58,276 nt of DNA. Source: Myxococcales bacterium (GTDB lineage: Bacteria > Myxococcota > Myxococcia > Myxococcales > JAKAPL01). Shown here one piece after another: positions 1 to 58,276 of the stretch; within the stretch, counting starts at the first letter, position 1, and each line of letters starts with the position of its first letter. The notes beneath the pieces were generated by a model. That model did not search any database, was not told where the DNA came from, and worked only from the letters and a program-made list of their open reading frames with translations. The DNA lies in assembly GCA_021783235.1 (NCBI GenBank), contig JAJXUD010000024.1:1-58276 (forward strand), given 5' to 3'. A program made the position numbers and the translations under genes.

Positions 1-2
1 CC

Positions 3-317
3 GGGGCGAAGACCCTCTACCAAGAGGTCGTCTTCCTCCTCAAGGTGAAGCTCGGCAAGTCGAACCCGGAGCTCTCGAAGTTCGGGATCTCGACGCAGGC
101 CCATAAGGTCCCGACGCCGGAGCAGAAGGCGGCGGCGAAGGCCAAGCGGGAGCTCACGAGGCAGGCGCGTCACACGATGGGCAAGCAGCAGAAGAGGCTC
201 ATCGTGTCGGCGATCCAGCCGAAGGTCGTGATCCTCGGTCCGGACGGGCAGCCGCTCTCGGGTATGAACCCGGGCGTGGCGCCGGCCGGGCAGGGGAACG
301 GTTCGACCGGCAAGTAG
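3..317 (+). CDS. C-terminal part of an unknown protein (5' end outside window)
   Basis: The frame is open from the left edge and ends at TAG 315-317. A GTG at 45 is possible, but the frame continues upstream of it without a stop, so this is most likely the last 104 residues of a longer gene. The visible part has a short hydrophobic/basic stretch (LYQEVVFLLKVKLGKSNPEL), then a Lys/Arg-rich segment ending in HTMGKQQKR, then a Gly/Pro-rich tail. The pattern of an aromatic-Gly-Lys-ser-x-x-L segment followed by a basic KRELTRQARHTMGK stretch recalls short basic proteins of unknown function that I have seen in GC-rich bacteria, but this resemblance is weak. No function is assigned. Confidence 0.6.
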   Translation, partial: GAKTLYQEVVFLLKVKLGKSNPELSKFGISTQAHKVPTPEQKAAAKAKRELTRQARHTMGKQQKRLIVSAIQPKVVILGPDGQPLSGMNPGVAPAGQGNGSTGK

Positions 318-412
318 CCGGCGAGCCGCGCGGTAGGGGAGGCGCCCTCGGGGTCCGTCCATGCGGGCCTCGGGGGTCTCTCCGATGGGCATCCTCGCGA
401 TCCGTCGTGCAA

Positions 413-441
413 TTGACGCGAGCGGCGCGCGACCGTACTCT
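413..441 (+). promoter_or_regulatory. Candidate sigma-70-type promoter for argS
   Basis: TTGACG (413-418), a 17-nt spacer and TACTCT (436-441) stand upstream of argS. The predicted start of transcription near 448 leaves a leader of about 60 nt containing a GC hairpin (GGCCGGC/GCCGGCC arms, 456-472) and the palindrome GGAGGCCTCC (480-489). The -35 is good and the -10 only partial, so this is a prediction. Confidence 0.4.
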
Positions 442-507
442 CCGCGCGCGGAGGAGGCCGGCCCCGCCGGCCGACGGGCGGAGGCCTCCGAGGCCGGAGC
501 ATGCGTC

Positions 508-2229
508 ATGAAAGCGGTCGTCGCCGACATCCTCGAGAAGACGCTCGCCCGCGCCCAGGCGGACGGCGCGCTGCCGCCCTGGCCCGAGCGGCCCGCGGCC
601 CGCTCCACGGTCGACGCGCCGAAGAACCCGGCGCACGGCGACTGGGCGAGCAACGTGGCGATGCTCTACGCCAAGGCCGCGGGCAAGCCGCCGCGCCAGA
701 TCGCCGAGATCCTGAAGGAGAGGCTCGTCGACGCGGAGGGCGTCGTCCTGGCGCTCGAGATCGCGGGGCCTGGCTTCTTGAACTTCCGACTCTCCCCCGA
801 CGTCTGGTGGCGCGAGCTCGAGCGCGTCGGCCGCGAGGGGGAGGCGTTCGGCCGCTCCGACGTCGGGGCGGGGCAGAAGGTCGACGTCGAGTTCGTCTCG
901 GCGAACCCCACGGGGCCGATGCACGTGGGCCACGGCCGCGGCGCGGTGACGGGCGACGCCATCTCGTCGCTGCTCGAGGCCACCGGCCACCGGGTGACGC
1001 GCGAGTACTACATCAACGACGCGGGGGGGCAGATCCGCACGCTCGCCCAGAGCGTCCACGTCCGCTACCGGCAGCTCTTCGGCGAGGCGGTCGAGCTGCC
1101 CGAGGAGAGCTACCCGGGCGAGTACGTCGTCGAGATCGCGAAGGAGCTGAAGGAGAGCCACGGCGATCGCTTCCTGCGCGCGCCCGAGACGGAGTGGCAG
1201 GGGCCGTTCGCGGCGCTCGCGGTCGAGCGGATCCTCGCGATGATCCGGGGCGATCTCGAGGCGCTGCGGATCCGCTTCGACGTCTGGACGAGCGAGAAGA
1301 GGGCGCTCCACGAGAGCGGCGCGATCCGGCGCGCGCTCGACGACTTCCGCGCGCGCGATCTCCTCTACGACAAGGACGGCGCCGTCTTCTTCCGCTCGAC
1401 CTTGCACGGCGACGACAAGGACCGGCCGGTGGTGAAGTCGAACGGCGATCCCACCTACCTCGCCGCCGACATCGCCTACCACCAGGAGAAGTTCGGGCGG
1501 GGCTTCGACTGGTGCCTCGACGTCTGGGGCGCCGACCACCACGGCGACATCCCTCGGGTGAAGGCCGCCGTGAAGGAGCTCGGCGTCGACCCGGCCCGGC
1601 TGCGCTTCACGCTCGTGCAGATGGTGAACCTCCTGCGCGAGGGCAAGCCCTTCAAGATGTCGAAGCGGGCGGGGACGGTGGTCTCCCTGCGCGAGGTGGT
1701 CGAGGAGGTCGGGGCCGACGCGACCCGCTTCTACTTCCTCCTGCGCCGCAGCGATGCGCAGCTCGACTTCGACGTCGCGCTCGCGAAGAGGCAGTCGAAC
1801 GACAACCCGGTCTTCTACGTCCAGTACGGCCACGCGCGGCTCTGCTCGATCCTGCGCCGGGCGAGGGAGCAGGGGATCGCCCCGCCGGGCTTCGACCTCG
1901 AGGCGCTGCGCTCGTTGACGCTCCCCGAGGAGCAGGATCTCGCGAAGCGGATCCTCGGGCTGCCCGACCTCGTCGCTGGCGCCGCGCTGGCGTTCGAGCC
2001 GCACCGGCTGGTCTTCTTCCTTCAGGAGACGGTCGGGGCCTTCCACGCCTACTACACGAAGTACAAGACGACCGAGAAGGTCATCGGGCCCGACCCCCTC
2101 AAGACGCGGGCGCGGCTCTACCTGTGCGACTGCCTGCGCCAGGCCATGGCGAACGCGCTCGCGATGCTCGGCGTCACGGCGCCGGAGCGGATGGAGCGGC
2201 CTCCCGAGGAGGCGGGGGAGGCCGAGTAG
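508..2229 (+). CDS. argS: Arginine--tRNA ligase
   Basis: Class I aminoacyl-tRNA synthetase of 573 residues, charging tRNA-Arg in the cytoplasm with ATP. The HIGH signature reads HVGHGRGA from about residue 139 and the KMSKR signature from about residue 383. The N-terminal Add1-type domain precedes the Rossmann core, and the C-terminal anticodon-binding domain holds FHAYYTKYKT. The open frame extends back to 361, but the protein begins family-like at the ATG at 508 (MKAVVADILEKTLARA), so that start was chosen. It is followed after 3 nt by a SPOR-domain gene, so the two are probably co-transcribed. Length matches the family. The identification is secure. Confidence 0.97.
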   Translation: MKAVVADILEKTLARAQADGALPPWPERPAARSTVDAPKNPAHGDWASNVAMLYAKAAGKPPRQIAEILKERLVDAEGVVLALEIAGPGFLNFRLSPDVWWRELERVGREGEAFGRSDVGAGQKVDVEFVSANPTGPMHVGHGRGAVTGDAISSLLEATGHRVTREYYINDAGGQIRTLAQSVHVRYRQLFGEAVELPEESYPGEYVVEIAKELKESHGDRFLRAPETEWQGPFAALAVERILAMIRGDLEALRIRFDVWTSEKRALHESGAIRRALDDFRARDLLYDKDGAVFFRSTLHGDDKDRPVVKSNGDPTYLAADIAYHQEKFGRGFDWCLDVWGADHHGDIPRVKAAVKELGVDPARLRFTLVQMVNLLREGKPFKMSKRAGTVVSLREVVEEVGADATRFYFLLRRSDAQLDFDVALAKRQSNDNPVFYVQYGHARLCSILRRAREQGIAPPGFDLEALRSLTLPEEQDLAKRILGLPDLVAGAALAFEPHRLVFFLQETVGAFHAYYTKYKTTEKVIGPDPLKTRARLYLCDCLRQAMANALAMLGVTAPERMERPPEEAGEAE

Positions 2230-2232
2230 ACC

Positions 2233-2973
2233 ATGCGAGACGGCAACCGGCTCAAGGAGAAGATCGAGCTGCGGCTGGACCAGCGGCAGGTGGTCTCGCT
2301 CGCGGTGGTGGCGCTCCTCCTCTCGGCGGGGCTCTTCGCGCTCGGCGTGATGGTGGGCAAGAACCTCGCCGCGATGGGGAGCCCGAAGGCCGCCTCCGGG
2401 CCGGAGGGGCTGCTCGACCGGCTGGACGAGAGCGCCGGGCTCGCCGACGCGGGGCCGAAGCTGACGTTCCAGGAGGAGCTGACGAAGCGGGCGCCGCCCG
2501 AGGCCCCGCCGCCGGCGCCCAAGGCGAAGCCGAAGCCGAAGGCCGCGGAGCCCCCCGCGGCCGCGAAGCCGAAGGAGGCGTCGGCGATCCCGGCCGCTCC
2601 GTCGATCCCGTCGACCCCCAAAGCCGCTCCTCCCCCGGCCGCGCCGCCGGAGGGGGCGCGGCCTTCGGAGGTCGCCGCCGACTCCCATCCGGTCGAGGCC
2701 GCGGGGGCGCCCGTCGCGGCCGCCGTCCCCTCGAAGCTCTTCTTCACCATCCAGGTGAAGGCCACCCAGTCGGCCGGCGAGGCGCGCAAGTTCTCGCAGA
2801 AGCTCAAGGGCGACGGCTTCTCGCCGTTCCTCGCCGAGGTCGACATCCCGGGGAAGGGGCACTGGTTCCGGGTGCGGGTCGGCCGCTTCGACACGCGCGC
2901 CAAGGCCGACGAGTACCTCGCGGACTTCGAGCGCGAGACGCACCTGCAGGCCTTCGTCACCGCGGGACGCTGA
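2233..2973 (+). CDS. SPOR-domain membrane protein
   Basis: A 246-residue bitopic inner-membrane protein. A basic N-terminus is followed by one membrane segment at about residues 23-45 (VVSLAVVALLLSAGLFALGV), then a long Pro/Ala/Lys-rich periplasmic linker (about 85-160), and a C-terminal SPOR domain (about 168-246) starting FFTIQVKATQSAGEARKF. SPOR domains bind denuded peptidoglycan glycan strands at the septum; the linker would span the periplasm. This architecture is like FtsN or DedD but sequence alone does not tell which. It starts 3 nt after argS and is followed after 13 nt by the cupin gene, suggesting one transcript. Confidence 0.85.
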   Translation: MRDGNRLKEKIELRLDQRQVVSLAVVALLLSAGLFALGVMVGKNLAAMGSPKAASGPEGLLDRLDESAGLADAGPKLTFQEELTKRAPPEAPPPAPKAKPKPKAAEPPAAAKPKEASAIPAAPSIPSTPKAAPPPAAPPEGARPSEVAADSHPVEAAGAPVAAAVPSKLFFTIQVKATQSAGEARKFSQKLKGDGFSPFLAEVDIPGKGHWFRVRVGRFDTRAKADEYLADFERETHLQAFVTAGR

Positions 2974-2986
2974 GGAGGGTATCGAC

Positions 2987-3331
2987 GTGAAGAAGATCGA
3001 AAAGCCGTGGGGCCACGAGCTCGTCTGGGCCCAGACCGAGCGCTACGTGGGCAAGCTGCTCCACGTCAACGCGGGCCACCGGCTCTCGCTCCAGTACCAC
3101 CGGCAGAAGGACGAGACGATCCACCTCTGGTCGGGGCGGCTGCTCCTCGTCGTCGACGAGGGGCAGGGGCTCACCGAGCGGGAGATGGCGACCGGCGAGA
3201 GCTACCACATCGTCCCGGGCACGAAGCACCGGATGATCGCGATCACCGACTGCGACATCCTCGAGGCGTCGACCCCCGAGCTCGACGACGTGGTGCGGCT
3301 CGAGGACGCCTACGGCCGGGCGGGCAAGTAG
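2987..3331 (+). CDS. Small single-domain cupin, mannose-6-phosphate isomerase type
   Basis: A 114-residue cupin. The first cupin motif reads LQYHRQKDETIHLWSGRLLL (two His and a Glu as metal ligands), and the second holds the GESYHIVPGTKHRMIAI stretch with a further His. The opening KPWGHELVWAQTERYVGKLL matches the type II phosphomannose isomerase/cupin group. It may isomerise a sugar phosphate or bind a sugar, but the substrate cannot be read from a single domain this small. The GTG start at 2987 is preceded by GAGGAGG (2973-2979) at a normal distance. It is probably the last gene of the argS transcript. Confidence 0.8.
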   Translation: MKKIEKPWGHELVWAQTERYVGKLLHVNAGHRLSLQYHRQKDETIHLWSGRLLLVVDEGQGLTEREMATGESYHIVPGTKHRMIAITDCDILEASTPELDDVVRLEDAYGRAGK

Positions 3332-3394
3332 CGGGTTTTCGCCCGCTTCGTCGAAGGGCTGGGCCGGCGCGATCCGGACTCGCCGGTTCGGGTG

Positions 3395-3400
3395 TAGAGT
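3395..3400 (+). promoter_or_regulatory. Candidate -10 element (TAGAGT) of the sigma-factor operon
   Basis: TAGAGT lies exactly 15 nt before the GTG start of the sigma factor gene, and no Shine-Dalgarno sequence is visible between them. No clear -35 is present. The same spacing is seen at proS and the GH13 gene. See the finding on leaderless transcripts. Confidence 0.35.
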
Positions 3401-3409
3401 CCTTCGGGC

Positions 3410-4057
3410 GTGCCGCGCCTCTCCTCAGACCGCGCCCTGCTCGAGGCCTTTCGGGCAGGCCGGCGCGAGGCGCTGGAGACGGTCTACCTCCATTACGCCC
3501 CGGGAGTGGCCATGGTGCTGCGCCACGGCTTCAGCGTCCGCTCGTCGTCCGGGGGCCACCGCTTCCCTGGGCTCTCGCAGGGCGCGGATCTCCAGAACGG
3601 GCTGCAGGAGGTCTTCGCGCGCGCCTTCACCGAGGAGGCGAGGCAGGGCTACGACGGCCTCCGCCCGTACGCGGGTTACCTCGCCGCCATCGCCCGCAAC
3701 TGGGTGCTGAACGAGCTGCGCAAAGAGGGCAAGATCGGCCTCGTCGCCGAGCTGCCCGACGTCGACGCCCCCGACCCGGGCCCCGACCGGGAGCTCGAGG
3801 ACCGGGAGCTCGAGGCGCTCGTCCGGCGCTTCCACGAGCGGCTCGGGGACGAGGCGCGGCGGCTCTGGACGCTGCGCTTCGAGCGGCAGCTGTCGCAGGA
3901 CGAGGCGGCCGCGGCGCTCGGCAAGAGCCGCGTCCAGCTCCGCCGGCTCGAGGCGCGGCTCAAGGCCGATCTCCTCGCGGCGCTGCAGGACGCGGGCTAC
4001 CTCGAGGGGCGCGCGCCCGTCCTCTGGAGCGCGGTGGGGAAGGGGAGGCGCGGATGA
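3410..4057 (+). CDS. RNA polymerase sigma factor, ECF-like sigma-70 family
   Basis: A 215-residue two-domain sigma factor. Region 2 lies at about residues 55-110 (LQEVFARAFTEEA, then YLAAIARNWVLNELRKEGK, the -10 recognition helices). Region 4 is at about 145-195, with the helix-turn-helix LSQDEAAAALGKSRVQLRRL recognising the -35. Regions 1 and 3 are absent, as in ECF sigma factors. The first candidate start is the GTG at 3410. The next gene overlaps it by 4 nt (ATGA) and encodes a zinc-motif anti-sigma factor, the usual arrangement for a signal-controlled pair. The group members it regulates cannot be told from this window, but the operon itself is a natural target. Confidence 0.88.
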   Translation: MPRLSSDRALLEAFRAGRREALETVYLHYAPGVAMVLRHGFSVRSSSGGHRFPGLSQGADLQNGLQEVFARAFTEEARQGYDGLRPYAGYLAAIARNWVLNELRKEGKIGLVAELPDVDAPDPGPDRELEDRELEALVRRFHERLGDEARRLWTLRFERQLSQDEAAAALGKSRVQLRRLEARLKADLLAALQDAGYLEGRAPVLWSAVGKGRRG

Positions 4058-4881
4058 TCGACGCCGCCCGCGAGCACGCCTGGGCCCGCTCGGCGACCTC
4101 CCGCCTCTTCGAGACGGGGGAGCTGCGCGACGGAAAGTTCCGGCGGTTGCACGAGCACCTGCGCGGCTGCGAGGAGTGCCGCCGCTTCTACGACCGGGCC
4201 TCGGCGATCAAGCGGACCCTCGACGTCGGAGCGCCGCCCGTGCCCGCGGACGAGCTCCGTCTCCTCGCACGGGCCGCCGCGCGGGCGGCCGCTCGCCCGG
4301 CGATCGCCCCGAGGCGCGGCGCGCTCTGGCTCGCCGGCGCCCTCGCCGGGGCGCTCGGGCTCTCCTTCATCGTGCTCGCGAGGCCGACCGCGCCGCCGCG
4401 GGGCGAGCTCCAGGCGCGGGGCTCGACGCCGAGCGCGGCGCCCGGGGTGGGGGTGCGCGCCTTCTGCCTCTCGCCGAAGGGCGAGATCGTGGGGTCGGTC
4501 GAGCTCTCCGACCGGGCGGCCGCGGCCCCGAGCCTCGCCTGCGGGCTCGAGGACAGCCTCCAGTTCGCCTACTCGCGTCCGGCGGCGAGCGGAAAGGGGG
4601 CCGCCGCGCGGCTCTGGCTCGTGGCGACGCCGGGCGCGGGCGAGCCGCTCGTCTACCCGCTGGGGCGCGACGCCGACTCGGTCCCGCTGCGGGCGGGCGC
4701 GCTCGAGCTGCCCATCCCGGGCAGCGTGCGGCTCGCGGCGCGGCATCGCCCGGGGAGCTACCGGCTCGCCGCCGTCGTCTCGGCCGCCTCGCTCGATCGC
4801 GAAGCGCTCGCGAAGGCCGGCGCCGGGGAGCTCCCCGCGAACGGCAGCGCCTCCTTCGGCCGGCTCGAGGTGACGCCGTGA
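4054..4881 (+). CDS. Membrane anti-sigma factor with HX3CX2C zinc motif
   Basis: A 275-residue protein. The N-terminal cytoplasmic part carries the ZAS-type motif H35-x3-C39-x2-C42 (HEHLRGCEECRRFY). A single membrane segment follows at about residues 91-109 (LWLAGALAGALGLSFIVLA), then a periplasmic region of about 165 residues of unknown fold. This is the layout of an anti-sigma factor that holds the sigma factor at the inner membrane and senses an envelope signal. The ATG at 4054 overlaps the sigma stop codon, and its own stop overlaps the caspase gene start. The periplasmic part shows no motif I recognise. Confidence 0.85.
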   Translation: MIDAAREHAWARSATSRLFETGELRDGKFRRLHEHLRGCEECRRFYDRASAIKRTLDVGAPPVPADELRLLARAAARAAARPAIAPRRGALWLAGALAGALGLSFIVLARPTAPPRGELQARGSTPSAAPGVGVRAFCLSPKGEIVGSVELSDRAAAAPSLACGLEDSLQFAYSRPAASGKGAAARLWLVATPGAGEPLVYPLGRDADSVPLRAGALELPIPGSVRLAARHRPGSYRLAAVVSAASLDREALAKAGAGELPANGSASFGRLEVTP

Positions 4882-6155
4882 CGGGCCTCGGAGCGCTGCT
4901 CGCCTTGGCCGTCGCCGCCCCCGCGCCGCTGCGAAGCTACGCGGTGGTGGTGGGCAACAACCGCGGCCTCGACCCCGCGAACGCCCCGCTTCGCTACGCC
5001 GACGACGACGCCGTCCGGTACGCCGAGCTCCTCGCGCCCGGCGTCGCGGGGCTCCGGCTGCTCACCGTCCTCGACCGCGACACGCAGGCGCAGCACCCCG
5101 ACCTGGCGCTCCAGGCCGTCCCGCCGACCCGCGCCGCGCTCCTGCAAGCCCTCTCGGAGATCGACCGCGCGCTCGCGGAGGACGCGGCCCAGGGGAGGCG
5201 GACGCAGCTCTTCTTCGTCTTCGTCGGCCACGGCGGCATCGGTCCGGGCGGCGAGGGCTACGTCTCCCTGCTCGACTCGCGCTTCACCCGCGCGGATCTC
5301 TTCCGGGAGGTGGTGGCGCGCTCGCCGGCGACGTTCAACCACCTGGTCGTCGACGCCTGCGACTCGTACTACCTGGTCTCGAGCCGCGGGAGCGGCGCCG
5401 CGGACGAGCGGGGGCCGGATCGCTCGGAGGCGCTGCGCCGCTACCTCTCGGACGAGGAGCTCGACGCGCACCCGAACACCGGCGCCATCGTCTCGACGTC
5501 GGGCGACCGCGAGAGCCACGAGTGGTCGGTCTACCAGGGCGGGATCTTCACGCACGCGCTCGTCTCGGCCCTCCTGGGCGCGGGTGACGTCAACGGCGAC
5601 GGGATCGTCGACTACTCCGAGGTGGCTGCGTTCCTCCAGGCGGCCTCAGCGGCGGTGGCCGATCCCGCGGCTCGCCTCGAGGTCTTCGTGCGGCCGCCGT
5701 CCCAGGCGCTCTCGATCCCGCTCTGGCGCCTCGCCTTCTTCCCGCGCTTCGCGCGGCTCGGACCCGACGCCGAGGGGCCCTTCCACCTCGAGGCCCCCGA
5801 CGGGAGCCGCGCCGCCGACTTCGACAAGCCGCGCGGCTCGACCCTCGTGCTCGGGCTCTCGGAGCGACGGGGGCGCTACCGGCTCGCGCAGGCGGATCGC
5901 GAGGCCGACCTGCCCGAGGGGCCGCTCGTCGCCGACCCGGGGCAGTGGCGCGACGCCCCGGTCGCCGCGCGCGCGGATCTCGCCGGTCCGCTCGAGCGTG
6001 GGCTCTTCCGGGTCCCGTTCGGCGCGCCCTTCTACGAGGGCTTCGTCGCCGCGGGGCGCCGCTTCGTGCCCGTGGCCATGGACGCTCCGCCGTTCGTGGC
6101 GTCGTTTCCGTCGGCGCCGCCGGAGCTGCCGCTCAAGGACCCGTTCTCGCCATGA
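4878..6155 (+). CDS. Caspase-fold (peptidase C14-like) protease with EF-hand-like motif
   Basis: A 425-residue protein. A weak N-terminal hydrophobic stretch (residues 3-15) could be a short signal sequence. The caspase fold begins at RSYAVVVGNNRG. The catalytic dyad is visible: His118 in FVFVGHGGIG and Cys161 in HLVVDACDSYYL. A second-subunit-like part contains STSGDRESHEWSVYQGGIFT and a calcium-loop-like GDVNGDGIVDYSEV. The last 150 residues are beta-rich and unassigned. The GTG start overlaps the anti-sigma stop (GTGA), and the stop overlaps the TPR gene. Caspase-like proteases cut after defined residues, often on activation by Ca2+ or partners; here an operon partner such as the anti-sigma factor is a plausible but untested substrate. 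Confidence 0.85.
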   Translation: MTGLGALLALAVAAPAPLRSYAVVVGNNRGLDPANAPLRYADDDAVRYAELLAPGVAGLRLLTVLDRDTQAQHPDLALQAVPPTRAALLQALSEIDRALAEDAAQGRRTQLFFVFVGHGGIGPGGEGYVSLLDSRFTRADLFREVVARSPATFNHLVVDACDSYYLVSSRGSGAADERGPDRSEALRRYLSDEELDAHPNTGAIVSTSGDRESHEWSVYQGGIFTHALVSALLGAGDVNGDGIVDYSEVAAFLQAASAAVADPAARLEVFVRPPSQALSIPLWRLAFFPRFARLGPDAEGPFHLEAPDGSRAADFDKPRGSTLVLGLSERRGRYRLAQADREADLPEGPLVADPGQWRDAPVAARADLAGPLERGLFRVPFGAPFYEGFVAAGRRFVPVAMDAPPFVASFPSAPPELPLKDPFSP

Positions 6156-6766
6156 CCGCGCTCGGGCTCGCCTTCGTCGTCGTCGCCGCCGCCGCGCCCG
6201 CTCCCGCCCAGCTCGATCTCGCCCGCGCCAGCTTTCAGGGCGGCGCGTCCTCCTTCCGGGCCGCGCGCTACGACGACGCCGCGCGGCAGCTCGTCGCCGC
6301 CTTCGGCTTCGATCCCGATCCCGCGATCGCCTTCGACGCGGGCGAGGCGCTGCGGCGCGCGGGAAAGCCCGCCGAGGCGGTCCACTACTACCGGCTCTAC
6401 CTCGCCGCCCGCCCCGACGCCGAGGACGCCGGGGTCGTCCGGGGCGTCGTCGCCGCGCTCGAGCGCGCCTCTCCTCCGGCCGACGCGCGGGCGGTGGCCC
6501 CCGCCGCCGCTTCGGCCGCGAAGACCGTCTGGCCCGCCTACGCCGGGGCCGCCCTGACGGCGGGAATCTTCGCGGCCGCCGGGATCTTCGGCGCCCTCGC
6601 GCAGCAGTCGAGCGCGACCCTCCTCGGGTCGCAGCACCCGACCAGCGAGGCCACCTCGCTCTACCGCTCGACCAAGTCCGACGCGGCCATCGCGAACGAC
6701 CTCTACGCCGTGGGCGGGATCGCCGCGGCGGCCACCGGCGCGCTGATCCTCTGGGAGTTCCGATGA
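6152..6766 (+). CDS. TPR-like exported/membrane protein
   Basis: A 204-residue protein with an N-terminal signal (MTALGLAFVVVAAAAPAPAQ), two or so TPR-like helical hairpins at about residues 25-100 (ARASFQGGASSFRAARYDDA; AVHYYRLYLAARPDAEDAG), and hydrophobic helices near the C-terminus at about 130-155 and 185-204. TPR units mediate protein contacts, so it may act as an adaptor for its operon partners. The start overlaps the caspase stop (ATGA) and the stop overlaps the next start. The TPR assignment is by helical pattern and is moderate. Confidence 0.7.
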   Translation: MTALGLAFVVVAAAAPAPAQLDLARASFQGGASSFRAARYDDAARQLVAAFGFDPDPAIAFDAGEALRRAGKPAEAVHYYRLYLAARPDAEDAGVVRGVVAALERASPPADARAVAPAAASAAKTVWPAYAGAALTAGIFAAAGIFGALAQQSSATLLGSQHPTSEATSLYRSTKSDAAIANDLYAVGGIAAAATGALILWEFR

Positions 6767-7938
6767 GCCGCCGCGCCGCCGCGCTCCTGCTCCTCGTCGC
6801 GGGCGCCGCCTGCAACCCCCCCGTCGACGGCGCGCCGTGCGCGGGGGACGGCGAGTGCCCCGAGGGACAGTCGTGCAGCCCGCTCGGGCAGTGCGAGCCG
6901 GCCCCAGACGGCGGCGAGGCCAGAGGATCCGCGGCGGGCTGCCCCGACGCGCCGGCGGGGACCCTCGTGGTGGCGATGGGGGGAGGCAGCGACGCGATCG
7001 GCAACGGCTCGTCCGCCTGCCCCCTCGCGACCGTCACGAAGGCGCTCGCGGTCGCGGCCGCCTCCGGGGGAGCGGTCACCATCTCGGTGCACGCCGGGCC
7101 GCAGGCCTACTCGGTCGCGACCGGGGAGCGGCTGCCGCTCGTCCTGGGGCCCGGGGTGAGCCTGGTCGCGGCCTCCGGCGAGACGCCCCGCCTCGCGGGG
7201 GCGGGGCCGGTGGGGGACGGATCGAGCAGCCTCGCGGCGGTCTGGATGCAGGGCGGCGTCCTCCAGGGGTTCGAGCTGCTGGGGAGCGGCGCGCCCCTGG
7301 GCGACGGCGTCTACTGCACGGCGGGAAGCCCGGCGCTCTCGGGGGACGAGATCCACGGCTTCGCCGCGGGGGTCGTCGTGGCCGGGAGCTGCGCGGCGAC
7401 CCTCGATCGGTGCGACGTCCACGACGAGGGGCAGGAGTCCCAGCCCGGGGTCGGGGTGGAGGTGATCGACGAGGCCAGCGCCTCCGTGGCCGGGTCGCGG
7501 ATCCACGCGAACGGCACCGGGGCGATCGTCCGCTCGACGGGCGCGACGCCGACCGAATTCGCCGGCGTCGAGGTCACTGGGAACTCGGCCGACGGCGTCG
7601 ACTGCCTCGAGACGTCTCGCCTCTCGATGCGGTCCAGCTTCGTCCACGCGAACGGTGCCGTGGGCGTCTCGATCTCCGGCGCCTGCGCGGCCGACCTGTC
7701 GGGCGCCGACGCCGCGGGGGGATGCGGGGCCGCGAACACTTTCGTCTGCAACGGGGAGCACGATCTGTCGACGACCTCGTCCTCCCCCGTGGCGGCGGAC
7801 CACGACGACTGGGATCAGGATCCGCCGGGCGAAGAGGACGTCTTCGTCGCGGAGGGCAGCGCGGTGACGCTCTCGCCGACCTGCACCAACGTGGCGGGCG
7901 CCTCGAACCCGGCGCCCCCCCCGACCGGCTGTCAGTAG
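6763..7938 (+). CDS. Cell-surface beta-helix (DUF1565-type) lipoprotein
   Basis: A 391-residue protein with a lipoprotein-like signal (LLLLVAGAACNP) and a short Cys-rich segment (CAGDGECPEGQSCSPLGQC). The rest is a right-handed beta-helix-like region: a DUF1565-type opening (SDAIGNGSSACPLATVTKAL), repeated short turns (IHGFAAGVVVAGSCAATLDR) and a C-terminal ADLSGADAAGGCGAANTFVC. Such helices often bind or decorate surface polysaccharide; no catalytic motif was seen. It closes the sigma/caspase operon by an ATGA overlap. The next gene is a clear paralog. Confidence 0.75.
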   Translation: MSRRAAALLLLVAGAACNPPVDGAPCAGDGECPEGQSCSPLGQCEPAPDGGEARGSAAGCPDAPAGTLVVAMGGGSDAIGNGSSACPLATVTKALAVAAASGGAVTISVHAGPQAYSVATGERLPLVLGPGVSLVAASGETPRLAGAGPVGDGSSSLAAVWMQGGVLQGFELLGSGAPLGDGVYCTAGSPALSGDEIHGFAAGVVVAGSCAATLDRCDVHDEGQESQPGVGVEVIDEASASVAGSRIHANGTGAIVRSTGATPTEFAGVEVTGNSADGVDCLETSRLSMRSSFVHANGAVGVSISGACAADLSGADAAGGCGAANTFVCNGEHDLSTTSSSPVAADHDDWDQDPPGEEDVFVAEGSAVTLSPTCTNVAGASNPAPPPTGCQ

Positions 7939-8004
7939 CGTCGGAGATCCAGCGGTCCCCCGTCGCGTGTAGGGACGGATGGCTTCTGACCAGGAGATCC
8001 TCCC

Positions 8005-10122
8005 ATGCGCCTCTCCCTCGCGCTGCTCGCGGCTGCCCTCGCCTTCGGCTGCACCGCCTGCTGCGGCCACACGGCCGTTCCCCTGGGGGCCGACGGTGGC
8101 AGAGGATCGACGGACGGGGGCGTCTCTTGCCTCGGCAAGCCGGATGGCACCTCGTGCGGCTTGCACCTCGCCTGCCTCGGCGGCCTCTGCTCCTGCCAGC
8201 CCGGCGGGAGCTGCTCCGTCGCGGGCAACCCGTGCCAGGCGGGGAGCTTCTCCTGCGGCGGCGGCACGCCCTCGTGCGGCAACGTCCAGAACCTCCCCGA
8301 CGGCACGAGCTGCGGGACCGGGCAGGTCTGTCGCCAGGGGAGCTGCGTCGCCTGCAGCGCGGGCTCGACCTGCCTCGCCGGCCCCTGCCTCGTCGGGACT
8401 CTCTCGTGCGGCAGCGGCTCCTCGCAGTGCGCGAACCCCCAGCCCGCGCAGAACGGCATCTCCTGCTCGGCGGACGGCGGCTTCGTCTGCGACAACGGGA
8501 GCTGCATCGCCTGCGCCGCAGGGAGCAGCTGCAATCCCCCCGGGAACCCGTGCATGGTGGGCGCGTTCGACTGCAGCAGCGGGGTCGGCGTCTGCGCGAG
8601 CACCATCCCGGCGCCCGACGGCACCTCCTGCGGCGGCGCGCTGGTCTGCCTCGGCGGGAGCTGCACGACCTGCGTGACCGGGGCCGCCTGCGATCCGCCG
8701 ACCAACGCCTGTCAGGTCGGCAGCCTCACCTGCGGCGCGAGCCCGTCCTGCGTCGGTCCGTACAGCAACGCCCCGAACAACAAGGCCTGCGGCAACGGCC
8801 AGATCTGCCAGTCGGGCAACTGCAGCTGCGCGAACCCCTGCAACCAGGCCGGCTCGACCTGCGCGAGCGGGACCCAGGTCGCGACCTGCACGCTGGATCC
8901 GCAGAACGGCTGCTTCCTCCAGTCGTTCTCGAACTGCTCGTCCGGGCAGGTCTGCGCCGGCGGGAGCTGCGTCTGCCAGAACGGCTGCAGCGCGGGCCAG
9001 GTGCAGTGCGCGGGCAGCTCCGCCGAATACTGCCAGGCGGGCGCGGGCGGCTGCCTCTCCTGGTCCGCCCCGACGGCCTGCCCCGGTGGCGTCAGCTGCG
9101 TGAACGGGGCCTGCGCGTGTCCCGCGCCCCAGGCCGGCCAGCTCGTGGTGAACGCCTCGAGCGGCAGCGACGGCCTCGGCAACGGCTCGGCCAGCTGCCC
9201 GTTCGCGACGATTAGCCACGCGCTCGCGGTGGCTGCCTCGCAGGGGACGCCGGTCACCATCTCGTTGAAGGGCGGGAGCTACGCGCTGGGCGAGTCCTTC
9301 CCGCTCGTCGTGCCGGCCAACGTGACGATCAGCGGCGGCTCCTTGATTCAGGGCAGCGGCCCGGTGGGCGACGGCTCCGGGATCTCGGCGACGGTCGTCC
9401 TGAACGGCGGCTCCTTGTCGGGCGTCGAGCTGAAGCCGGCAGTCCAGGACTCCCCGTCGACCGCGGGCATCTACTGCACCGCGCTCTCTCCCTCGGTGAC
9501 CAACGGGGTCGAGATCCATCGGTTCCAGTACGGCGTCTACCTCTCGGGCAGCTGCAGCGCGACCATCGATGGGGCGGACATCCACGACAACGGGCAGGGG
9601 AGCGGTGGCGGCGACGGCATCGACGTGGTCGGGAGCGCGAGCGCGACCGTGCAGAACAGCCACGTCCACTCGAACGCCACCGGGGTCTCCTTGGCGAGCG
9701 CCGGCTTCAACCCGACCTCTCTCATCGACGACGAGATCGACTCGAACCAGGCCGATGGCGTCGACTGCCTCGCGACGGCGAAGCTGACGATGCGGCTCGA
9801 TTTCGTCCACCAGAACCACGCGAACGGCGTCGCGATCTCGGCGAGCTGCTCCGCCGATCTCTCCGGCGCGGGAACGGCCGGCACCCCGTGCGCCGAGGCC
9901 AACACCTTCACCTGCAACGCGACGGGTGGCGCGGGCGCCGCGGACGTGATCTCGACCTCCTCGATTCCGGTCGCGGCGGATCACGACAATTGGGACTTCG
10001 AGCCCCCTTCGGCCGAGGACGTCCGCGCGGCCTCCGGCGGCTCGGTCGCGACCTCTCCGACCTGCAGCACGCAGCCGGGCGCCCCGAATCCGCAGGGCGC
10101 GGCTCCCACGGGTTGCCCGTGA
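8005..10122 (+). CDS. Paralogous beta-helix lipoprotein with extra cysteine-rich repeats
   Basis: A 705-residue protein with a lipobox (LAFGC). Residues about 40-375 are five or six cysteine-rich units of the form DGTSCG-x-GQVC-x-GSCVAC. The remainder matches the upstream gene almost segment for segment: SDGLGNGSASCPFATISHAL, GPVGDGSG, IYCTALSPSV, ADLSGAGTAG and SSIPVAADHDNWDFEPPSAED. The two genes are therefore a tandem duplication in which this copy gained, or the other lost, the cysteine-rich part. AGGAGA (7990-7995) precedes the ATG. Its 66-nt separation from the operon and possible upstream promoter leave co-transcription open. Confidence 0.78.
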   Translation: MRLSLALLAAALAFGCTACCGHTAVPLGADGGRGSTDGGVSCLGKPDGTSCGLHLACLGGLCSCQPGGSCSVAGNPCQAGSFSCGGGTPSCGNVQNLPDGTSCGTGQVCRQGSCVACSAGSTCLAGPCLVGTLSCGSGSSQCANPQPAQNGISCSADGGFVCDNGSCIACAAGSSCNPPGNPCMVGAFDCSSGVGVCASTIPAPDGTSCGGALVCLGGSCTTCVTGAACDPPTNACQVGSLTCGASPSCVGPYSNAPNNKACGNGQICQSGNCSCANPCNQAGSTCASGTQVATCTLDPQNGCFLQSFSNCSSGQVCAGGSCVCQNGCSAGQVQCAGSSAEYCQAGAGGCLSWSAPTACPGGVSCVNGACACPAPQAGQLVVNASSGSDGLGNGSASCPFATISHALAVAASQGTPVTISLKGGSYALGESFPLVVPANVTISGGSLIQGSGPVGDGSGISATVVLNGGSLSGVELKPAVQDSPSTAGIYCTALSPSVTNGVEIHRFQYGVYLSGSCSATIDGADIHDNGQGSGGGDGIDVVGSASATVQNSHVHSNATGVSLASAGFNPTSLIDDEIDSNQADGVDCLATAKLTMRLDFVHQNHANGVAISASCSADLSGAGTAGTPCAEANTFTCNATGGAGAADVISTSSIPVAADHDNWDFEPPSAEDVRAASGGSVATSPTCSTQPGAPNPQGAAPTGCP

Positions 10123-10220
10123 CCGAGCGCAAGCCGCTCCTGGTGCAGGGGAAGGGGATACCTGGCCCGGCGCTCAAGGGTCTGATATCGTGCTCCCTCG
10201 TGACTTGGCGCGGTGGGCGG

Positions 10221-10331
10221 ATGGCCGAAGGCGCGGAGTGGGAGGTCGAGCTGCGCTGCTCGGAGCGGGAGCTCGAGGAGGCGCTCGCGGGCGAGCCGCC
10301 GGAATTCCCTGCCAGGGTTCGTCCCGGGTGA
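10221..10331 (+). CDS. Possible 36-residue small ORF
   Basis: ATG at 10221 opens a 36-residue frame (MAEGAEWEVELRCSERELEE) that ends 13 nt before the next gene and just before its ribosome binding site. The peptide is acidic and helix-forming. Without homologs it may be chance in GC-rich DNA. The rest of the gap 10123-10344 holds no other gene; a TGATAT at about 10178 could be part of a promoter. Confidence 0.25.
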   Translation: MAEGAEWEVELRCSERELEEALAGEPPEFPARVRPG

Positions 10332-10344
10332 GCGAGGAGAACGA

Positions 10345-11469
10345 ATGCGTGTAGCACTGCTGATCGCCCTCTCGCTGCTCGCGCCGGTCGCCTTGGGCGC
10401 GCCCCTCGCTCCCTCCTCGGGCGGTGTCCCGGAGAGCGTGACGCTGGGGAGCGAGAGGGACGCGGCGCTGCGCCTCACCGGGGGGACGCCGCTGGTCGCG
10501 ACGGTCTCGGGGCCCGGCACGCTCCTCGGGAAGATCTTCCTCGAGCTTCCCCGCCAGGGGAAGGTCAGCGGACTGGCCTCCGCGTCGGTCTCTCTCGACG
10601 GTCGTCCCTTGAAGCAGGTCATCCTCAAGCGGCGGCGCAGCCGGGGTCAGCTGCCGCTTCAGGGTCGGGTGCCGTCGGTCCCCGCGTCGCTCTCGCTGGA
10701 TCTGCCTCCTGGCACCCACACCCTCGAGATTCGCCTCGCCATGGGCGTCGACGGAGGCGCGGTGCTCGACTACGAGCGGGCCGTCATGCCGCCCGTCGCC
10801 CTCGTTCCAGAGGCGCCGCGGACCGTGGAGGCATTCGCCCCCACCGCGGCTCCGCCGGTCGCCACGGCTGGCGGCGTGGCGGCGCCGATGCCCACCGCGT
10901 CGTCGGCCAGTGACGAGCGCAAGAGCTTCCGACTCGCGGTCCGCCTCGGCGCCGTCGTCCCGACCTCGGAGCTCTCCGTCGGGGGCGCCGGCGGCGTCGA
11001 CCTCTCCTGGATCCTTCCGATCGGCCGGGGAACGCCGGCGCTCGACCAGAAGCTGCGCCTCTCCCTGGGGGTCGGCGATTCGATCCTCCATGAGCAGGGC
11101 CAGAAGATCATTCCAGGTCGCGGCCTCGACCCGAACTTCGCCGAGTACGATTCGGTTCAGCCCATCGACCTGTCGCTCGTCTACACCCTGCCGTTTGGCT
11201 GGCGGTCGGTGGACGTCTACCTGGGGGCGGGCTACGCGCTGAACCTCGTTCAGGCGCAGTTCCAGAACTTCGGCCAGGCGAGCCAGTCCGGCGCGACCGT
11301 CAGCGGCGCCCTCTTCCAACTCGGGGTCGAGATCGCCGTCGGACCGGGGTCGGTGCTGCTCGAGGCTCGCCAGAGCGTCGTCGGCGCGGATCTGGGCAAC
11401 CTCGGCGGCGTCGGCACCGACACGCTCAGCGGTACCACCTTCGGCTTCGGCTACGCCTACCTCTTCTGA
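10345..11469 (+). CDS. Exported protein with probable outer-membrane beta-barrel
   Basis: A 374-residue protein with a cleavable signal (MRVALLIALSLLAPVALGAP). Residues about 25-150 form a beta-rich domain with basic loops (KQVILKRRRSRGQL). From about 190 on, alternating strands occur (FRLAVRLGAVVPTSELSVGG; SVDVYLGAGYALNLVQAQF) and the chain ends in GYAYLF with a terminal Phe, the usual signal for BAM insertion. GAGGAG at 10334-10339 supports the ATG at 10345 over the earlier in-frame start. Its role is unknown; it may assemble with the neighbouring lipoproteins. Confidence 0.65.
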   Translation: MRVALLIALSLLAPVALGAPLAPSSGGVPESVTLGSERDAALRLTGGTPLVATVSGPGTLLGKIFLELPRQGKVSGLASASVSLDGRPLKQVILKRRRSRGQLPLQGRVPSVPASLSLDLPPGTHTLEIRLAMGVDGGAVLDYERAVMPPVALVPEAPRTVEAFAPTAAPPVATAGGVAAPMPTASSASDERKSFRLAVRLGAVVPTSELSVGGAGGVDLSWILPIGRGTPALDQKLRLSLGVGDSILHEQGQKIIPGRGLDPNFAEYDSVQPIDLSLVYTLPFGWRSVDVYLGAGYALNLVQAQFQNFGQASQSGATVSGALFQLGVEIAVGPGSVLLEARQSVVGADLGNLGGVGTDTLSGTTFGFGYAYLF

Positions 11470-11492
11470 TGGACTTTCAAGGAGAACAGCGC

Positions 11493-14400
11493 ATGATCCG
11501 TCGACTCTCGTTGCTCGCCACGCTCGTCTTCGCCGCCTCCGCCTGTTCGCCCAAGAAGGTCCCGCCTCCCCCGCCGAACGTCCAGGCGACCGCGGCGACG
11601 ACCGAGCTCGCGAGCCAGCTGGTCAACGGCACGGCCGAGTACCTCTCCACGGTCCAGGTCACTCGCACGCCGGCCTTCACCGCGACCGAGACGGCCCCCG
11701 CGAGCGTCGTCGCCGACCAGTACACGGCCCGCTTCTCGATGACTCTGCCGCTCCAGCCGGGCAAGAACGTCTTCAGCTTCACCGCCACCGACTCGAACGG
11801 GACGAGCCAGCCGAGCACGGTGACGATCACGCGCAACGCCGATGCCCCCGCCAGCCTGACGCTGCTTCCGCTGAGCCCCATCGTGACCGACGGCAACCTC
11901 ATCGTCCGGGCGACCGTCGCGAACCCGGAGCCGATCTCGCTCGCGGGCTTCACGATCGACTTCAGCGCGGTGCCGGGCACCGGCGCGTCGCCGGACGGCG
12001 GTCCGGCCGAGGGCGCCATCGTCGGAACCGCCGTGACGGACGCGAGCGGCGTCGCCCAGGTGACGCTCCAGGGGCTGACCGTTGCCGGTCCCTGGACGGT
12101 CACCGGCACCTCGAAGGACAACCCGCAGGCGAGCGCCAGCGCCCAGGTCATCGTCAATGGCGGCTTCGGGACGGCCGCGCTCGATCTCGTCCTCACGGGG
12201 CAGGACGTCAGCGGGAAGGCCGTGACGTCGGCCAACGGTGCCCTCACGGTCGCGGCGGGAACCTCCGTGACCGCGCTCATCGCTCCGGCGGGCAAGGACC
12301 AGGGCCCCTACCTCTCCGTGCCGTTCACCCTCTCGACGAACGCCCCGAACGGCGGCGTCTTCGGCAACACGATCGTCGGTCTGAACGCCGCCGCGGCGAC
12401 CCCCTACGAGGTCGCTGCCACCGTGCCGCCCTCGGCGGCCACGGGGGATCAGCTCGCGGTTCTGACCACCGCGCTCACGGTCCAGCCCGGCCGCACCGGC
12501 GAGATTTCGGTGACCCTCTCCCAGTCCCAAGCGACCGCGGATCAGTCCGTCTCGTACCGGGCCATCCCGCAGGACGGCTTCGGCAACCCGACGGGTGACG
12601 CGATCTCGGTCTCCATCGTCGACGCCGCCGGGAACGTCGTCTACCCGGGCGTCACTCCCGCGCTCGCGCAGGTCACCGGCAACGCGACCAACCAGACGGG
12701 CACCGTGCAGATCTACGTGGCGAACAGCGCGAGCGGAACCTCCGAGACGATCGGCGGATCGACCGTCAGCGTCGGCGCCGGGACCGCCTGGACGGTGAAA
12801 TTCGCCGACGCCACCGCCTCGGGGATCTCCGGCAGCGCGAGCCTCGCCGTCACGGCGGGCACGCCAGCGAGCGTCTCCGTGAACCTCGGTTCGAATGGCC
12901 CGAACGTCAGCGCCACCGTCGTGGCCGGGACGAACTTGCCCTTCTCGACGACCGTGCTGGACGACCACGGGAACCCGATCGTGGGCCAGCCGATCCAGGT
13001 CGCGACCTCGGCGCCGGGCGCGGTGGTCACCACGACGAGCCCGGGCCAGGGCGATATCTCGAACCTGACCGTCGCGAACGGCTCGTCGAACCCCTACTAC
13101 GTCTGGGCCACCGTGCCCGTGACCGGCCTCACCTCGCCGCCCATCCAGCTCACCGTCACGCCGGCCGCCGCGAGCGCGCTCCACTTCCAGGTGGCGGCCT
13201 TGAACCTTCTGGCTGGCGGCGCCGTGCCGTACGACTGGACGATCACCGACGCGAACGGCAACCGGGTCGACCTCACCTCGGGAGGCGCGCCGGTCATCCC
13301 GACGCTCTCGGTCGTCTCGGGTCCGGTGACCGGGGCGCTCCTGAGTCCGCCGCCTCAGGCGCCTTCCTTCGACGCGACGACCGACCTCGGCACGGGCGAG
13401 CTCGCCTTCACGGCCGGCTCGCCGGCGGGCGTGTACACGATCGAGGCGAGCGTCCCCGCCTCGTTCAACGTGGCCCCGTCGTTCCAGACGCTGCTCGTCT
13501 CGGCGCCGCAGGACGTCGTGCCCCCGACGGTGAGCGTCTCCGTCACCGACGGAAACGGCGTCAGCCTGGCTGGCGCCACGGTGTCGGGCGGCCAGACCAT
13601 CGTCGTCACCGTCACCGCCTGCGACGACACGAACCTGACGAGCCTCTACGTCCAGTTGAGCGGGGCGTTCAACCGGACGCGGGGCCCCGTCGTTCCGACG
13701 AACAACGCGCCGGGCACGGGCGCCTGCCTCGGTGGAATCCAGGCCTCGCAGAGCTGGAACGTCACGGTCAACGGCAGCGGCAGCGAGCAGCTGGTCGCGA
13801 CGGCCACCGACACGGCGAGCAACACGGGCGTCAGCCCGGTGGTGACCTTCAACGTGAACCCGCTCCAGGTCGACACCAACTGGATCAGCGGGGCCAACGC
13901 GGTCGTCCAGCTCGGGGCGAAGAGCCTTCCGCTCAACGGGCCCATGGGCGTCGTCGTGGACAGCTCGACCCCGAACGACCCGCAGCTCTACCTCGCGCAG
14001 AACGGCGACGCGACGATCATGCAGTACGACACCACCACGGACGCATACTCCGCCCTCGTGAACACGGGGACGATCGGGCTCGGCGCGCAGAACTTCGACA
14101 TCACGGAGATCGCGAACACGCTGTACGTGAGCTCGAACGCGACCAACCTCAACGGCGGCGGCGGGTCGCCAGCCATCGTGCAGATCCCGGTGGCGGCCCC
14201 CGCGACGCTCTCACTCTTCAGCGACGACACCAAGGTCACCTCCATGGTTCCCGAGGGGCTCGCCAACTGCCCCCTGGTGACCGGCACAGGGAGCACCGGG
14301 GCGCTCCTCGCGCTGGACGATCAGTCCATCGGCGGTGGCACGAACAACGAGCAGGCGGACTTCCTGAACCTGTCCTCGGGCAGCCAACTCACCGGAAGCC

Positions 14401-14912
14401 CGGTCGCGCTCACGGGCGGAGGGGTGTTCTCGACGCTGCGGCGGCCCTTCTCCGGCGTGACCGGGACCAACGTCGACGGCAGCTGCGCGATCACGGGGAC
14501 GCTGTCCGACGTCGTCTTCGCCTCGGACGACAACCAGAACGCCATCTGGTGGTTCAGCTTGAGCCCCACCTTCAAGAGCGCCCAGACGATCCAGCCGGGA
14601 CAGCAGTGCTCGCTGATGAACGGCCCGAACAACAACTGCGCGAACCAGCCCGCGGGCATCCGGCTCTCCGCGAACGACCACCTCGTCTGGGCCGATGCGG
14701 GCAACGGCATCGTGGCCTACGCCAAGGTCGATCCCGCCACCGGAGCCCTCGCGGCCGGCACGACTCCTGCCACCCTCATCCGGGGGCTCGCGAATCCAAT
14801 CGGCCTCGCGTTCGATTCGGCCGGGCACCTCTACGTCGTCGACAACGGCGTCGGGACGGCCAACGGCGGTACGGGCGCGGTCTACCGGATCACGCTCGGC
14901 ACGGGCTTCTAG
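11493..14912 (+). CDS. Large lipoprotein with Ig-like repeats and a C-terminal propeller-like domain
   Basis: A 1139-residue protein with a lipoprotein signal (LLATLVFAASACSPKK). From about residue 20 to 790 there is a series of Ig/Big-like beta-sandwiches of about 90-110 residues, with recurring phrases such as SVSLAGATVSG and VTVTACDDT. The final 330 residues look like a beta-propeller of NHL or SMP-30 type (GVVVDSSTPNDPQLYLAQNG; GLAFDSAGHLYVVDNGVG). The ATG at 11493 is preceded by AAGGAGAA (11479-11486), so it was preferred to the ATG at 11469. It starts 23 nt after the barrel gene and is probably in its operon. A role in adhesion or surface structure is a guess. Confidence 0.72.
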   Translation: MIRRLSLLATLVFAASACSPKKVPPPPPNVQATAATTELASQLVNGTAEYLSTVQVTRTPAFTATETAPASVVADQYTARFSMTLPLQPGKNVFSFTATDSNGTSQPSTVTITRNADAPASLTLLPLSPIVTDGNLIVRATVANPEPISLAGFTIDFSAVPGTGASPDGGPAEGAIVGTAVTDASGVAQVTLQGLTVAGPWTVTGTSKDNPQASASAQVIVNGGFGTAALDLVLTGQDVSGKAVTSANGALTVAAGTSVTALIAPAGKDQGPYLSVPFTLSTNAPNGGVFGNTIVGLNAAAATPYEVAATVPPSAATGDQLAVLTTALTVQPGRTGEISVTLSQSQATADQSVSYRAIPQDGFGNPTGDAISVSIVDAAGNVVYPGVTPALAQVTGNATNQTGTVQIYVANSASGTSETIGGSTVSVGAGTAWTVKFADATASGISGSASLAVTAGTPASVSVNLGSNGPNVSATVVAGTNLPFSTTVLDDHGNPIVGQPIQVATSAPGAVVTTTSPGQGDISNLTVANGSSNPYYVWATVPVTGLTSPPIQLTVTPAAASALHFQVAALNLLAGGAVPYDWTITDANGNRVDLTSGGAPVIPTLSVVSGPVTGALLSPPPQAPSFDATTDLGTGELAFTAGSPAGVYTIEASVPASFNVAPSFQTLLVSAPQDVVPPTVSVSVTDGNGVSLAGATVSGGQTIVVTVTACDDTNLTSLYVQLSGAFNRTRGPVVPTNNAPGTGACLGGIQASQSWNVTVNGSGSEQLVATATDTASNTGVSPVVTFNVNPLQVDTNWISGANAVVQLGAKSLPLNGPMGVVVDSSTPNDPQLYLAQNGDATIMQYDTTTDAYSALVNTGTIGLGAQNFDITEIANTLYVSSNATNLNGGGGSPAIVQIPVAAPATLSLFSDDTKVTSMVPEGLANCPLVTGTGSTGALLALDDQSIGGGTNNEQADFLNLSSGSQLTGSPVALTGGGVFSTLRRPFSGVTGTNVDGSCAITGTLSDVVFASDDNQNAIWWFSLSPTFKSAQTIQPGQQCSLMNGPNNNCANQPAGIRLSANDHLVWADAGNGIVAYAKVDPATGALAAGTTPATLIRGLANPIGLAFDSAGHLYVVDNGVGTANGGTGAVYRITLGTGF

Positions 14913-14931
14913 CGGCCGTGAGGAGCAGCGG

Positions 14932-14979
14932 CGGGCTGGCGCGGCCACGAGCCGGCCGCACCAGCCCGCTCGTCGTTTT
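14932..14979. terminator. Strong stem-loop terminator between convergent genes
   Basis: Arms 14932-14946 and 14954-14968 pair over 15 bp with a single mismatch (CGGGCTGGCGCGGCC on the left) around a 7-nt loop, followed by a TTTT run at 14976-14979. It sits 20 nt after the stop of the plus-strand lipoprotein and can also serve the convergent minus-strand gene. Confidence 0.75.
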
Positions 14980-15075
14980 GGCGGGCCGACGGCTGCTCGT
15001 CGAACTCCCAGTTAGGCGTTGGGGGCGAAGCGGGGGGAACGACTCGGCGGCGCGCGCCTCATCCGAAGAGGGCGG

Positions 15076-15687
15076 TCAGCTACCGGAGCGCTTGATCCAC
15101 TGATCGACGACCCCGTCCCCGTCGGTGTCGATGCCGATCCGGTCGATCTTCCCACCCTCCCAGTACTCCCAGGTGTCGACCCTGCCGGTCCCCTTGGTGT
15201 CGCGCTCCTTGCGGACCAGCTTGCCCTTCTCGTAGAACTTCCAGACGTTCGGCTTGCCGTTGAAGTCGAGCGCGAGCTCCTTCTTCGTCGGCACGCCCTT
15301 CTCGTCGAAGTAGATGATCTCGTCGACCTTGCCGTCGAAGTCGAGGTCGAGCGCTTCCTTCACGACCGCGCCGGAATCGTTGTACCAGCGCCAGACGTCG
15401 ACCTTCCCGTCGTCGTTCAGGTCCATCTCCTTGCGGACGAGGATCTGGACCGGCTTGCCGGTCTTCGGGTCGACCGCCTGCTTCGAGTACTCCCAGACGT
15501 CGGGTTTCCCCTCGTGGAAGAGGTCGAAGGTCTTGACGGTGAGGTCCCCCTCCTGCTTCTCGTGGATGCCCTGGATCTCCTCCGCCGTCTGTTTCGGGCC
15601 GGCCTTCTGAGAGGCCGCCTGGGAGGAGCCGCAGCCCGCCAAGGCGAGCGAGGCGGCGAGCGCGAGGGGTGCGAGAACGCGACGCAT
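15076..15687 (-). CDS. Lipoprotein with repeated DxDxDG calcium-loop-like motifs
   Basis: A 203-residue lipoprotein (signal ending SLALAGC). The mature part consists of about six units of roughly 25 residues that each hold a loop such as [28 protein letters not shown] or [11 protein letters not shown], followed by an aromatic and a Gly turn. These resemble EF-hand/dockerin or type-3-thrombospondin loops and may bind Ca2+. The ATG at 15687 was chosen because the signal peptide begins there and a promoter stands just upstream; an in-frame ATG at 15717 would fall within the -35 spacer. No ribosome binding site is visible. Confidence 0.72.
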
Positions 15688-15694
15688 TTGGGGG

Positions 15695-15737
15695 ACGTTA
15701 GACCGTCTTGCGCGCATGGGTCAAGGTCGCATAGAAG
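15695..15737. promoter_or_regulatory. Interlocked divergent promoters
   Basis: On the minus strand TTGACC (15724-15719) is followed by an 18-nt spacer and TAACGT (15700-15695), 13 nt before the lipoprotein ATG. On the plus strand TTGCGC (15708-15713) is followed by an 18-nt spacer and TAGAAG (15732-15737), 16 nt before the UXS ATG. The two overlap, so polymerases would compete. Both predict almost no 5' leader. Confidence 0.5.
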
Positions 15738-15747
15738 GCAGCCACTC

Positions 15748-16719
15748 ATGGCACTCGAAATCCTTGCGGGAAAGCGGGCGGCCGTCCTGGGCGGCGCCGG
15801 GTTTTTGGGCTCCCACCTCTGCGAGCGCCTGCTGGAGCTCCGCGCCGAGGTGGTCTGCGTCGACAACTTCCTCACCGGCGCGGCGCGCAACGTCGCGGCG
15901 CTCGGATCGCGGAAGGGTTTCTCGATGCTCGAGGCCGACGTGACCGAGCCGTTCGACGTCACCGGGCCGCTCGACTACGTCCTCGACTTCGCCTCGCCGG
16001 CCTCGCCGATCGACTACGCGAAGCTGCCCATCGAGACGCTGCGCGTGGGCAGCCGCGGCGTCGAGAACGCGCTCGAGCTCTCCGTCCGCAAGAAGGCCCG
16101 TTTCTTTCTCGCCTCGACGAGCGAGGTCTACGGCGATCCCACCGAGCACCCTCAGCGCGAGGAGTACTTCGGCAACGTGAACCCGGTGGGGCCTCGGAGC
16201 TGCTACGACGAAGCCAAACGCTTCGCCGAGGCCATGACCGTCGCCTACCGGCGCGCCCGCGGTGCCGAGGTGCGGATCGTCCGGATCTTCAACACCTATG
16301 GTCCGAGGATGCGGTTGAACGACGGCCGGGTCGTACCGGCCTTCGTCTCCCAGCTGCTGCGCGGCGAGGAGCTCACGGTCTTCGGGGACGGCCAGCAGAC
16401 GCGCAGCTTCTGCTACGTCGCGGACGAGGTCGAGGGGATCCTGCGCCTCCTCGTCTCCGACTACGAGGCGCCCATGAACGTGGGTAACCCGCGCGAGTTG
16501 ACGATCCTGGAGTTCGTCGAGGCGGTCCGGCGCGCCGCCCGCGAGCTCGGGCTGCCCGGCGCGAACGCCAAGGTGGTCCACCGCCCCTTCCCGGAGAACG
16601 ACCCGAAGCAGCGTCGCCCGGACATCGCGAAGGCCCGCTCGATCCTCGGCTGGGAGCCAAAGGTCTCCCTCGAGGATGGGCTGCGCGACACGCTGGCCTG
16701 GTTTCGGGACCATGCTTAG
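15748..16719 (+). CDS. UDP-glucuronate decarboxylase-like SDR enzyme
   Basis: A 323-residue extended SDR. The NAD-binding motif is GGAGFLGSH near residue 15. The active site has the STSEVYG strand and Y153-x3-K157 (YDEAKR). The segments [24 protein letters not shown] and [16 protein letters not shown] closely follow UDP-xylose synthase, which converts UDP-glucuronate to UDP-xylose with loss of CO2. UDP-glucuronate decarboxylase is the best call, though dTDP-glucose dehydratase relatives are similar. It precedes a second SDR gene by 30 nt, so the two probably supply nucleotide sugars together. Confidence 0.85.
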
Positions 16720-16749
16720 CTTGCGAATCCATCTCGGCGAGGTGCTCTC

Positions 16750-17676
16750 ATGAAGATCCTGGTGACGGGCGGGGCTGGCTTCATCGGCTCGAACGTCTGC
16801 GACGCTTTCGCGGCGGCGGGACACGAGGTCGTGGCGCTCGACAACCTCTCGAGCGGTAAGAAGGAGAACCTCTCGCCGAGCGTCCGGCTCGTGGAGGCCG
16901 ACATCCGGGACGAGCGGCTCGGCCAGATCCTCGCCGCGGAGCGGCCGCAGGTCGTCTGCCACCACGCCGCCCAGATCGACGTGCGAAAGAGCGTGGCCGA
17001 TCCAGCCTTCGACGCGCAGGTGAACCTCATCGGCATGCTCCGGCTGCTCGAGGCCTCGGTCGCCGCCGGCGTTCGCAAGTTTCTCTTCGCCTCGTCCGGC
17101 GGGGCCTGCTACGGCGAACAGGAGCGCTTCCCGGCGCCGGAGAGCCACGCGACGCGCCCCGTCTCGCCCTACGGAGTGTCCAAGGCCGCGGGCGAACTCT
17201 ACCTCGGCTACTACCAGGCCCAGCACCGCCTTCCCTGGATCGCGCTGCGCTACGCGAACGTCTACGGGCCGCGCCAGGATCCGCACGGGGAGGCGGGCGT
17301 CGTCGCCATCTTCGCCGAGCGGCTCCTTTCGGGGCGCGCGTGCACCATCTTCGGCGACGGCGGGCAGACGCGCGACTTCGTCTACGTCGGGGACGTGGCC
17401 CGCGCGAACCTCCTCGCGCTCGAGTCGAACCACGTGGGACCGGTGAACGTCGGCACGGGCCGCGAGACCTCGGTGACGGAGCTCTACCGGACGATGGCGG
17501 GCGCCGCGCACGTGGCCGGCCCGGCGGAGCACGCGCCGCAGAAGCCGGGTGAGCAGCGCCGCTCGGTGATCGACCCGGCGCTCGCCGCGAAGGTCCTCGG
17601 GTGGCAGCCCTCGGTGCCCCTCGAGGAGGGGCTTGCGCGGACGATCGAGTTCTTTCGGCGTCGCTCGGCGGCCTGA
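16750..17676 (+). CDS. NAD-dependent epimerase, UDP-glucose 4-epimerase-like
   Basis: A 308-residue extended SDR. NAD binding: TGGAGFIGSNV at residues 6-16. The catalytic region has SSGGACYGE and the YGVSK pair (Tyr-x3-Lys). ALRYANVYGPRQDP and NVGTGRETSVTELY are typical of GalE-type UDP-hexose 4-epimerases working on UDP-Glc/UDP-GlcNAc or the uronates. The exact sugar cannot be stated. A GAGG upstream of ATG 16750 supports the start. It forms a pair with the decarboxylase gene and likely serves exopolysaccharide or O-antigen synthesis. Confidence 0.85.
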   Translation: MKILVTGGAGFIGSNVCDAFAAAGHEVVALDNLSSGKKENLSPSVRLVEADIRDERLGQILAAERPQVVCHHAAQIDVRKSVADPAFDAQVNLIGMLRLLEASVAAGVRKFLFASSGGACYGEQERFPAPESHATRPVSPYGVSKAAGELYLGYYQAQHRLPWIALRYANVYGPRQDPHGEAGVVAIFAERLLSGRACTIFGDGGQTRDFVYVGDVARANLLALESNHVGPVNVGTGRETSVTELYRTMAGAAHVAGPAEHAPQKPGEQRRSVIDPALAAKVLGWQPSVPLEEGLARTIEFFRRRSAA

Positions 17677-17722
17677 CCGAGCCGTCCTTCCGTCGCCATC
17701 GATCCCACCCCGTCCCTTGTGG

Positions 17723-17728
17723 TATCCC
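17723..17728 (+). promoter_or_regulatory. Candidate -10 element (TATCCC) for the PP2C gene
   Basis: TATCCC lies 13 nt before the ATG at 17736, and no ribosome binding site is present in the gap. No clear -35 was found. Confidence 0.3.
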
Positions 17729-17735
17729 TTCGGTG

Positions 17736-18623
17736 ATGGCCGAGCCCGACCGGCGCGCCACGGGCGCACCCACCACCGCCGCTGCGTTCCCGGCCTCGGA
17801 TTCAGCCGGCTCAGAGAGTCCGGCGCCCCCCAAAAGCCCGCAGGCCGAGCGCCTCTGGGAGTCCGCGGCGCTGACCGACGTCGGCAAGGTGCGCGATCAC
17901 AACGAGGACTTCCACGTCGTGCGGCCGGACCTGGGCCTGTTCATGGTCTGCGACGGCATGGGCGGCCACTCGGCGGGCGAGGTCGCCTCCCAGCTCGCGG
18001 CCGAGGTAACGAGCGCCTTCTTCGAGCGCTGCGACCGCGATCCCGAAGGGACCTGGCCCTTTCGAGTCGATCAGAAGCTCGGGGAGGAAGGAAGCCGCCT
18101 CTCGGTGGCCCTCCGGTACGCGAACGACAAGATCCGCGAGATGGCGCGGGCCGACTCGAAGAAGGGGAACATGGGTACCACCGCCGTCGCGGCGTTCCTG
18201 CGCGGCGAGCGGAGCTGGATCGCCCATGCCGGCGACAGCCGCGCTTATCTCTTCCGGGACGGTCGCATCTGGCCCGTCACCGCCGACCACTCGCTGCTCG
18301 GCGACTTCATTCGCTCGAAGCGCCCGACCGCCCAGGAGATCCAGGCGTTCCCGTACAAGAACGTCATCTCGCGAGCGCTCGGCCCGGCGGCGGACGTGAA
18401 GATCGACAGCTCGCTCATCGACATGCTGCCTGGGGACGTGCTGCTCCTCTGTTGCGACGGGCTGCACGGCCTCGTCTCGGACGATCAGATGGCCCGGCTC
18501 CTCACCGAGACCGAGGACCTGGAGCAGGCCTGCCGCAAGCTCGTCGACGCCGCGAACGACGCGGGTGGCGTCGACAACGTCACGGTGGTGCTCGTGCGCC
18601 GTCGCTTGCCGGCGAGGCCGTAG
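17736..18623 (+). CDS. PP2C-family serine/threonine phosphatase
   Basis: A 295-residue protein: about 45 disordered Pro/Ser/Ala residues, then a full PP2C domain. The metal-binding motifs are intact: DVGKVRDHNEDFH, VCDGMGGHSAGE, GTTAVAAF, AHAGDSRAYLF, CDGLHGLVSD and DNVTVVLV. Such soluble phosphatases reverse Hanks-type Ser/Thr kinases and use two Mn2+/Mg2+ ions. No partner kinase is in the window. The 3' end overlaps the convergent histidine kinase gene by 44 nt. Confidence 0.92.
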   Translation: MAEPDRRATGAPTTAAAFPASDSAGSESPAPPKSPQAERLWESAALTDVGKVRDHNEDFHVVRPDLGLFMVCDGMGGHSAGEVASQLAAEVTSAFFERCDRDPEGTWPFRVDQKLGEEGSRLSVALRYANDKIREMARADSKKGNMGTTAVAAFLRGERSWIAHAGDSRAYLFRDGRIWPVTADHSLLGDFIRSKRPTAQEIQAFPYKNVISRALGPAADVKIDSSLIDMLPGDVLLLCCDGLHGLVSDDQMARLLTETEDLEQACRKLVDAANDAGGVDNVTVVLVRRRLPARP

Positions 18624-19854
18624 GTCCTCGCATCCGCCCGGCCTCCGTCGCGGCGGCCTGAGGCGCGAGCGGAAGCTCGACTCGAAACGTGGCCCCCTGA
18701 CCCACCGTGCTCTCGACGGCCACCCGCCCCCCGTGGGCCTCGGCCATCCGGCGGACGAGGAAGAGGCCGAGTCCGAGGCCGCCCCAGCTCTGGGAAGAGG
18801 CCCGCTGAAAGAGCTGGAAGATCCGCGCCTGATCGGCCGGCGGAATCCCGACCCCATGGTCGCGGACCGACAGCAGCGCGCGGACGCCGTCGCTCGCGAC
18901 CGAGATCTCGATCGGCCCGCCCAGACCGTACTTCATGGCGTTGTCGAGGAGGTTCGATACGATCTGCGGGAGCCTGCGGGGATCCCAGTGGCCGATCACC
19001 GGCTGGGGCGCGTCGATCTCGATGACGCTCTTCGACCGGGGAGCCCGCCGGTGGGCGCGGGCGGCCTCTTTTCGGACCAGGGCCGCGAGGTCGATCTCCT
19101 CGGGGTGGAGCGCCAGCTCCCCGGCGCGGACGAGCGAGGTATCGAGCAGGTCGTCGATGAGGTCGCTGAGCCGCATCAGGCTCGGGCGCAGCGCCTCCAA
19201 GCGGTGCCGCAGCTTTTCAGGCAGCTCATCGATGCGCCCGCCGAGGGTGCGCCAGAGGAGGTCGAGCTCGAGCCCGAGCGCGGCGACGGGGGTCTTGAGT
19301 TCGTGCGAGGCGACGGCGAGAAATTCGTCGCGCAGCCTCACGCCGGCCTGGGCCTCGGCGAGCAGGCGGCGTCGCTCTTCGTCCGCGAGGCGCCGCTGGG
19401 TGGTGTCGTGCGCCATCGCCACGATCGCGGGCCGTGAGTCGAGCGCGACGGGAAGGGCGGCGATCTCGGCCCAGATGATCCGGCCGTCCCGAGCGAGCAG
19501 CCGTTCCTCACGGATCGGGACGGGACGGAAGCTGCTGGACATGAACTCGACTCTTTTCGCGATCGCGGCGCGATCTTCCGGTGCGACGATCGTGACGAGG
19601 GGGCGGCCGTCCATTTCGCCAGGGCCGTAGCCGAGGAGACGCTCGGCCGCCGGGTTCGCGCGCAGAATTCGCCCTCCCCAGTGGGCGATGATGGGCTCGG
19701 GGGAGTGCTCCATGACCTCGGCGAGGCCGACGCCCTTGCGCGCGGTGCCTCGCCAGGCCCACCGTCGCGCGAGCGCAGCGCCGAGCGCCGCGACCCCGAA
19801 GCCGACGGCCATCCAGCCGAGGGAAATCGTGGTCGTCGTCCGTTCGGACCGCAT
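18580..19854 (-). CDS. PAS-domain sensor histidine kinase (orphan)
   Basis: A 424-residue kinase. One membrane helix at about residues 10-30 ([20 protein letters not shown]) is followed by a PAS domain (about 45-160; [20 protein letters not shown]), a HisKA dimerisation helix with phospho-acceptor His184 (ASHELKTP), and an HATPase domain with N-box [11 protein letters not shown]1 box DHGVGIP and G2 box [11 protein letters not shown]. Start 19854 was chosen over 19878 because GGAGG lies 6 nt before it. No response regulator is adjacent, so it is an orphan. The C-terminal 20 residues overlap the PP2C gene on the other strand. Confidence 0.9.
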
Positions 19855-19948
19855 GGCGTCCTCCAGGAGTCTTTGCACTCCAGCGCTCGCCGGCCAGGCC
19901 GGGGGTGCTTGCGCCCCCGCGCGAAACTTGGTTCATTCACGCCCCCCA

Positions 19949-21859
<1,911 letters not shown>

Positions 21860-21862
21860 CGG

Positions 21863-21887
21863 GCGCGGAAAGGGGGGCTTCCGGCGC
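21863..21887 (+). terminator. Weak hairpin after lepA
   Basis: GCGCGGAA pairs with TTCCGGCGC with one bulged C around an 8-nt loop, 4 nt after the lepA stop. There is no U-run, so terminator activity is uncertain. Confidence 0.3.
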
Positions 21888-21892
21888 TCGGT

Positions 21893-21922
21893 TTGACAGC
21901 TTTGCAGGCGGGGCCCTATCCT
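21893..21922 (+). promoter_or_regulatory. Consensus-like promoter of the lytic transglycosylase gene
   Basis: TTGACA (21893-21898), an 18-nt spacer and TATCCT (21917-21922) form the best sigma-70 promoter in the window. Transcription would start near 21929, only about 3 nt before the ATG at 21932, so the mRNA should be almost leaderless. Confidence 0.65.
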
Positions 21923-21931
21923 CCGGGAGTC

Positions 21932-24043
21932 ATGCCTCGGCGCTTCCTCCAGTGGTTATGCCCGGTTGCGGCGGTCTGGACCCTGGTGGTCGCGCCGCGG
22001 GCAGTTGCCCAGCTTCGCGCCCCCGACTGCCCCAAGCACGCGATAGGAGGGCGGATTCCCCACCTGCCGGCCGAGGCGGAGACGCTCGATCTGCCACCCC
22101 TGCCCGCTGGCGCCCCCGCCGCGACCGCGAGCCCGCGGGCGACGGAGGAAGCGGAGGCGGACGGGCGCGAGGGCGACGAGGGGGAAGAGGCGGACGAGGA
22201 CGACGGGCCCTCCGAGGGGGCGGACGAGATCGAGGCGGCCAAGGCCGCCGAGGCGAAGGCGCTCGAGGACGAAGATCGGCTGCGGCTCGAGCGGGCGAAG
22301 TCCCTCGGGGATCTCGGCGCCGGAAGCCCCTTGCGGGGTCGTCTGCTCGATGCGTTCGCCGCCCCCGAGCCGGGTGAGAGCCCGCGCGAAGAGGAGGCCA
22401 TCGCGCAAGAGATCGAGCAGTTCGCCACCTTCGACGCGGGGCTCGCCGCCTCGCGCTACGACATCCCCGTCGAGCTGAACCAGCAGGTCGAGCAGTACCT
22501 GCGCCTCTTCCAGGGGCCGCTGCGGGAGCACTTCATCCTGTGGCTCGCGCGCGTTACTCGCTACGTGCCGATGATGCGCGAGATCCTCGTGCGCGAGGGG
22601 CTCCCGGCGGACACCGTCTATCTCTCCCTCATCGAGAGCGGCTTTAGCCCCCTCGCCTACTCGCGGGCGCGGGCGGCGGGGCAGTGGCAGTTCATCGGGG
22701 CGACCGGCCGGCGCTTCGGTCTGCGCAGCAACTTCTGGGTGGACGAGCGGCGCGACCCCGAGAAGGCCACGCTCGCGGCGGCGCGCTACTTGAAGGAGCT
22801 TCGGTCGCAGCTCGGAAGCTGGTACCTCGCCTGGGCCGGTTACAACGCGGGGGCGGGGCGGATCGCACGGGCGGTGCGGCGCTATCACACGAGCGATTTC
22901 TGGCAGCTCATCCACGGCCGCGCCCTGAAAGCCGAGACCAAGGGCTATGTGCCCAAGCTCATCGCGGCGGCGCTCATCTCGAAGCACCCGAAGGCGTTCG
23001 GATTCGACGACGTCGCCTGGCAGCCGCCCTTCGAGTTCGACGAGGTCGAGGTCCCCGTCCCGACGGACCTCGCGGTCGTCGCGCGAGCGGCCGGCGTCGA
23101 CGTGGGGATCCTGCACGCGCTGAACCCGGCGCTGCGCCGCTTCTGCACGCCGCCCTCGCGGGACGGGGCTCCCTACCGGCTTCGGGTCCCCGTGGGCAGC
23201 CGGCCGGCCGTGCTCGCGGCGCTCGCGCGCGAGCCGGCCGGTGGTGCGCTCGCCTTCGCGTATTACAAGGTGCCAGAAAACGAGACGCTGGCCGCCGCGT
23301 CGCGGGAGTTCGGGGTCGCCCCCCAGGTCATCGCACGAATGAACGGCCTTCGCCGCTCGGTCCTACCGGCAGGGCGCGAGCTCGTGATCCCCATTCCCCC
23401 GGGCCAGAAGGCGACCGATCCCCGGGTCGCGCTCGTGAAGGACGAGCGCGACGGCCCTCGCCGCTTTCGCTGGCGGCGGGGCCGGCGCCACTGGGCCGCC
23501 ATCGGCTGGGTTGCCTCCGACGACGGCCAGGATCCCTGGCATGGGTCGGCGCCCCTCGCGCTGGCGGCCTCACCCGCGGTGGGCCGAAAGCTCGCGTCGC
23601 CGGCCCCCGCCTCGTCGTCCGCCCGGCCGGTCGCGCGCCCCGCGGCGGTCGCCCCAGCCCCACCCGTCGAGGCGCCGCCACCGGACGCCGTCCGTTACAC
23701 GGTGGCCTTCGGGGACACGCTCTGGTCCATCTCCCAGCGCCACGGCACCCCGCTCGATCAGCTCTGCCGCTGGAACCGGATCGCCCAGCCGTCGCGCCAC
23801 AAGCTCTACCCGGGGGAGCGGCTCTGGGTCAGCAGCGTTGCGGTGCCGGCGTCGAGCGCCGCGCCGTCCACGACGGCGCCCATCTCCGGCTCGAGCTACC
23901 TCGTGCGCGACGGCGACAGCCTTTGGTCCATCTCCCGCAGGCTGAAGGTGAGCCTCGCGGATCTCTTGCGTTGGAACCACCTCGACGAGGATTCGCTCCT
24001 GAAGCCCGGCCTCGCGCTCTCGCTCTCGCCCTCGCCGCGATAG
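21932..24043 (+). CDS. MltD-type lytic murein transglycosylase with LysM repeats
   Basis: A 703-residue exported protein. A signal peptide (WTLVVAPRAVAQ) is followed by a strongly acidic low-complexity segment (about 68-115) with runs such as DGREGDEGEEADEDD. The SLT domain covers about 190-380, with catalytic Glu235 in LSLIESGFSP, then AAGQWQFIGATGRRFGL and AWAGYNAGAGR. The C-terminal part has one degenerate and two clear LysM modules (YTVAFGDTLWSISQRHGT; YLVRDGDSLWSISRRLKV) that bind peptidoglycan. It cleaves the MurNAc-GlcNAc bond to anhydro-MurNAc. The acidic spacer is unusual for MltD. Confidence 0.93.
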   Translation: MPRRFLQWLCPVAAVWTLVVAPRAVAQLRAPDCPKHAIGGRIPHLPAEAETLDLPPLPAGAPAATASPRATEEAEADGREGDEGEEADEDDGPSEGADEIEAAKAAEAKALEDEDRLRLERAKSLGDLGAGSPLRGRLLDAFAAPEPGESPREEEAIAQEIEQFATFDAGLAASRYDIPVELNQQVEQYLRLFQGPLREHFILWLARVTRYVPMMREILVREGLPADTVYLSLIESGFSPLAYSRARAAGQWQFIGATGRRFGLRSNFWVDERRDPEKATLAAARYLKELRSQLGSWYLAWAGYNAGAGRIARAVRRYHTSDFWQLIHGRALKAETKGYVPKLIAAALISKHPKAFGFDDVAWQPPFEFDEVEVPVPTDLAVVARAAGVDVGILHALNPALRRFCTPPSRDGAPYRLRVPVGSRPAVLAALAREPAGGALAFAYYKVPENETLAAASREFGVAPQVIARMNGLRRSVLPAGRELVIPIPPGQKATDPRVALVKDERDGPRRFRWRRGRRHWAAIGWVASDDGQDPWHGSAPLALAASPAVGRKLASPAPASSSARPVARPAAVAPAPPVEAPPPDAVRYTVAFGDTLWSISQRHGTPLDQLCRWNRIAQPSRHKLYPGERLWVSSVAVPASSAAPSTTAPISGSSYLVRDGDSLWSISRRLKVSLADLLRWNHLDEDSLLKPGLALSLSPSPR

Positions 24044-24097
24044 CCGAGCGTCTTGGACCGCGAGAGGGCCTCCGTCGCCTGCGGCGGGCCGCGCCCG

Positions 24098-24589
24098 TTA
24101 GCGGCGCGCGCGATCGCTCCGCGGCTTGCGGCGCGGGCGACGCGAAGGGCGCTTCGCCGCCTCTTCCTCTTCGAGCCCCAGATCGGCGAGCTTCTGCCTC
24201 AAGGTGTTGCGGTGGAGGCCGAGCTGGTCGGCCGCGCGACCGCGATGGCCGTGGCAACGCTCGAGGACGAGCCGCAGGAGTCCCCGCTCGACCTGCTGCA
24301 TGACGAGAGCGTGCAGGCCGCCGATCGGCTGCTGTCCCAGCCGATCGAGCAGGGCGCCGAGCCGCGCTCGGATCAGCTGCTCCATCGACTGCTCCTGGAT
24401 CTCGATGGCCTCGGCCAGCGCGGCGTCGCAGACCGAGGCGCCGCGGCAGTGCGAGCGTGCTTCATCGGGCGTCCGGCAGACCTCCACCTCGAAGCCGGCC
24501 GCCTCGAGGACGGCGGCGACCGCGGGGCTCTGGCCGTCGAGGGCGACGAGGACGGCGAGTGGGCGCTGGCGGGACGCTGCGGGCGGCAC
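24098..24589 (-). CDS. Fis-type HTH regulator with reduced receiver-like N-terminus
   Basis: A 163-residue protein. The C-terminal half holds a Fis-type DNA-binding domain: LLRLVLERCHGHRGRAADQL followed by LGLHRNTLRQKL, ending in a basic tail. The N-terminus (LAVLVALDGQSPAVAAVLEAAGFEVEV) looks like the first strand-helix-strand of a receiver domain but stops short and has no acidic phospho-acceptor pocket. It therefore resembles an NtrC-type regulator without its AAA+ domain. It starts with GTG at 24589 and is divergent from an NtrC-type gene. It could modulate that gene or the T2SS operon, but this is inference. Confidence 0.7.
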   Translation of the reverse strand: MPPAASRQRPLAVLVALDGQSPAVAAVLEAAGFEVEVCRTPDEARSHCRGASVCDAALAEAIEIQEQSMEQLIRARLGALLDRLGQQPIGGLHALVMQQVERGLLRLVLERCHGHRGRAADQLGLHRNTLRQKLADLGLEEEEAAKRPSRRPRRKPRSDRARR

Positions 24590-24649
24590 GGGGCCGCTCT
24601 ACTTATCCAAAGGCCCCCGGGGTGGCAAGACGGCGCGTCGCCCCTCCGC

Positions 24650-24679
24650 GGCGCGGCCGGCTTGACAGCCGGCCGCGCC
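24650..24679. promoter_or_regulatory. Perfect inverted repeat with TTGACA as its loop
   Basis: GGCGCGGCCGGC (24650-24661) and GCCGGCCGCGCC (24668-24679) are exact reverse complements that flank TTGACA (24662-24667). TTGACA is an ideal -35 for the NtrC-type gene (ATG 24700, 38 nt downstream), although the matching -10 is poor. The repeat lies between two divergent regulatory genes and could be an operator or a cruciform/terminator hairpin. Confidence 0.5.
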
Positions 24680-24699
24680 AGCGAGCAACAGTGCGAAGA

Positions 24700-26130
24700 A
24701 TGTCACCGTCTCCCTCCGTTCCTCCGGCCACCGCTCCCCTTTCGGACGCGGAGAGCCGCGATGGGTCGCCCGTCCTCGTCGTCGATGACGATCGCTCGAA
24801 CCTCGAGTCGGTCGAGCGCATCTTCGCGAAGGAGGGCTTTCGGGTTCGGACGGCCTCGGATGGCGCCCAGGCGCTGGAGGCCGTCAGGCGCGAGCCGCCG
24901 GCCGTCGTCGTCACCGACCTCGCCATGCCCGGCATGGACGGCGTCTCCTTGCTCCGGGCGGTGAAGGCGCTCTCGCCGGAGACCGAGGTCGTCCTGATGA
25001 CCGCCTACGGCACGGTCGAGGGCGCGGTGGAGGCGATGAAGGAGGGGGCCTACGACTTCATCACGAAGCCGCTCAAGCGCCACTCGGTCCTGCGGAGCGT
25101 CCGGAAGGCGCTCGAGAAACAGGCGCTCGTCCGAGAAAACCAGCTCCTGCGGGCGCGACTCGCGGATCTCTCCGCCCCGGGAGGCATGATCGGACGGAGC
25201 CCCGTCTTCCAGGCGACGCTCGACCTCGTCCGCCAAGCCGCCGCCTCGCACGCAACCGTGCTGGTCTCGGGCGAGAGCGGCACCGGCAAGGAGCTCGTGG
25301 CCCGCGCGCTCCACGAGCTGTCGCCGCGCGCGGGCGGCCCCCTCGTCGCCGTCAACTGCGCCGCCATCCCCGAGACCATCCTCGAGGCCGAACTCTTTGG
25401 CTTCGAACGGGGAGCCTTCACGGGCGCCGTCGCGCGCAAGGAAGGACGCTTCGAACGGGCGCATCGAGGAACGCTCTTCCTCGACGAGGTGGGGGAGATG
25501 TCGCCCTCCGTCCAGGTGAAGCTCCTGCGGGTCGTTCAGGAAGGCGAGATCGAGCGGCTCGGCGGGAACGGTCCGGTGCGGGTCGACGTCCGCCTCGTCG
25601 CCGCCACGAACCGCGACCTCGAAAAAGAGGTGCGGGCCGGGCGTTTCCGCGAGGATCTCTTCTATCGACTCAACGTCGTGCGAGTCGCCTTGCCGCCGCT
25701 GCGGGAGCGGCCGGAGGACATCCCCCTCCTCGCCCACCACTTCCTTCGTCGGTTCTGCGAGAAGAACGGCAAGCAGCTCGCCGGCTTCAACCCCGAGGCG
25801 CTCGAGATGCTCGAGGGACACGCCTGGCCGGGAAACGTTCGCGAACTCGAGAACTCGGTTGAGCGGGCGGTGGTGCTGGCGCGCGGCGAGCGGCTCGGGC
25901 CGGAGGACTTCGCCGGCCTGCCGCGCGGGGGAGGGCGCGGCTCGGGGGAGGGTGTGGCCGACCCGTCGGCGCGTTCCCTCTCGATCCCGCTCGGGACGAG
26001 CCTCGACGAGATCGAGCGGCAGGTGATTCGCGAGACGCTCCGCCGCACGGGCGGCGACAAGACCCTCGCCGCGCAGCTCCTCGGAATTGCGACGAGGACG
26101 ATCTACCGAAAGATCGATCGGGAAGAGTGA
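24700..26130 (+). CDS. NtrC-family sigma-54 response regulator
   Basis: A 476-residue activator with three domains. The receiver (about 24-140) has the acidic pair D29-D31, phospho-acceptor Asp73 (VVVTDLAMPGMDG) and the switch Lys in DFITKPL. The AAA+ domain (about 160-400) has Walker A GESGTGKE, the sigma-54-contact loop GAFTGA, Walker B GTLFLDEVGEM and the [10 protein letters not shown] sensor. A Fis-type HTH ends the protein (KTLAAQLLGIATRTIYRKI). It remodels sigma-54 holoenzyme on phosphorylation. No kinase is adjacent. Directly downstream are two palindromes and a sigma-54 promoter in front of gspC, so the T2SS operon is its likely target. Confidence 0.95.
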   Translation: MSPSPSVPPATAPLSDAESRDGSPVLVVDDDRSNLESVERIFAKEGFRVRTASDGAQALEAVRREPPAVVVTDLAMPGMDGVSLLRAVKALSPETEVVLMTAYGTVEGAVEAMKEGAYDFITKPLKRHSVLRSVRKALEKQALVRENQLLRARLADLSAPGGMIGRSPVFQATLDLVRQAAASHATVLVSGESGTGKELVARALHELSPRAGGPLVAVNCAAIPETILEAELFGFERGAFTGAVARKEGRFERAHRGTLFLDEVGEMSPSVQVKLLRVVQEGEIERLGGNGPVRVDVRLVAATNRDLEKEVRAGRFREDLFYRLNVVRVALPPLRERPEDIPLLAHHFLRRFCEKNGKQLAGFNPEALEMLEGHAWPGNVRELENSVERAVVLARGERLGPEDFAGLPRGGGRGSGEGVADPSARSLSIPLGTSLDEIERQVIRETLRRTGGDKTLAAQLLGIATRTIYRKIDREE

Positions 26131-26151
26131 GCGCCCGTGGGGAGCGCCGCT

Positions 26152-26202
26152 GTCAAATTGGCAGCCGGCTGGCTTCTCGAACCGGCTGTCTGACAATTTG
26201 TC
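26152..26202 (+). promoter_or_regulatory. Two enhancer-like palindromic sites upstream of gspC
   Basis: GTCAAATTGGC (26152-26162) and the perfect palindrome GACAATTTGTC (26192-26202) share the pattern GNCAA-N-TTGNC. Their centres are 40 bp apart, close to four helical turns, and lie about 130-170 bp upstream of the predicted sigma-54 start site. This is the normal position of an upstream activating sequence for NtrC-type proteins. CAGCCGG/CCGGCTG arms between them add symmetry. Confidence 0.6.
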
Positions 26203-26299
26203 CGCCGGCTTGAGCGACCCCCGGCTGCCTCCTCCCCCGAAATAGCCAATCTCCAGGCGGGGTTTCCGCCCGGCCGCCGCAGGATCGTCCCGCGGGCCA

Positions 26300-26315
26300 T
26301 GGCATGACCATTGCT
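26300..26315 (+). promoter_or_regulatory. Sigma-54 (-24/-12) promoter of the T2SS operon
   Basis: TGGCATG (26300-26306), four bases and TTGCT (26311-26315) match the sigma-54 consensus TGGCACG-N4-TTGCW at all but one position, with the invariant GG and GC 10 nt apart. Transcription should begin near 26326. It stands 170 nt after the stop of an NtrC-type activator. Confidence 0.75.
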
Positions 26316-26330
26316 TTGCTCGGAGGCGCC

Positions 26331-27239
26331 GTGCCGAACTCTCTTCAGATGGGCCTGACGAGGTACTTCTGGGCCGTCAACCTCGCGTTCCTGCTCGTGG
26401 CGAGCTACCTCTCGGCCAAGACGGTGAATGTGATGCTGGCTGAGCGGATCCTGCCTCCGCCGCGAGGGGCCGAGGCGCTCCCCGTCTCGGCAGGAAAGGG
26501 GACGGACCAGCCGCCGCTCTCCGCCGAGGCCTTCGCGAAGATGATGGGAATGACTCTGCCGGAGGTCGTTGCCTCCGCCGCGGACGGTGCCAGCGGTGAC
26601 GCGGCGGACCGTCCGCCCGACCTGTCGTCGGAGCCGGTCCGCACCAGCCTGCATGCGCAACTCCTCGCGACGGTCCTCGCCAACCGGCCGCAGTGGTCGC
26701 TCAGCACGCTCCGGGACCTGAATCAGAACGAGACCTCGGTCTACATGGTGGGCGACACTTTCATGGGCGCCAAGCTGCTCGAGATCCACGACCTCAAGGT
26801 CATCTTGCTCAACGACGGCCACCGGGAGTTCCTCGACCTCGACCAGGCGGCCGCCGGCGCGCCGCCGCCCATCGCCGCCGCACCGAAGAAGGAGGGCGGC
26901 GGGATCCGAAAGCTCGACGACCGCCACTTCCAGATCGAGCGGTCGACGGTCAACAACGCGCTCTCGAACCTGAACGACCTCGCCATGCAGGCGCGCATCG
27001 TGCCGTCCTTCAAGAACGGCCAGGCGAACGGCTTCAAGCTCTTCAGCATCCGGCCGGACAGTCTCTACTCGCAGATCGGGATCCAGAACGGCGACGTCAT
27101 CCAACGCATCAACGGCTTCGACATGAACAGTCCGGACAAGGCGCTCGAGGCCTACACGAAGCTCCGCAGCGCCTCGGCGCTGGATCTGACGGTCGAACGC
27201 AACGGGCAGGCGGTGAACTACCATTATGCAATCCAGTGA
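26331..27239 (+). CDS. gspC: Type II secretion system protein C (inner-membrane, PDZ)
   Basis: A 302-residue bitopic protein. One membrane helix (YFWAVNLAFLLVASYLSAK), a proline-containing spacer, the HR domain (about 105-165; SVYMVGDTFMGAKLLEIHDL) that contacts the secretin, and a C-terminal PDZ domain (about 220-302; QIGIQNGDVIQRINGFDM). The ORF opens at ATG 26304, but that lies inside the sigma-54 promoter, so transcripts cannot include it. GTG 26331, preceded by GGAGG, is the best start; ATG 26349 is the alternative. It overlaps gspD by 14 nt. Confidence 0.88.
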   Translation: MPNSLQMGLTRYFWAVNLAFLLVASYLSAKTVNVMLAERILPPPRGAEALPVSAGKGTDQPPLSAEAFAKMMGMTLPEVVASAADGASGDAADRPPDLSSEPVRTSLHAQLLATVLANRPQWSLSTLRDLNQNETSVYMVGDTFMGAKLLEIHDLKVILLNDGHREFLDLDQAAAGAPPPIAAAPKKEGGGIRKLDDRHFQIERSTVNNALSNLNDLAMQARIVPSFKNGQANGFKLFSIRPDSLYSQIGIQNGDVIQRINGFDMNSPDKALEAYTKLRSASALDLTVERNGQAVNYHYAIQ

Positions 27240-29823
27240 TCGGCGAGCGGCCCTGGGGCCGTGGATCGGAGTGATGGCGCTCGCCGCCGGGCTCCTCGTG
27301 GGGGAGAGGGCCCTCGCGCAGGCGCTCGGTCAGATCCGTCCGCCGAGGACCCGCTTCTTCCCGCCGCCGCAGCTCCCCACGACGGTCGACCTCGCGAACA
27401 AGCGTCCCAAGTCGAGCGACGAGTCGCAGGGATCGAGCTCGGTCGACCACGCGATCGTCTCGAAGAACGGCCGCTTCAAGCTCGACTTCGAAAAGGTCGA
27501 GATCGCGGATCTCGTCCAGAGCATCAGCGACATCACGGGCAAGCTGTTCATCGTGCCCGAGAACGTTCACGGCCGAATCACGATCATCGGCCCGAAGCAC
27601 GGCACCGAGTGGGTGACCACCGAGGAGGCCTACGCCGCCTTCCTCGCGGCCCTCGACGCCAACAACCTCACCGTCTACCCGATGGGGCGGTACAATAAGA
27701 TAATCGAGAAGCGGGACGCGCGGCGCAAGCCCGTCCCGACCTTCGTCGACCCGAACCATCCCATCCCCGACACCGAGGAGTACGTGACGAGGCTCTTCCG
27801 CCTTCATCACGTCGATCCCGACACGGTGAACGGCCTGATGGGTGAGCTCGTCGGACCGGACGGCATGAGCCGGCCGTTCCAGCCGGATCTGCTCATCGTG
27901 GCGGACATCGCCTCCAACATGCGTAGGCTCGAGAAGATCGTCGAGCAGATCGACGTGCCCGCGGGCGGGGACGAGGTTCGAATCATCCAGGTGAGGTTCG
28001 GCACGGCCCAGGATCTCGCGGACAAGCTCCAGAACATCTTTCAGGACAAGAACAAGCGGCCCGGATCGCCGCGTGGGCTCTCGGTCGCCATTCCGAGCCC
28101 GTACCTGCGGGCGGTCCCCCCCGCGGGTCAGGGGCAGGGGCCTCAGGGCGAGGAGGCGGCGGTCCAGCTCACCCGCGTCGTCCCGGACGAGCGGACGAAC
28201 AAGCTCATCGTCATCGCGAGCCCGAAGTCGTTCGACAAGATCGAGGCGCTCGTCCGGCAGCTCGACGTGCCGGTGCCCGGCGAGGGGCAGATCCATGTCT
28301 ACTACCTCGAGAACGCCGTCGCCGAGCAGGTCTCGACCACGCTCACGAACCTGATCTCCGGCATCTCCGCCGGCCGCAAGGGAGGTCCTCAAGCCCCCGG
28401 GGGACCCGGAGGAAACCAGTCGGTCTTCGAGGGGCAGGTGAAGATCAGCCCCGACAAATCGACGAACTCCCTCGTCATCGTCGCCTCCGGCTCCGACTAC
28501 AACAACCTCGTCCGCGTCATCCAGCGCCTCGACCGGTCGCAGCGGCAGGTCTTCATCGAGGCGGTCCTCATGGAGGTCGATCTCAACAACGAGCTCGACT
28601 TCGGCGGCGCCTCGCACTACATCGCGAACGTCCCGGACGTCCTCGGCGTCAACGGCGGCCAGAGCATCCCCATCCCGTTCGGGGCCGAGCCGTTCCCGCT
28701 CGGCGGTAAGTTGAACTCGCTGCTCGGCGTGAGCGGGCTCGCGAGCCTCGGCGGCTTTCTCACCGGCCTGCAGGGGCCGGCCAACGCGGCCATCGGGCAG
28801 ACGCTCGGCATTCCGCTGCCGTCCTTCTCCATCCTCATGCAGGCCATGGAGACCAGCAGCGCGACCAACGTCCTCTCCACGCCTCACATCCTCACCACCA
28901 ACAACGAGGAGGCCGAAATCTCGGTCGGCCAGAACGTGCCGTTCCAGTCCGGCTTCAGCTTCGGCGGCTTTGGGCTCGGCGGCATGATGCCCGGGATGAT
29001 GGGCGGTCTCGGCGGGATCGGCGGCGCGAGCCCCATGGGGCTGGCTGGCGGCCTCGCGGCTCCCGGCATGGGTGGCCTCGGGGCGATGGGGGCGATGGGC
29101 GGGCTGGGCGGGATGATGGGTGGAATGGGCGGCATGGGCATGATGGGCGGCCTCGGTGGCATGCCCATGGGCCAGATCCAGCGGACGAACGTCGAGCTCA
29201 AGCTCAAGATCAAGCCGCAGATCAACGAGGGCGACTACGTCCGGCTCACCGTGGACGAGTCGAACGAGGAGATCACGAGCACCGACCCGGTGCTCGGCCC
29301 GACGACGTCCAAGCGGGCCATCAAGACCGTGATCGTCGCTAAGGATCAGGAGACCGTCGTCATCGGCGGCCTCATGAAAAACTCGGTGACGAAGTCGGTG
29401 GACAAGGTCCCGGTCCTGGGCGACATCCCGGTCCTCGGCTGGCTCTTCCGCTACAACACCGTGACCAAGGCGAAGCTCAACCTGCTGCTCTTCCTCACGC
29501 CCTACATCATCCGAGAGTCCTCGGACTTCCGGGGGATCTTCGAGCGGAAGATGGAGGAGCGCAAGGAGTTCGTCGAGCGCTTCTACGGCTCCTCCGAGGA
29601 CTACCATGTGCCCATCGACTACGCCCGCAAGGCGGGCCCGCTCGGCGCGATGACGGTGACGCTGACGAAGGAGCAGGCGAAGTACGAGAACGGCGGAAAC
29701 GGCAGGGGGACTGGCGAGCGCGAGATCGGGCCGATGGGCCCGCCGCCGGCCGGATCGGTGCCGCCTGGCGGCGCTCCGCTCTCTCCCGTCAGGGGCGGGC
29801 AGCCGGATGGCTCCGAGGAGTGA
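27226..29823 (+). CDS. gspD: Type II secretion system secretin
   Basis: An 865-residue outer-membrane channel subunit. After a signal peptide come the N0 domain (about 80-150; FEKVEIADLVQSISDITGK), N1-N3 domains (about 180-460; VTRLFRLHHVDPDTVNGLM, IHVYYLENAVAEQVSTTL) and the secretin domain (about 470-770), with NVLSTPHILTTNNEEAEISV, VPVLGDIPVLGWLF and the closing LLLFLTPYIIR. A Gly/Met-rich insert of about 65 residues (about 583-649; GGLGGMMGGMGGMGMMGG) interrupts the secretin domain. The C-terminal 80 residues are a low-complexity tail. Secretins of this type are normally about 650-750 residues, so the extra length is the insert and the tail. Confidence 0.96.
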   Translation: MQSSDRRAALGPWIGVMALAAGLLVGERALAQALGQIRPPRTRFFPPPQLPTTVDLANKRPKSSDESQGSSSVDHAIVSKNGRFKLDFEKVEIADLVQSISDITGKLFIVPENVHGRITIIGPKHGTEWVTTEEAYAAFLAALDANNLTVYPMGRYNKIIEKRDARRKPVPTFVDPNHPIPDTEEYVTRLFRLHHVDPDTVNGLMGELVGPDGMSRPFQPDLLIVADIASNMRRLEKIVEQIDVPAGGDEVRIIQVRFGTAQDLADKLQNIFQDKNKRPGSPRGLSVAIPSPYLRAVPPAGQGQGPQGEEAAVQLTRVVPDERTNKLIVIASPKSFDKIEALVRQLDVPVPGEGQIHVYYLENAVAEQVSTTLTNLISGISAGRKGGPQAPGGPGGNQSVFEGQVKISPDKSTNSLVIVASGSDYNNLVRVIQRLDRSQRQVFIEAVLMEVDLNNELDFGGASHYIANVPDVLGVNGGQSIPIPFGAEPFPLGGKLNSLLGVSGLASLGGFLTGLQGPANAAIGQTLGIPLPSFSILMQAMETSSATNVLSTPHILTTNNEEAEISVGQNVPFQSGFSFGGFGLGGMMPGMMGGLGGIGGASPMGLAGGLAAPGMGGLGAMGAMGGLGGMMGGMGGMGMMGGLGGMPMGQIQRTNVELKLKIKPQINEGDYVRLTVDESNEEITSTDPVLGPTTSKRAIKTVIVAKDQETVVIGGLMKNSVTKSVDKVPVLGDIPVLGWLFRYNTVTKAKLNLLLFLTPYIIRESSDFRGIFERKMEERKEFVERFYGSSEDYHVPIDYARKAGPLGAMTVTLTKEQAKYENGGNGRGTGEREIGPMGPPPAGSVPPGGAPLSPVRGGQPDGSEE

Positions 29824-29871
29824 GTCCTAGCCGGGGAACGCCAGCGGAATCCCCGGGGTTTGGGAACGGTC

Positions 29872-31698
29872 ATGGCCGATGCATTGCAAGCGCAGACGGA
29901 CGCCGGCCCGGTCGACCCGGGGTCGGCCGAGCAGCCGCGTTCGGTCGAGTCGACCGTCCAGGTCTCCCACGGTCCCGCCTTTCTCTGTGGGCGTCCTCTC
30001 GGCGAGATCCTGCGCGAGACGGCGAAGCTCCCAGAGGAGAAGCTCGCCGAGGCGCTGGCGCAGCAGGCGGAGAAGGGCGGCCGGATCGGGGAGGTCTTGC
30101 TCGGGCTCAAATCCATCACCGAGGAGCAGCTCTTCCAGGCGCTGGCCTACCAGCTCGATCTGCCGTTCTCGGCCAAGCTGCCCGTCGACGAGATCACCCC
30201 AGAGCTCATCCAGAAGCTGCCGATCAACTTCGCGAAGCAGGCGAAGCTCCTCCCGCTCCGGGTGGAGGGCGACCGGGTCGTCGTCGCCACCGGCGACCCG
30301 CTCGACACCGCTCTCCTCGATCACGCTCGGATGCTGCTCGAGGCGCCGGTCACGCCGCTCCTAGCGCCGCCCCAGGCGATCCTCGACGCCATCAACCAGG
30401 TCTACGACCGTGCCGCCAACGAGGCCGAGCGGCTCATGGACGACCTCGCGGCCGAGGATCTCGACAGCCTCGCGCACGAGCTCGAGGAGCCGCAGGACCT
30501 CCTCGACGCCGCCGACGACGAGGCGCCGATCATCAAGCTCGTCAACTCGCTGCTCTTCCAGGCGGTCAAGGAGCGGGCGTCGGACATCCACATCGAGCCC
30601 TTCGAGCGCGACCTGTCGGTCCGGTTCCGGGTGGACGGCGTCTTGCGCGAGAAGATCAAGCCGCCGAAGCGCTTTCAGAAGGCCATCGCCTCGCGCGTCA
30701 AGATCATGGGCAACCTGAACATCGCCGAGACGCGCCTGCCGCAGGACGGCCGAATCCGAATCAAGATCGCCGGGCGCGACATCGACATCCGTCTCTCGAC
30801 CGTGCCCACGACGCACGGAGAGCGGATCGTCATGCGTCTGCTCGACAAGTCGGCGGTGCTCCTCGATCTCGCCGAGATCGGGTTCAGCAAGGACCAGCTC
30901 GTGCTGATGGATTCGCTCATCCATCGCAGCCACGGGATCATCCTCGTCACGGGGCCCACGGGTTCTGGCAAGACCACGACGCTCTACGCGGCGCTCTCGA
31001 AGATCAACACGACCGACCTGAACATCCTGACCGTCGAGGACCCGGTCGAGTACCAGATCAAGGGCATTGGCCAGGTCCAGGTGAACCCGAAGATCGAGCT
31101 CACCTTCGCCTCGGGGCTGCGCAGCTTTTTGCGTCAGGACCCTGACGTCATCATGGTGGGCGAGATCCGCGACCTCGAGACGGCCGAGATCGCCATCCAG
31201 GCCTCGCTGACCGGCCACCTCGTCTTCTCGACGGTCCACACGAACGATGCCCCGGGCGCCATCACGCGTCTCGTCGACATGGGGGTGGAGCCGTTCCTCG
31301 TGGCGTCGTCCCTCGTCGGCTGCCTCGCGCAGCGGCTCGTGCGCGTCGTCTGCAAGGAGTGCCGCGTTCCCTACCAGCCGACGGCCGAGGAGCTCTCCGA
31401 GATGGGTCTGCCGCCGACGGCCCTGCGCGACGCCGCGGTGGAGCACCTCTGGCGCGCGGTCGGCTGCTCGAACTGCAACGGCACGGGCTACCGCGGTCGG
31501 ACCGGCATCTACGAGATGATGGTCGTGAGCGACGACATCCGGCAGCAGATCCTACAGAAGGTCGATTCGAACACCATCAAGAAGACCGCCATCGCCCAGG
31601 GGATGCGGGCGCTCATCCACGACGGCGCCGCGAAGGTGCTCCGCGGGATCACGACCTCGGCCGAGCTGCTCTCGGTGACGCAGGAGGACCTGCTTTAG
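29872..31698 (+). CDS. gspE: Type II secretion system ATPase
   Basis: A 608-residue cytoplasmic hexameric ATPase that powers pseudopilus assembly. The N-terminal MshEN-type domain is at about 45-170. The ATPase core has Walker A GPTGSGKTTT (about 362), the Asp box (LTVEDPVEYQ), Walker B MVGEIRDLETAE (about 424) and the His box (TVHTNDAPGAI). The zinc-binding tetracysteine is present as CKEC and CSNC (about 496-537). The ATG at 29872 was preferred to a TTG 12 nt earlier. The ATG lies 48 nt after gspD, the longest gap of the early operon. Confidence 0.97.
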   Translation: MADALQAQTDAGPVDPGSAEQPRSVESTVQVSHGPAFLCGRPLGEILRETAKLPEEKLAEALAQQAEKGGRIGEVLLGLKSITEEQLFQALAYQLDLPFSAKLPVDEITPELIQKLPINFAKQAKLLPLRVEGDRVVVATGDPLDTALLDHARMLLEAPVTPLLAPPQAILDAINQVYDRAANEAERLMDDLAAEDLDSLAHELEEPQDLLDAADDEAPIIKLVNSLLFQAVKERASDIHIEPFERDLSVRFRVDGVLREKIKPPKRFQKAIASRVKIMGNLNIAETRLPQDGRIRIKIAGRDIDIRLSTVPTTHGERIVMRLLDKSAVLLDLAEIGFSKDQLVLMDSLIHRSHGIILVTGPTGSGKTTTLYAALSKINTTDLNILTVEDPVEYQIKGIGQVQVNPKIELTFASGLRSFLRQDPDVIMVGEIRDLETAEIAIQASLTGHLVFSTVHTNDAPGAITRLVDMGVEPFLVASSLVGCLAQRLVRVVCKECRVPYQPTAEELSEMGLPPTALRDAAVEHLWRAVGCSNCNGTGYRGRTGIYEMMVVSDDIRQQILQKVDSNTIKKTAIAQGMRALIHDGAAKVLRGITTSAELLSVTQEDLL

Positions 31699-31710
31699 CG
31701 GGCGCCCGCG

Positions 31711-32943
31711 ATGCCGATCTTCGAATACAAGGGCTACGACCAGGCCGGCAAGCAGGTCGACGGTATCCGCGAGGCGGACAGCCCGAAGGGGCTGCGCGCC
31801 GCGCTCCGCAAGGAGGGGGTCTTCCTCTCCGAGGTGCTCGCGGAGCAGGAGAAGCAGGCCCGTGCGGCGGCGGGGGACATCGACGTAAAGCGGTTCGTCG
31901 GCGGGCGCATCTCGTCGGACGACGTGGCCATTCTGACGCGCCAGCTCGCGACACTCGTCGGGGCCGGCATCCCGCTCGTCGAGGCGCTCACGGCGCTGGT
32001 CGACCAGGTGGACCACGAGAAGCTCAAGCGGATCGTCTCGGCGGTCAAGCAGCGGGTCAACGAGGGTACGACGCTCGCCGACGCGATGGCGCAGCACCCG
32101 AAGGTCTTCAACAACCTCTTCGTCAACATGGTCCGCGCCGGGGAGCACTCGGGCGCGCTCCACGTCGTCCTGGTTCGGCTCGCCGATTTCACCGAGGCCC
32201 AGGCGCGGCTGCGCTCGAAGGTCATCGGGACGATGGTCTACCCCCTCATCATGGTGCTCGTCGGCACCGGGATCATGGGGGTCCTCATGACGGTGGTGGT
32301 CCCGAAGGTGACCCGGATGTTCGAGGACATGAAGATGGCGCTGCCGCTCCCGACGCGCGTCCTCATCTTCGTGTCGCACGCGGCCCAGAATTACTGGTAC
32401 CTGATCCTGCTCGCGATGGGGCTCGGGGTGTGGGGCTTTCTCGCCTACATCCGTTCGCCCAACGGGCGCGCCTGGTGGGACCGCACCGTGCTGCAGATGC
32501 CGGTGTTCGGCAAGATCGTGAGAATGCTGGCGATCGCGCGTTTCTCGCGGACGCTCTCGACCTTGCTTCGCAGCGGGGTCCCCCTCCTGACCTCGATGGA
32601 CATCGTCAGGGCCATCGTCACGAACACGGTCCTCTCGGGGGTCATCGAGCAGTCCCGAGAGGCAATCAAGGAGGGCGAGAGCATCGCCGCGCCGCTGCGT
32701 CGGTCGGGCGAGTTCCCGCCCATGGTCTACCACATGGTCGCGATCGGCGAGCGGAGCGGACAGCTCGAGGAGATGCTCCTGAACGTCGCCAACGCCTACG
32801 ACTCGCAGGTCGAGACGCGCATGTCGGCGCTGACCTCTCTCCTCGAGCCGGTCATGATCGTCTCGATGGGCGTGGTCGTCGCCTTCATCGTCATGTCGAT
32901 CCTCCTGCCGATCCTCCAGATGAACACCATGGCGGCCCATTGA
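31711..32943 (+). CDS. gspF: Type II secretion system inner-membrane platform protein
   Basis: A 410-residue polytopic protein with two repeated T2SSF cytoplasmic domains (about 65-185 and 270-395) and three membrane helices (LIMVLVGTGIMGVLMTVVV; YLILLAMGLGVWGFLAYI; VSMGVVVAFIVMSILLPIL). Signature phrases include LTRQLATLVGAGIPLVEAL, MVRAGEHSGAL and IGERSGQLEEML. It couples GspE to the pseudopilus. It starts 12 nt after gspE. Confidence 0.97.
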   Translation: MPIFEYKGYDQAGKQVDGIREADSPKGLRAALRKEGVFLSEVLAEQEKQARAAAGDIDVKRFVGGRISSDDVAILTRQLATLVGAGIPLVEALTALVDQVDHEKLKRIVSAVKQRVNEGTTLADAMAQHPKVFNNLFVNMVRAGEHSGALHVVLVRLADFTEAQARLRSKVIGTMVYPLIMVLVGTGIMGVLMTVVVPKVTRMFEDMKMALPLPTRVLIFVSHAAQNYWYLILLAMGLGVWGFLAYIRSPNGRAWWDRTVLQMPVFGKIVRMLAIARFSRTLSTLLRSGVPLLTSMDIVRAIVTNTVLSGVIEQSREAIKEGESIAAPLRRSGEFPPMVYHMVAIGERSGQLEEMLLNVANAYDSQVETRMSALTSLLEPVMIVSMGVVVAFIVMSILLPILQMNTMAAH

Positions 32944-32953
32944 GGAGCTCCTC

Positions 32954-33187
32954 GTGAGGGAAGCGGCGTTCGGAGGACGGATGGAACGAGGGGTGAGGGC
33001 CGCCGCCGCGCTATCGCTGGCGGCGGTCGCGGCCTCGCTGCTGGCGCTCGGGCTCTGGCTCGAACGGCCGGGCGGCCGGCGGCCGAGCTGGAATGGCCCG
33101 GGACAGGGGGAGGTTGCGTCCCCTGGGCCCGCGGTCGACGTCGTCACCGGGAAGCCTGTCGCTTCCCGGCATGCATGGAGGCAGTGA
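32954..33187 (+). CDS. Small single-span membrane protein between gspF and gspG
   Basis: A 77-residue frame fills exactly the space between gspF and gspG, ending 1 nt before the gspG ATG. It contains one strongly hydrophobic segment (AAAALSLAAVAASLLALGLW) followed by a Gly/Pro/Arg-rich tail. Two starts have ribosome binding sites: GTG 32954 (GGAG at 32943-32946) and ATG 32981 (GGAGG at 32972-32976). I do not recognise it. Position and start signals favour a real gene, perhaps an accessory to the pseudopilus or platform, but chance in GC-rich DNA is possible. Confidence 0.5.
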   Translation: MREAAFGGRMERGVRAAAALSLAAVAASLLALGLWLERPGGRRPSWNGPGQGEVASPGPAVDVVTGKPVASRHAWRQ

Positions 33188-33188
33188 C

Positions 33189-33611
33189 ATGAGAGCTGGA
33201 ACGCAGTTGGCACGCAGGGCGGCGTCGCGCTCGGTTCGAGGCATGACGCTCATCGAGATCATGGTCGTCGTCGCGATCCTCGGCATGATCGCCGGCGTCG
33301 TCGGCGTGGCGGTCATGGGCCGGTTCGCCGAAGCAAAGCGGTCGACCGCCGAGCTCGACATCAAGGGCTTCGAGGACGGCCTGCGGCTCTACAAGCTCAA
33401 GCACAGCCGCTTCCCGACGACTGCCGAGGGGCTCGCGGCGCTCTACTCCGAGCGCTACCTCGACGGCGAGCTCAAGAAGGACCCCTGGGGCAACGACTAC
33501 GTCTACCTGGCGCCGGGAACCGTGCACCCGGACGGTTACGACATCCTCTCGTACGGCGGTGACGGCAAGCCGGGCGGCGACGGCGACGACGCGGACATCG
33601 TCAACAAGTAG
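33189..33611 (+). CDS. gspG: Type II secretion system major pseudopilin
   Basis: A 140-residue prepilin. The leader of 18 residues ends in SVRG, cleaved before MTLIEIMVVVAILGMIAGVV, with the conserved Glu5. The rest follows GspG: LYKLKHSRFPTTAEGLAAL, DPWGNDYVYLAPG and the calcium-site loop YGGDGKPGGDGDDADI. The leader is longer than usual. It needs the prepilin peptidase GspO/PilD, which is not in this window. The ATG at 33189 follows the small ORF. Confidence 0.97.
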   Translation: MRAGTQLARRAASRSVRGMTLIEIMVVVAILGMIAGVVGVAVMGRFAEAKRSTAELDIKGFEDGLRLYKLKHSRFPTTAEGLAALYSERYLDGELKKDPWGNDYVYLAPGTVHPDGYDILSYGGDGKPGGDGDDADIVNK

Positions 33612-33621
33612 CGCCTCTTCC

Positions 33622-34263
33622 ATGCGCGCCACGTCCGGGTTCACGCTCCTCGAGATCACGATCACGCTCGTGCTCCTCGTGCTCGCGCTCTCGGTGGCGA
33701 TGCCCGGCCTCGAGTCGGTCACCGGGGCTCGGCTGCGATCGTCGGCGGGCGAGATGGCGGGGGAGATGCGCGCGCTCTTCGACGAGTCGGCGCTCTCCGG
33801 GCGGACCTGCCGGATGGCGTTCGATCTGGACAAGCGCACTTACTGGCCCGAGTGCGCGAAGAGCGCGGCGCGCATCTCCTCGCAGAAGGAGGAGAGCCGG
33901 GACGGGCAGCGGTACGTCGACACCCAGGCGATCGAGCGGGAGCAAGATCGGATGGCCGAGCTGCAGCGCGACAATCCGTTCGAGGCGCAGATCGAGGCCC
34001 AAACTCCGTTCGCTCGCTTCACAGACGTGGACGTTCCCCGCCGCACGCTCCCGGACGGGGTCGACTTCGACTGGGTCTGGACCCAGCACCAGACCCAGAA
34101 GTACACCGCCGGCGACGCCTACCTCTACTACTTCCCCCAGGGGAACGCGGAGCGTGGGCTCGTCGTGCTCAAGCACGGCGACGACGCGGTCGCCCTCTCG
34201 GTGAGCCCGCTGACGGGGCGCGTCGTCCTCAGCTCCGGGGAGCCCGAGGTGCCCAAGGAATGA
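33622..34263 (+). CDS. gspH: Type II secretion system minor pseudopilin H
   Basis: A 213-residue prepilin with the cleavage site SG/FTLLEITITL and a hydrophobic alpha1 (LVLLVLALSVAMPG). The globular part is larger than in most GspH, with a Gln/Arg/Glu-rich segment (DTQAIEREQDRMAELQRDNP) and a C-terminal strand region ending VSPLTGRVVLSSGEPEV. Placed as H by order after gspG and by the FTLLE prepilin N-terminus. It overlaps gspI by 4 nt (ATGA). Confidence 0.85.
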   Translation: MRATSGFTLLEITITLVLLVLALSVAMPGLESVTGARLRSSAGEMAGEMRALFDESALSGRTCRMAFDLDKRTYWPECAKSAARISSQKEESRDGQRYVDTQAIEREQDRMAELQRDNPFEAQIEAQTPFARFTDVDVPRRTLPDGVDFDWVWTQHQTQKYTAGDAYLYYFPQGNAERGLVVLKHGDDAVALSVSPLTGRVVLSSGEPEVPKE

Positions 34264-35087
34264 GGCGCCGCGGCTTCACGCTCCTCGAGGTCACGATCGC
34301 CCTCGCCATTCTCGGGCTGGGTCTCGTCGCGCTCGTCGACATCAACGCCGGGGCGACGAAGCTCCACGAGGCGAGCGAGCAGCTCACGTTGGCGACGCTG
34401 CTCGCTCGCAGCAAGATGGTCGATCTCGAGCTGAAGCTGAACCAGGACGGCTTTTCCGACTTCGACACCGAGATCGACGGGACGTTCGAGGAGGAGAAGC
34501 ACCCCGAGGTCCGATGGAAGGCTCAGATCTTGAAGCCGGACCTGACCAAGTCCACGCAGCAGCTCACCTCCCTCATCAGCGGCGCGATGGGCGGTGGCCC
34601 GAACGCGGCCGCCGGCGCGGCGGGGGCCGCGGGGGCGGCGTCCTCGGGTGGGCAGAGCCCGCTCGCGGCGCTGCTCGGCCAGTCTTCCCTCGTTCCCCCG
34701 GGGACGACGCTGCCCGGGATGCCGAGCTCGCTGCCGGGCTCGAGTTCCGCCGATTCGTCTGCGGCCCCGAGTCCGACGACCACCGGCCTCGGCGGAATCA
34801 TAGGGCAGGCGGCCACGGGCCTCATCCAAAGCCAGGTTCAGATGCTGGTTCAGCAGATCCAGCAGGGCGTCCGGGAGATCCGACTCACGATCCTCTGGAA
34901 GGACGGCAAGGTGGACGAGAGCTTCACGGTGACGACCCACCTCGTGGTACTCCAGCCGACGGGTCCGGGAACGAGCGCGACGGGCGCCACCGCCCCAGGT
35001 CAGTCGACCAACCCGAACGGCAGCGGGGTGCCCATGCCGGGCATGCCCGGCGGGATGAGCGGAACGATGCCGGGGGTTCTCCCTTGA
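34260..35087 (+). CDS. gspI: Type II secretion system minor pseudopilin I with long low-complexity insert
   Basis: A 275-residue prepilin, about twice the usual length. The leader is MRRRG, cut before FTLLEVTIALAILGLGLVAL. Residues about 50-100 and 185-230 form the normal GspI fold (LTLATLLARSKMVDLELKLN; VREIRLTILWKDGKVDESF). Between them lies a Gly/Ala/Ser/Pro-rich insert of about 80 residues (about 104-187; AAAGAAGAAGAASSGGQSPL), and the C-terminus ends in a Gly/Met/Pro tail (PMPGMPGGMSGTMPGVLP). The stop codon overlaps the TTG start of gspJ. Confidence 0.88.
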   Translation: MRRRGFTLLEVTIALAILGLGLVALVDINAGATKLHEASEQLTLATLLARSKMVDLELKLNQDGFSDFDTEIDGTFEEEKHPEVRWKAQILKPDLTKSTQQLTSLISGAMGGGPNAAAGAAGAAGAASSGGQSPLAALLGQSSLVPPGTTLPGMPSSLPGSSSADSSAAPSPTTTGLGGIIGQAATGLIQSQVQMLVQQIQQGVREIRLTILWKDGKVDESFTVTTHLVVLQPTGPGTSATGATAPGQSTNPNGSGVPMPGMPGGMSGTMPGVLP

Positions 35088-35758
35088 AGCGCGGCGGATT
35101 CACGTTGCTCGAGGCCCTGATCTCGCTCGCCATCATGGCCTTGATGGGAGGCCTCATCTGGGGGAGCTTTGGGCCGAGCTGGCGCCTGAAGGAGACCGTC
35201 GAGGCCCAGGCCGAGCGCGACATGGGCATCCGGCTCGCGATGAGCCGGATGGCCCGCGAGATTTCCATGGCGTTTCTCTCGAACGACTATGACAAGGCGC
35301 GCTACCGCGAGATGCTGACCCGGTTCGACGGCGAGCATGGCGCGGGGGACCACGACCGGCTGCTCTTCGCCTCGGTCTCGCACGAGCGGCTCTACGAGAA
35401 CGCCCTCGAGTCGGACCAGTCGATCATCGAGTACAAGCTGCTCGAGAGCCAGGATCCGCAGCGGGTGGGCCAGATGGATCTCGTGCGGCGGGAGAAGACC
35501 GTCTTCGACGACGAGCCCGACCGCGGCGGGGACGTCGAGGTCCTCTGCGAGGACGTCCAAGGGATCCGCTTCCGCTACTGGGACGCCGTGAAGAGCGAGT
35601 GGGTCGAGGACTGGAACAGCAGGGACGTCGAGCGGGCCGGCACCCTTCCGCTGCGCGTCCAGATCGCCCTCGTCGTCGGCGATCCCGGCACGATCGGGCA
35701 GCGCTACACCACCCAGGCGGAGATCTTTCTCCCCCAGCCGATGGACCGGACTCAGTGA
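35084..35758 (+). CDS. gspJ: Type II secretion system minor pseudopilin J
   Basis: A 224-residue prepilin with the rare TTG start at 35084, overlapping the gspI stop as TTGA. The leader MKRGG is cleaved before FTLLEALISLAIMALMGGLI. The family phrases ERDMGIRLAMSRMAREISMA and FLSNDY follow, and the fold ends with PLRVQIALVVGD. No other in-frame start precedes the prepilin motif, so the TTG is required. The stop overlaps gspK (GTGA). Confidence 0.92.
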   Translation: MKRGGFTLLEALISLAIMALMGGLIWGSFGPSWRLKETVEAQAERDMGIRLAMSRMAREISMAFLSNDYDKARYREMLTRFDGEHGAGDHDRLLFASVSHERLYENALESDQSIIEYKLLESQDPQRVGQMDLVRREKTVFDDEPDRGGDVEVLCEDVQGIRFRYWDAVKSEWVEDWNSRDVERAGTLPLRVQIALVVGDPGTIGQRYTTQAEIFLPQPMDRTQ

Positions 35759-37167
35759 GCCGCCGGCGCCAAAGAGAGGGGCGGCGAGGGGTGGCCCTGC
35801 TGATGGTCATCACGGCGCTCGCCATCCTGACCGCCGTCGCCATCGAGTTCTCCTACCGGAGCCGGGTCGAGGCGAGGCTCGCCGCGAACGCGCGGGACCA
35901 GCTCCGCGCCTACTACCTCGCCCGCTCGGCCGTGAACCTCTCGCGCCTCGTCCTCCACTTCCAGCGGCAGGTCGACGCCATCCAGATCCCGAACCTCGGC
36001 CCGATGCTGAGCGGAATGCTCGGCGGCGGAGCGGGCGGCATGATGGGTGGGATGGGAGGGATGGGGGCCGGGATGCCGGGGATGCCGCCAGGTCTCGCCT
36101 CCGCGGGGGGAGGCTCGCTGCACATCCGGCTGTGGGACGTGATCCCGGTGGACAGCGGAACGCTCCAGCTCTTCATCGGACCGCCGGAGCCCTCGCTCGA
36201 CGACTCCTTCGGCGCCCCGGTCGGGGGGACCGCGGGCGTCCCCCCGCCGCCGGCGCCCGAGCCCATCGGACCGTCGTCGCCGGCAGGGACGGTCTTCAAG
36301 CTGACCGGGCCGAACCGTGCCTTCGGCGACTTCGACGGGAGCTTCCACGCCTCGGTCTCGGACGAGGAGTCGAAGATCAACGTCAACGCGCTCAACCAGC
36401 TCTCGGCCCTCGCCGCCGCGACGTCGATGGAGATGCTGACGCTCATGCACTGGAAGGATCAGAAGTACGACTTCCTCTTCCAGGACGACGAGCTCCACAG
36501 GCAGGTCCGCCGCGAGGACGTCCTCATCAACATCCACGACTGGATCGACCCCGACACCTCCACCTCGAACTTCGACCCGCTCTTGCTCACGAGCTTCACC
36601 GACCCCTTCACGGCCGGCTTCGGAGACGAGGACGATTTCTACCAGCGACAGGATCCGCGCTACCGCGCGAAGAACGCCCCGATCGACACGGTGGACGAGC
36701 TGTTCATGATCCACGGCATCACCGACCGGTTCATGGCCGCCTTCGGCAAGCGGCTGACGGTCTACTCGGCCCCGAACTCGCTGCTCAACGTCAACACCGA
36801 TGACCCGGCCCAGCAGCTCACGAACATCCTGGTGTCCCTCGACACGACCCGGGACCCGGCGGTCGTCCAGCAGCTGCTCGGCAGCCCGATGCTCCTCCAG
36901 ACCATCCTCACCGAGCTCCAAATGATGCGGATGTTCTCGTTCGTCGGGCTGAGCGTCCAGAGCTTCGTCGCGGTCCTCGCCGCCAACGGCCTGCCGGTCA
37001 ATCCGTTCTTGACCACGCCCGGCAGCCCCAACGCCTTCCTCGGGGACACGAGCAGCACCTTCACGATTCACGCGGTCGGTCAGGTCGGCGAGGTAGAGAG
37101 CCGGTTGACGGCGGTCGTCCGATACGACGACAACCTCGGTCGCGTTCTCTACTGGAGGGAAGACTGA
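35755..37167 (+). CDS. gspK: Type II secretion system minor pseudopilin K
   Basis: A 470-residue pseudopilin that caps the pilus tip. The leader (GTG start at 35755) ends RRG before VALLMVITALAILTAVAIEF, and lacks Glu5 as GspK normally does. The large globular part contains SDEESKINVNALNQL, HDWIDPDTSTSN, the calcium-binding-like DEDDFY and the SAM-like helical repeats near TVDELFMIHGI. A Gly/Met-rich insert lies at residues about 83-122 (GGMMGGMGGMGAGMPGMPPG), much like that of GspD. An open frame extends upstream but lacks the prepilin leader. Confidence 0.94.
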   Translation: MSRRRQREGRRGVALLMVITALAILTAVAIEFSYRSRVEARLAANARDQLRAYYLARSAVNLSRLVLHFQRQVDAIQIPNLGPMLSGMLGGGAGGMMGGMGGMGAGMPGMPPGLASAGGGSLHIRLWDVIPVDSGTLQLFIGPPEPSLDDSFGAPVGGTAGVPPPPAPEPIGPSSPAGTVFKLTGPNRAFGDFDGSFHASVSDEESKINVNALNQLSALAAATSMEMLTLMHWKDQKYDFLFQDDELHRQVRREDVLINIHDWIDPDTSTSNFDPLLLTSFTDPFTAGFGDEDDFYQRQDPRYRAKNAPIDTVDELFMIHGITDRFMAAFGKRLTVYSAPNSLLNVNTDDPAQQLTNILVSLDTTRDPAVVQQLLGSPMLLQTILTELQMMRMFSFVGLSVQSFVAVLAANGLPVNPFLTTPGSPNAFLGDTSSTFTIHAVGQVGEVESRLTAVVRYDDNLGRVLYWRED

Positions 37168-37169
37168 AC

Positions 37170-38726
37170 ATGGCGATGCGTGTCTGGGCCATCGACGTCG
37201 GGTCGGCCGAGGTGAAGCTCTGCTCGCTTCAATCCGGCTTCCGCAGCTACGTCATCGATTCGGTCGAGCGCGTGCCCGTCGCGCGTCCGTCCGAGGGAAC
37301 GACCGTGGCGCAGGCCCAGCGGGCCGCGCTTGGAAAGCTCCTCGCGACCCCCCGCCTTCGCGCCGACTCGGTGGTGGTGGCCCTGCCGGGGACCGTCGTC
37401 GCCTCACACCTGCTCACGCTCCCCTTCACGGACACGAAGCGGCTCGAGCAGACTCTCGCCTTCGAGGTGGAGGGGCTGATCCCCTTCGACCTGACGGAGG
37501 TCGTCTACGACTACCAGGCGGTCGGCCAGGAGGACGGGAAGACCTTCTTGCTCGTCGCCGTCGCCCGCCGGACGGCCATCCGGGAGTTGCTCGAGATGCT
37601 CGGGGAGCACGGGATCGATCCTCGCTCGGTCCTGCTCGCGCCCTCCTCGCTCCAGCCGCTCCTGCCGAAGGGCGACGGGCTCGAGGCCATCCTCGACGTC
37701 GGGCTGGACCGCTCGTGCCTCGCGCTCTTCCACGACGGCGCGCTGGCGTTCGCACGCGCCTTCGACGTCGGTGGCGACACGCTGACCCGGGCGATCGAGG
37801 CCGACCTCCAGGTCCCCTGGGAGACGGCCGAGGCGCTCAAGGTCGAGCGCGGCTCGCTCCTCGACGACGGGGACGCCACGCTCGTCCCGCCGCTCGCGCG
37901 GGCGCTCCAGTCCGCCCTGCGGGAGATCCGGCAGACGCTCAAGCTCGTGGCCTCGCGACGTCACCGCGGCGTCCTCTCCCGTCTCTGGCTGACGGGGGGC
38001 GGCTCGCGGCTGCGGGGGCTCGACGCCCTGCTCGCGCGCGAACTCGGCTGTGAGGTGCGAGCCCTGCCGGCCCCCGAGCTCGAAGGCCAGGCGCCTCCCC
38101 CGGGCTGGGGCGATCCCGAGCTCTCGCTCGCCGTCGGGCTCGCCCTTTCGACCCACGCCGGCTCCCGCGCCGCTGGGATCAACCTCCGCCGGGGCGACCA
38201 GAGCTTCCAAGGCGACTTCGCGAAGCTGCGGGGCAAGCTCGGCAAGCTCGCGGCGCTCGCCGGGCTGCTCGCCGTGATGACCGGGGTGCGGGCCTATGCC
38301 CAGGTCTACGTGCTCGGGCAGCGCGAGGCACGCATCGACGACGCGGTCTGCAAGTCCACTCAGAAGGCGATCGGCCGCTGCCTGCGCGACATCAACGTGG
38401 CGAAGTCCGCTCTCCTCGGCGGCTCGTCCGGCGGGAGCACCATCCCGAGGCTGTCGGCGCTGGACCTGCTCTCGGAGACGGCTTCGCGCCTCGGCATGGA
38501 GGGCACCAAGATCACCGAACTCGACGTCGGCACGGACCAGGTACGGCTGCGTGGGGAGGCCGGCGGATTCGACCTCGTCGACAAGGTGGTCTCGTCGCTC
38601 CACGCCTATCGCTGCTTCCAGGACATTCAGCGCGGTCGCGTGCAGCGCATCCAGAACGGCTCGAAGGTCGAGTTCAACCTCGAGGTGCGCAACGCCTGCC
38701 TCGGCACACCGGGCGGCGACCGATGA
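37170..38726 (+). CDS. gspL: Type II secretion system assembly protein L (PilM-type actin fold)
   Basis: A 518-residue bitopic protein. The cytoplasmic actin-like domain (about 1-350) begins RVWAIDVGSAEVKLCSL and contains FEVEGLIPFDLTEVVYDY, AILDVGLDRSCLALF and LTGGGSRLRGLDALLARELG, resembling PilM. A membrane helix follows at about residues 358-378 (LAALAGLLAVMTGVRAYAQVY), then a periplasmic ferredoxin-like domain that pairs with GspM. It recruits GspE to the membrane. It starts 2 nt after gspK and overlaps gspM by ATGA. Confidence 0.92.
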   Translation: MAMRVWAIDVGSAEVKLCSLQSGFRSYVIDSVERVPVARPSEGTTVAQAQRAALGKLLATPRLRADSVVVALPGTVVASHLLTLPFTDTKRLEQTLAFEVEGLIPFDLTEVVYDYQAVGQEDGKTFLLVAVARRTAIRELLEMLGEHGIDPRSVLLAPSSLQPLLPKGDGLEAILDVGLDRSCLALFHDGALAFARAFDVGGDTLTRAIEADLQVPWETAEALKVERGSLLDDGDATLVPPLARALQSALREIRQTLKLVASRRHRGVLSRLWLTGGGSRLRGLDALLARELGCEVRALPAPELEGQAPPPGWGDPELSLAVGLALSTHAGSRAAGINLRRGDQSFQGDFAKLRGKLGKLAALAGLLAVMTGVRAYAQVYVLGQREARIDDAVCKSTQKAIGRCLRDINVAKSALLGGSSGGSTIPRLSALDLLSETASRLGMEGTKITELDVGTDQVRLRGEAGGFDLVDKVVSSLHAYRCFQDIQRGRVQRIQNGSKVEFNLEVRNACLGTPGGDR

Positions 38727-39280
38727 GCTTCTTCCGGACGCTCTTCGCGAGTGCCGAGCAGTACCTGGGACGGCTCTCCGCCCGCGAGCGCCTGCTCGTC
38801 TCGGCGGCCGGCGGGGTCTTCCTCGCCATGGTGATCGCGATCTTTTCGATCGCCTTCTCCCGCGCCATCCACCGGCGGCAGGTCGCGATCGCGGAGAAGT
38901 CAAAGGCGCTCTCGCAGATCGCCTCGCTCGCCGCGAGTTACCGGCAGCGGGACTTCGAGCGGCGGCAGCTCGAGGAGCGGCTCCGGACGCCGGTGCGCCT
39001 CTTCACCTTGGTCGACGAGCTCTCGAAGCGGCAGGGGATCGAGATCGGCGACATGCAAGACCGCGGGACGACGACGGGGAGCGACAAGATCAGCGAGTCG
39101 ATCGTCGAGTTCGACGTGAACAAGCTGACCCTGGACAAGCTGACGAGCTTCCTCAACGCCATCGAGCACGCCGGGCACCTCGTCAAGGTGAAGAAGATCC
39201 GGATCCGGGCGCGCATCGACGATCCCAACTCGGTCGATGCCTCCCTCACCGTCGCCACCTATTCGATGGGAGCCACATGA
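38723..39280 (+). CDS. gspM: Type II secretion system protein M
   Basis: A 185-residue bitopic protein: a short cytoplasmic part with RLSARERLLVSAAG, the GspM hallmark, one membrane helix (GVFLAMVIAIFSIAFSRAIH), a coiled-coil (KSKALSQIASLAASYRQRDF) and a periplasmic ferredoxin-like domain with KLTLDKLTSFLNAIEHAGHL. It pairs with GspL in the inner-membrane platform. ATGA overlaps join it to gspL and gspN. Confidence 0.93.
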   Translation: MSFFRTLFASAEQYLGRLSARERLLVSAAGGVFLAMVIAIFSIAFSRAIHRRQVAIAEKSKALSQIASLAASYRQRDFERRQLEERLRTPVRLFTLVDELSKRQGIEIGDMQDRGTTTGSDKISESIVEFDVNKLTLDKLTSFLNAIEHAGHLVKVKKIRIRARIDDPNSVDASLTVATYSMGAT

Positions 39281-40209
39281 AGCGGCCAGGCAAGGACGCG
39301 ATCCGCCGCTGGCTGGGCTACGCGGCGTTCTCGTGGGTGACGGGCCTTCTCTTCCTCTACCTCACCTTCCCGTGGGAGGCCGTGCGCCAGCGAGTCGAGC
39401 AGTCGCTCGGGGAGCTGCTCTCGTCGCCGGGCGTCCCCGTCGAGGTCGCCGTCGGCGAGATCCGATCCTGGTGGATCACCGGCGCGGTGGTGCGCCACGT
39501 CGCCGTCACCGAGCGGCCCGACGGACAGGCCAGCGGGACGACCTTCGTCCTCCCGGAGATCCGCGCGCGGCTCGAGATCCTGCCGCTCCTGCGGGCGCGG
39601 CCCACGGTGGAGTTCTCGTTGCCGGCGGGGACTGGCCGGATCGCCGGGAGCGTCTCGGGGGCGCGCAAGGAGAACTCCCTCCAGCTCGATCTCCAGAAGG
39701 TCGACCTCGCGAAGTCCAAGGACTTTCTCGGCGTCCTCGGCCTCGTCATGGGCGCGGATCTCACCTCGGTGGATCTGGCCGGGACTCTCGACGGCAAGGT
39801 GAACCTGTCGCTCGGCCCGACCGATCCCACGACCGTGCGAGGGACGCTCGATCTCGTGGCCCAGCAGGCCGTCATCGAGGGCGGCCACGTCGGTGAGCTG
39901 GATTTGCCGAAGGTGTCGCTCGGGACGATTGAGCTCAAGGCCCACGCCGGCGGCGGAAAGCTCGACTTCGACCGGTTCGTGCTGCGCGGCGGAGACGTCG
40001 ACCTCGAGACCGAGTCGGCGGGCCTGGTGCTCAACCGGAACCTGGGCTACAGCATGCCCCGAGGCAAGGTCCGGCTGCGCCTGGGGCAGGATCTGCAGCG
40101 GCGGATCCCGTACCTCGGCATGGGGCTCTCGGCGCTCCACCAGCCGGACCGGGAGGGTTACTACGCGATCCCCTTGGGGGGGACGCTGCGGAACCCCCGC
40201 TTCATGTGA
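39277..40209 (+). CDS. gspN: Type II secretion system protein N
   Basis: A 310-residue bitopic protein. One membrane helix lies near residues 14-33 (YAAFSWVTGLLFLYLTFPW), followed by a periplasmic beta-rich domain (VTERPDGQASGTTFVLPEIR; SLGTIELKAHAGGGKLDFD; QPDREGYYAIPLGGTLRNPR). The YAIPLGGTLRNPRF ending is typical of the GspN group found with T2SS in Myxococcota and relatives. The role is thought to be structural in the periplasmic part of the machine. It is followed after 12 nt by the FHA activator gene. Confidence 0.88.
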   Translation: MKRPGKDAIRRWLGYAAFSWVTGLLFLYLTFPWEAVRQRVEQSLGELLSSPGVPVEVAVGEIRSWWITGAVVRHVAVTERPDGQASGTTFVLPEIRARLEILPLLRARPTVEFSLPAGTGRIAGSVSGARKENSLQLDLQKVDLAKSKDFLGVLGLVMGADLTSVDLAGTLDGKVNLSLGPTDPTTVRGTLDLVAQQAVIEGGHVGELDLPKVSLGTIELKAHAGGGKLDFDRFVLRGGDVDLETESAGLVLNRNLGYSMPRGKVRLRLGQDLQRRIPYLGMGLSALHQPDREGYYAIPLGGTLRNPRFM

Positions 40210-40221
40210 GGAGGCACGCGG

Positions 40222-41874
40222 GTGGCTCATCTCGTCTTCTATCGGCGTGGACAGGAGTTGATGCGGGTGGCGCTCGACGGGGCGCGCACCACCGTCGGCC
40301 GCGCGGAGGAGGCGGACGTCGTCGTCCCCGAGCCCAACGTCGCCCGCCTCCAGGCGGCCATCGAGTGGGATGGCTCGCGCCACCTGCTGCGCGATCTGTC
40401 CGGCCGCAAGACCCTCGTGGGCGGCAATCCGGTCGACCAGGTGGCGCTCGAGGAGGGGATCGACGTCGCGCTCGGCTCCTTCCGGGCGGTCTACTCCTCG
40501 CAACCCCAGGGCGACGAGACAGCGACGCTTCCAGGACAGGTCGAGACGCTGGTCTCGCAGGACCTCGAGGGCGAAGGGCTGCCGCGCGAACTCTGGATCC
40601 TCGCGCAGGAGGGCGGGACCTCCCGGCCTCCGCTCCAGGTCGCGCTGGCGCAGGCGATCGAGGTGGGGTCGGCCGAGGGCTGCGGGCTCCGCCTCGCCCA
40701 TCCGACCGTCTCGGGACGCCACGCCCGCCTGGTTCGTCAAGGGGGCCGCCTCGTTCTGTCGGATCTCGGCAGCACGAACGGCACCCTGGTGCAGGGGCTG
40801 CGCATCTACGAGGCCGAGCTCCCGCTCGGCGCTCGTGCGCGCATCGGCCCCTTCGAGATCTGGGCCGCGGCCTCGCGCCCGGCAGCGCGGGCGGCGGGCG
40901 CCGCCGAGCTCGAGGGAATCCTGACGGCCGATCCGACCATGCGCGCGCTCTTCGCGCAGATCGAGCGGGTCGCCACCACGAGCGCTCCCACGGCCATCTT
41001 CGGCGAGACGGGTACCGGCAAGGAGCTCGTGGCCCGGGCGATCCATCGGCTCAGCCGCCGAGCCTCCGGGAGCTTCGTGCCGCTCAACTGCTCGGCGATC
41101 GCCCGGGAGCTCATGGAGAGCGAGCTCTTCGGCCACGAGAAGGGGGCCTTCACCGGGGCGATCGCCGCCCGCGAGGGCGCGCTCGCGGAGGCGGACCGCG
41201 GGACGCTCTTCCTCGACGAGATCGGGGAGCTGCCGATCGAGCTGCAGGCGAAGCTGCTCCGGGTGGTGGAGCTCGGCGAGGTGAAGCGGGTGGGGGCCTC
41301 ACGGGCGACGAACGTCGACGTCCGCTTCGTCTGCGCGACCCACCGCGTGCTCCCCGAGGAGATTCGGAATCGGCGCTTCCGCGAGGACCTCTACTACCGG
41401 CTAGCGGTGGCGACCATCTACCTCCCGCCGCTCCGTCAGCGAAAGGGGGACGTCCCCCTGCTGTGGAACCACTTCGTCGGTAAGCTCGCGCCCCCGGGGC
41501 AGTCGATTCGGCTCTCGGACGCCGCGCAGGCGAAGCTCGCCGCCCACGCCTGGCCGGGAAACGTGCGCGAGCTGCGCAATGTCGCCCAGCGGGCGCTCCT
41601 CTCGACGAGCGGGACGGTCTTCGGTCCCGAGGACATCCAGTTCGACGCCTCCCTCGGTGCGCGGGCCGCCGAAGAGGGGCTCATCGACCCTCGCCACCTC
41701 ACGCTCGAGCAGATCGAGCGAGCCGCCGTCGCCTCGGTGATGCGTCAGCTCGGCGGGAACCGCCGCGCCGCCGCGCGACAGCTCGACATCGCGAAGTCGA
41801 CGCTGCTCAAGAAGCTCTCGGAGTACGGCCTCGAGCGCGAGGGGCTCCAGGGCGAGGAGACTCCCGAGGAGTAG
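40222..41874 (+). CDS. Sigma-54 activator with tandem FHA domains
   Basis: A 550-residue enhancer-binding protein. FHA1 (about 1-95) has [16 protein letters not shown] but lacks the phosphothreonine-reading SRxH and STNG. FHA2 (about 135-225) has the intact [11 protein letters not shown] and [12 protein letters not shown]. The AAA+ core (about 235-465) has [16 protein letters not shown] (about 310), [11 protein letters not shown] and [11 protein letters not shown] Fis-type HTH ([20 protein letters not shown]) ends the protein. FHA-type activators respond to Ser/Thr phosphorylation rather than to a histidine kinase. GAGGAGG supports GTG 40222. It follows gspN by 12 nt and is probably part of the T2SS transcript. 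Confidence 0.93.
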
Positions 41875-41920
41875 CCCCGCCATGCCTCGGAGGCCGAGCG
41901 CGGCCGCCCGGCCCCTGCGG

Positions 41921-42520
41921 CTACTCGGCGATGGCCCGAGTGACCTTGAGGCTGTGGAGGATCCGGTCGACGCCCGCGATCACCGCCGGAGTGGCCTGCG
42001 CCGGCCAGGTCGCGAGCAGCACGAAGACGTGGCCGTTGCCTGGGACGATCGCCACCCGGCCGCGCACCGCGTCTCCCATGCTGAACGGGAAGCCGACCCC
42101 GTCTTCAGTTCCCTCGAGCGGCGCGGGCGTTCCCGTGGCGAAGCCGGGCTTGGTCCGCAGCCCGAAGGTCAGCCGCTCGGCGAACTGGGTCGGGGTCGCG
42201 ACCGGCGGCGCCACCTGCACGACCACCTGCGCGCCGCTCGCTGGGTGGGCCACGATGACGGGGACCGCGATCCCCTGGGCGACGGGCTGACCCGGCGCGA
42301 AGAACCAGTCGCCGGCCGGCCTCGAGATCTCGAAACCCATCCGAGGGTCGATGTAGCGCTGTCCCTCGATCCGGACGACCGCTCCCTCGGGAAGACTCCT
42401 GCGCGCAAGTCCTTCGGGCGCCGCCTCCGCGGGAGCGGCCGCGCCGGCCTGCGCCCCTGCTCCGTGCGCACATCCCCAAAGCAGACCAATCGCCGCCACC
42501 GCCACCGCCCGTCCCCGCAT
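41921..42520 (-). CDS. Putative lipoprotein of unknown function
   Basis: A 199-residue protein with a lipoprotein-like signal (VAAIGLLWGCAHG). After an Ala-rich spacer comes a beta-rich domain (YIDPRMGFEISRPAGDWFFA; IAVPVIVAHPASGAQVVVQV) and a C-terminal helix (VIAGVDRILHSLKV). The form resembles PsbP-like or DUF1795-like periplasmic domains; not certain. GGGAGG lies just upstream of the ATG at 42520. It is the last gene of the proS-pyrF minus-strand set, 46 nt after pyrF. Confidence 0.65.
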   Translation of the reverse strand: MRGRAVAVAAIGLLWGCAHGAGAQAGAAAPAEAAPEGLARRSLPEGAVVRIEGQRYIDPRMGFEISRPAGDWFFAPGQPVAQGIAVPVIVAHPASGAQVVVQVAPPVATPTQFAERLTFGLRTKPGFATGTPAPLEGTEDGVGFPFSMGDAVRGRVAIVPGNGHVFVLLATWPAQATPAVIAGVDRILHSLKVTRAIAE

Positions 42521-42566
42521 CGCCGCCTCCCGCGCTTCCGTTCAAGGTTGGCACGGGAGGGACGCC

Positions 42567-43292
42567 TCACAAGCGGCCTTCCGCCTCGGCGATCTCCTCG
42601 GCGAGCCGACGGGCGGCTGCGCGGGGCGCTCCTCCGTCGCGCAGGGGGCGCCCGATCACGAGGAGGTCGGCGCCGGCGCGAATCGCCTCGCCGGGAGTGG
42701 CACGGCGCGCCTGGTCCCCGGCCGCGGCGCCGGCGGGCCGGATTCCGGGAACGACGAGCAGTGGCTCGCCCCCGAGCTCCCGCCGCAGCGCAGCCACCTC
42801 GAGCGGCGAGCAGACGAGCCCTCCGGCCCCGGCCTCGCGCGCCAGCCGGCCGAGTCGGAGGACGGTCCGCTCGGGCTCTTCTCGAAAGCCGATCGAGGCG
42901 AGCGCGGCGGCGTCCAGGCTCGTCAGCACCGTCACGGCCAGGATCTTCGGCGGCGCGACGCCGGCCGCCGAGGCGCCGCGCGCCGCCCCGCGCACCGCCG
43001 CCTCGACGGCCGCCGCGCCGCCCGATGCGTGCACCGTCAGCAACGCGACCCCGAGCCGCCCCAGCTGGCGGGCGGCCGACTCGACGGTCTGCGGGATGTC
43101 GTGAAGCTTCAGGTCCAGGAAGATGGGCGCCCGCTTCGCTAGCGAGAGAACGAGCGGCGGCCCCTCCGCGCAGAAGAGTTCTAGGCCGATCTTGAGGAAA
43201 CCGACCTCGCCCGACAGCTCCTCCGCGAGCGCCTCGGCCTCGGAGGCGCCCGGGACGTCCAGCGCCGCGACGATCCGCTGCTTCGCGCTCAC
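42567..43292 (-). CDS. pyrF: Orotidine-5'-phosphate decarboxylase
   Basis: A 241-residue TIM-barrel enzyme that decarboxylates OMP to UMP, the last step of de novo pyrimidine synthesis. The active site is clear: IVAALDV (Asp12), [10 protein letters not shown] (Lys34) and [10 protein letters not shown] (Asp60, Lys62 in the DxKxxD motif), then VHASGG and the phosphate loop VVPGIRP. The GTG start at 43292 overlaps the upstream stop (GTGA). The longer open frame upstream is not conserved in type. Confidence 0.96.
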
Positions 43293-44512
43293 GGCACGCC
43301 GCCACGCCAGAGCTGGGCGACCTCGGCCGCGACGCGATCCGCGGACGGCCGTGGCAGGACGTTGCGGCACTCGAAGAGGCAGAACGAGAGCAGCGCCTGC
43401 AGCGCTTCCAGCGCGCGAGCGCGGCCTCGGGGGCCCGGCCGCTCCTGCTCGGCGCGCTGCCGCAGCTCCTCAATCGGAAAGTCTCCGTCCTCGCCGAAGG
43501 CGAGCCCATCGAGCAGGTTGCCGAGCCCCACGGGGGGCTCGAGGAAGAAGCTGTTCAGCCCCTCCTGGGCGACCCCGGTCTCGGCGCGGAGCGTCGCGAA
43601 GAGGCGGCGGAAGGCCTGCCCGTACGCCTCGAAGGGGTCCGCGGGAGCGGCCTGGGAATCGCGCGGCGTCTCGGAGATCGGCGCCAGGCCAATGGCGCCC
43701 GCCTCCACGGCGGCAGCGAGCTCTCGCAGCGCCTCGATTTCACGCAGGCCCGAGCGCCGGCAGGCCTCCCCGACGGCAAGCCCCGCGGCCGCGCTCTCGG
43801 TCACCCAATCCGCGGCCCCGCCGGCTCCCGCGCGGGCCTCGGGTGGCTGGAGCAGCCGCGCCTCGGCCGGCAGGCCGGCCCGCAGCTTGAGCGTCTCCGC
43901 CTGCCGGCGCCCGCCCTCGACGCAGAGCTCGCGGGTCCGCCGCTGGAGCTTCAAGTGCGTGGGTTGCGCGAGCGCCCCTTCGACCAGGAGGAACTCCCCG
44001 GCCTCCCAGCCGAGCAGATCGAGCACGATCTCCTCCGCCTGGACGCTGAGCGCTCGGTAGAGCTCGGCGGGCGCCAGGATGCCGCGCTCGACGAGGAGCC
44101 GGCCGAGGCGGCGCTGGGGCGTCACGAGCGGCTCCACCTCGGCGAGCGCAGCCACGTCGACCCAGCTCCGCTCGACGAGCACCCGCCCGAGCCGGAGCTG
44201 TGCGTTCGTGCTGCTCGCGCCGACGACGTCGCCGTCGAGCAGCTGGACCTGCGTCTGGCGGCTCCCCGAGCGGGCGAGCAGCTCGCCCGTGCGCAGCCCC
44301 GAGGAGGCGAGCCCGAGGACCTCGCCCGGCGAGAGGGTCTCGAAGCTGCCCGCGAGAAACGGCCGCTCGCCGGCGGTCGCGACCACCCGGCCGCGCTCGA
44401 GGAGGAGCCGCCGGTCGGCCGCGCCCTCGACGCCGGCGCGGGACGAGGCCTCGCGCGGCAGGGCGAGGGTCGCCTCCGGCTCGGCGCTCGCGATGAGCCG
44501 CAGCTCGATCAT
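43289..44512 (-). CDS. DUF4388 (PATAN-like) protein
   Basis: A 407-residue soluble protein. The N-terminal part up to about residue 195 contains two or so DUF4388/PATAN-type segments, with the typical phrases [34 protein letters not shown] and [14 protein letters not shown], then [20 protein letters not shown]. The C-terminal half is helical without a known domain. DUF4388 domains occur in Myxococcota regulatory proteins and often bind Ras-like GTPases or receivers. It is translationally coupled at both ends: the proS stop overlaps its ATG and its stop overlaps pyrF. Confidence 0.78.
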
Positions 44513-46263
44513 CCGACGATCGAGAAGGCCCCGGCCTTCCCGAGGGCCTGCTTCGCCTTCGACACGATCTCGGCGAGCGGCACCAGCTCGGCCTGCGCGT
44601 CGCCGCGGGCCTTCCACTCCACCTTGCCTTCGGCGAGCGACTTCTTGCCGATGGCGATCCGGAACGGGAGGCCCACGAGGTCGGCGTCCTTGAACTTGAC
44701 CCCGGGCCGCTCGTCGCGGTCGTCGAGCAGCGCCTCGATGCCCGCCGCACCGAGGTCTTCGTAGAGCTTCTCCGCCGCCTGCGCCACCGCGGCGTCCTGC
44801 TGCTGCAGCGGCAGGAGCGAGAGGTGGAACGGCGCGATGCTGGCCGGCCAGCGGATGCCGTCCGCGTCGTGGTGCAGCTCCACCGCCGCGGCGGCGATCC
44901 GCTCGACGCCGATGCCGTAGCTGCCCATCACGATGGGGATCTCCTTGCCCTGGGCGTCGAGCACCTGGGCGCCGAGCGCCTCGGAGTACTTGGTGCCGAG
45001 CTTGAAGATGTGTCCGACCTCGAGCGCTTTGTAGACGTCGAGCGCGCCCGCCTCGCAGCGGGGGCAGCGCTCGCCGGCGCGCGCCTTGCGCAGATCGGCG
45101 AGGGTCCCCTGGGCGAGGTCGCGGGCGACGTCCACCCCCTCCAGGTGGAAGCCGTCCTCGTTCGCGCCCGTGACCATCCCCGAGAGGCCGGCCAGCGTCC
45201 GATCGACGAAGATCCGCCGGATCTTCTCCTGCTCGCCCGCCCGCACGCCGACCGCGCCCAGCGAGCCCGGCCGCGCGCCCAGCGCCGCCTGGATCTCCTC
45301 CGGGTGGGCCGGCCGCAGAACCTGTGCCCCGGAGGCCGTCTGGAGCTTCGCCTCGTTCAGCTCGTCGTCGCCGCGCACCACCGCGATCACGAGCGCGCCG
45401 TCGGCCCAGTAGACGAGCGTCTTGAGCTGCTGCTCGGGCGGCTTTCCGTGCGGCGGCCGCGCGAGGTCCTCGATGGTCTTCACGCCGGGCGTCGGAAACG
45501 CCTTCGTGGGGCCGGCGACGCCGCCCTTCGCGGCCGAGCTGGGGCCGCGGCTCTCGCCGCGCTCGACGTTCGCGGCGTAGCCGCAGCTCGCGCAGTGGAC
45601 CACGTCGTCCTCGCCCGCGTCGGTCCGGACCATGAACTCGGTGGATGCGCTGCCGCCCATGGCGCCGCTGTGGGCGTCGACCGCCACGTAGCTGAGGCCG
45701 CAGCGCTCGAAGATGCGGCAGTAGGCGCGCCGCTCGTCCTCGAAGGACTTGTCGAGCCCGGGCTGGTCGAGGTCGAAGCTGTAGGCGTCCTTCATCGTGA
45801 ACTGCCGCACCCGCAGGACGCCGCTCTTCGGCCGGGCCTCGTCGCGAAACTTCGTCTGGATCTGGTACCAGACCTGCGGGAGCTGCCGGTAGCTGCGCAG
45901 CTCGTCCCGGGCGATGGCCGTGAAGATCTCCTCGTGGGTCATCCCGAGGCACATGTCCCGGCCGCCGCGGTCCTTCAGGCGGAACATGTTGTCGCCCATC
46001 ACCTCCCAGCGGCCGCTCTCCTTCCAGATCTCGGCCGGGTGGAGCGCGGGGAGGAAGAACTCCTGGGCGCCGATGGCGGCCATCTCCTCCCGGATGATCC
46101 TCTCGACCTTGCGGATCACCCGCTGGAAGAGCGGCAGGTAGCTGTAGATGCCCGCCGCGAGCGGGCGGAGGTAGCCCGCCCGCAAGAGGAGCACGTGGCT
46201 CGCGACGGTGGCGTCGGCGGGGGTCTCTTTGAGGGTCGGGACGAAGAGCTTGGACTGTCTCAT
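44509..46263 (-). CDS. proS: Proline--tRNA ligase with editing domain
   Basis: A 584-residue class II synthetase. Motif 1 contains [20 protein letters not shown], motif 2 has [20 protein letters not shown], motif 3 has [13 protein letters not shown], and the anticodon-binding domain ends the protein. Between motifs 2 and 3 lies the YbaK-type editing domain (about 250-385) that hydrolyses Ala-tRNA-Pro. This is the bacterial long form. It starts the minus-strand operon with the DUF4388 gene and pyrF. A TAGAAC element lies 15 nt before the ATG. Confidence 0.97.
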
Positions 46264-46272
46264 GGCCCCGGC

Positions 46273-46312
46273 GTTCTAGCAGACCCGCCAGGGGCGTGCA
46301 CTCGGGTAGACT
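46273..46312. promoter_or_regulatory. Divergent -10 elements of proS and the GH13 gene
   Basis: On the minus strand TAGAAC (46278-46273) lies 15 nt before the proS ATG. On the plus strand TAGACT (46307-46312) lies 15 nt before the GH13 GTG. Neither gene has a ribosome binding site in between, and no clear -35 was found. The exact equality of the two spacings is striking. Confidence 0.4.
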
Positions 46313-46321
46313 GCCGGTCTC

Positions 46322-48169
46322 GTGCGCACCCCCACCGCCCACCACGACGGCGCCCTGGTCTCTCCGCCCGACCCGGCGCTCGGCGCCGAGGTCGAGCTGT
46401 CGCTCTGGGCCGGCCCCGAGGTCGTCCGCGCGCAGCTTCGCGCCGCCCCGGACGGCGAGGAGGAGCTCTGGCCGCTCGAGCCCCGCGAGAGCGTCGGACG
46501 GCTGCGGCGCCTCTCGGTCCGTCTCCGCTGGCGCTGGCCGGAGGCGCGCTACCGCTTCCGGCTCTCGGTCGAGCGGGAGGGCCGCCGCGAGCTCTGGTGG
46601 TTCACGGCCAGAGGCGCCCGGCGCGAGGTCCCCGCGGACTCGGGCGACTTCCTCTTGCGGGCGGGGGAGGGCGGCCCCGCCTGGCTCCCAGGGCGAGTCT
46701 TCTACCAGATCTTCCCCGACCGCTTCGCCGGCGGCGGCGCGTTCGCGCCGGCCCACGGCGAGCGGCGCGGCTCGCTCGGCAACGTGGTGCGGCGCGGCTG
46801 GCGCGAGGCGCCGCTCCCCTGGGCCGAGGCGCGCTGCCTCGACTTCTTTGGCGGCGACCTCGAGGGCGTGCGTGGGCGGCTCGACCACCTCGAGAGCCTC
46901 GGCGTGGGCGGCCTCTACCTGAACCCCATCTTCCGCAGCCTCACGAACCACCGCTACGACACGGTGGATCACGGCGAGGTGGACCCCGCGCTGGGCGGCG
47001 ACGCGGCCCTCGCCGCGCTCTCGTCCGAGCTGCGCCGCCGCGGCCTGCGCTACCTGCTCGACGTCGTCGTCAACCATGTGGGGGCGGGCCACCGCTGGTT
47101 CAACCGCGAGGGGCTCTTCCCCGAGCCGGGCGCCTTTCAGAGCGAGAGCTCGCCCTCCGCCCGCTTCTTCACCTTCGAGCGCTGGCCCGACCGCTACCGG
47201 TCGTGGAAGGGAATCGATCTCCTGCCGAAGCTCGACTTCCGATCGGCCGAGCTACGCGAGGCGCTCTACCGGGGCCCCGGGGCGCCGCTGCGCCGCTGGC
47301 TGCGCGAGCCCTTCGGCGCCGACGGCTATCGTTTCGACGCCGCCAACATGGTGGGGCGGGACGGCGAGGTTCAACTTCACGGCGAGCTCTGGGAGGAGCT
47401 CTGCGGCTGTCTGCGCGAGGAGCGGCCCGATGCCTGGCTGCTCGCCGAGCACTTCTTCGATCCCTCCGCCATCGTCGGCCCGCGGCGGCTCGACGGCGCC
47501 ATGGCGTACCACGGCTTCACCTTTCCAGTCTGGCGCTGGCTCACCGGCGAGGACTTCTCGGGGGAGCCCGCGCCGCTCGGCGCCCCGGAGGTCGTGGCGC
47601 AGCTCGGCGAGGCCGTGGCCGGGATCGGCTGGCAGGCCGCCGGCCGCTCGATGCTCCACGTCGACACCCACGACCTGCCGCGCCTCCGCTCGGTCGCCGG
47701 CGAGGCCGCCTTCCGCGCCGCCACCGTCCTCCAGCTCGCCGCGCCCGGCGTGCCCTGCCTCTATTACGGCGACGAGGTCGGTCTCCTCGGCGGAGCGGAT
47801 CCGGACAACCGGCGGCCGATGCCCTGGGAGGCCGACCGCTGGAATGGCGAGGCCCTCGCCTGGATGAAGACCGCGCTCGCCGCCCGCCGTGGCTCGCCGG
47901 CGCTCGAGCGGGGATCGATCTGGCTCCTCGCTCCGTCGGACGACCGGCTCGTCGTCGTCCGCGCGCTCCCGGGCGAGCTCGCCGTCGCGGTGGCGGATCG
48001 GTCGTCGGCGGGCTGGGACGAGCTCGACCTCTCGGCCGTCCCGGGCGCCGCCGGGGCGCGGCTGCGGGACGCCCACACGGGCGAGCGTTGGACGGTGGGC
48101 TCCGAGGGCCGGCTCGAGCTCGGCTCGGGCCGCGCGGGCGGGCGGCTGCTCCTCGCGACCGCGAGTTGA
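46322..48169 (+). CDS. GH13 alpha-glucosidase, maltodextrin glucosidase/neopullulanase-like
   Basis: A 615-residue cytoplasmic enzyme: an N-terminal beta-sandwich like CBM34 (about 1-115), a GH13 TIM barrel (about 125-530) and a C-terminal beta domain. Barrel markers: RVFYQIFPDRFAGG, YLNPIFRSLTNHRYDTVD, LLDVVVNHVG. The catalytic residues are Asp in GYRFDAANMV (about 337), Glu in WLLAEHFF (about 375) and Asp in HVDTHDLPRL. It should hydrolyse alpha-1,4 bonds in maltodextrin-like sugars. MalZ, cyclomaltodextrinase or neopullulanase cannot be separated. Starts at GTG 46322. Confidence 0.9.
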   Translation: MRTPTAHHDGALVSPPDPALGAEVELSLWAGPEVVRAQLRAAPDGEEELWPLEPRESVGRLRRLSVRLRWRWPEARYRFRLSVEREGRRELWWFTARGARREVPADSGDFLLRAGEGGPAWLPGRVFYQIFPDRFAGGGAFAPAHGERRGSLGNVVRRGWREAPLPWAEARCLDFFGGDLEGVRGRLDHLESLGVGGLYLNPIFRSLTNHRYDTVDHGEVDPALGGDAALAALSSELRRRGLRYLLDVVVNHVGAGHRWFNREGLFPEPGAFQSESSPSARFFTFERWPDRYRSWKGIDLLPKLDFRSAELREALYRGPGAPLRRWLREPFGADGYRFDAANMVGRDGEVQLHGELWEELCGCLREERPDAWLLAEHFFDPSAIVGPRRLDGAMAYHGFTFPVWRWLTGEDFSGEPAPLGAPEVVAQLGEAVAGIGWQAAGRSMLHVDTHDLPRLRSVAGEAAFRAATVLQLAAPGVPCLYYGDEVGLLGGADPDNRRPMPWEADRWNGEALAWMKTALAARRGSPALERGSIWLLAPSDDRLVVVRALPGELAVAVADRSSAGWDELDLSAVPGAAGARLRDAHTGERWTVGSEGRLELGSGRAGGRLLLATAS

Positions 48170-48285
48170 AGCGCGGGGCCGCGAAAGGTCTGCGCGAGGG
48201 CATCGGGGCCGCGCAGCCGTTGCGCCGCCGACCCCGCCGGGGATGGTTTCCTCCCGTTGGAGCGTTTCCTGCATGGGTCTAAAAC

Positions 48286-48981
48286 ATGCTCAAAGCGACG
48301 CCCTCCGGACAGCCCGATCCCGCCTGTCTCTACCGGCTGGACGACGGCCTCTACGTCAACCTCACCAATCGCTGCACGCTCGCCTGCACCTTCTGCCCCC
48401 GGACGAAGGGGGACTTCAGGGCGGCTGGCCACGACCTCCGGCTCTCCCGTGAGCCCACGGGCCGGGACGTCATCGGCTGGATCCTGGACGGCTGGCCGTT
48501 CGGAAAGCAGCTGCCCGCCGAGATCGTCTTCTGCGGCATGGGGGAGCCGACGCTCCGCTGGGAGGAGGCGAAGGCGCTCGCCTGGCTCGCCCGCCGCCTC
48601 TTGCGGGGCATTCCGCTCCGGCTCAACACCGATGGCCTCGCGAGCCTGCGGCAGGGGCACGACGTCACGCGCGAGGTCGTCGAGCACTTCGACGAGGTCT
48701 CGGTGAGCCTCAACGCGCCGGACGGCGCCACCTACGCCCGGATCTGCCCCAACCGTTACGGTGCCACCGCCCACGAGGCCGCCGTTCAGTTCCTGCGCTC
48801 GATCAAGCGGCGTGGCGGTCGCGCCCGGGCCACCGTCGTCGCGCTGCCGGGCCTCGACGTCGACGCCTGCCAGCGGCTCGCGGACGAGATCGGCGTTCCG
48901 CTGCTCGTCAGGCCGATGGGGGAGATCGCGCCCCACCCGTTCGCGGGCGAGGCGGAGGCGGAAAGGCCGCCGCCGAGCTGA
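48286..48981 (+). CDS. Radical SAM protein (TatD-associated type)
   Basis: A 231-residue radical SAM enzyme. The [4Fe-4S] cluster motif is CTLACTFC (CX3CX2C) in NLTNRCTLACTFCPRTKGDF, followed by the SAM-binding GMGEPTLRWEEAKAL and LRLNTDGLA. The opening RLDDGLYVNLTNRC agrees with the group often found beside TatD nucleases; TatD itself is not nearby, so this subgroup call is tentative. The product is unknown. Its 3' end overlaps the convergent exported-protein gene by 74 nt. Confidence 0.8.
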   Translation: MLKATPSGQPDPACLYRLDDGLYVNLTNRCTLACTFCPRTKGDFRAAGHDLRLSREPTGRDVIGWILDGWPFGKQLPAEIVFCGMGEPTLRWEEAKALAWLARRLLRGIPLRLNTDGLASLRQGHDVTREVVEHFDEVSVSLNAPDGATYARICPNRYGATAHEAAVQFLRSIKRRGGRARATVVALPGLDVDACQRLADEIGVPLLVRPMGEIAPHPFAGEAEAERPPPS

Positions 48982-49318
48982 CCCTTGAGGCGCGCGGCCA
49001 CGGCTTCACCTCGTCGCCGAGCCGCGGCGCCTCGGTGTGCCGGAACGGCCGCGCCAGGGCGAGCGATCGACCGATGCTCCGGATCTCGGCGTTGCCCAGC
49101 GGCGCGCGGGCGGCGACGGCGTGGTCTGGAAAGGTCACCTCCACCTGCCGCAGCCACGTCACCCGGTCGCCATCCCGGAGGCCGTCCACCGTCCCGGCGT
49201 CGAAGACGAAACCGGCCCGCGAAACGGAGACGACCTCCGCCCCGCGAGCCGGCGCCGCCCCCCCGAGCAGCGCGCCCCCCACCATCCAGACCGCCACCCA
49301 GCTTCCTCGCGCGCCCAT
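48908..49318 (-). CDS. Small exported protein of unknown function
   Basis: A 136-residue protein with a signal peptide (WVAVWMVGGALLGGAAPARGA), then a small beta-rich domain (AEVVSVSRAGFVFDAGTVDG, LRDGDRVTWLRQVEVTF) that resembles short beta-barrel domains with a GLRDGDRV turn, and a basic/Pro-rich tail. ATG 49318 was chosen at the signal peptide; a GTG at 49399 would overlap the upstream stop but its extra residues come from the two hairpins and look non-coding. The last 25 residues lie in the overlap with the radical SAM gene, so its true 3' end may be different. Confidence 0.5.
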   Translation of the reverse strand: MGARGSWVAVWMVGGALLGGAAPARGAEVVSVSRAGFVFDAGTVDGLRDGDRVTWLRQVEVTFPDHAVAARAPLGNAEIRSIGRSLALARPFRHTEAPRLGDEVKPWPRASRVSSAAAFPPPPRPRTGGARSPPSA

Positions 49319-49326
49319 CGAAGCCC

Positions 49327-49385
49327 CGCCGGCGGTGGGGATGGTCCCCACCGCCGGCGTCCCCCACCGAAGAGAAGGGTGGGGG
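49327..49385 (-). terminator. Two tandem GC-rich hairpins between coupled genes
   Basis: Hairpin A: arms 49327-49340 and 49346-49359, a perfect 14-bp stem with a 5-nt loop. Hairpin B: CCCCCACC (49361-49368) with GGTGGGGG (49378-49385) and a 9-nt loop. Both lie between the peptidase stop and the ATG of the exported protein. No U-run is present. They could terminate, attenuate or stabilise the mRNA. Confidence 0.55.
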
Positions 49386-49395
49386 CGGCCGCCCC

Positions 49396-50181
49396 TCACC
49401 GCAAGGCCGTCAGCTCCTGAACGAACGAACGCTCGAAGGCCCGCTCGCTTTCGCCGCTCACGCTCTCGAAGGCGTCGGCCCAGTCGCGCCCCTCCCGCAG
49501 CAGCGCGAGCAGCGCGCGGACGCCCTGCTCGCCGAAGCGGCGCTCGAAGAGGACGTAGGCCCAGTGGGCCACGGAGTAGACGAACGCCGGATCCTCCCGC
49601 TGCATCGCCTCTCCGGCGGAGAGCGGATCGAGGCGCGGGCTCTCGCGCAGGGTCTCGCCGAGCTCCCGCGCGCTCCAGCGGCGCCCCTCCTCGCCGGCCA
49701 CCACGCTCGCCATCCCCTCCCGAAACCAGAGCGGGATCTCCTCGTGGGTCCAGCTTCGGGCCGTCCCCGCCGCCTGAAACATCGCGCAGTGGGTCAGCTC
49801 GTGGGTGAGCAGCCGGGCGATCTGCCCCTCGCTGCCGAGAAAGAGCCCCCAGGTCCGCGGGCTCTGCAGCAGCACCACGTCGAAGCGCGACCAGGCGCGC
49901 AGCCAGCGGTAGCCGTAGCGGTGGGTCGCCCGCTCGAGGGCGGCGTGGGACGGGAGCAGGAGCACGCGGACCGGCGCCTGTGGCTTGCCGAACTGCTCCA
50001 GCGCGGGCAGCGCCTGCTCGGCCGCCCGGGCCACCACGGCGAGCTCCGCCGCGTCCTCGGCGCTCTCGGCCTCGACCGAGAGGACGCCGTGGCCGAGCTC
50101 GATCGGCTTCGGCGGCGGCCCGAGCGGCGCCGAGGCGCAGGCGGCCGCGGCGAGGAGGAGTGCTGGGGAGAGCCGCCTCAC
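49396..50181 (-). CDS. MA-like gluzincin metallopeptidase, lipoprotein-like
   Basis: A 261-residue protein with a short signal and Cys (ALLLAAAACASAP). The zinc motif is HELTH in RLLTHELTHCAMF, with a downstream WFREGMASV that supplies the third ligand Glu, as in peptidase_MA_2 proteins. The C-terminal part (YSVAHWAYVLFERRFGE; LLALLREGRDW) follows the same family. It should be a periplasmic or outer-membrane zinc protease of unknown substrate. The GTG start at 50181 overlaps the stop of the upstream gene. Confidence 0.8.
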   Translation of the reverse strand: MRRLSPALLLAAAACASAPLGPPPKPIELGHGVLSVEAESAEDAAELAVVARAAEQALPALEQFGKPQAPVRVLLLPSHAALERATHRYGYRWLRAWSRFDVVLLQSPRTWGLFLGSEGQIARLLTHELTHCAMFQAAGTARSWTHEEIPLWFREGMASVVAGEEGRRWSARELGETLRESPRLDPLSAGEAMQREDPAFVYSVAHWAYVLFERRFGEQGVRALLALLREGRDWADAFESVSGESERAFERSFVQELTALR

Positions 50182-51110
50182 CCGGCGGCCCCCGCGGCGC
50201 GCAAGAAGAGCGGCAAGAGGCCGTCGATCCGCTCCGGCGCGGGCCAGGCGGCGGCCGGGCCGAAGCGAAGCAGCGGCACCTTCGCGAGCGTGTGGTTGCG
50301 CGAGGAGAGATCCTCGACGTTGCCGTGATCGCTCGTCACGAAGAGCGAGAGGCCCGTGGGCAGTCGCGAGGCCAGTCGGCGAAGGAACGCATCGAGGGGC
50401 TGAAGCGCCGCCGCCGCGAGCTCGAAGCTCCGCGCGTGGCCAGCGTCGTCCGTGAGGAAGAAGTCGAACAGGGTGAAGTCGGCTCCGCCCGCCTCGCGCA
50501 GGGCGATGTCGGCGGCCTCCTCGGGAGAACGGTCCGGCAGCGGGAGGCCGCGCCGTCGCGGCAGTTCGCCCGTCAGGTCGTGGGTGAGCGCCCGGCCCGC
50601 GCGGACGTCGTCGAAGGTGGCGAGCCGGCCCCCCGCCGCCGCGAAGGCGAACGGCGCCGCCGCCGGGCGGAGCCGCTTCACCTTCTCTGGCAGGCCGGGT
50701 TCCCCGTGCCCCTCGAGCGGCGCGTGGGGCAGCCCGAGCGCGTCCAGGTAGGCCACCGGGTAGGCGTTCAGGAAGCGGGCGGGGCGCCCCAGCGCAGCGA
50801 GGCGGGTGAAGATCGAGCGCTCGGTGAGGAGCGCGCGGAGCCGCTCGTTCGGAAAGCCGAGCAGGTGGTGGCCGAGGATCGCCGGGGCGTTTTCGCCGGT
50901 CAGGATCGACGTGTGGCCCGTCGCCGACTGCGGCCGGCCCGGGATCCCCAGCGCGGCGTCGAGCGCGTCGATCCGTCCCTCGGCCGGCAGCGGCGTACCC
51001 GATCCGTCCTCGAACTGCGAGAGCAAGAACGCCGCTCGCGCGAGCGGGTTGCGCGCGGGATCGGCGGGGCCGATCCCGACGCCGTCGACGAAGATGAAGA
51101 GGCAGGCCAT
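50178..51110 (-). CDS. Alkaline-phosphatase-superfamily metalloenzyme
   Basis: A 310-residue enzyme of the phosphoglycerate mutase/phosphopentomutase superfamily. Two-metal motifs: FIFVDGVGIGPADP at the N-terminus, ATGHTSILTGENAP with the likely nucleophile Thr/Ser, and SDHGNVEDLSSRNHT at the C-terminus. The substrate is unknown. It could be a cofactor-independent mutase or a nucleotide/sugar phosphatase. The start is ATG 51110 (MACLFIFVDGVG) or GTG 51125. It is translationally coupled to the peptidase gene. Confidence 0.75.
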   Translation of the reverse strand: MACLFIFVDGVGIGPADPARNPLARAAFLLSQFEDGSGTPLPAEGRIDALDAALGIPGRPQSATGHTSILTGENAPAILGHHLLGFPNERLRALLTERSIFTRLAALGRPARFLNAYPVAYLDALGLPHAPLEGHGEPGLPEKVKRLRPAAAPFAFAAAGGRLATFDDVRAGRALTHDLTGELPRRRGLPLPDRSPEEAADIALREAGGADFTLFDFFLTDDAGHARSFELAAAALQPLDAFLRRLASRLPTGLSLFVTSDHGNVEDLSSRNHTLAKVPLLRFGPAAAWPAPERIDGLLPLFLRAAGAAG

Positions 51111-51426
51111 GGACGCGGCGGCCACTCAATCAGGGAAGGGGAAGGGGCTCAAGTCGCCGCGAGGAGCGGGTCGGGCCCTGACAGCGATGACGGGGATCTC
51201 GGGATGCTGGTCCGCGAGTTCGAGGGGGCTCGTTCGTGCCGACGCCCCGCCGCGATCGACGTCATCCAGACCTTCGGGGATCCCACCAGCGCCGGCGCCC
51301 GCACGACCCAGGGCGACGAGGTGGTGGAGATCTTCCGAGTGCCAGGCCACCCGGCCCCGGCGGCCTCACGATCGGTTGCATGGGAAGCAGCGTCTCGTTA
51401 GGGGAACGGGATACCGAGGAGGTCAG
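51111..51426. other. Gap without a convincing gene
   Basis: No ORF here has a start signal. The minus-strand 74-codon frame contains LELADQHPEIPVIAVRA, which faintly recalls a receiver domain, and may be a gene remnant. A candidate promoter for the next gene is TTGCAT at about 51375, but its -10 is unclear. Confidence 0.4.
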
Positions 51427-51849
51427 GTGCCGGCGTCCGTCATGATCATCGCTGCTGCGCTGGTTGCGTCCCCAGCGTTCCCTGTTCAAAGTGGAGAGAC
51501 CGAGCAGGTCATCGTCGGCGAGGTCGTGGATACGAGCTGCTTTCTCATCCACGAAGGCAGGGGCGACGATCACGAGCCGTGCGCGAAGGTCTGTGTCCTC
51601 CAGGGCGGGAGCCCCGCGGCGATCCTCGACGAGAAGAGCGGGAGGCTCGTCTACGGGCTCGCTCCGGTGGACGTGAACATGGCGCACGCGCACCACACCC
51701 AGCGCCCAGACGTGAAGCTGCTTCCCTTGGTCGGCGAGCGGGTGAAGGTAAAGGGGCACGTCTACGAGCGTGCCGGCGTGGAGGCGATCACGCTCGACGA
51801 GGTGGAGCGCGCGCCCGCCAAAGGGACTGGGAAGCGACCGCGGCCCTGA
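51427..51849 (+). CDS. Small exported protein of unknown function
   Basis: A 140-residue protein with a signal peptide (IIAAALVASPAFPVQSG). The mature part is a beta-rich, OB-like domain (VIVGEVVDTSCFLIHEGRGD; LLPLVGERVKVKGHVYERAG) with three cysteines, one in DTSCFL and two in CAKVCVL, and a basic tail. The EPCAKVCVLQGGSPAAI segment resembles exported domains found in Myxococcota, but I do not know the function. GAGGAGG at 51416-51422 supports the GTG start at 51427. Confidence 0.6.
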   Translation: MPASVMIIAAALVASPAFPVQSGETEQVIVGEVVDTSCFLIHEGRGDDHEPCAKVCVLQGGSPAAILDEKSGRLVYGLAPVDVNMAHAHHTQRPDVKLLPLVGERVKVKGHVYERAGVEAITLDEVERAPAKGTGKRPRP

Positions 51850-51959
51850 AATCCGGGGGGGGGCGCGCGCCGTCGGAGGCCGGCGGCCGCAGATCCAGGC
51901 CGTCTCGAAGGTCGAAGCTGCTGGATGAGAGCCCCATCCAGCGCGGGGAAGAGGGCCGC

Positions 51960-52367
51960 TCAGGCGGACAGGGCCGCGGTGCAGAAGGCGCAGCGGCGCG
52001 CCGCGATGGGGATCTCGCTGAGGCACTCGGGGCACTTCTTGCTGGTCGGGTCGGGGGGCGCCTCGCCCCGCCGCAGCCGCGCCGTGAGGGCGTTCATCGG
52101 CAGCACGACGGCGAAGTAGACCGCGGCCGCGACGAGCAAGAAGGCGATCAGCGCGTCGATGAAGTCGCCGTACTGAAAATGGCTGCCGTTCAGCTCGAAG
52201 GAGAGCGCCGAGAAGTCTGGCTTGCCGGCGATCGCCGCGATGAGCGGCGTGAGCAGATCCTTGACGAGCGCCGAGATGACGCCGCCGAACGCCGCCCCCA
52301 TGACCACCGCCACCGCGAGATCGACGACGCTGCCGCGCATCAAGAACTGCCGAAAGCCCTTCAGCAT
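51960..52367 (-). CDS. mscL: Large-conductance mechanosensitive channel with zinc ribbon
   Basis: A 135-residue MscL. The pore helix is MLKGFRQFLMRGSVVDLAVA then VVMGAAFGGVISALVKDLLT, and the second helix is DALIAFLLVAAAVYFAVVL. It opens to release solutes on hypoosmotic shock. The usual C-terminal amphipathic helix is followed by a zinc ribbon: CPEC and CAFC pairs in KKCPECLSEIPIAARRCAFC. GGGAGG lies upstream of the ATG at 52367. Confidence 0.95.
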   Translation of the reverse strand: MLKGFRQFLMRGSVVDLAVAVVMGAAFGGVISALVKDLLTPLIAAIAGKPDFSALSFELNGSHFQYGDFIDALIAFLLVAAAVYFAVVLPMNALTARLRRGEAPPDPTSKKCPECLSEIPIAARRCAFCTAALSA

Positions 52368-52518
52368 GACCGACGCCTCCCGCGCCTCGCTCCGTCCGCC
52401 CGGTCCTCGGGGGGGGACGACACGGCGCCGCCGAGAAGCTAGCCCCCCGACCGGCCGGAACGAACGGCTCGTTCGGGTGTACCGGAGGGTCCTCACTCCC
52501 GCAGCCCCGACGGGGCCG

Positions 52519-53577
52519 TCAGCGAAAGCGCGCGGGGGCGAGCGCACGGGCGTCGGGGGGATCTTCGCCGCACAGGATCGCCGCGGCGAGCTCGCCCGCC
52601 GCGACGCCGGCGGTCATGCCGTGGCCGCCGAAGCCGCCGAGGCGGAAGAGGCCCGGCAGGCGCGGGTCGAGCCCGACGACGAAACGGTGGTCGGGCGTGA
52701 GCGGCCGCAGCCCTGCCCAGCCGCTGCGCACGCGCGCCTCGGCGAGCGCCGGCGCCCAGCCGGCGAGCTTCGAGAAGAGCAGCGAAGCCACCTCGCGGCT
52801 CGTCGGCACGTGATCGCTCGCGGCCATGGGATCGGAGTCGCAGGGGCTGACGAGCAGGCCGCCGGACTCCGGCCGCAGGTAGATCCCCGCCGTCAGATCC
52901 CAGACCACCGTCGGGTACGGCGAGGCCGTCCGTGGGCGGTCGAGCACGAAGAGGTGTCGCCGCGCGGGCGCGATGCCGGCATTGCTCTGCGGAACGAAGG
53001 CCGGGCTCCAGGCGCCCGTCGCGTCGACGACCGTTTCGGCCGGCCGCGTCTCCGAGCCGATCCGCACGCCCGTGACCCGTCCGGCGGCGAAGTCGAGCCC
53101 GTCGACGCCCGTGCTGGCGAGGAGCTGGGCGCCCGCCTCCCTCGCCTCGCGCGCGAGCCCCTGCACGAGCGCGTGGACGTCGATGACGCCGTCGTCGGGC
53201 GAGAAGAGCGCCGGCCGGCCGCGCGGGGCGAGGCCCGCCGCTCGCTCGTCGGCGCGCGCCTCGCGCACGCCCGCCATCGCCGCCGCGTCGAGGATGCGCC
53301 GCCGCTCCTCGTCGTCGTCGGTGAGGTAGAGGCCGCCGAGCGGCCGCACCGTGCCCTCGGCCGAGAAGCGCCGGCCGAGCTCCCGCGCCCGAAGCGCGAG
53401 GCGCACGTTTTCGGGCTCGGCCACCGCGAGGCGGAAGATGGCCGCGCTCTTCGCGCTCGAGCCGGCGCCGAGCTGCCCCTCGCGCTCGAAGAGCACGACC
53501 TCCCGCCGCCGGCGGGCGAGCGCCCAGGCGACGGACAGCCCCGCGATGCCGCCTCCGACGACGATCACCCGATCCAT
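52519..53577 (-). CDS. FAD-dependent amino-acid/amine oxidase (DAO family)
   Basis: A 352-residue flavoprotein. The FAD motif is VIVVGGGIAGLSVAWAL (residues 4-20) followed by EREGQLGAGSSAKSA. The C-terminal DAO signature is RLGGFGGHGMTAGVAAGE. The closest types are glycine/sarcosine oxidase or D-amino acid dehydrogenase; the substrate is unknown. GGAGGG upstream of the ATG supports the start. It is divergent from the large lipoprotein gene. A hairpin GCCCCG/CGGGGC at 52504-52516 lies just after its stop. Confidence 0.85.
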   Translation of the reverse strand: MDRVIVVGGGIAGLSVAWALARRRREVVLFEREGQLGAGSSAKSAAIFRLAVAEPENVRLALRARELGRRFSAEGTVRPLGGLYLTDDDEERRRILDAAAMAGVREARADERAAGLAPRGRPALFSPDDGVIDVHALVQGLAREAREAGAQLLASTGVDGLDFAAGRVTGVRIGSETRPAETVVDATGAWSPAFVPQSNAGIAPARRHLFVLDRPRTASPYPTVVWDLTAGIYLRPESGGLLVSPCDSDPMAASDHVPTSREVASLLFSKLAGWAPALAEARVRSGWAGLRPLTPDHRFVVGLDPRLPGLFRLGGFGGHGMTAGVAAGELAAAILCGEDPPDARALAPARFR

Positions 53578-53728
53578 TTACGAGCCCTCCGTCGCACGCG
53601 CGCCCCGATCTACCACGACTCTGCCCTCTCGACGGCGCGGACGTTGGGGCGCAAGGCATTCGCTCGTCAGGGACGGAGCTGGCTGCGCGCCGCGGGGCCT
53701 CCTCCCCCCGCGAGCGCGCCGCGCGTGG

Positions 53729-53734
53729 TAGCGT
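53729..53734 (+). promoter_or_regulatory. Candidate -10 element (TAGCGT) of the large lipoprotein gene
   Basis: TAGCGT lies 11 nt before the ATG at 53740, without a ribosome binding site in between. No -35 was recognised. Confidence 0.3.
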
Positions 53735-53739
53735 GGGGC

Positions 53740-56535
53740 ATGCGATCGATCCGCCTGAGCTCGTGCGCCGAGGGCGCGCTTTTCGCGCTTCTCGCCCTCG
53801 CCGCGCTCGCCGGCTGCCAGTGCCGCGGTCAGACCGCGGCGCTCGACGGCGGAGACGGCGGCTTGGGCGACGCGGGCGCGATCCGGCCGGCGGAGGACGG
53901 CGGCGCTGGCCGCGACGCCGGAAGCGACGGCGGCTGTGGGCTGCGAAGCTGCGCCTCGGCGGGAGCCAACTGCGGCCCCATCGGAGACGGCTGCGGCGGC
54001 GTGATCGAGTGCGGGAGCTGCACCGCCCCCGAGATCTGTGGCGGCGCGGGGAGGCCCAGCGTCTGCGGCGGGAACGCCGGAAGCTGCACGCCGCTGACCT
54101 GCGCCACCGCGGACGCCGGCTGCGGCGCCGTGGGCGACGGCTGCGGGGGACTGCTCCAGTGCGGGAGCTGCACGGCCCCGAACATCTGCGGCGGCGCCGG
54201 GCTGCCGAACGTCTGCGGGGACGGCGTCGCGAGCGCTGCCGATGCCGGCCCGGGCTGCCAGGGGACCCTCGCGATCTCCCCCGCCTCCGGGACGCTGCAG
54301 GTCGTGAACGGCGCGCCCGCGACGCTCCAGCTCCAGGCGGTCGTCTCCGGCTGCGGCGCGCCGCAGGTCGTCACCGCCTCGTGGATCTCGAGCCGCCCGG
54401 ACCTCGCCTCCGTGGGGACGACGACGGGCCTCGTCTCGGCCCAGGGGCCGCGCGGCGGCGCCCTGGTCGTCAGCGCGGGCTATCGGGGGCTCGTCGGCGT
54501 CGCGCAGCTCAGCGTGGTCGTGACCGAGACCGTCTTCGCGGGCGCCCCCGCCTCCGCGCCGCAGGCGTTCGCCTCGGCGCCCGTCGCAGGCGGATCGAGC
54601 TCGCCCGCCTTTCTCTACCCGAACGACCGGGTGGTGATCCCGGTCAACCTCCAGCCGCTCGACTTCCAGTGGCGGCCGGGCGCGGGCAACGGCCTCTACC
54701 GGGTGACGCTCACGGGGGCCTACGCGACGCTGATCGGCTACGTCTCGCCGGCCAGCCCCGCGCAGCCGGCCTTTCAGCCCGACGCGCAGAGCTGGGCCCA
54801 CTTCGCAGAGAGCAACGTGGGGCGAACGGTCACGCTCGACCTCGCCGGCAGCTCCGGCGTGGCCGGGGCGCCCGTCTACGGCGCGACCGAGCAGACCCTC
54901 ACCCTCGCCGCCTCGCGCTTCGCCGGCACCATCTACTACTGGGCCATCTCGGCGGGGCAGGTGCTGCGCCTCTCGGCCGGTTCGCAGAGCCCGGTGGCGT
55001 TCTACACCCCGCCGCCGAGCCCCTCGGACGGCACAGATCACTGCATCGCCTGCCACACGGTCAGCCGCGACGGCACGCAGATGTCCGCCGAGCTTTGGGG
55101 AGCCGCCCAGCCGGGCTCCGGGACCCTCCTCGACCTCGCGCAGAGCCCCGTCGTCCCGACGCTCCCCGGCGGCTCGCAGAGCTGGATGTTCTCGGCGTTC
55201 GACGACACGGGCAGCCGGCTCCTCACGACCTGGCAAGGCTCGCTCACGCTGCGCGACACGGCGAGCGGCGCCCCCGTCCCCACCGGCTCGGGGCAGGGCA
55301 ACCTGGGCTCGATCGGCTGCGGCCCGGGGTCGACGTGCAGCCACCCCGCCTGGTCGCCGGACGGAAAGACGGTGCTCTTCGCCCGGGGGCTCCCCTCGCA
55401 CTTCAGCTACGACGTCGACTTCGACGAATCGGATCTGATGACCGTGCCCTGGAGCGCGGCGGGCCAGTCCTTCGGCAACCCCGGGGTGCTCGTGCCGAGC
55501 GGCGTCAGCGGCAGCGCGCTCGCGAACTTCCACCCGACCTTCTCCATCGACGACGCGCTCGTGGCCTTCAACCGCGGCCCCTGCTCCCGCTCCGACGGCT
55601 CGGCGGCCTGCCCCACCACCTGCCCCCAGGTCGCCTGCGGCGTGCCGGGCAACGTGCCGCCCGCGACCTTGCAGCTCGTCCCCGCGGCCGGTGGCGCCCC
55701 CATCGAGCTCGCGGCGGCCGAGGGTTCCGACCCGCGCAACTGGTATCCGAACTTCTCCCCGTTCAAGGAGGGCGGCTATCACTGGCTCGCCTTCTTCTCC
55801 CTGCGCGACTACGGCTGGGTGACCGCGGGGCAGAACCAGCGGCAGATCTGGATCACCGCCGTCGACGACAGCCCCACGCCGTCGAGCGACCCCTCCCACC
55901 CCTCGTTCTGGCTTCCCGGCCAGGACCCGACCACCGAGAACGACAAGGCCGAGTGGGCCCCGCTGCCGTGCGTCGGGTCGGGTCAGGGCTGTCAGGGCGA
56001 CATCGACTGCTGCTCGGGGCTGCTCTGCCGCGAGGCCGACGGCGGCTCGAGCTGCCTGCCGGCCGCCCAGGCCTGCGGCTTCACGGGCAGCGGCTGCCAG
56101 TCGAGCGGCGACTGCTGCGCCCCGCTCGCCTGCCTCTCGACCGGCCTCTGCGGGACCCCCTGCGGGACCGCCGGCACGGGCTGCCAGGCGACGGCCGACT
56201 GCTGCTCGGGGCTCGGCTGCGCGGCCGGCGTCTGCAGCGCGCCGAGCTGCACGCCGAAGAGCTGCGCCGAGCAGGGCTTCGACTGCGGCGCGCAGGGCGA
56301 CGGCTGCGGCAAGGCCATCGACTGCGGCGGCTGCGACGCCGGGAGCTGCGGCGCGGGCGGCGTCCCGGGGGTCTGCGGCTCGGGCTGCGTGCCCGAGAGC
56401 TGCACCTCGCTTCACTACGACTGCGGCGAGGCCGGCGACGGCTGCGGCGGCCTGCTCGACTGCGGCGGCTGCGACGGGGGGATCTGCGGCGGCGGCGGTG
56501 TGCCGAACGTCTGCTTCACGAGCCAGTTCAAGTGA
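53740..56535 (+). CDS. Large cysteine-rich lipoprotein with CxxCH and propeller-like domain
   Basis: A 931-residue protein with lipobox LAALAGC and an Asp/Gly/Ala-rich spacer. Two cysteine repeats (about 66-157; CGPIGDGCGGVIECGSCTAP) are followed by an Ig/BIG2-like domain (about 168-260; LAISPASGTLQVVNGAPATL). In the middle is a single haem-type motif CIACH (about 432), then a TolB-like propeller region (WSPDGKTVLFARGLPSHFSY). Three knottin-like units (GCQGDIDCCSGLLC) and two more copies of the first cysteine repeat end the protein. Such mosaic surface lipoproteins are frequent in Myxococcota. One CxxCH is not proof of haem attachment. A biological role is not known. Confidence 0.75.
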   Translation: MRSIRLSSCAEGALFALLALAALAGCQCRGQTAALDGGDGGLGDAGAIRPAEDGGAGRDAGSDGGCGLRSCASAGANCGPIGDGCGGVIECGSCTAPEICGGAGRPSVCGGNAGSCTPLTCATADAGCGAVGDGCGGLLQCGSCTAPNICGGAGLPNVCGDGVASAADAGPGCQGTLAISPASGTLQVVNGAPATLQLQAVVSGCGAPQVVTASWISSRPDLASVGTTTGLVSAQGPRGGALVVSAGYRGLVGVAQLSVVVTETVFAGAPASAPQAFASAPVAGGSSSPAFLYPNDRVVIPVNLQPLDFQWRPGAGNGLYRVTLTGAYATLIGYVSPASPAQPAFQPDAQSWAHFAESNVGRTVTLDLAGSSGVAGAPVYGATEQTLTLAASRFAGTIYYWAISAGQVLRLSAGSQSPVAFYTPPPSPSDGTDHCIACHTVSRDGTQMSAELWGAAQPGSGTLLDLAQSPVVPTLPGGSQSWMFSAFDDTGSRLLTTWQGSLTLRDTASGAPVPTGSGQGNLGSIGCGPGSTCSHPAWSPDGKTVLFARGLPSHFSYDVDFDESDLMTVPWSAAGQSFGNPGVLVPSGVSGSALANFHPTFSIDDALVAFNRGPCSRSDGSAACPTTCPQVACGVPGNVPPATLQLVPAAGGAPIELAAAEGSDPRNWYPNFSPFKEGGYHWLAFFSLRDYGWVTAGQNQRQIWITAVDDSPTPSSDPSHPSFWLPGQDPTTENDKAEWAPLPCVGSGQGCQGDIDCCSGLLCREADGGSSCLPAAQACGFTGSGCQSSGDCCAPLACLSTGLCGTPCGTAGTGCQATADCCSGLGCAAGVCSAPSCTPKSCAEQGFDCGAQGDGCGKAIDCGGCDAGSCGAGGVPGVCGSGCVPESCTSLHYDCGEAGDGCGGLLDCGGCDGGICGGGGVPNVCFTSQFK
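53937..54213 (+). repeat. Two cysteine-rich coding repeats, N-terminal pair
   Basis: Two adjacent units of about 135 nt encode CGPIGDGCGG-x-ECGSC-x-CGGAG-x-VCG and the same pattern again (GCGAVGDGCGGLLQCGSC). They are matched by the pair near the 3' end of the gene. Confidence 0.65.
56245..56520 (+). repeat. Two cysteine-rich coding repeats, C-terminal pair
   Basis: Two units encode DCGAQGDGCGKAIDCGGC and DCGEAGDGCGGLLDCGGC, each preceded by C-x-P-x-SC. They copy the N-terminal pair at 53937-54213. Confidence 0.65.
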
Positions 56536-56624
56536 GCGAAGAGCGCCGCTGGCGGGATCGCTTCGCCGCGGCGCGCCGATGCGGGTCATGCTCCCGCGCG
56601 ATGCCCCCTTGCCTGACGTCGGAG

Positions 56625-56721
56625 CTCAGAATTCTGAGATCGAATTGATCTGCTGCTTCGCGATGTCGGCAGCTTGCACGGGGCGGTCGCTGGCATTCGC
56701 CTTGCTCTCTACTCAATTGAG
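56625..56721. promoter_or_regulatory. AT-rich palindromes upstream of the serpin gene
   Basis: CTCAGAATTCTGAG (56625-56638) and CTCAATTGAG (56712-56721) are both perfect palindromes with the same CTCA...TGAG half sites. GATCGAATTGATC follows the first. This gap (56536-56754) is the least GC-rich stretch of the window and is likely to hold the promoter and an operator. Confidence 0.4.
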
Positions 56722-56754
56722 CGGCATCGATTCCCCGTCGCCCCGGAGACCCTC

Positions 56755-57993
56755 GTGACCAAGCTGACCCTCTGCGCGTCCCTCGCCGTTCTCGGCCTCG
56801 GCTGCCAGACCTCACCGCATTCGTCCGTCGCCTGCTCGGCTCCCAATCCGTCCTCCGGGGCCTGCGAGACTTCAGCTCAGCCGCCAGCCAGCTGCTCGGC
56901 TCCCATCCCGGTCTCCGGGGCGGTCCCGACGCTCGAGGCGGACCAGGGCGAGCTTGCGACCAGCCTCCTGGCCCCGCTTTCGCAGCAGGCCGGCGGAGGC
57001 AATCTGGCGTTCTCGCCCTTCGGGGTCTCGGCCATCGTCGACTGGGCCTATGCGTCGATGCCGGTCTCGCCGACCGACCCGGAGGCCCTGGCGCTCGGGC
57101 TGACGGTCTCGACCGTTGACGCGCCTGCTGCCTTCGCCGACATCGACTGCCGGTTGGTCACCGACGGGCAGAGCGACGGCAACCAGCTCACGGTCGCGAA
57201 CGCGATCTTCCTGCTCGCTCCGGGGACTCCCCCGTCGACGTCGGAGGTCGACGCCGACTTCGGGATGACGGTGCAGACGGTGCAGGGCGATCCCGTGACC
57301 GTTGTCAACGGCTGGGCGTCCAGGCAGACGAACGGTCTCGTCCCGACGCTCCTGCAGCCCGGCGACCTCTCTGGCGCGACGGACCAGGTCGATGTCGACG
57401 TGGTCTCCTTCAAGGGAGAGTGGGCGTCGGCCTTTCCGGCCTCGGCCACCCAGACCGGTTCGTTCACGACCGCGGCCTCGACGCAGCTCCAGGTGCCGCT
57501 GATGGCCCAGACCAACCAGTTCGGCTACGCCCATCCGCAGGGCTTCGCCATCGTCGAGCTGCCCTACCAGGGCCAGCAGCTGGCGCTCGACATCGTCTTG
57601 CCCGATGCCGTCTCCGGTCTGCCCCAGCTCCGGAGCTCATTCACGGCCCAGGCCTTCGCGGGCTGGGTGGCGGGCCTGAGCCCGACGTCCGTGGCGGTGA
57701 CGCTGCCCCGGTTCACCGTCCAATCGCGCCTGGACCTCGAGCCGGCCCTCGTGACGCTCGGGGTGCCGGCCGCGGATCTCTTCGGGCTGCACGTCGACTC
57801 GTTCGTGCAGCAGACGGTCGTCGAGGTCGACGAGAGCGGCACCGTCGCCGCCGCCGCCACCGAGCTCGCGACCGAGCCGACCGCCGTCATTTCGCCGACG
57901 GCCTTCGAAGCGACTCACCCCTTCCTGTTCGTGCTGCGCGACCTGCCCACCGGCACGATCCTCTTCGTCGGCGAGCTGTCGGACCCGTCTTGA
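56755..57993 (+). CDS. Serpin-family protease inhibitor, lipoprotein-like
   Basis: A 412-residue protein with a lipoprotein-like signal (SLAVLGLGCQT) and a short Ser/Pro/Cys spacer. From about residue 62 it follows the serpin fold: NLAFSPFGVSAIVDWAY, VNGWASRQTNGLVPTLL, VVSFKGEWASAF, VELPYQGQQLALDIVLPD, VTLPRFTVQSRLDLEPALVTLG, HPFLFVLRDLPTGTILFVGEL. The reactive loop begins with an inhibitory-type hinge, DESGTVAAAATE (about 359-370). Counting from Gly362 as P15 puts P1 near Thr376-Ala377, so small-residue-specific proteases may be the target. GTG 56755 follows GGAG by 6 nt and starts at the signal. Confidence 0.88.
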   Translation: MTKLTLCASLAVLGLGCQTSPHSSVACSAPNPSSGACETSAQPPASCSAPIPVSGAVPTLEADQGELATSLLAPLSQQAGGGNLAFSPFGVSAIVDWAYASMPVSPTDPEALALGLTVSTVDAPAAFADIDCRLVTDGQSDGNQLTVANAIFLLAPGTPPSTSEVDADFGMTVQTVQGDPVTVVNGWASRQTNGLVPTLLQPGDLSGATDQVDVDVVSFKGEWASAFPASATQTGSFTTAASTQLQVPLMAQTNQFGYAHPQGFAIVELPYQGQQLALDIVLPDAVSGLPQLRSSFTAQAFAGWVAGLSPTSVAVTLPRFTVQSRLDLEPALVTLGVPAADLFGLHVDSFVQQTVVEVDESGTVAAAATELATEPTAVISPTAFEATHPFLFVLRDLPTGTILFVGELSDPS

Positions 57994-58156
57994 GGCGCAA
58001 CCTCGGACGCGAGAGGCCGCGGGGGGGGACACTCGACGGGGCAGAGGCAGGCGGCGCCCCCAGGGCCTCGGCAAGGTCGCGAGGGACCCCTGCACCAGCG
58101 CTCGGCGTGCAGGCGATGAAGCCCTGGGTCGCTCCCCGGGAGCCTTCCCAACGACA

Positions 58157-58186
58157 CGGGCCCGGGAGATCGCTCTCCCGGGCCCG
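58157..58186. terminator. Perfect 13-bp stem-loop near the right edge
   Basis: CGGGCCCGGGAGA (58157-58169) and TCTCCCGGGCCCG (58174-58186) flank a 4-nt loop. It lies 164 nt after the serpin stop and has no long U-run on the plus strand. It may terminate the serpin transcript or one arriving from the right on the minus strand. Confidence 0.5.
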
Positions 58187-58276
58187 CCGACTGCCATCCC
58201 GTGGGCAGCCCGCACGTTGCACGGACCGCGCCGTGCCGCACCAGGAACTACGGGCCCTGGTTGCCGGAGCCGCTGG

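Follow-up and report, generated by a model that had tools for sequence, protein, structure and literature searches.

What could a caspase-family protease be doing in an operon that otherwise encodes a sigma factor, a membrane-bound anti-sigma factor, and a surface lipoprotein? Prokaryotic caspases are widespread, few of them having a known substrate, and in the Myxococcota, a phylum of predatory bacteria, the gene for a caspase predicted to act beyond the inner membrane almost always adjoins those for a sigma factor and for the membrane-anchored protein that inhibits it. We addressed this question for one such operon in a 58,276-nucleotide stretch of myxococcal DNA, referred to here as the window. 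The genes concerned are the following:

3410..4057, + strand: ECF-type sigma factor, above the TIGR02937 cut-off; adjoins the caspase in a conserved arrangement
4054..4881, + strand: single-pass anti-sigma factor with an HX3CX2C motif; AlphaFold model obtained, NF052375 match weak
4878..6155, + strand: caspase-family (C14) protease with a signal-peptide-like N terminus, above the PF00656 cut-off
6152..6766, + strand: TPR-like protein with a signal peptide and a C-terminal two-helix membrane hairpin; TPR matches weak
6763..7938, + strand: Cys-rich lipoprotein with a DUF1565/right-handed beta-helix domain, above the PF07602 and PF13229 cut-offs
8005..10122, + strand: second Cys-rich DUF1565/beta-helix lipoprotein, predicted regulon member with a promoter at 7946-7976; above the PF07602 cut-off

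Our analysis makes it quite probable that this operon encodes a transmembrane switch, in which the caspase acts as the site-1 protease of regulated intramembrane proteolysis through a predicted cleavage of the anti-sigma factor. Judging from the sequences, this cleavage probably switches on the surface lipoprotein genes.

The initial annotation had described five plus-strand genes joined by four 4-nucleotide overlaps, and we find exactly these (ATGA or GTGA) at that place. It had also read sigma regions 2 and 4 as intact, in agreement with a score of 53.3 bits against the cut-off of 42.9 bits of the NCBIfam sigma70-ECF model TIGR02937. No Rfam match was found within the window, and no plasmid relative was found. 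Further along, the window holds a gene for a 1133-residue protein that ends in an NHL repeat (11511-14912, + strand), downstream of the lipoprotein genes, and one for a small protein with a weak EF-hand match (15076-15687, - strand), near the operon.

The initial annotation had staked its proposal on co-conservation of the caspase with the sigma/anti-sigma pair, and the three prove to be both co-conserved and co-inherited. Searching raw six-frame open reading frames with profiles, we found the sigma, anti-sigma, and caspase trio in 72 of 80 caspase-seeded Myxococcota loci. Among the other eight, the anti-sigma factor alone was found in five (four of them on small contigs, the fifth with a long N stretch), the sigma factor alone in one, and neither in two (L036 and L059). 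When loci were instead seeded with the anti-sigma profile, regardless of any listed caspase, 34/38 held a sigma factor and a caspase-profile match, and a separate scan of genome contigs, with duplicates removed, recovered all three genes in 29 of 30 further full-flank loci; all these counts cover related sequences and are hence not independent. A caspase match is present in 155 of 195 Myxococcota genomes, the window's own genome having one such caspase, and named hosts of the module include Archangium, Corallococcus, Pyxidicoccus, Hyalangium, Plesiocystis, Enhygromyxa, and Nannocystis. The genes run in the order sigma-anti-sigma-caspase in 84 loci and are split, mostly divergently, in 21. Over 92 loci, the distance matrices of the three proteins correlate at 0.86 to 0.90 (r=0.90 for caspase and anti-sigma factor, 0.86 for sigma and anti-sigma factor), and none of 500 permutations reached as high. 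The recurrence of this gene set across the phylum is more than chance, and sigma factor, anti-sigma factor, and caspase form a phylum-wide Myxococcota module.

With respect to the caspase itself, a PDB sequence search returned only EF-hand proteins, so a fold search was needed. Using the AlphaFold model (pLDDT 87.7), Foldseek matched MALT1 (top), metacaspase 9, and caspases, and the protein passes the Pfam Peptidase_C14 cut-off (PF00656; 28.5 versus 21.4). Profile, fold, and His/Cys dyad together place it in family C14, its proteolytic activity and R/K specificity being predictions. The residues concerned are the following:

5229..5231, + strand: catalytic His118, invariant (73/73)
5358..5360, + strand: catalytic Cys161, within D159-A-C161, invariant (73/73)
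5586..5621, + strand: EF-hand loop DVNGDGIVDYSE, residues 237-248, conserved family-wide and matching solved EF-hand proteins

The dyad named in the initial annotation, His118 and Cys161, is thus kept in every one of the 73 aligned relatives that cover it, and what had been called a Ca-loop-like segment turns out to be a canonical 12-residue EF-hand loop. D44 and D159 are invariant among the aligned relatives as well and may form an acidic S1 pocket. In 134/142 relatives, a hydrophobic stretch lies ahead of the first caspase strand, compared with 4/120 sigma N termini, signal peptides and membrane helices being called from hydropathy only. The caspase is consequently predicted to act outside the inner membrane, in the periplasm.

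How such a protease might be kept at the membrane is suggested by its neighbor. Long caspases mostly end with one or two membrane helices; short caspases have no terminal helices, and behind nearly all of them lies a TPR-type gene, the product of which has such a hairpin at its end. A hairpin profile built from the TPR genes only matches the C terminus of the fused caspases (best E value, 1.8e-10), twelve loci falling below 0.05 over nearly the full hairpin, whereas background matches are mostly partial single helices. As the hairpin is fused to the caspase elsewhere, we infer that the caspase and the TPR protein work as one membrane complex. This revises what had been said of the TPR protein. 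The TPR matches are weak, with no TPR model reaching its cut-off, and the hairpin is its best-defined part; the idea of an adaptor gives way to that of a membrane-hairpin partner.

The anti-sigma factor is predicted to consist of a cytoplasmic zinc anti-sigma domain, a membrane helix, a disordered linker, and a periplasmic beta domain. Both features read earlier from its sequence, the zinc motif and the one membrane helix, are present: the motif is H35-x3-C39-x2-C42, and the AlphaFold model places the helix at residues 94-109, followed by a low-confidence linker (110-131) and strands from 133. The HX3CX2C residues (H35/C39/C42) and the adjacent cognate ECF sigma factor identify the protein as a ZAS anti-sigma factor, with zf-HC2 scoring below its cut-off and the zinc motif being lost in part of the family. 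A fold search with the anti-sigma factor gave only weak matches to RhoGDI-like sandwiches, none under an E value of 0.001, and we assign no name to the periplasmic domain; DUF4384 was weakly seen in 2 of 53 family members.

Two short motifs, one in this linker and one in the caspase, connect the candidate protease to its candidate substrate (↓ marks the predicted cut):

4408..4422, + strand: predicted cleavage site L119-Q-A-R122↓G123 in the anti-sigma linker; all family members that span this column have R/K
5376..5390, + strand: predicted autocleavage site V167-S-S-R170↓G171, within the caspase loop that follows the catalytic Cys; R/K in 151/151

The linker column is R or K in 117/117 alignments covering it and in 51/51 of a second set (168/168 in total). 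Over 161 unique sequences, the preferences are F/W/L at P4, A/P/V/S at P2, R (86%) or K (14%) at P1, and G/S (94%) at P1', giving the pattern hydrophobic-x-small-R/K-Gly/Ser, of which the window version is LQAR-G. A similar motif follows the helix in 5/24 caspase-free zinc anti-sigma factors versus 143/157 family members, with a similar overall R/K content. The caspase loop carries the same kind of motif 8 to 9 residues after the catalytic Cys: among 151 unique caspases, P1 is R/K in all, P4 is hydrophobic in 97%, and P1' is Gly in 93%, and in the AlphaFold model the motif starts a low-confidence (disordered) loop. None of eight module-free C14 caspases of the same order has it. The corresponding stretch of animal caspases, between the large and small subunits, is the place of autocleavage, and R/K at P1 is a requirement of the non-caspase C14 proteases examined to date (PMC5756287). 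The loop motif is likely an autocleavage site, as far as its sequence and position indicate. We also tested K/R covariation between loop and linker, which comes mostly from one clade.

Some family members vary in these features. In a divergent subfamily (L120, L122-L126, L136, and L137), the anti-sigma linker and the caspase loop alike carry K-Gly, and some of its loci continue with a gene for a conserved lipoprotein that starts with CGG/CGD-x-SNE. Another locus (L127:4238-6163; contig C47 of genome G155) has the same sigma and anti-sigma genes, with a linker K, but lacks a caspase. Immediately after them comes a gene for a secreted, matrixin-like metalloprotease (HExxHxxGLxH) that might stand in for the caspase.

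The initial annotation had suggested that the caspase cuts the anti-sigma factor. This suggestion gains from the periplasmic prediction, the invariant linker R/K, and the matching loop motif, the cleavage itself standing as a prediction. A single-pass anti-sigma factor with a predicted periplasmic domain is accompanied in this genome by the site-2 protease RseP (above the TIGR00054 cut-off), the combination expected of regulated intramembrane proteolysis. Building on what was computed (gene set, co-conservation, catalytic residues, R/K and loop motifs, hairpin fusion, promoter sites, and RseP), we propose a model in which export, membrane topology, cleavage, signal, Ca2+ role, and the order of events all remain conditional. 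The single-pass anti-sigma factor would hold the sigma factor at the inner membrane. The caspase would be exported and kept at the membrane via the hairpin of the TPR protein or, in many relatives, via a hairpin within the caspase itself. The trigger may be Ca2+ acting on the EF-hand loop or a ligand sensed by the anti-sigma periplasmic domain. On this signal, the caspase would process itself after R170 and then cut the anti-sigma factor after R122, some ten residues beyond the membrane, and the remaining stub would be taken by RseP. The freed sigma factor would then transcribe its own operon and the genes of Cys-rich surface lipoproteins.

This last step can be compared with the predicted promoters of the window:

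3371..3401, + strand: predicted operon promoter GATCCG-N15-GTGTAGAGTC, common to the sister-family operon G058:C48
7946..7976, + strand: second predicted promoter copy, one of three exact matches in the genome

The pattern GATCCR-N15-GTGTANRGNC occurs exactly three times in the 4.58-Mb genome: upstream of the operon, of the gene for the lipoprotein at 8005, and of a gene for another Cys-rich lipoprotein, on contig C63. It was tuned partly on two of these sites, the C63 site not being among them. The sister genome G057, where a caspase match was not found, has no exact match to the pattern. A Cys-rich lipoprotein gene follows the TPR gene in 26/26 loci with a TPR gene. Promoter motif and conserved lipoprotein genes thereby support the earlier view of the lipoproteins as outputs, as a predicted regulon. 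When promoters were searched for spaced dyads across all families, nothing clear emerged apart from GATCC. Separately, GATCCA lies upstream of the sigma gene in 14/56 loci versus 1.3 in shuffles, and the divergent sigma/caspase intergenic regions of L053-L078 contain conserved blocks (CGTCA, TTGTCG, and TGGATCG). On contig C63, the promoter-bearing Cys-rich lipoprotein gene (L255:2856-5621; genome G000) is followed by an open reading frame of highly repetitive short units.

Alternatively, the caspase might itself be an output: the sigma factor would induce a secreted caspase acting on surface lipoproteins or on further proteins of the envelope, and another protease would release the anti-sigma factor. 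The window caspase does lie within the sigma-driven operon, lipoprotein genes come next at all TPR-gene loci, and in many loci (the 21 split ones) the caspase sits in a divergent operon with a lipoprotein. However, such a scenario leaves both the invariant linker R/K and its match to the caspase loop unexplained, and family sigma/anti-sigma pairs without a caspase are rare (4/38 without a profile match). We therefore regard it as unlikely.

Less likely still is that the R/K-Gly motif is structural or contacts a ligand and that its link with the caspase is nonproteolytic, the linker serving, for example, as a pseudosubstrate inhibitor of the caspase. The R/K sits just ahead of the beta domain and could hold the start of that domain, above all in the divergent K-type subfamily, where it is close to the first strand; furthermore, L127 and L135 retain it (as K) without an adjacent caspase. 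Yet in the window model, R122 falls in the low-confidence linker, ten residues ahead of the first strand, and the P4, P2, and P1' preferences resemble those of a protease site and recur in the caspase loop. Finally, it is very improbable that the operon serves immunity or cell death in the manner of Craspase or EACC systems, with a cytoplasmic caspase answering invaders: although a type III-E CRISPR caspase-fold protease is established to free an ECF sigma factor (PMC10028731) and operons of ECF, caspase, and TPR genes have been predicted elsewhere (PMC8195603), we set this reading aside because of the export signal, found on nearly all the caspases, and the membrane anti-sigma factor, the lipoprotein regulon, and the lack of a DUF1822 or CHAT match likewise argue against it.

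Site-1 cleavage by the caspase thus remains our preferred reading for this operon. We consider it possible, more tentatively, that the duplicated periplasmic caspases of the whole phylum act as site-1 proteases, each with its own sigma factor and lipoproteins, a MALT1-like motif, and EF-hand gating. For the family, our analysis names a candidate substrate, a single bond, and a readout; with these, the long-standing question of the role of bacterial caspases apart from cell death can be put directly to the test in Myxococcus and related bacteria. If the proposal is true, anti-sigma control would gain a new class of protease, the many caspase genes of the Myxococcota would be explained, and caspase signaling without cell death would be a routine form of bacterial envelope signaling.

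Among known systems, the proposed switch resembles DegS/RseP/RseA, PrsW/RsiW, SipS/RsiV, and Prc/IutY in its single-pass anti-sigma factor, the presence of RseP, and a predicted near-membrane cut that frees an ECF sigma factor. It differs from them in its candidate site-1 protease, a caspase; the first proteases named in a review of site-2 proteases are DegS, PrsW, signal peptidases, Prc, and PerP, and caspases go unmentioned there (PMC10202637). The sigma-caspase association is not new, since Asplund-Samuelsson (2012) had sigma-70/metacaspase operons, covering four of the five Myxococcus xanthus metacaspases and occurring also in Anaeromyxobacter, Haliangium, Sorangium, Ralstonia, and Fibrobacter (PMC3501461). 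Those operons are of the same type as ours, but the sections of that paper drawn on here do not propose the anti-sigma factor, export, cut site, hairpin partner, or regulon (PMC3501461). Within the literature searched, the anti-sigma factor, cut site, hairpin partner, regulon, and mechanism appear to be new.

An independent precedent is provided by Craspase (Cas7-11/Csx29) with Csx30 and CASP-sigma, in which a caspase-fold protease cuts a sigma inhibitor and frees an ECF-like sigma factor (PMC10028731). Craspase is a cytoplasmic, RNA-guided TPR-CHAT system, whereas the operon described here has a C14 protease with an export signal and a membrane anti-sigma factor; in Pfam, the window protease matches Peptidase_C14 but none of the CHAT models, and we do not assign it to the Craspase type. 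The EACC2-caspase/ECF/DUF1822 neighborhoods (PMC8195603) likewise bring together a caspase, an ECF sigma factor, and a TPR gene. Unlike them, the window has a membrane anti-sigma factor and no EACC or DUF1822 match; with no DUF1822 in the window proteins and NF047832 (EACC1-associated caspase) far below its cut-off, it was not placed in that group. With MALT1 and metacaspases, the window caspase has in common the fold and an R/K-directed motif, hydrophobic-x-small-R↓G. MALT1 cuts LxP/SR↓G, for example, LQPR↓G in HOIL1 (PMC4659944), a site resembling the anti-sigma linker motif, LQAR-G in the window. The window caspase differs from those proteases in being bacterial and predicted periplasmic, in having an EF-hand loop in its catalytic domain, and in belonging to a sigma-factor pathway. 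This EF-hand loop, with its possible role in Ca2+ activation, is different in kind from the metacaspase 280-loop (PMC5756287).
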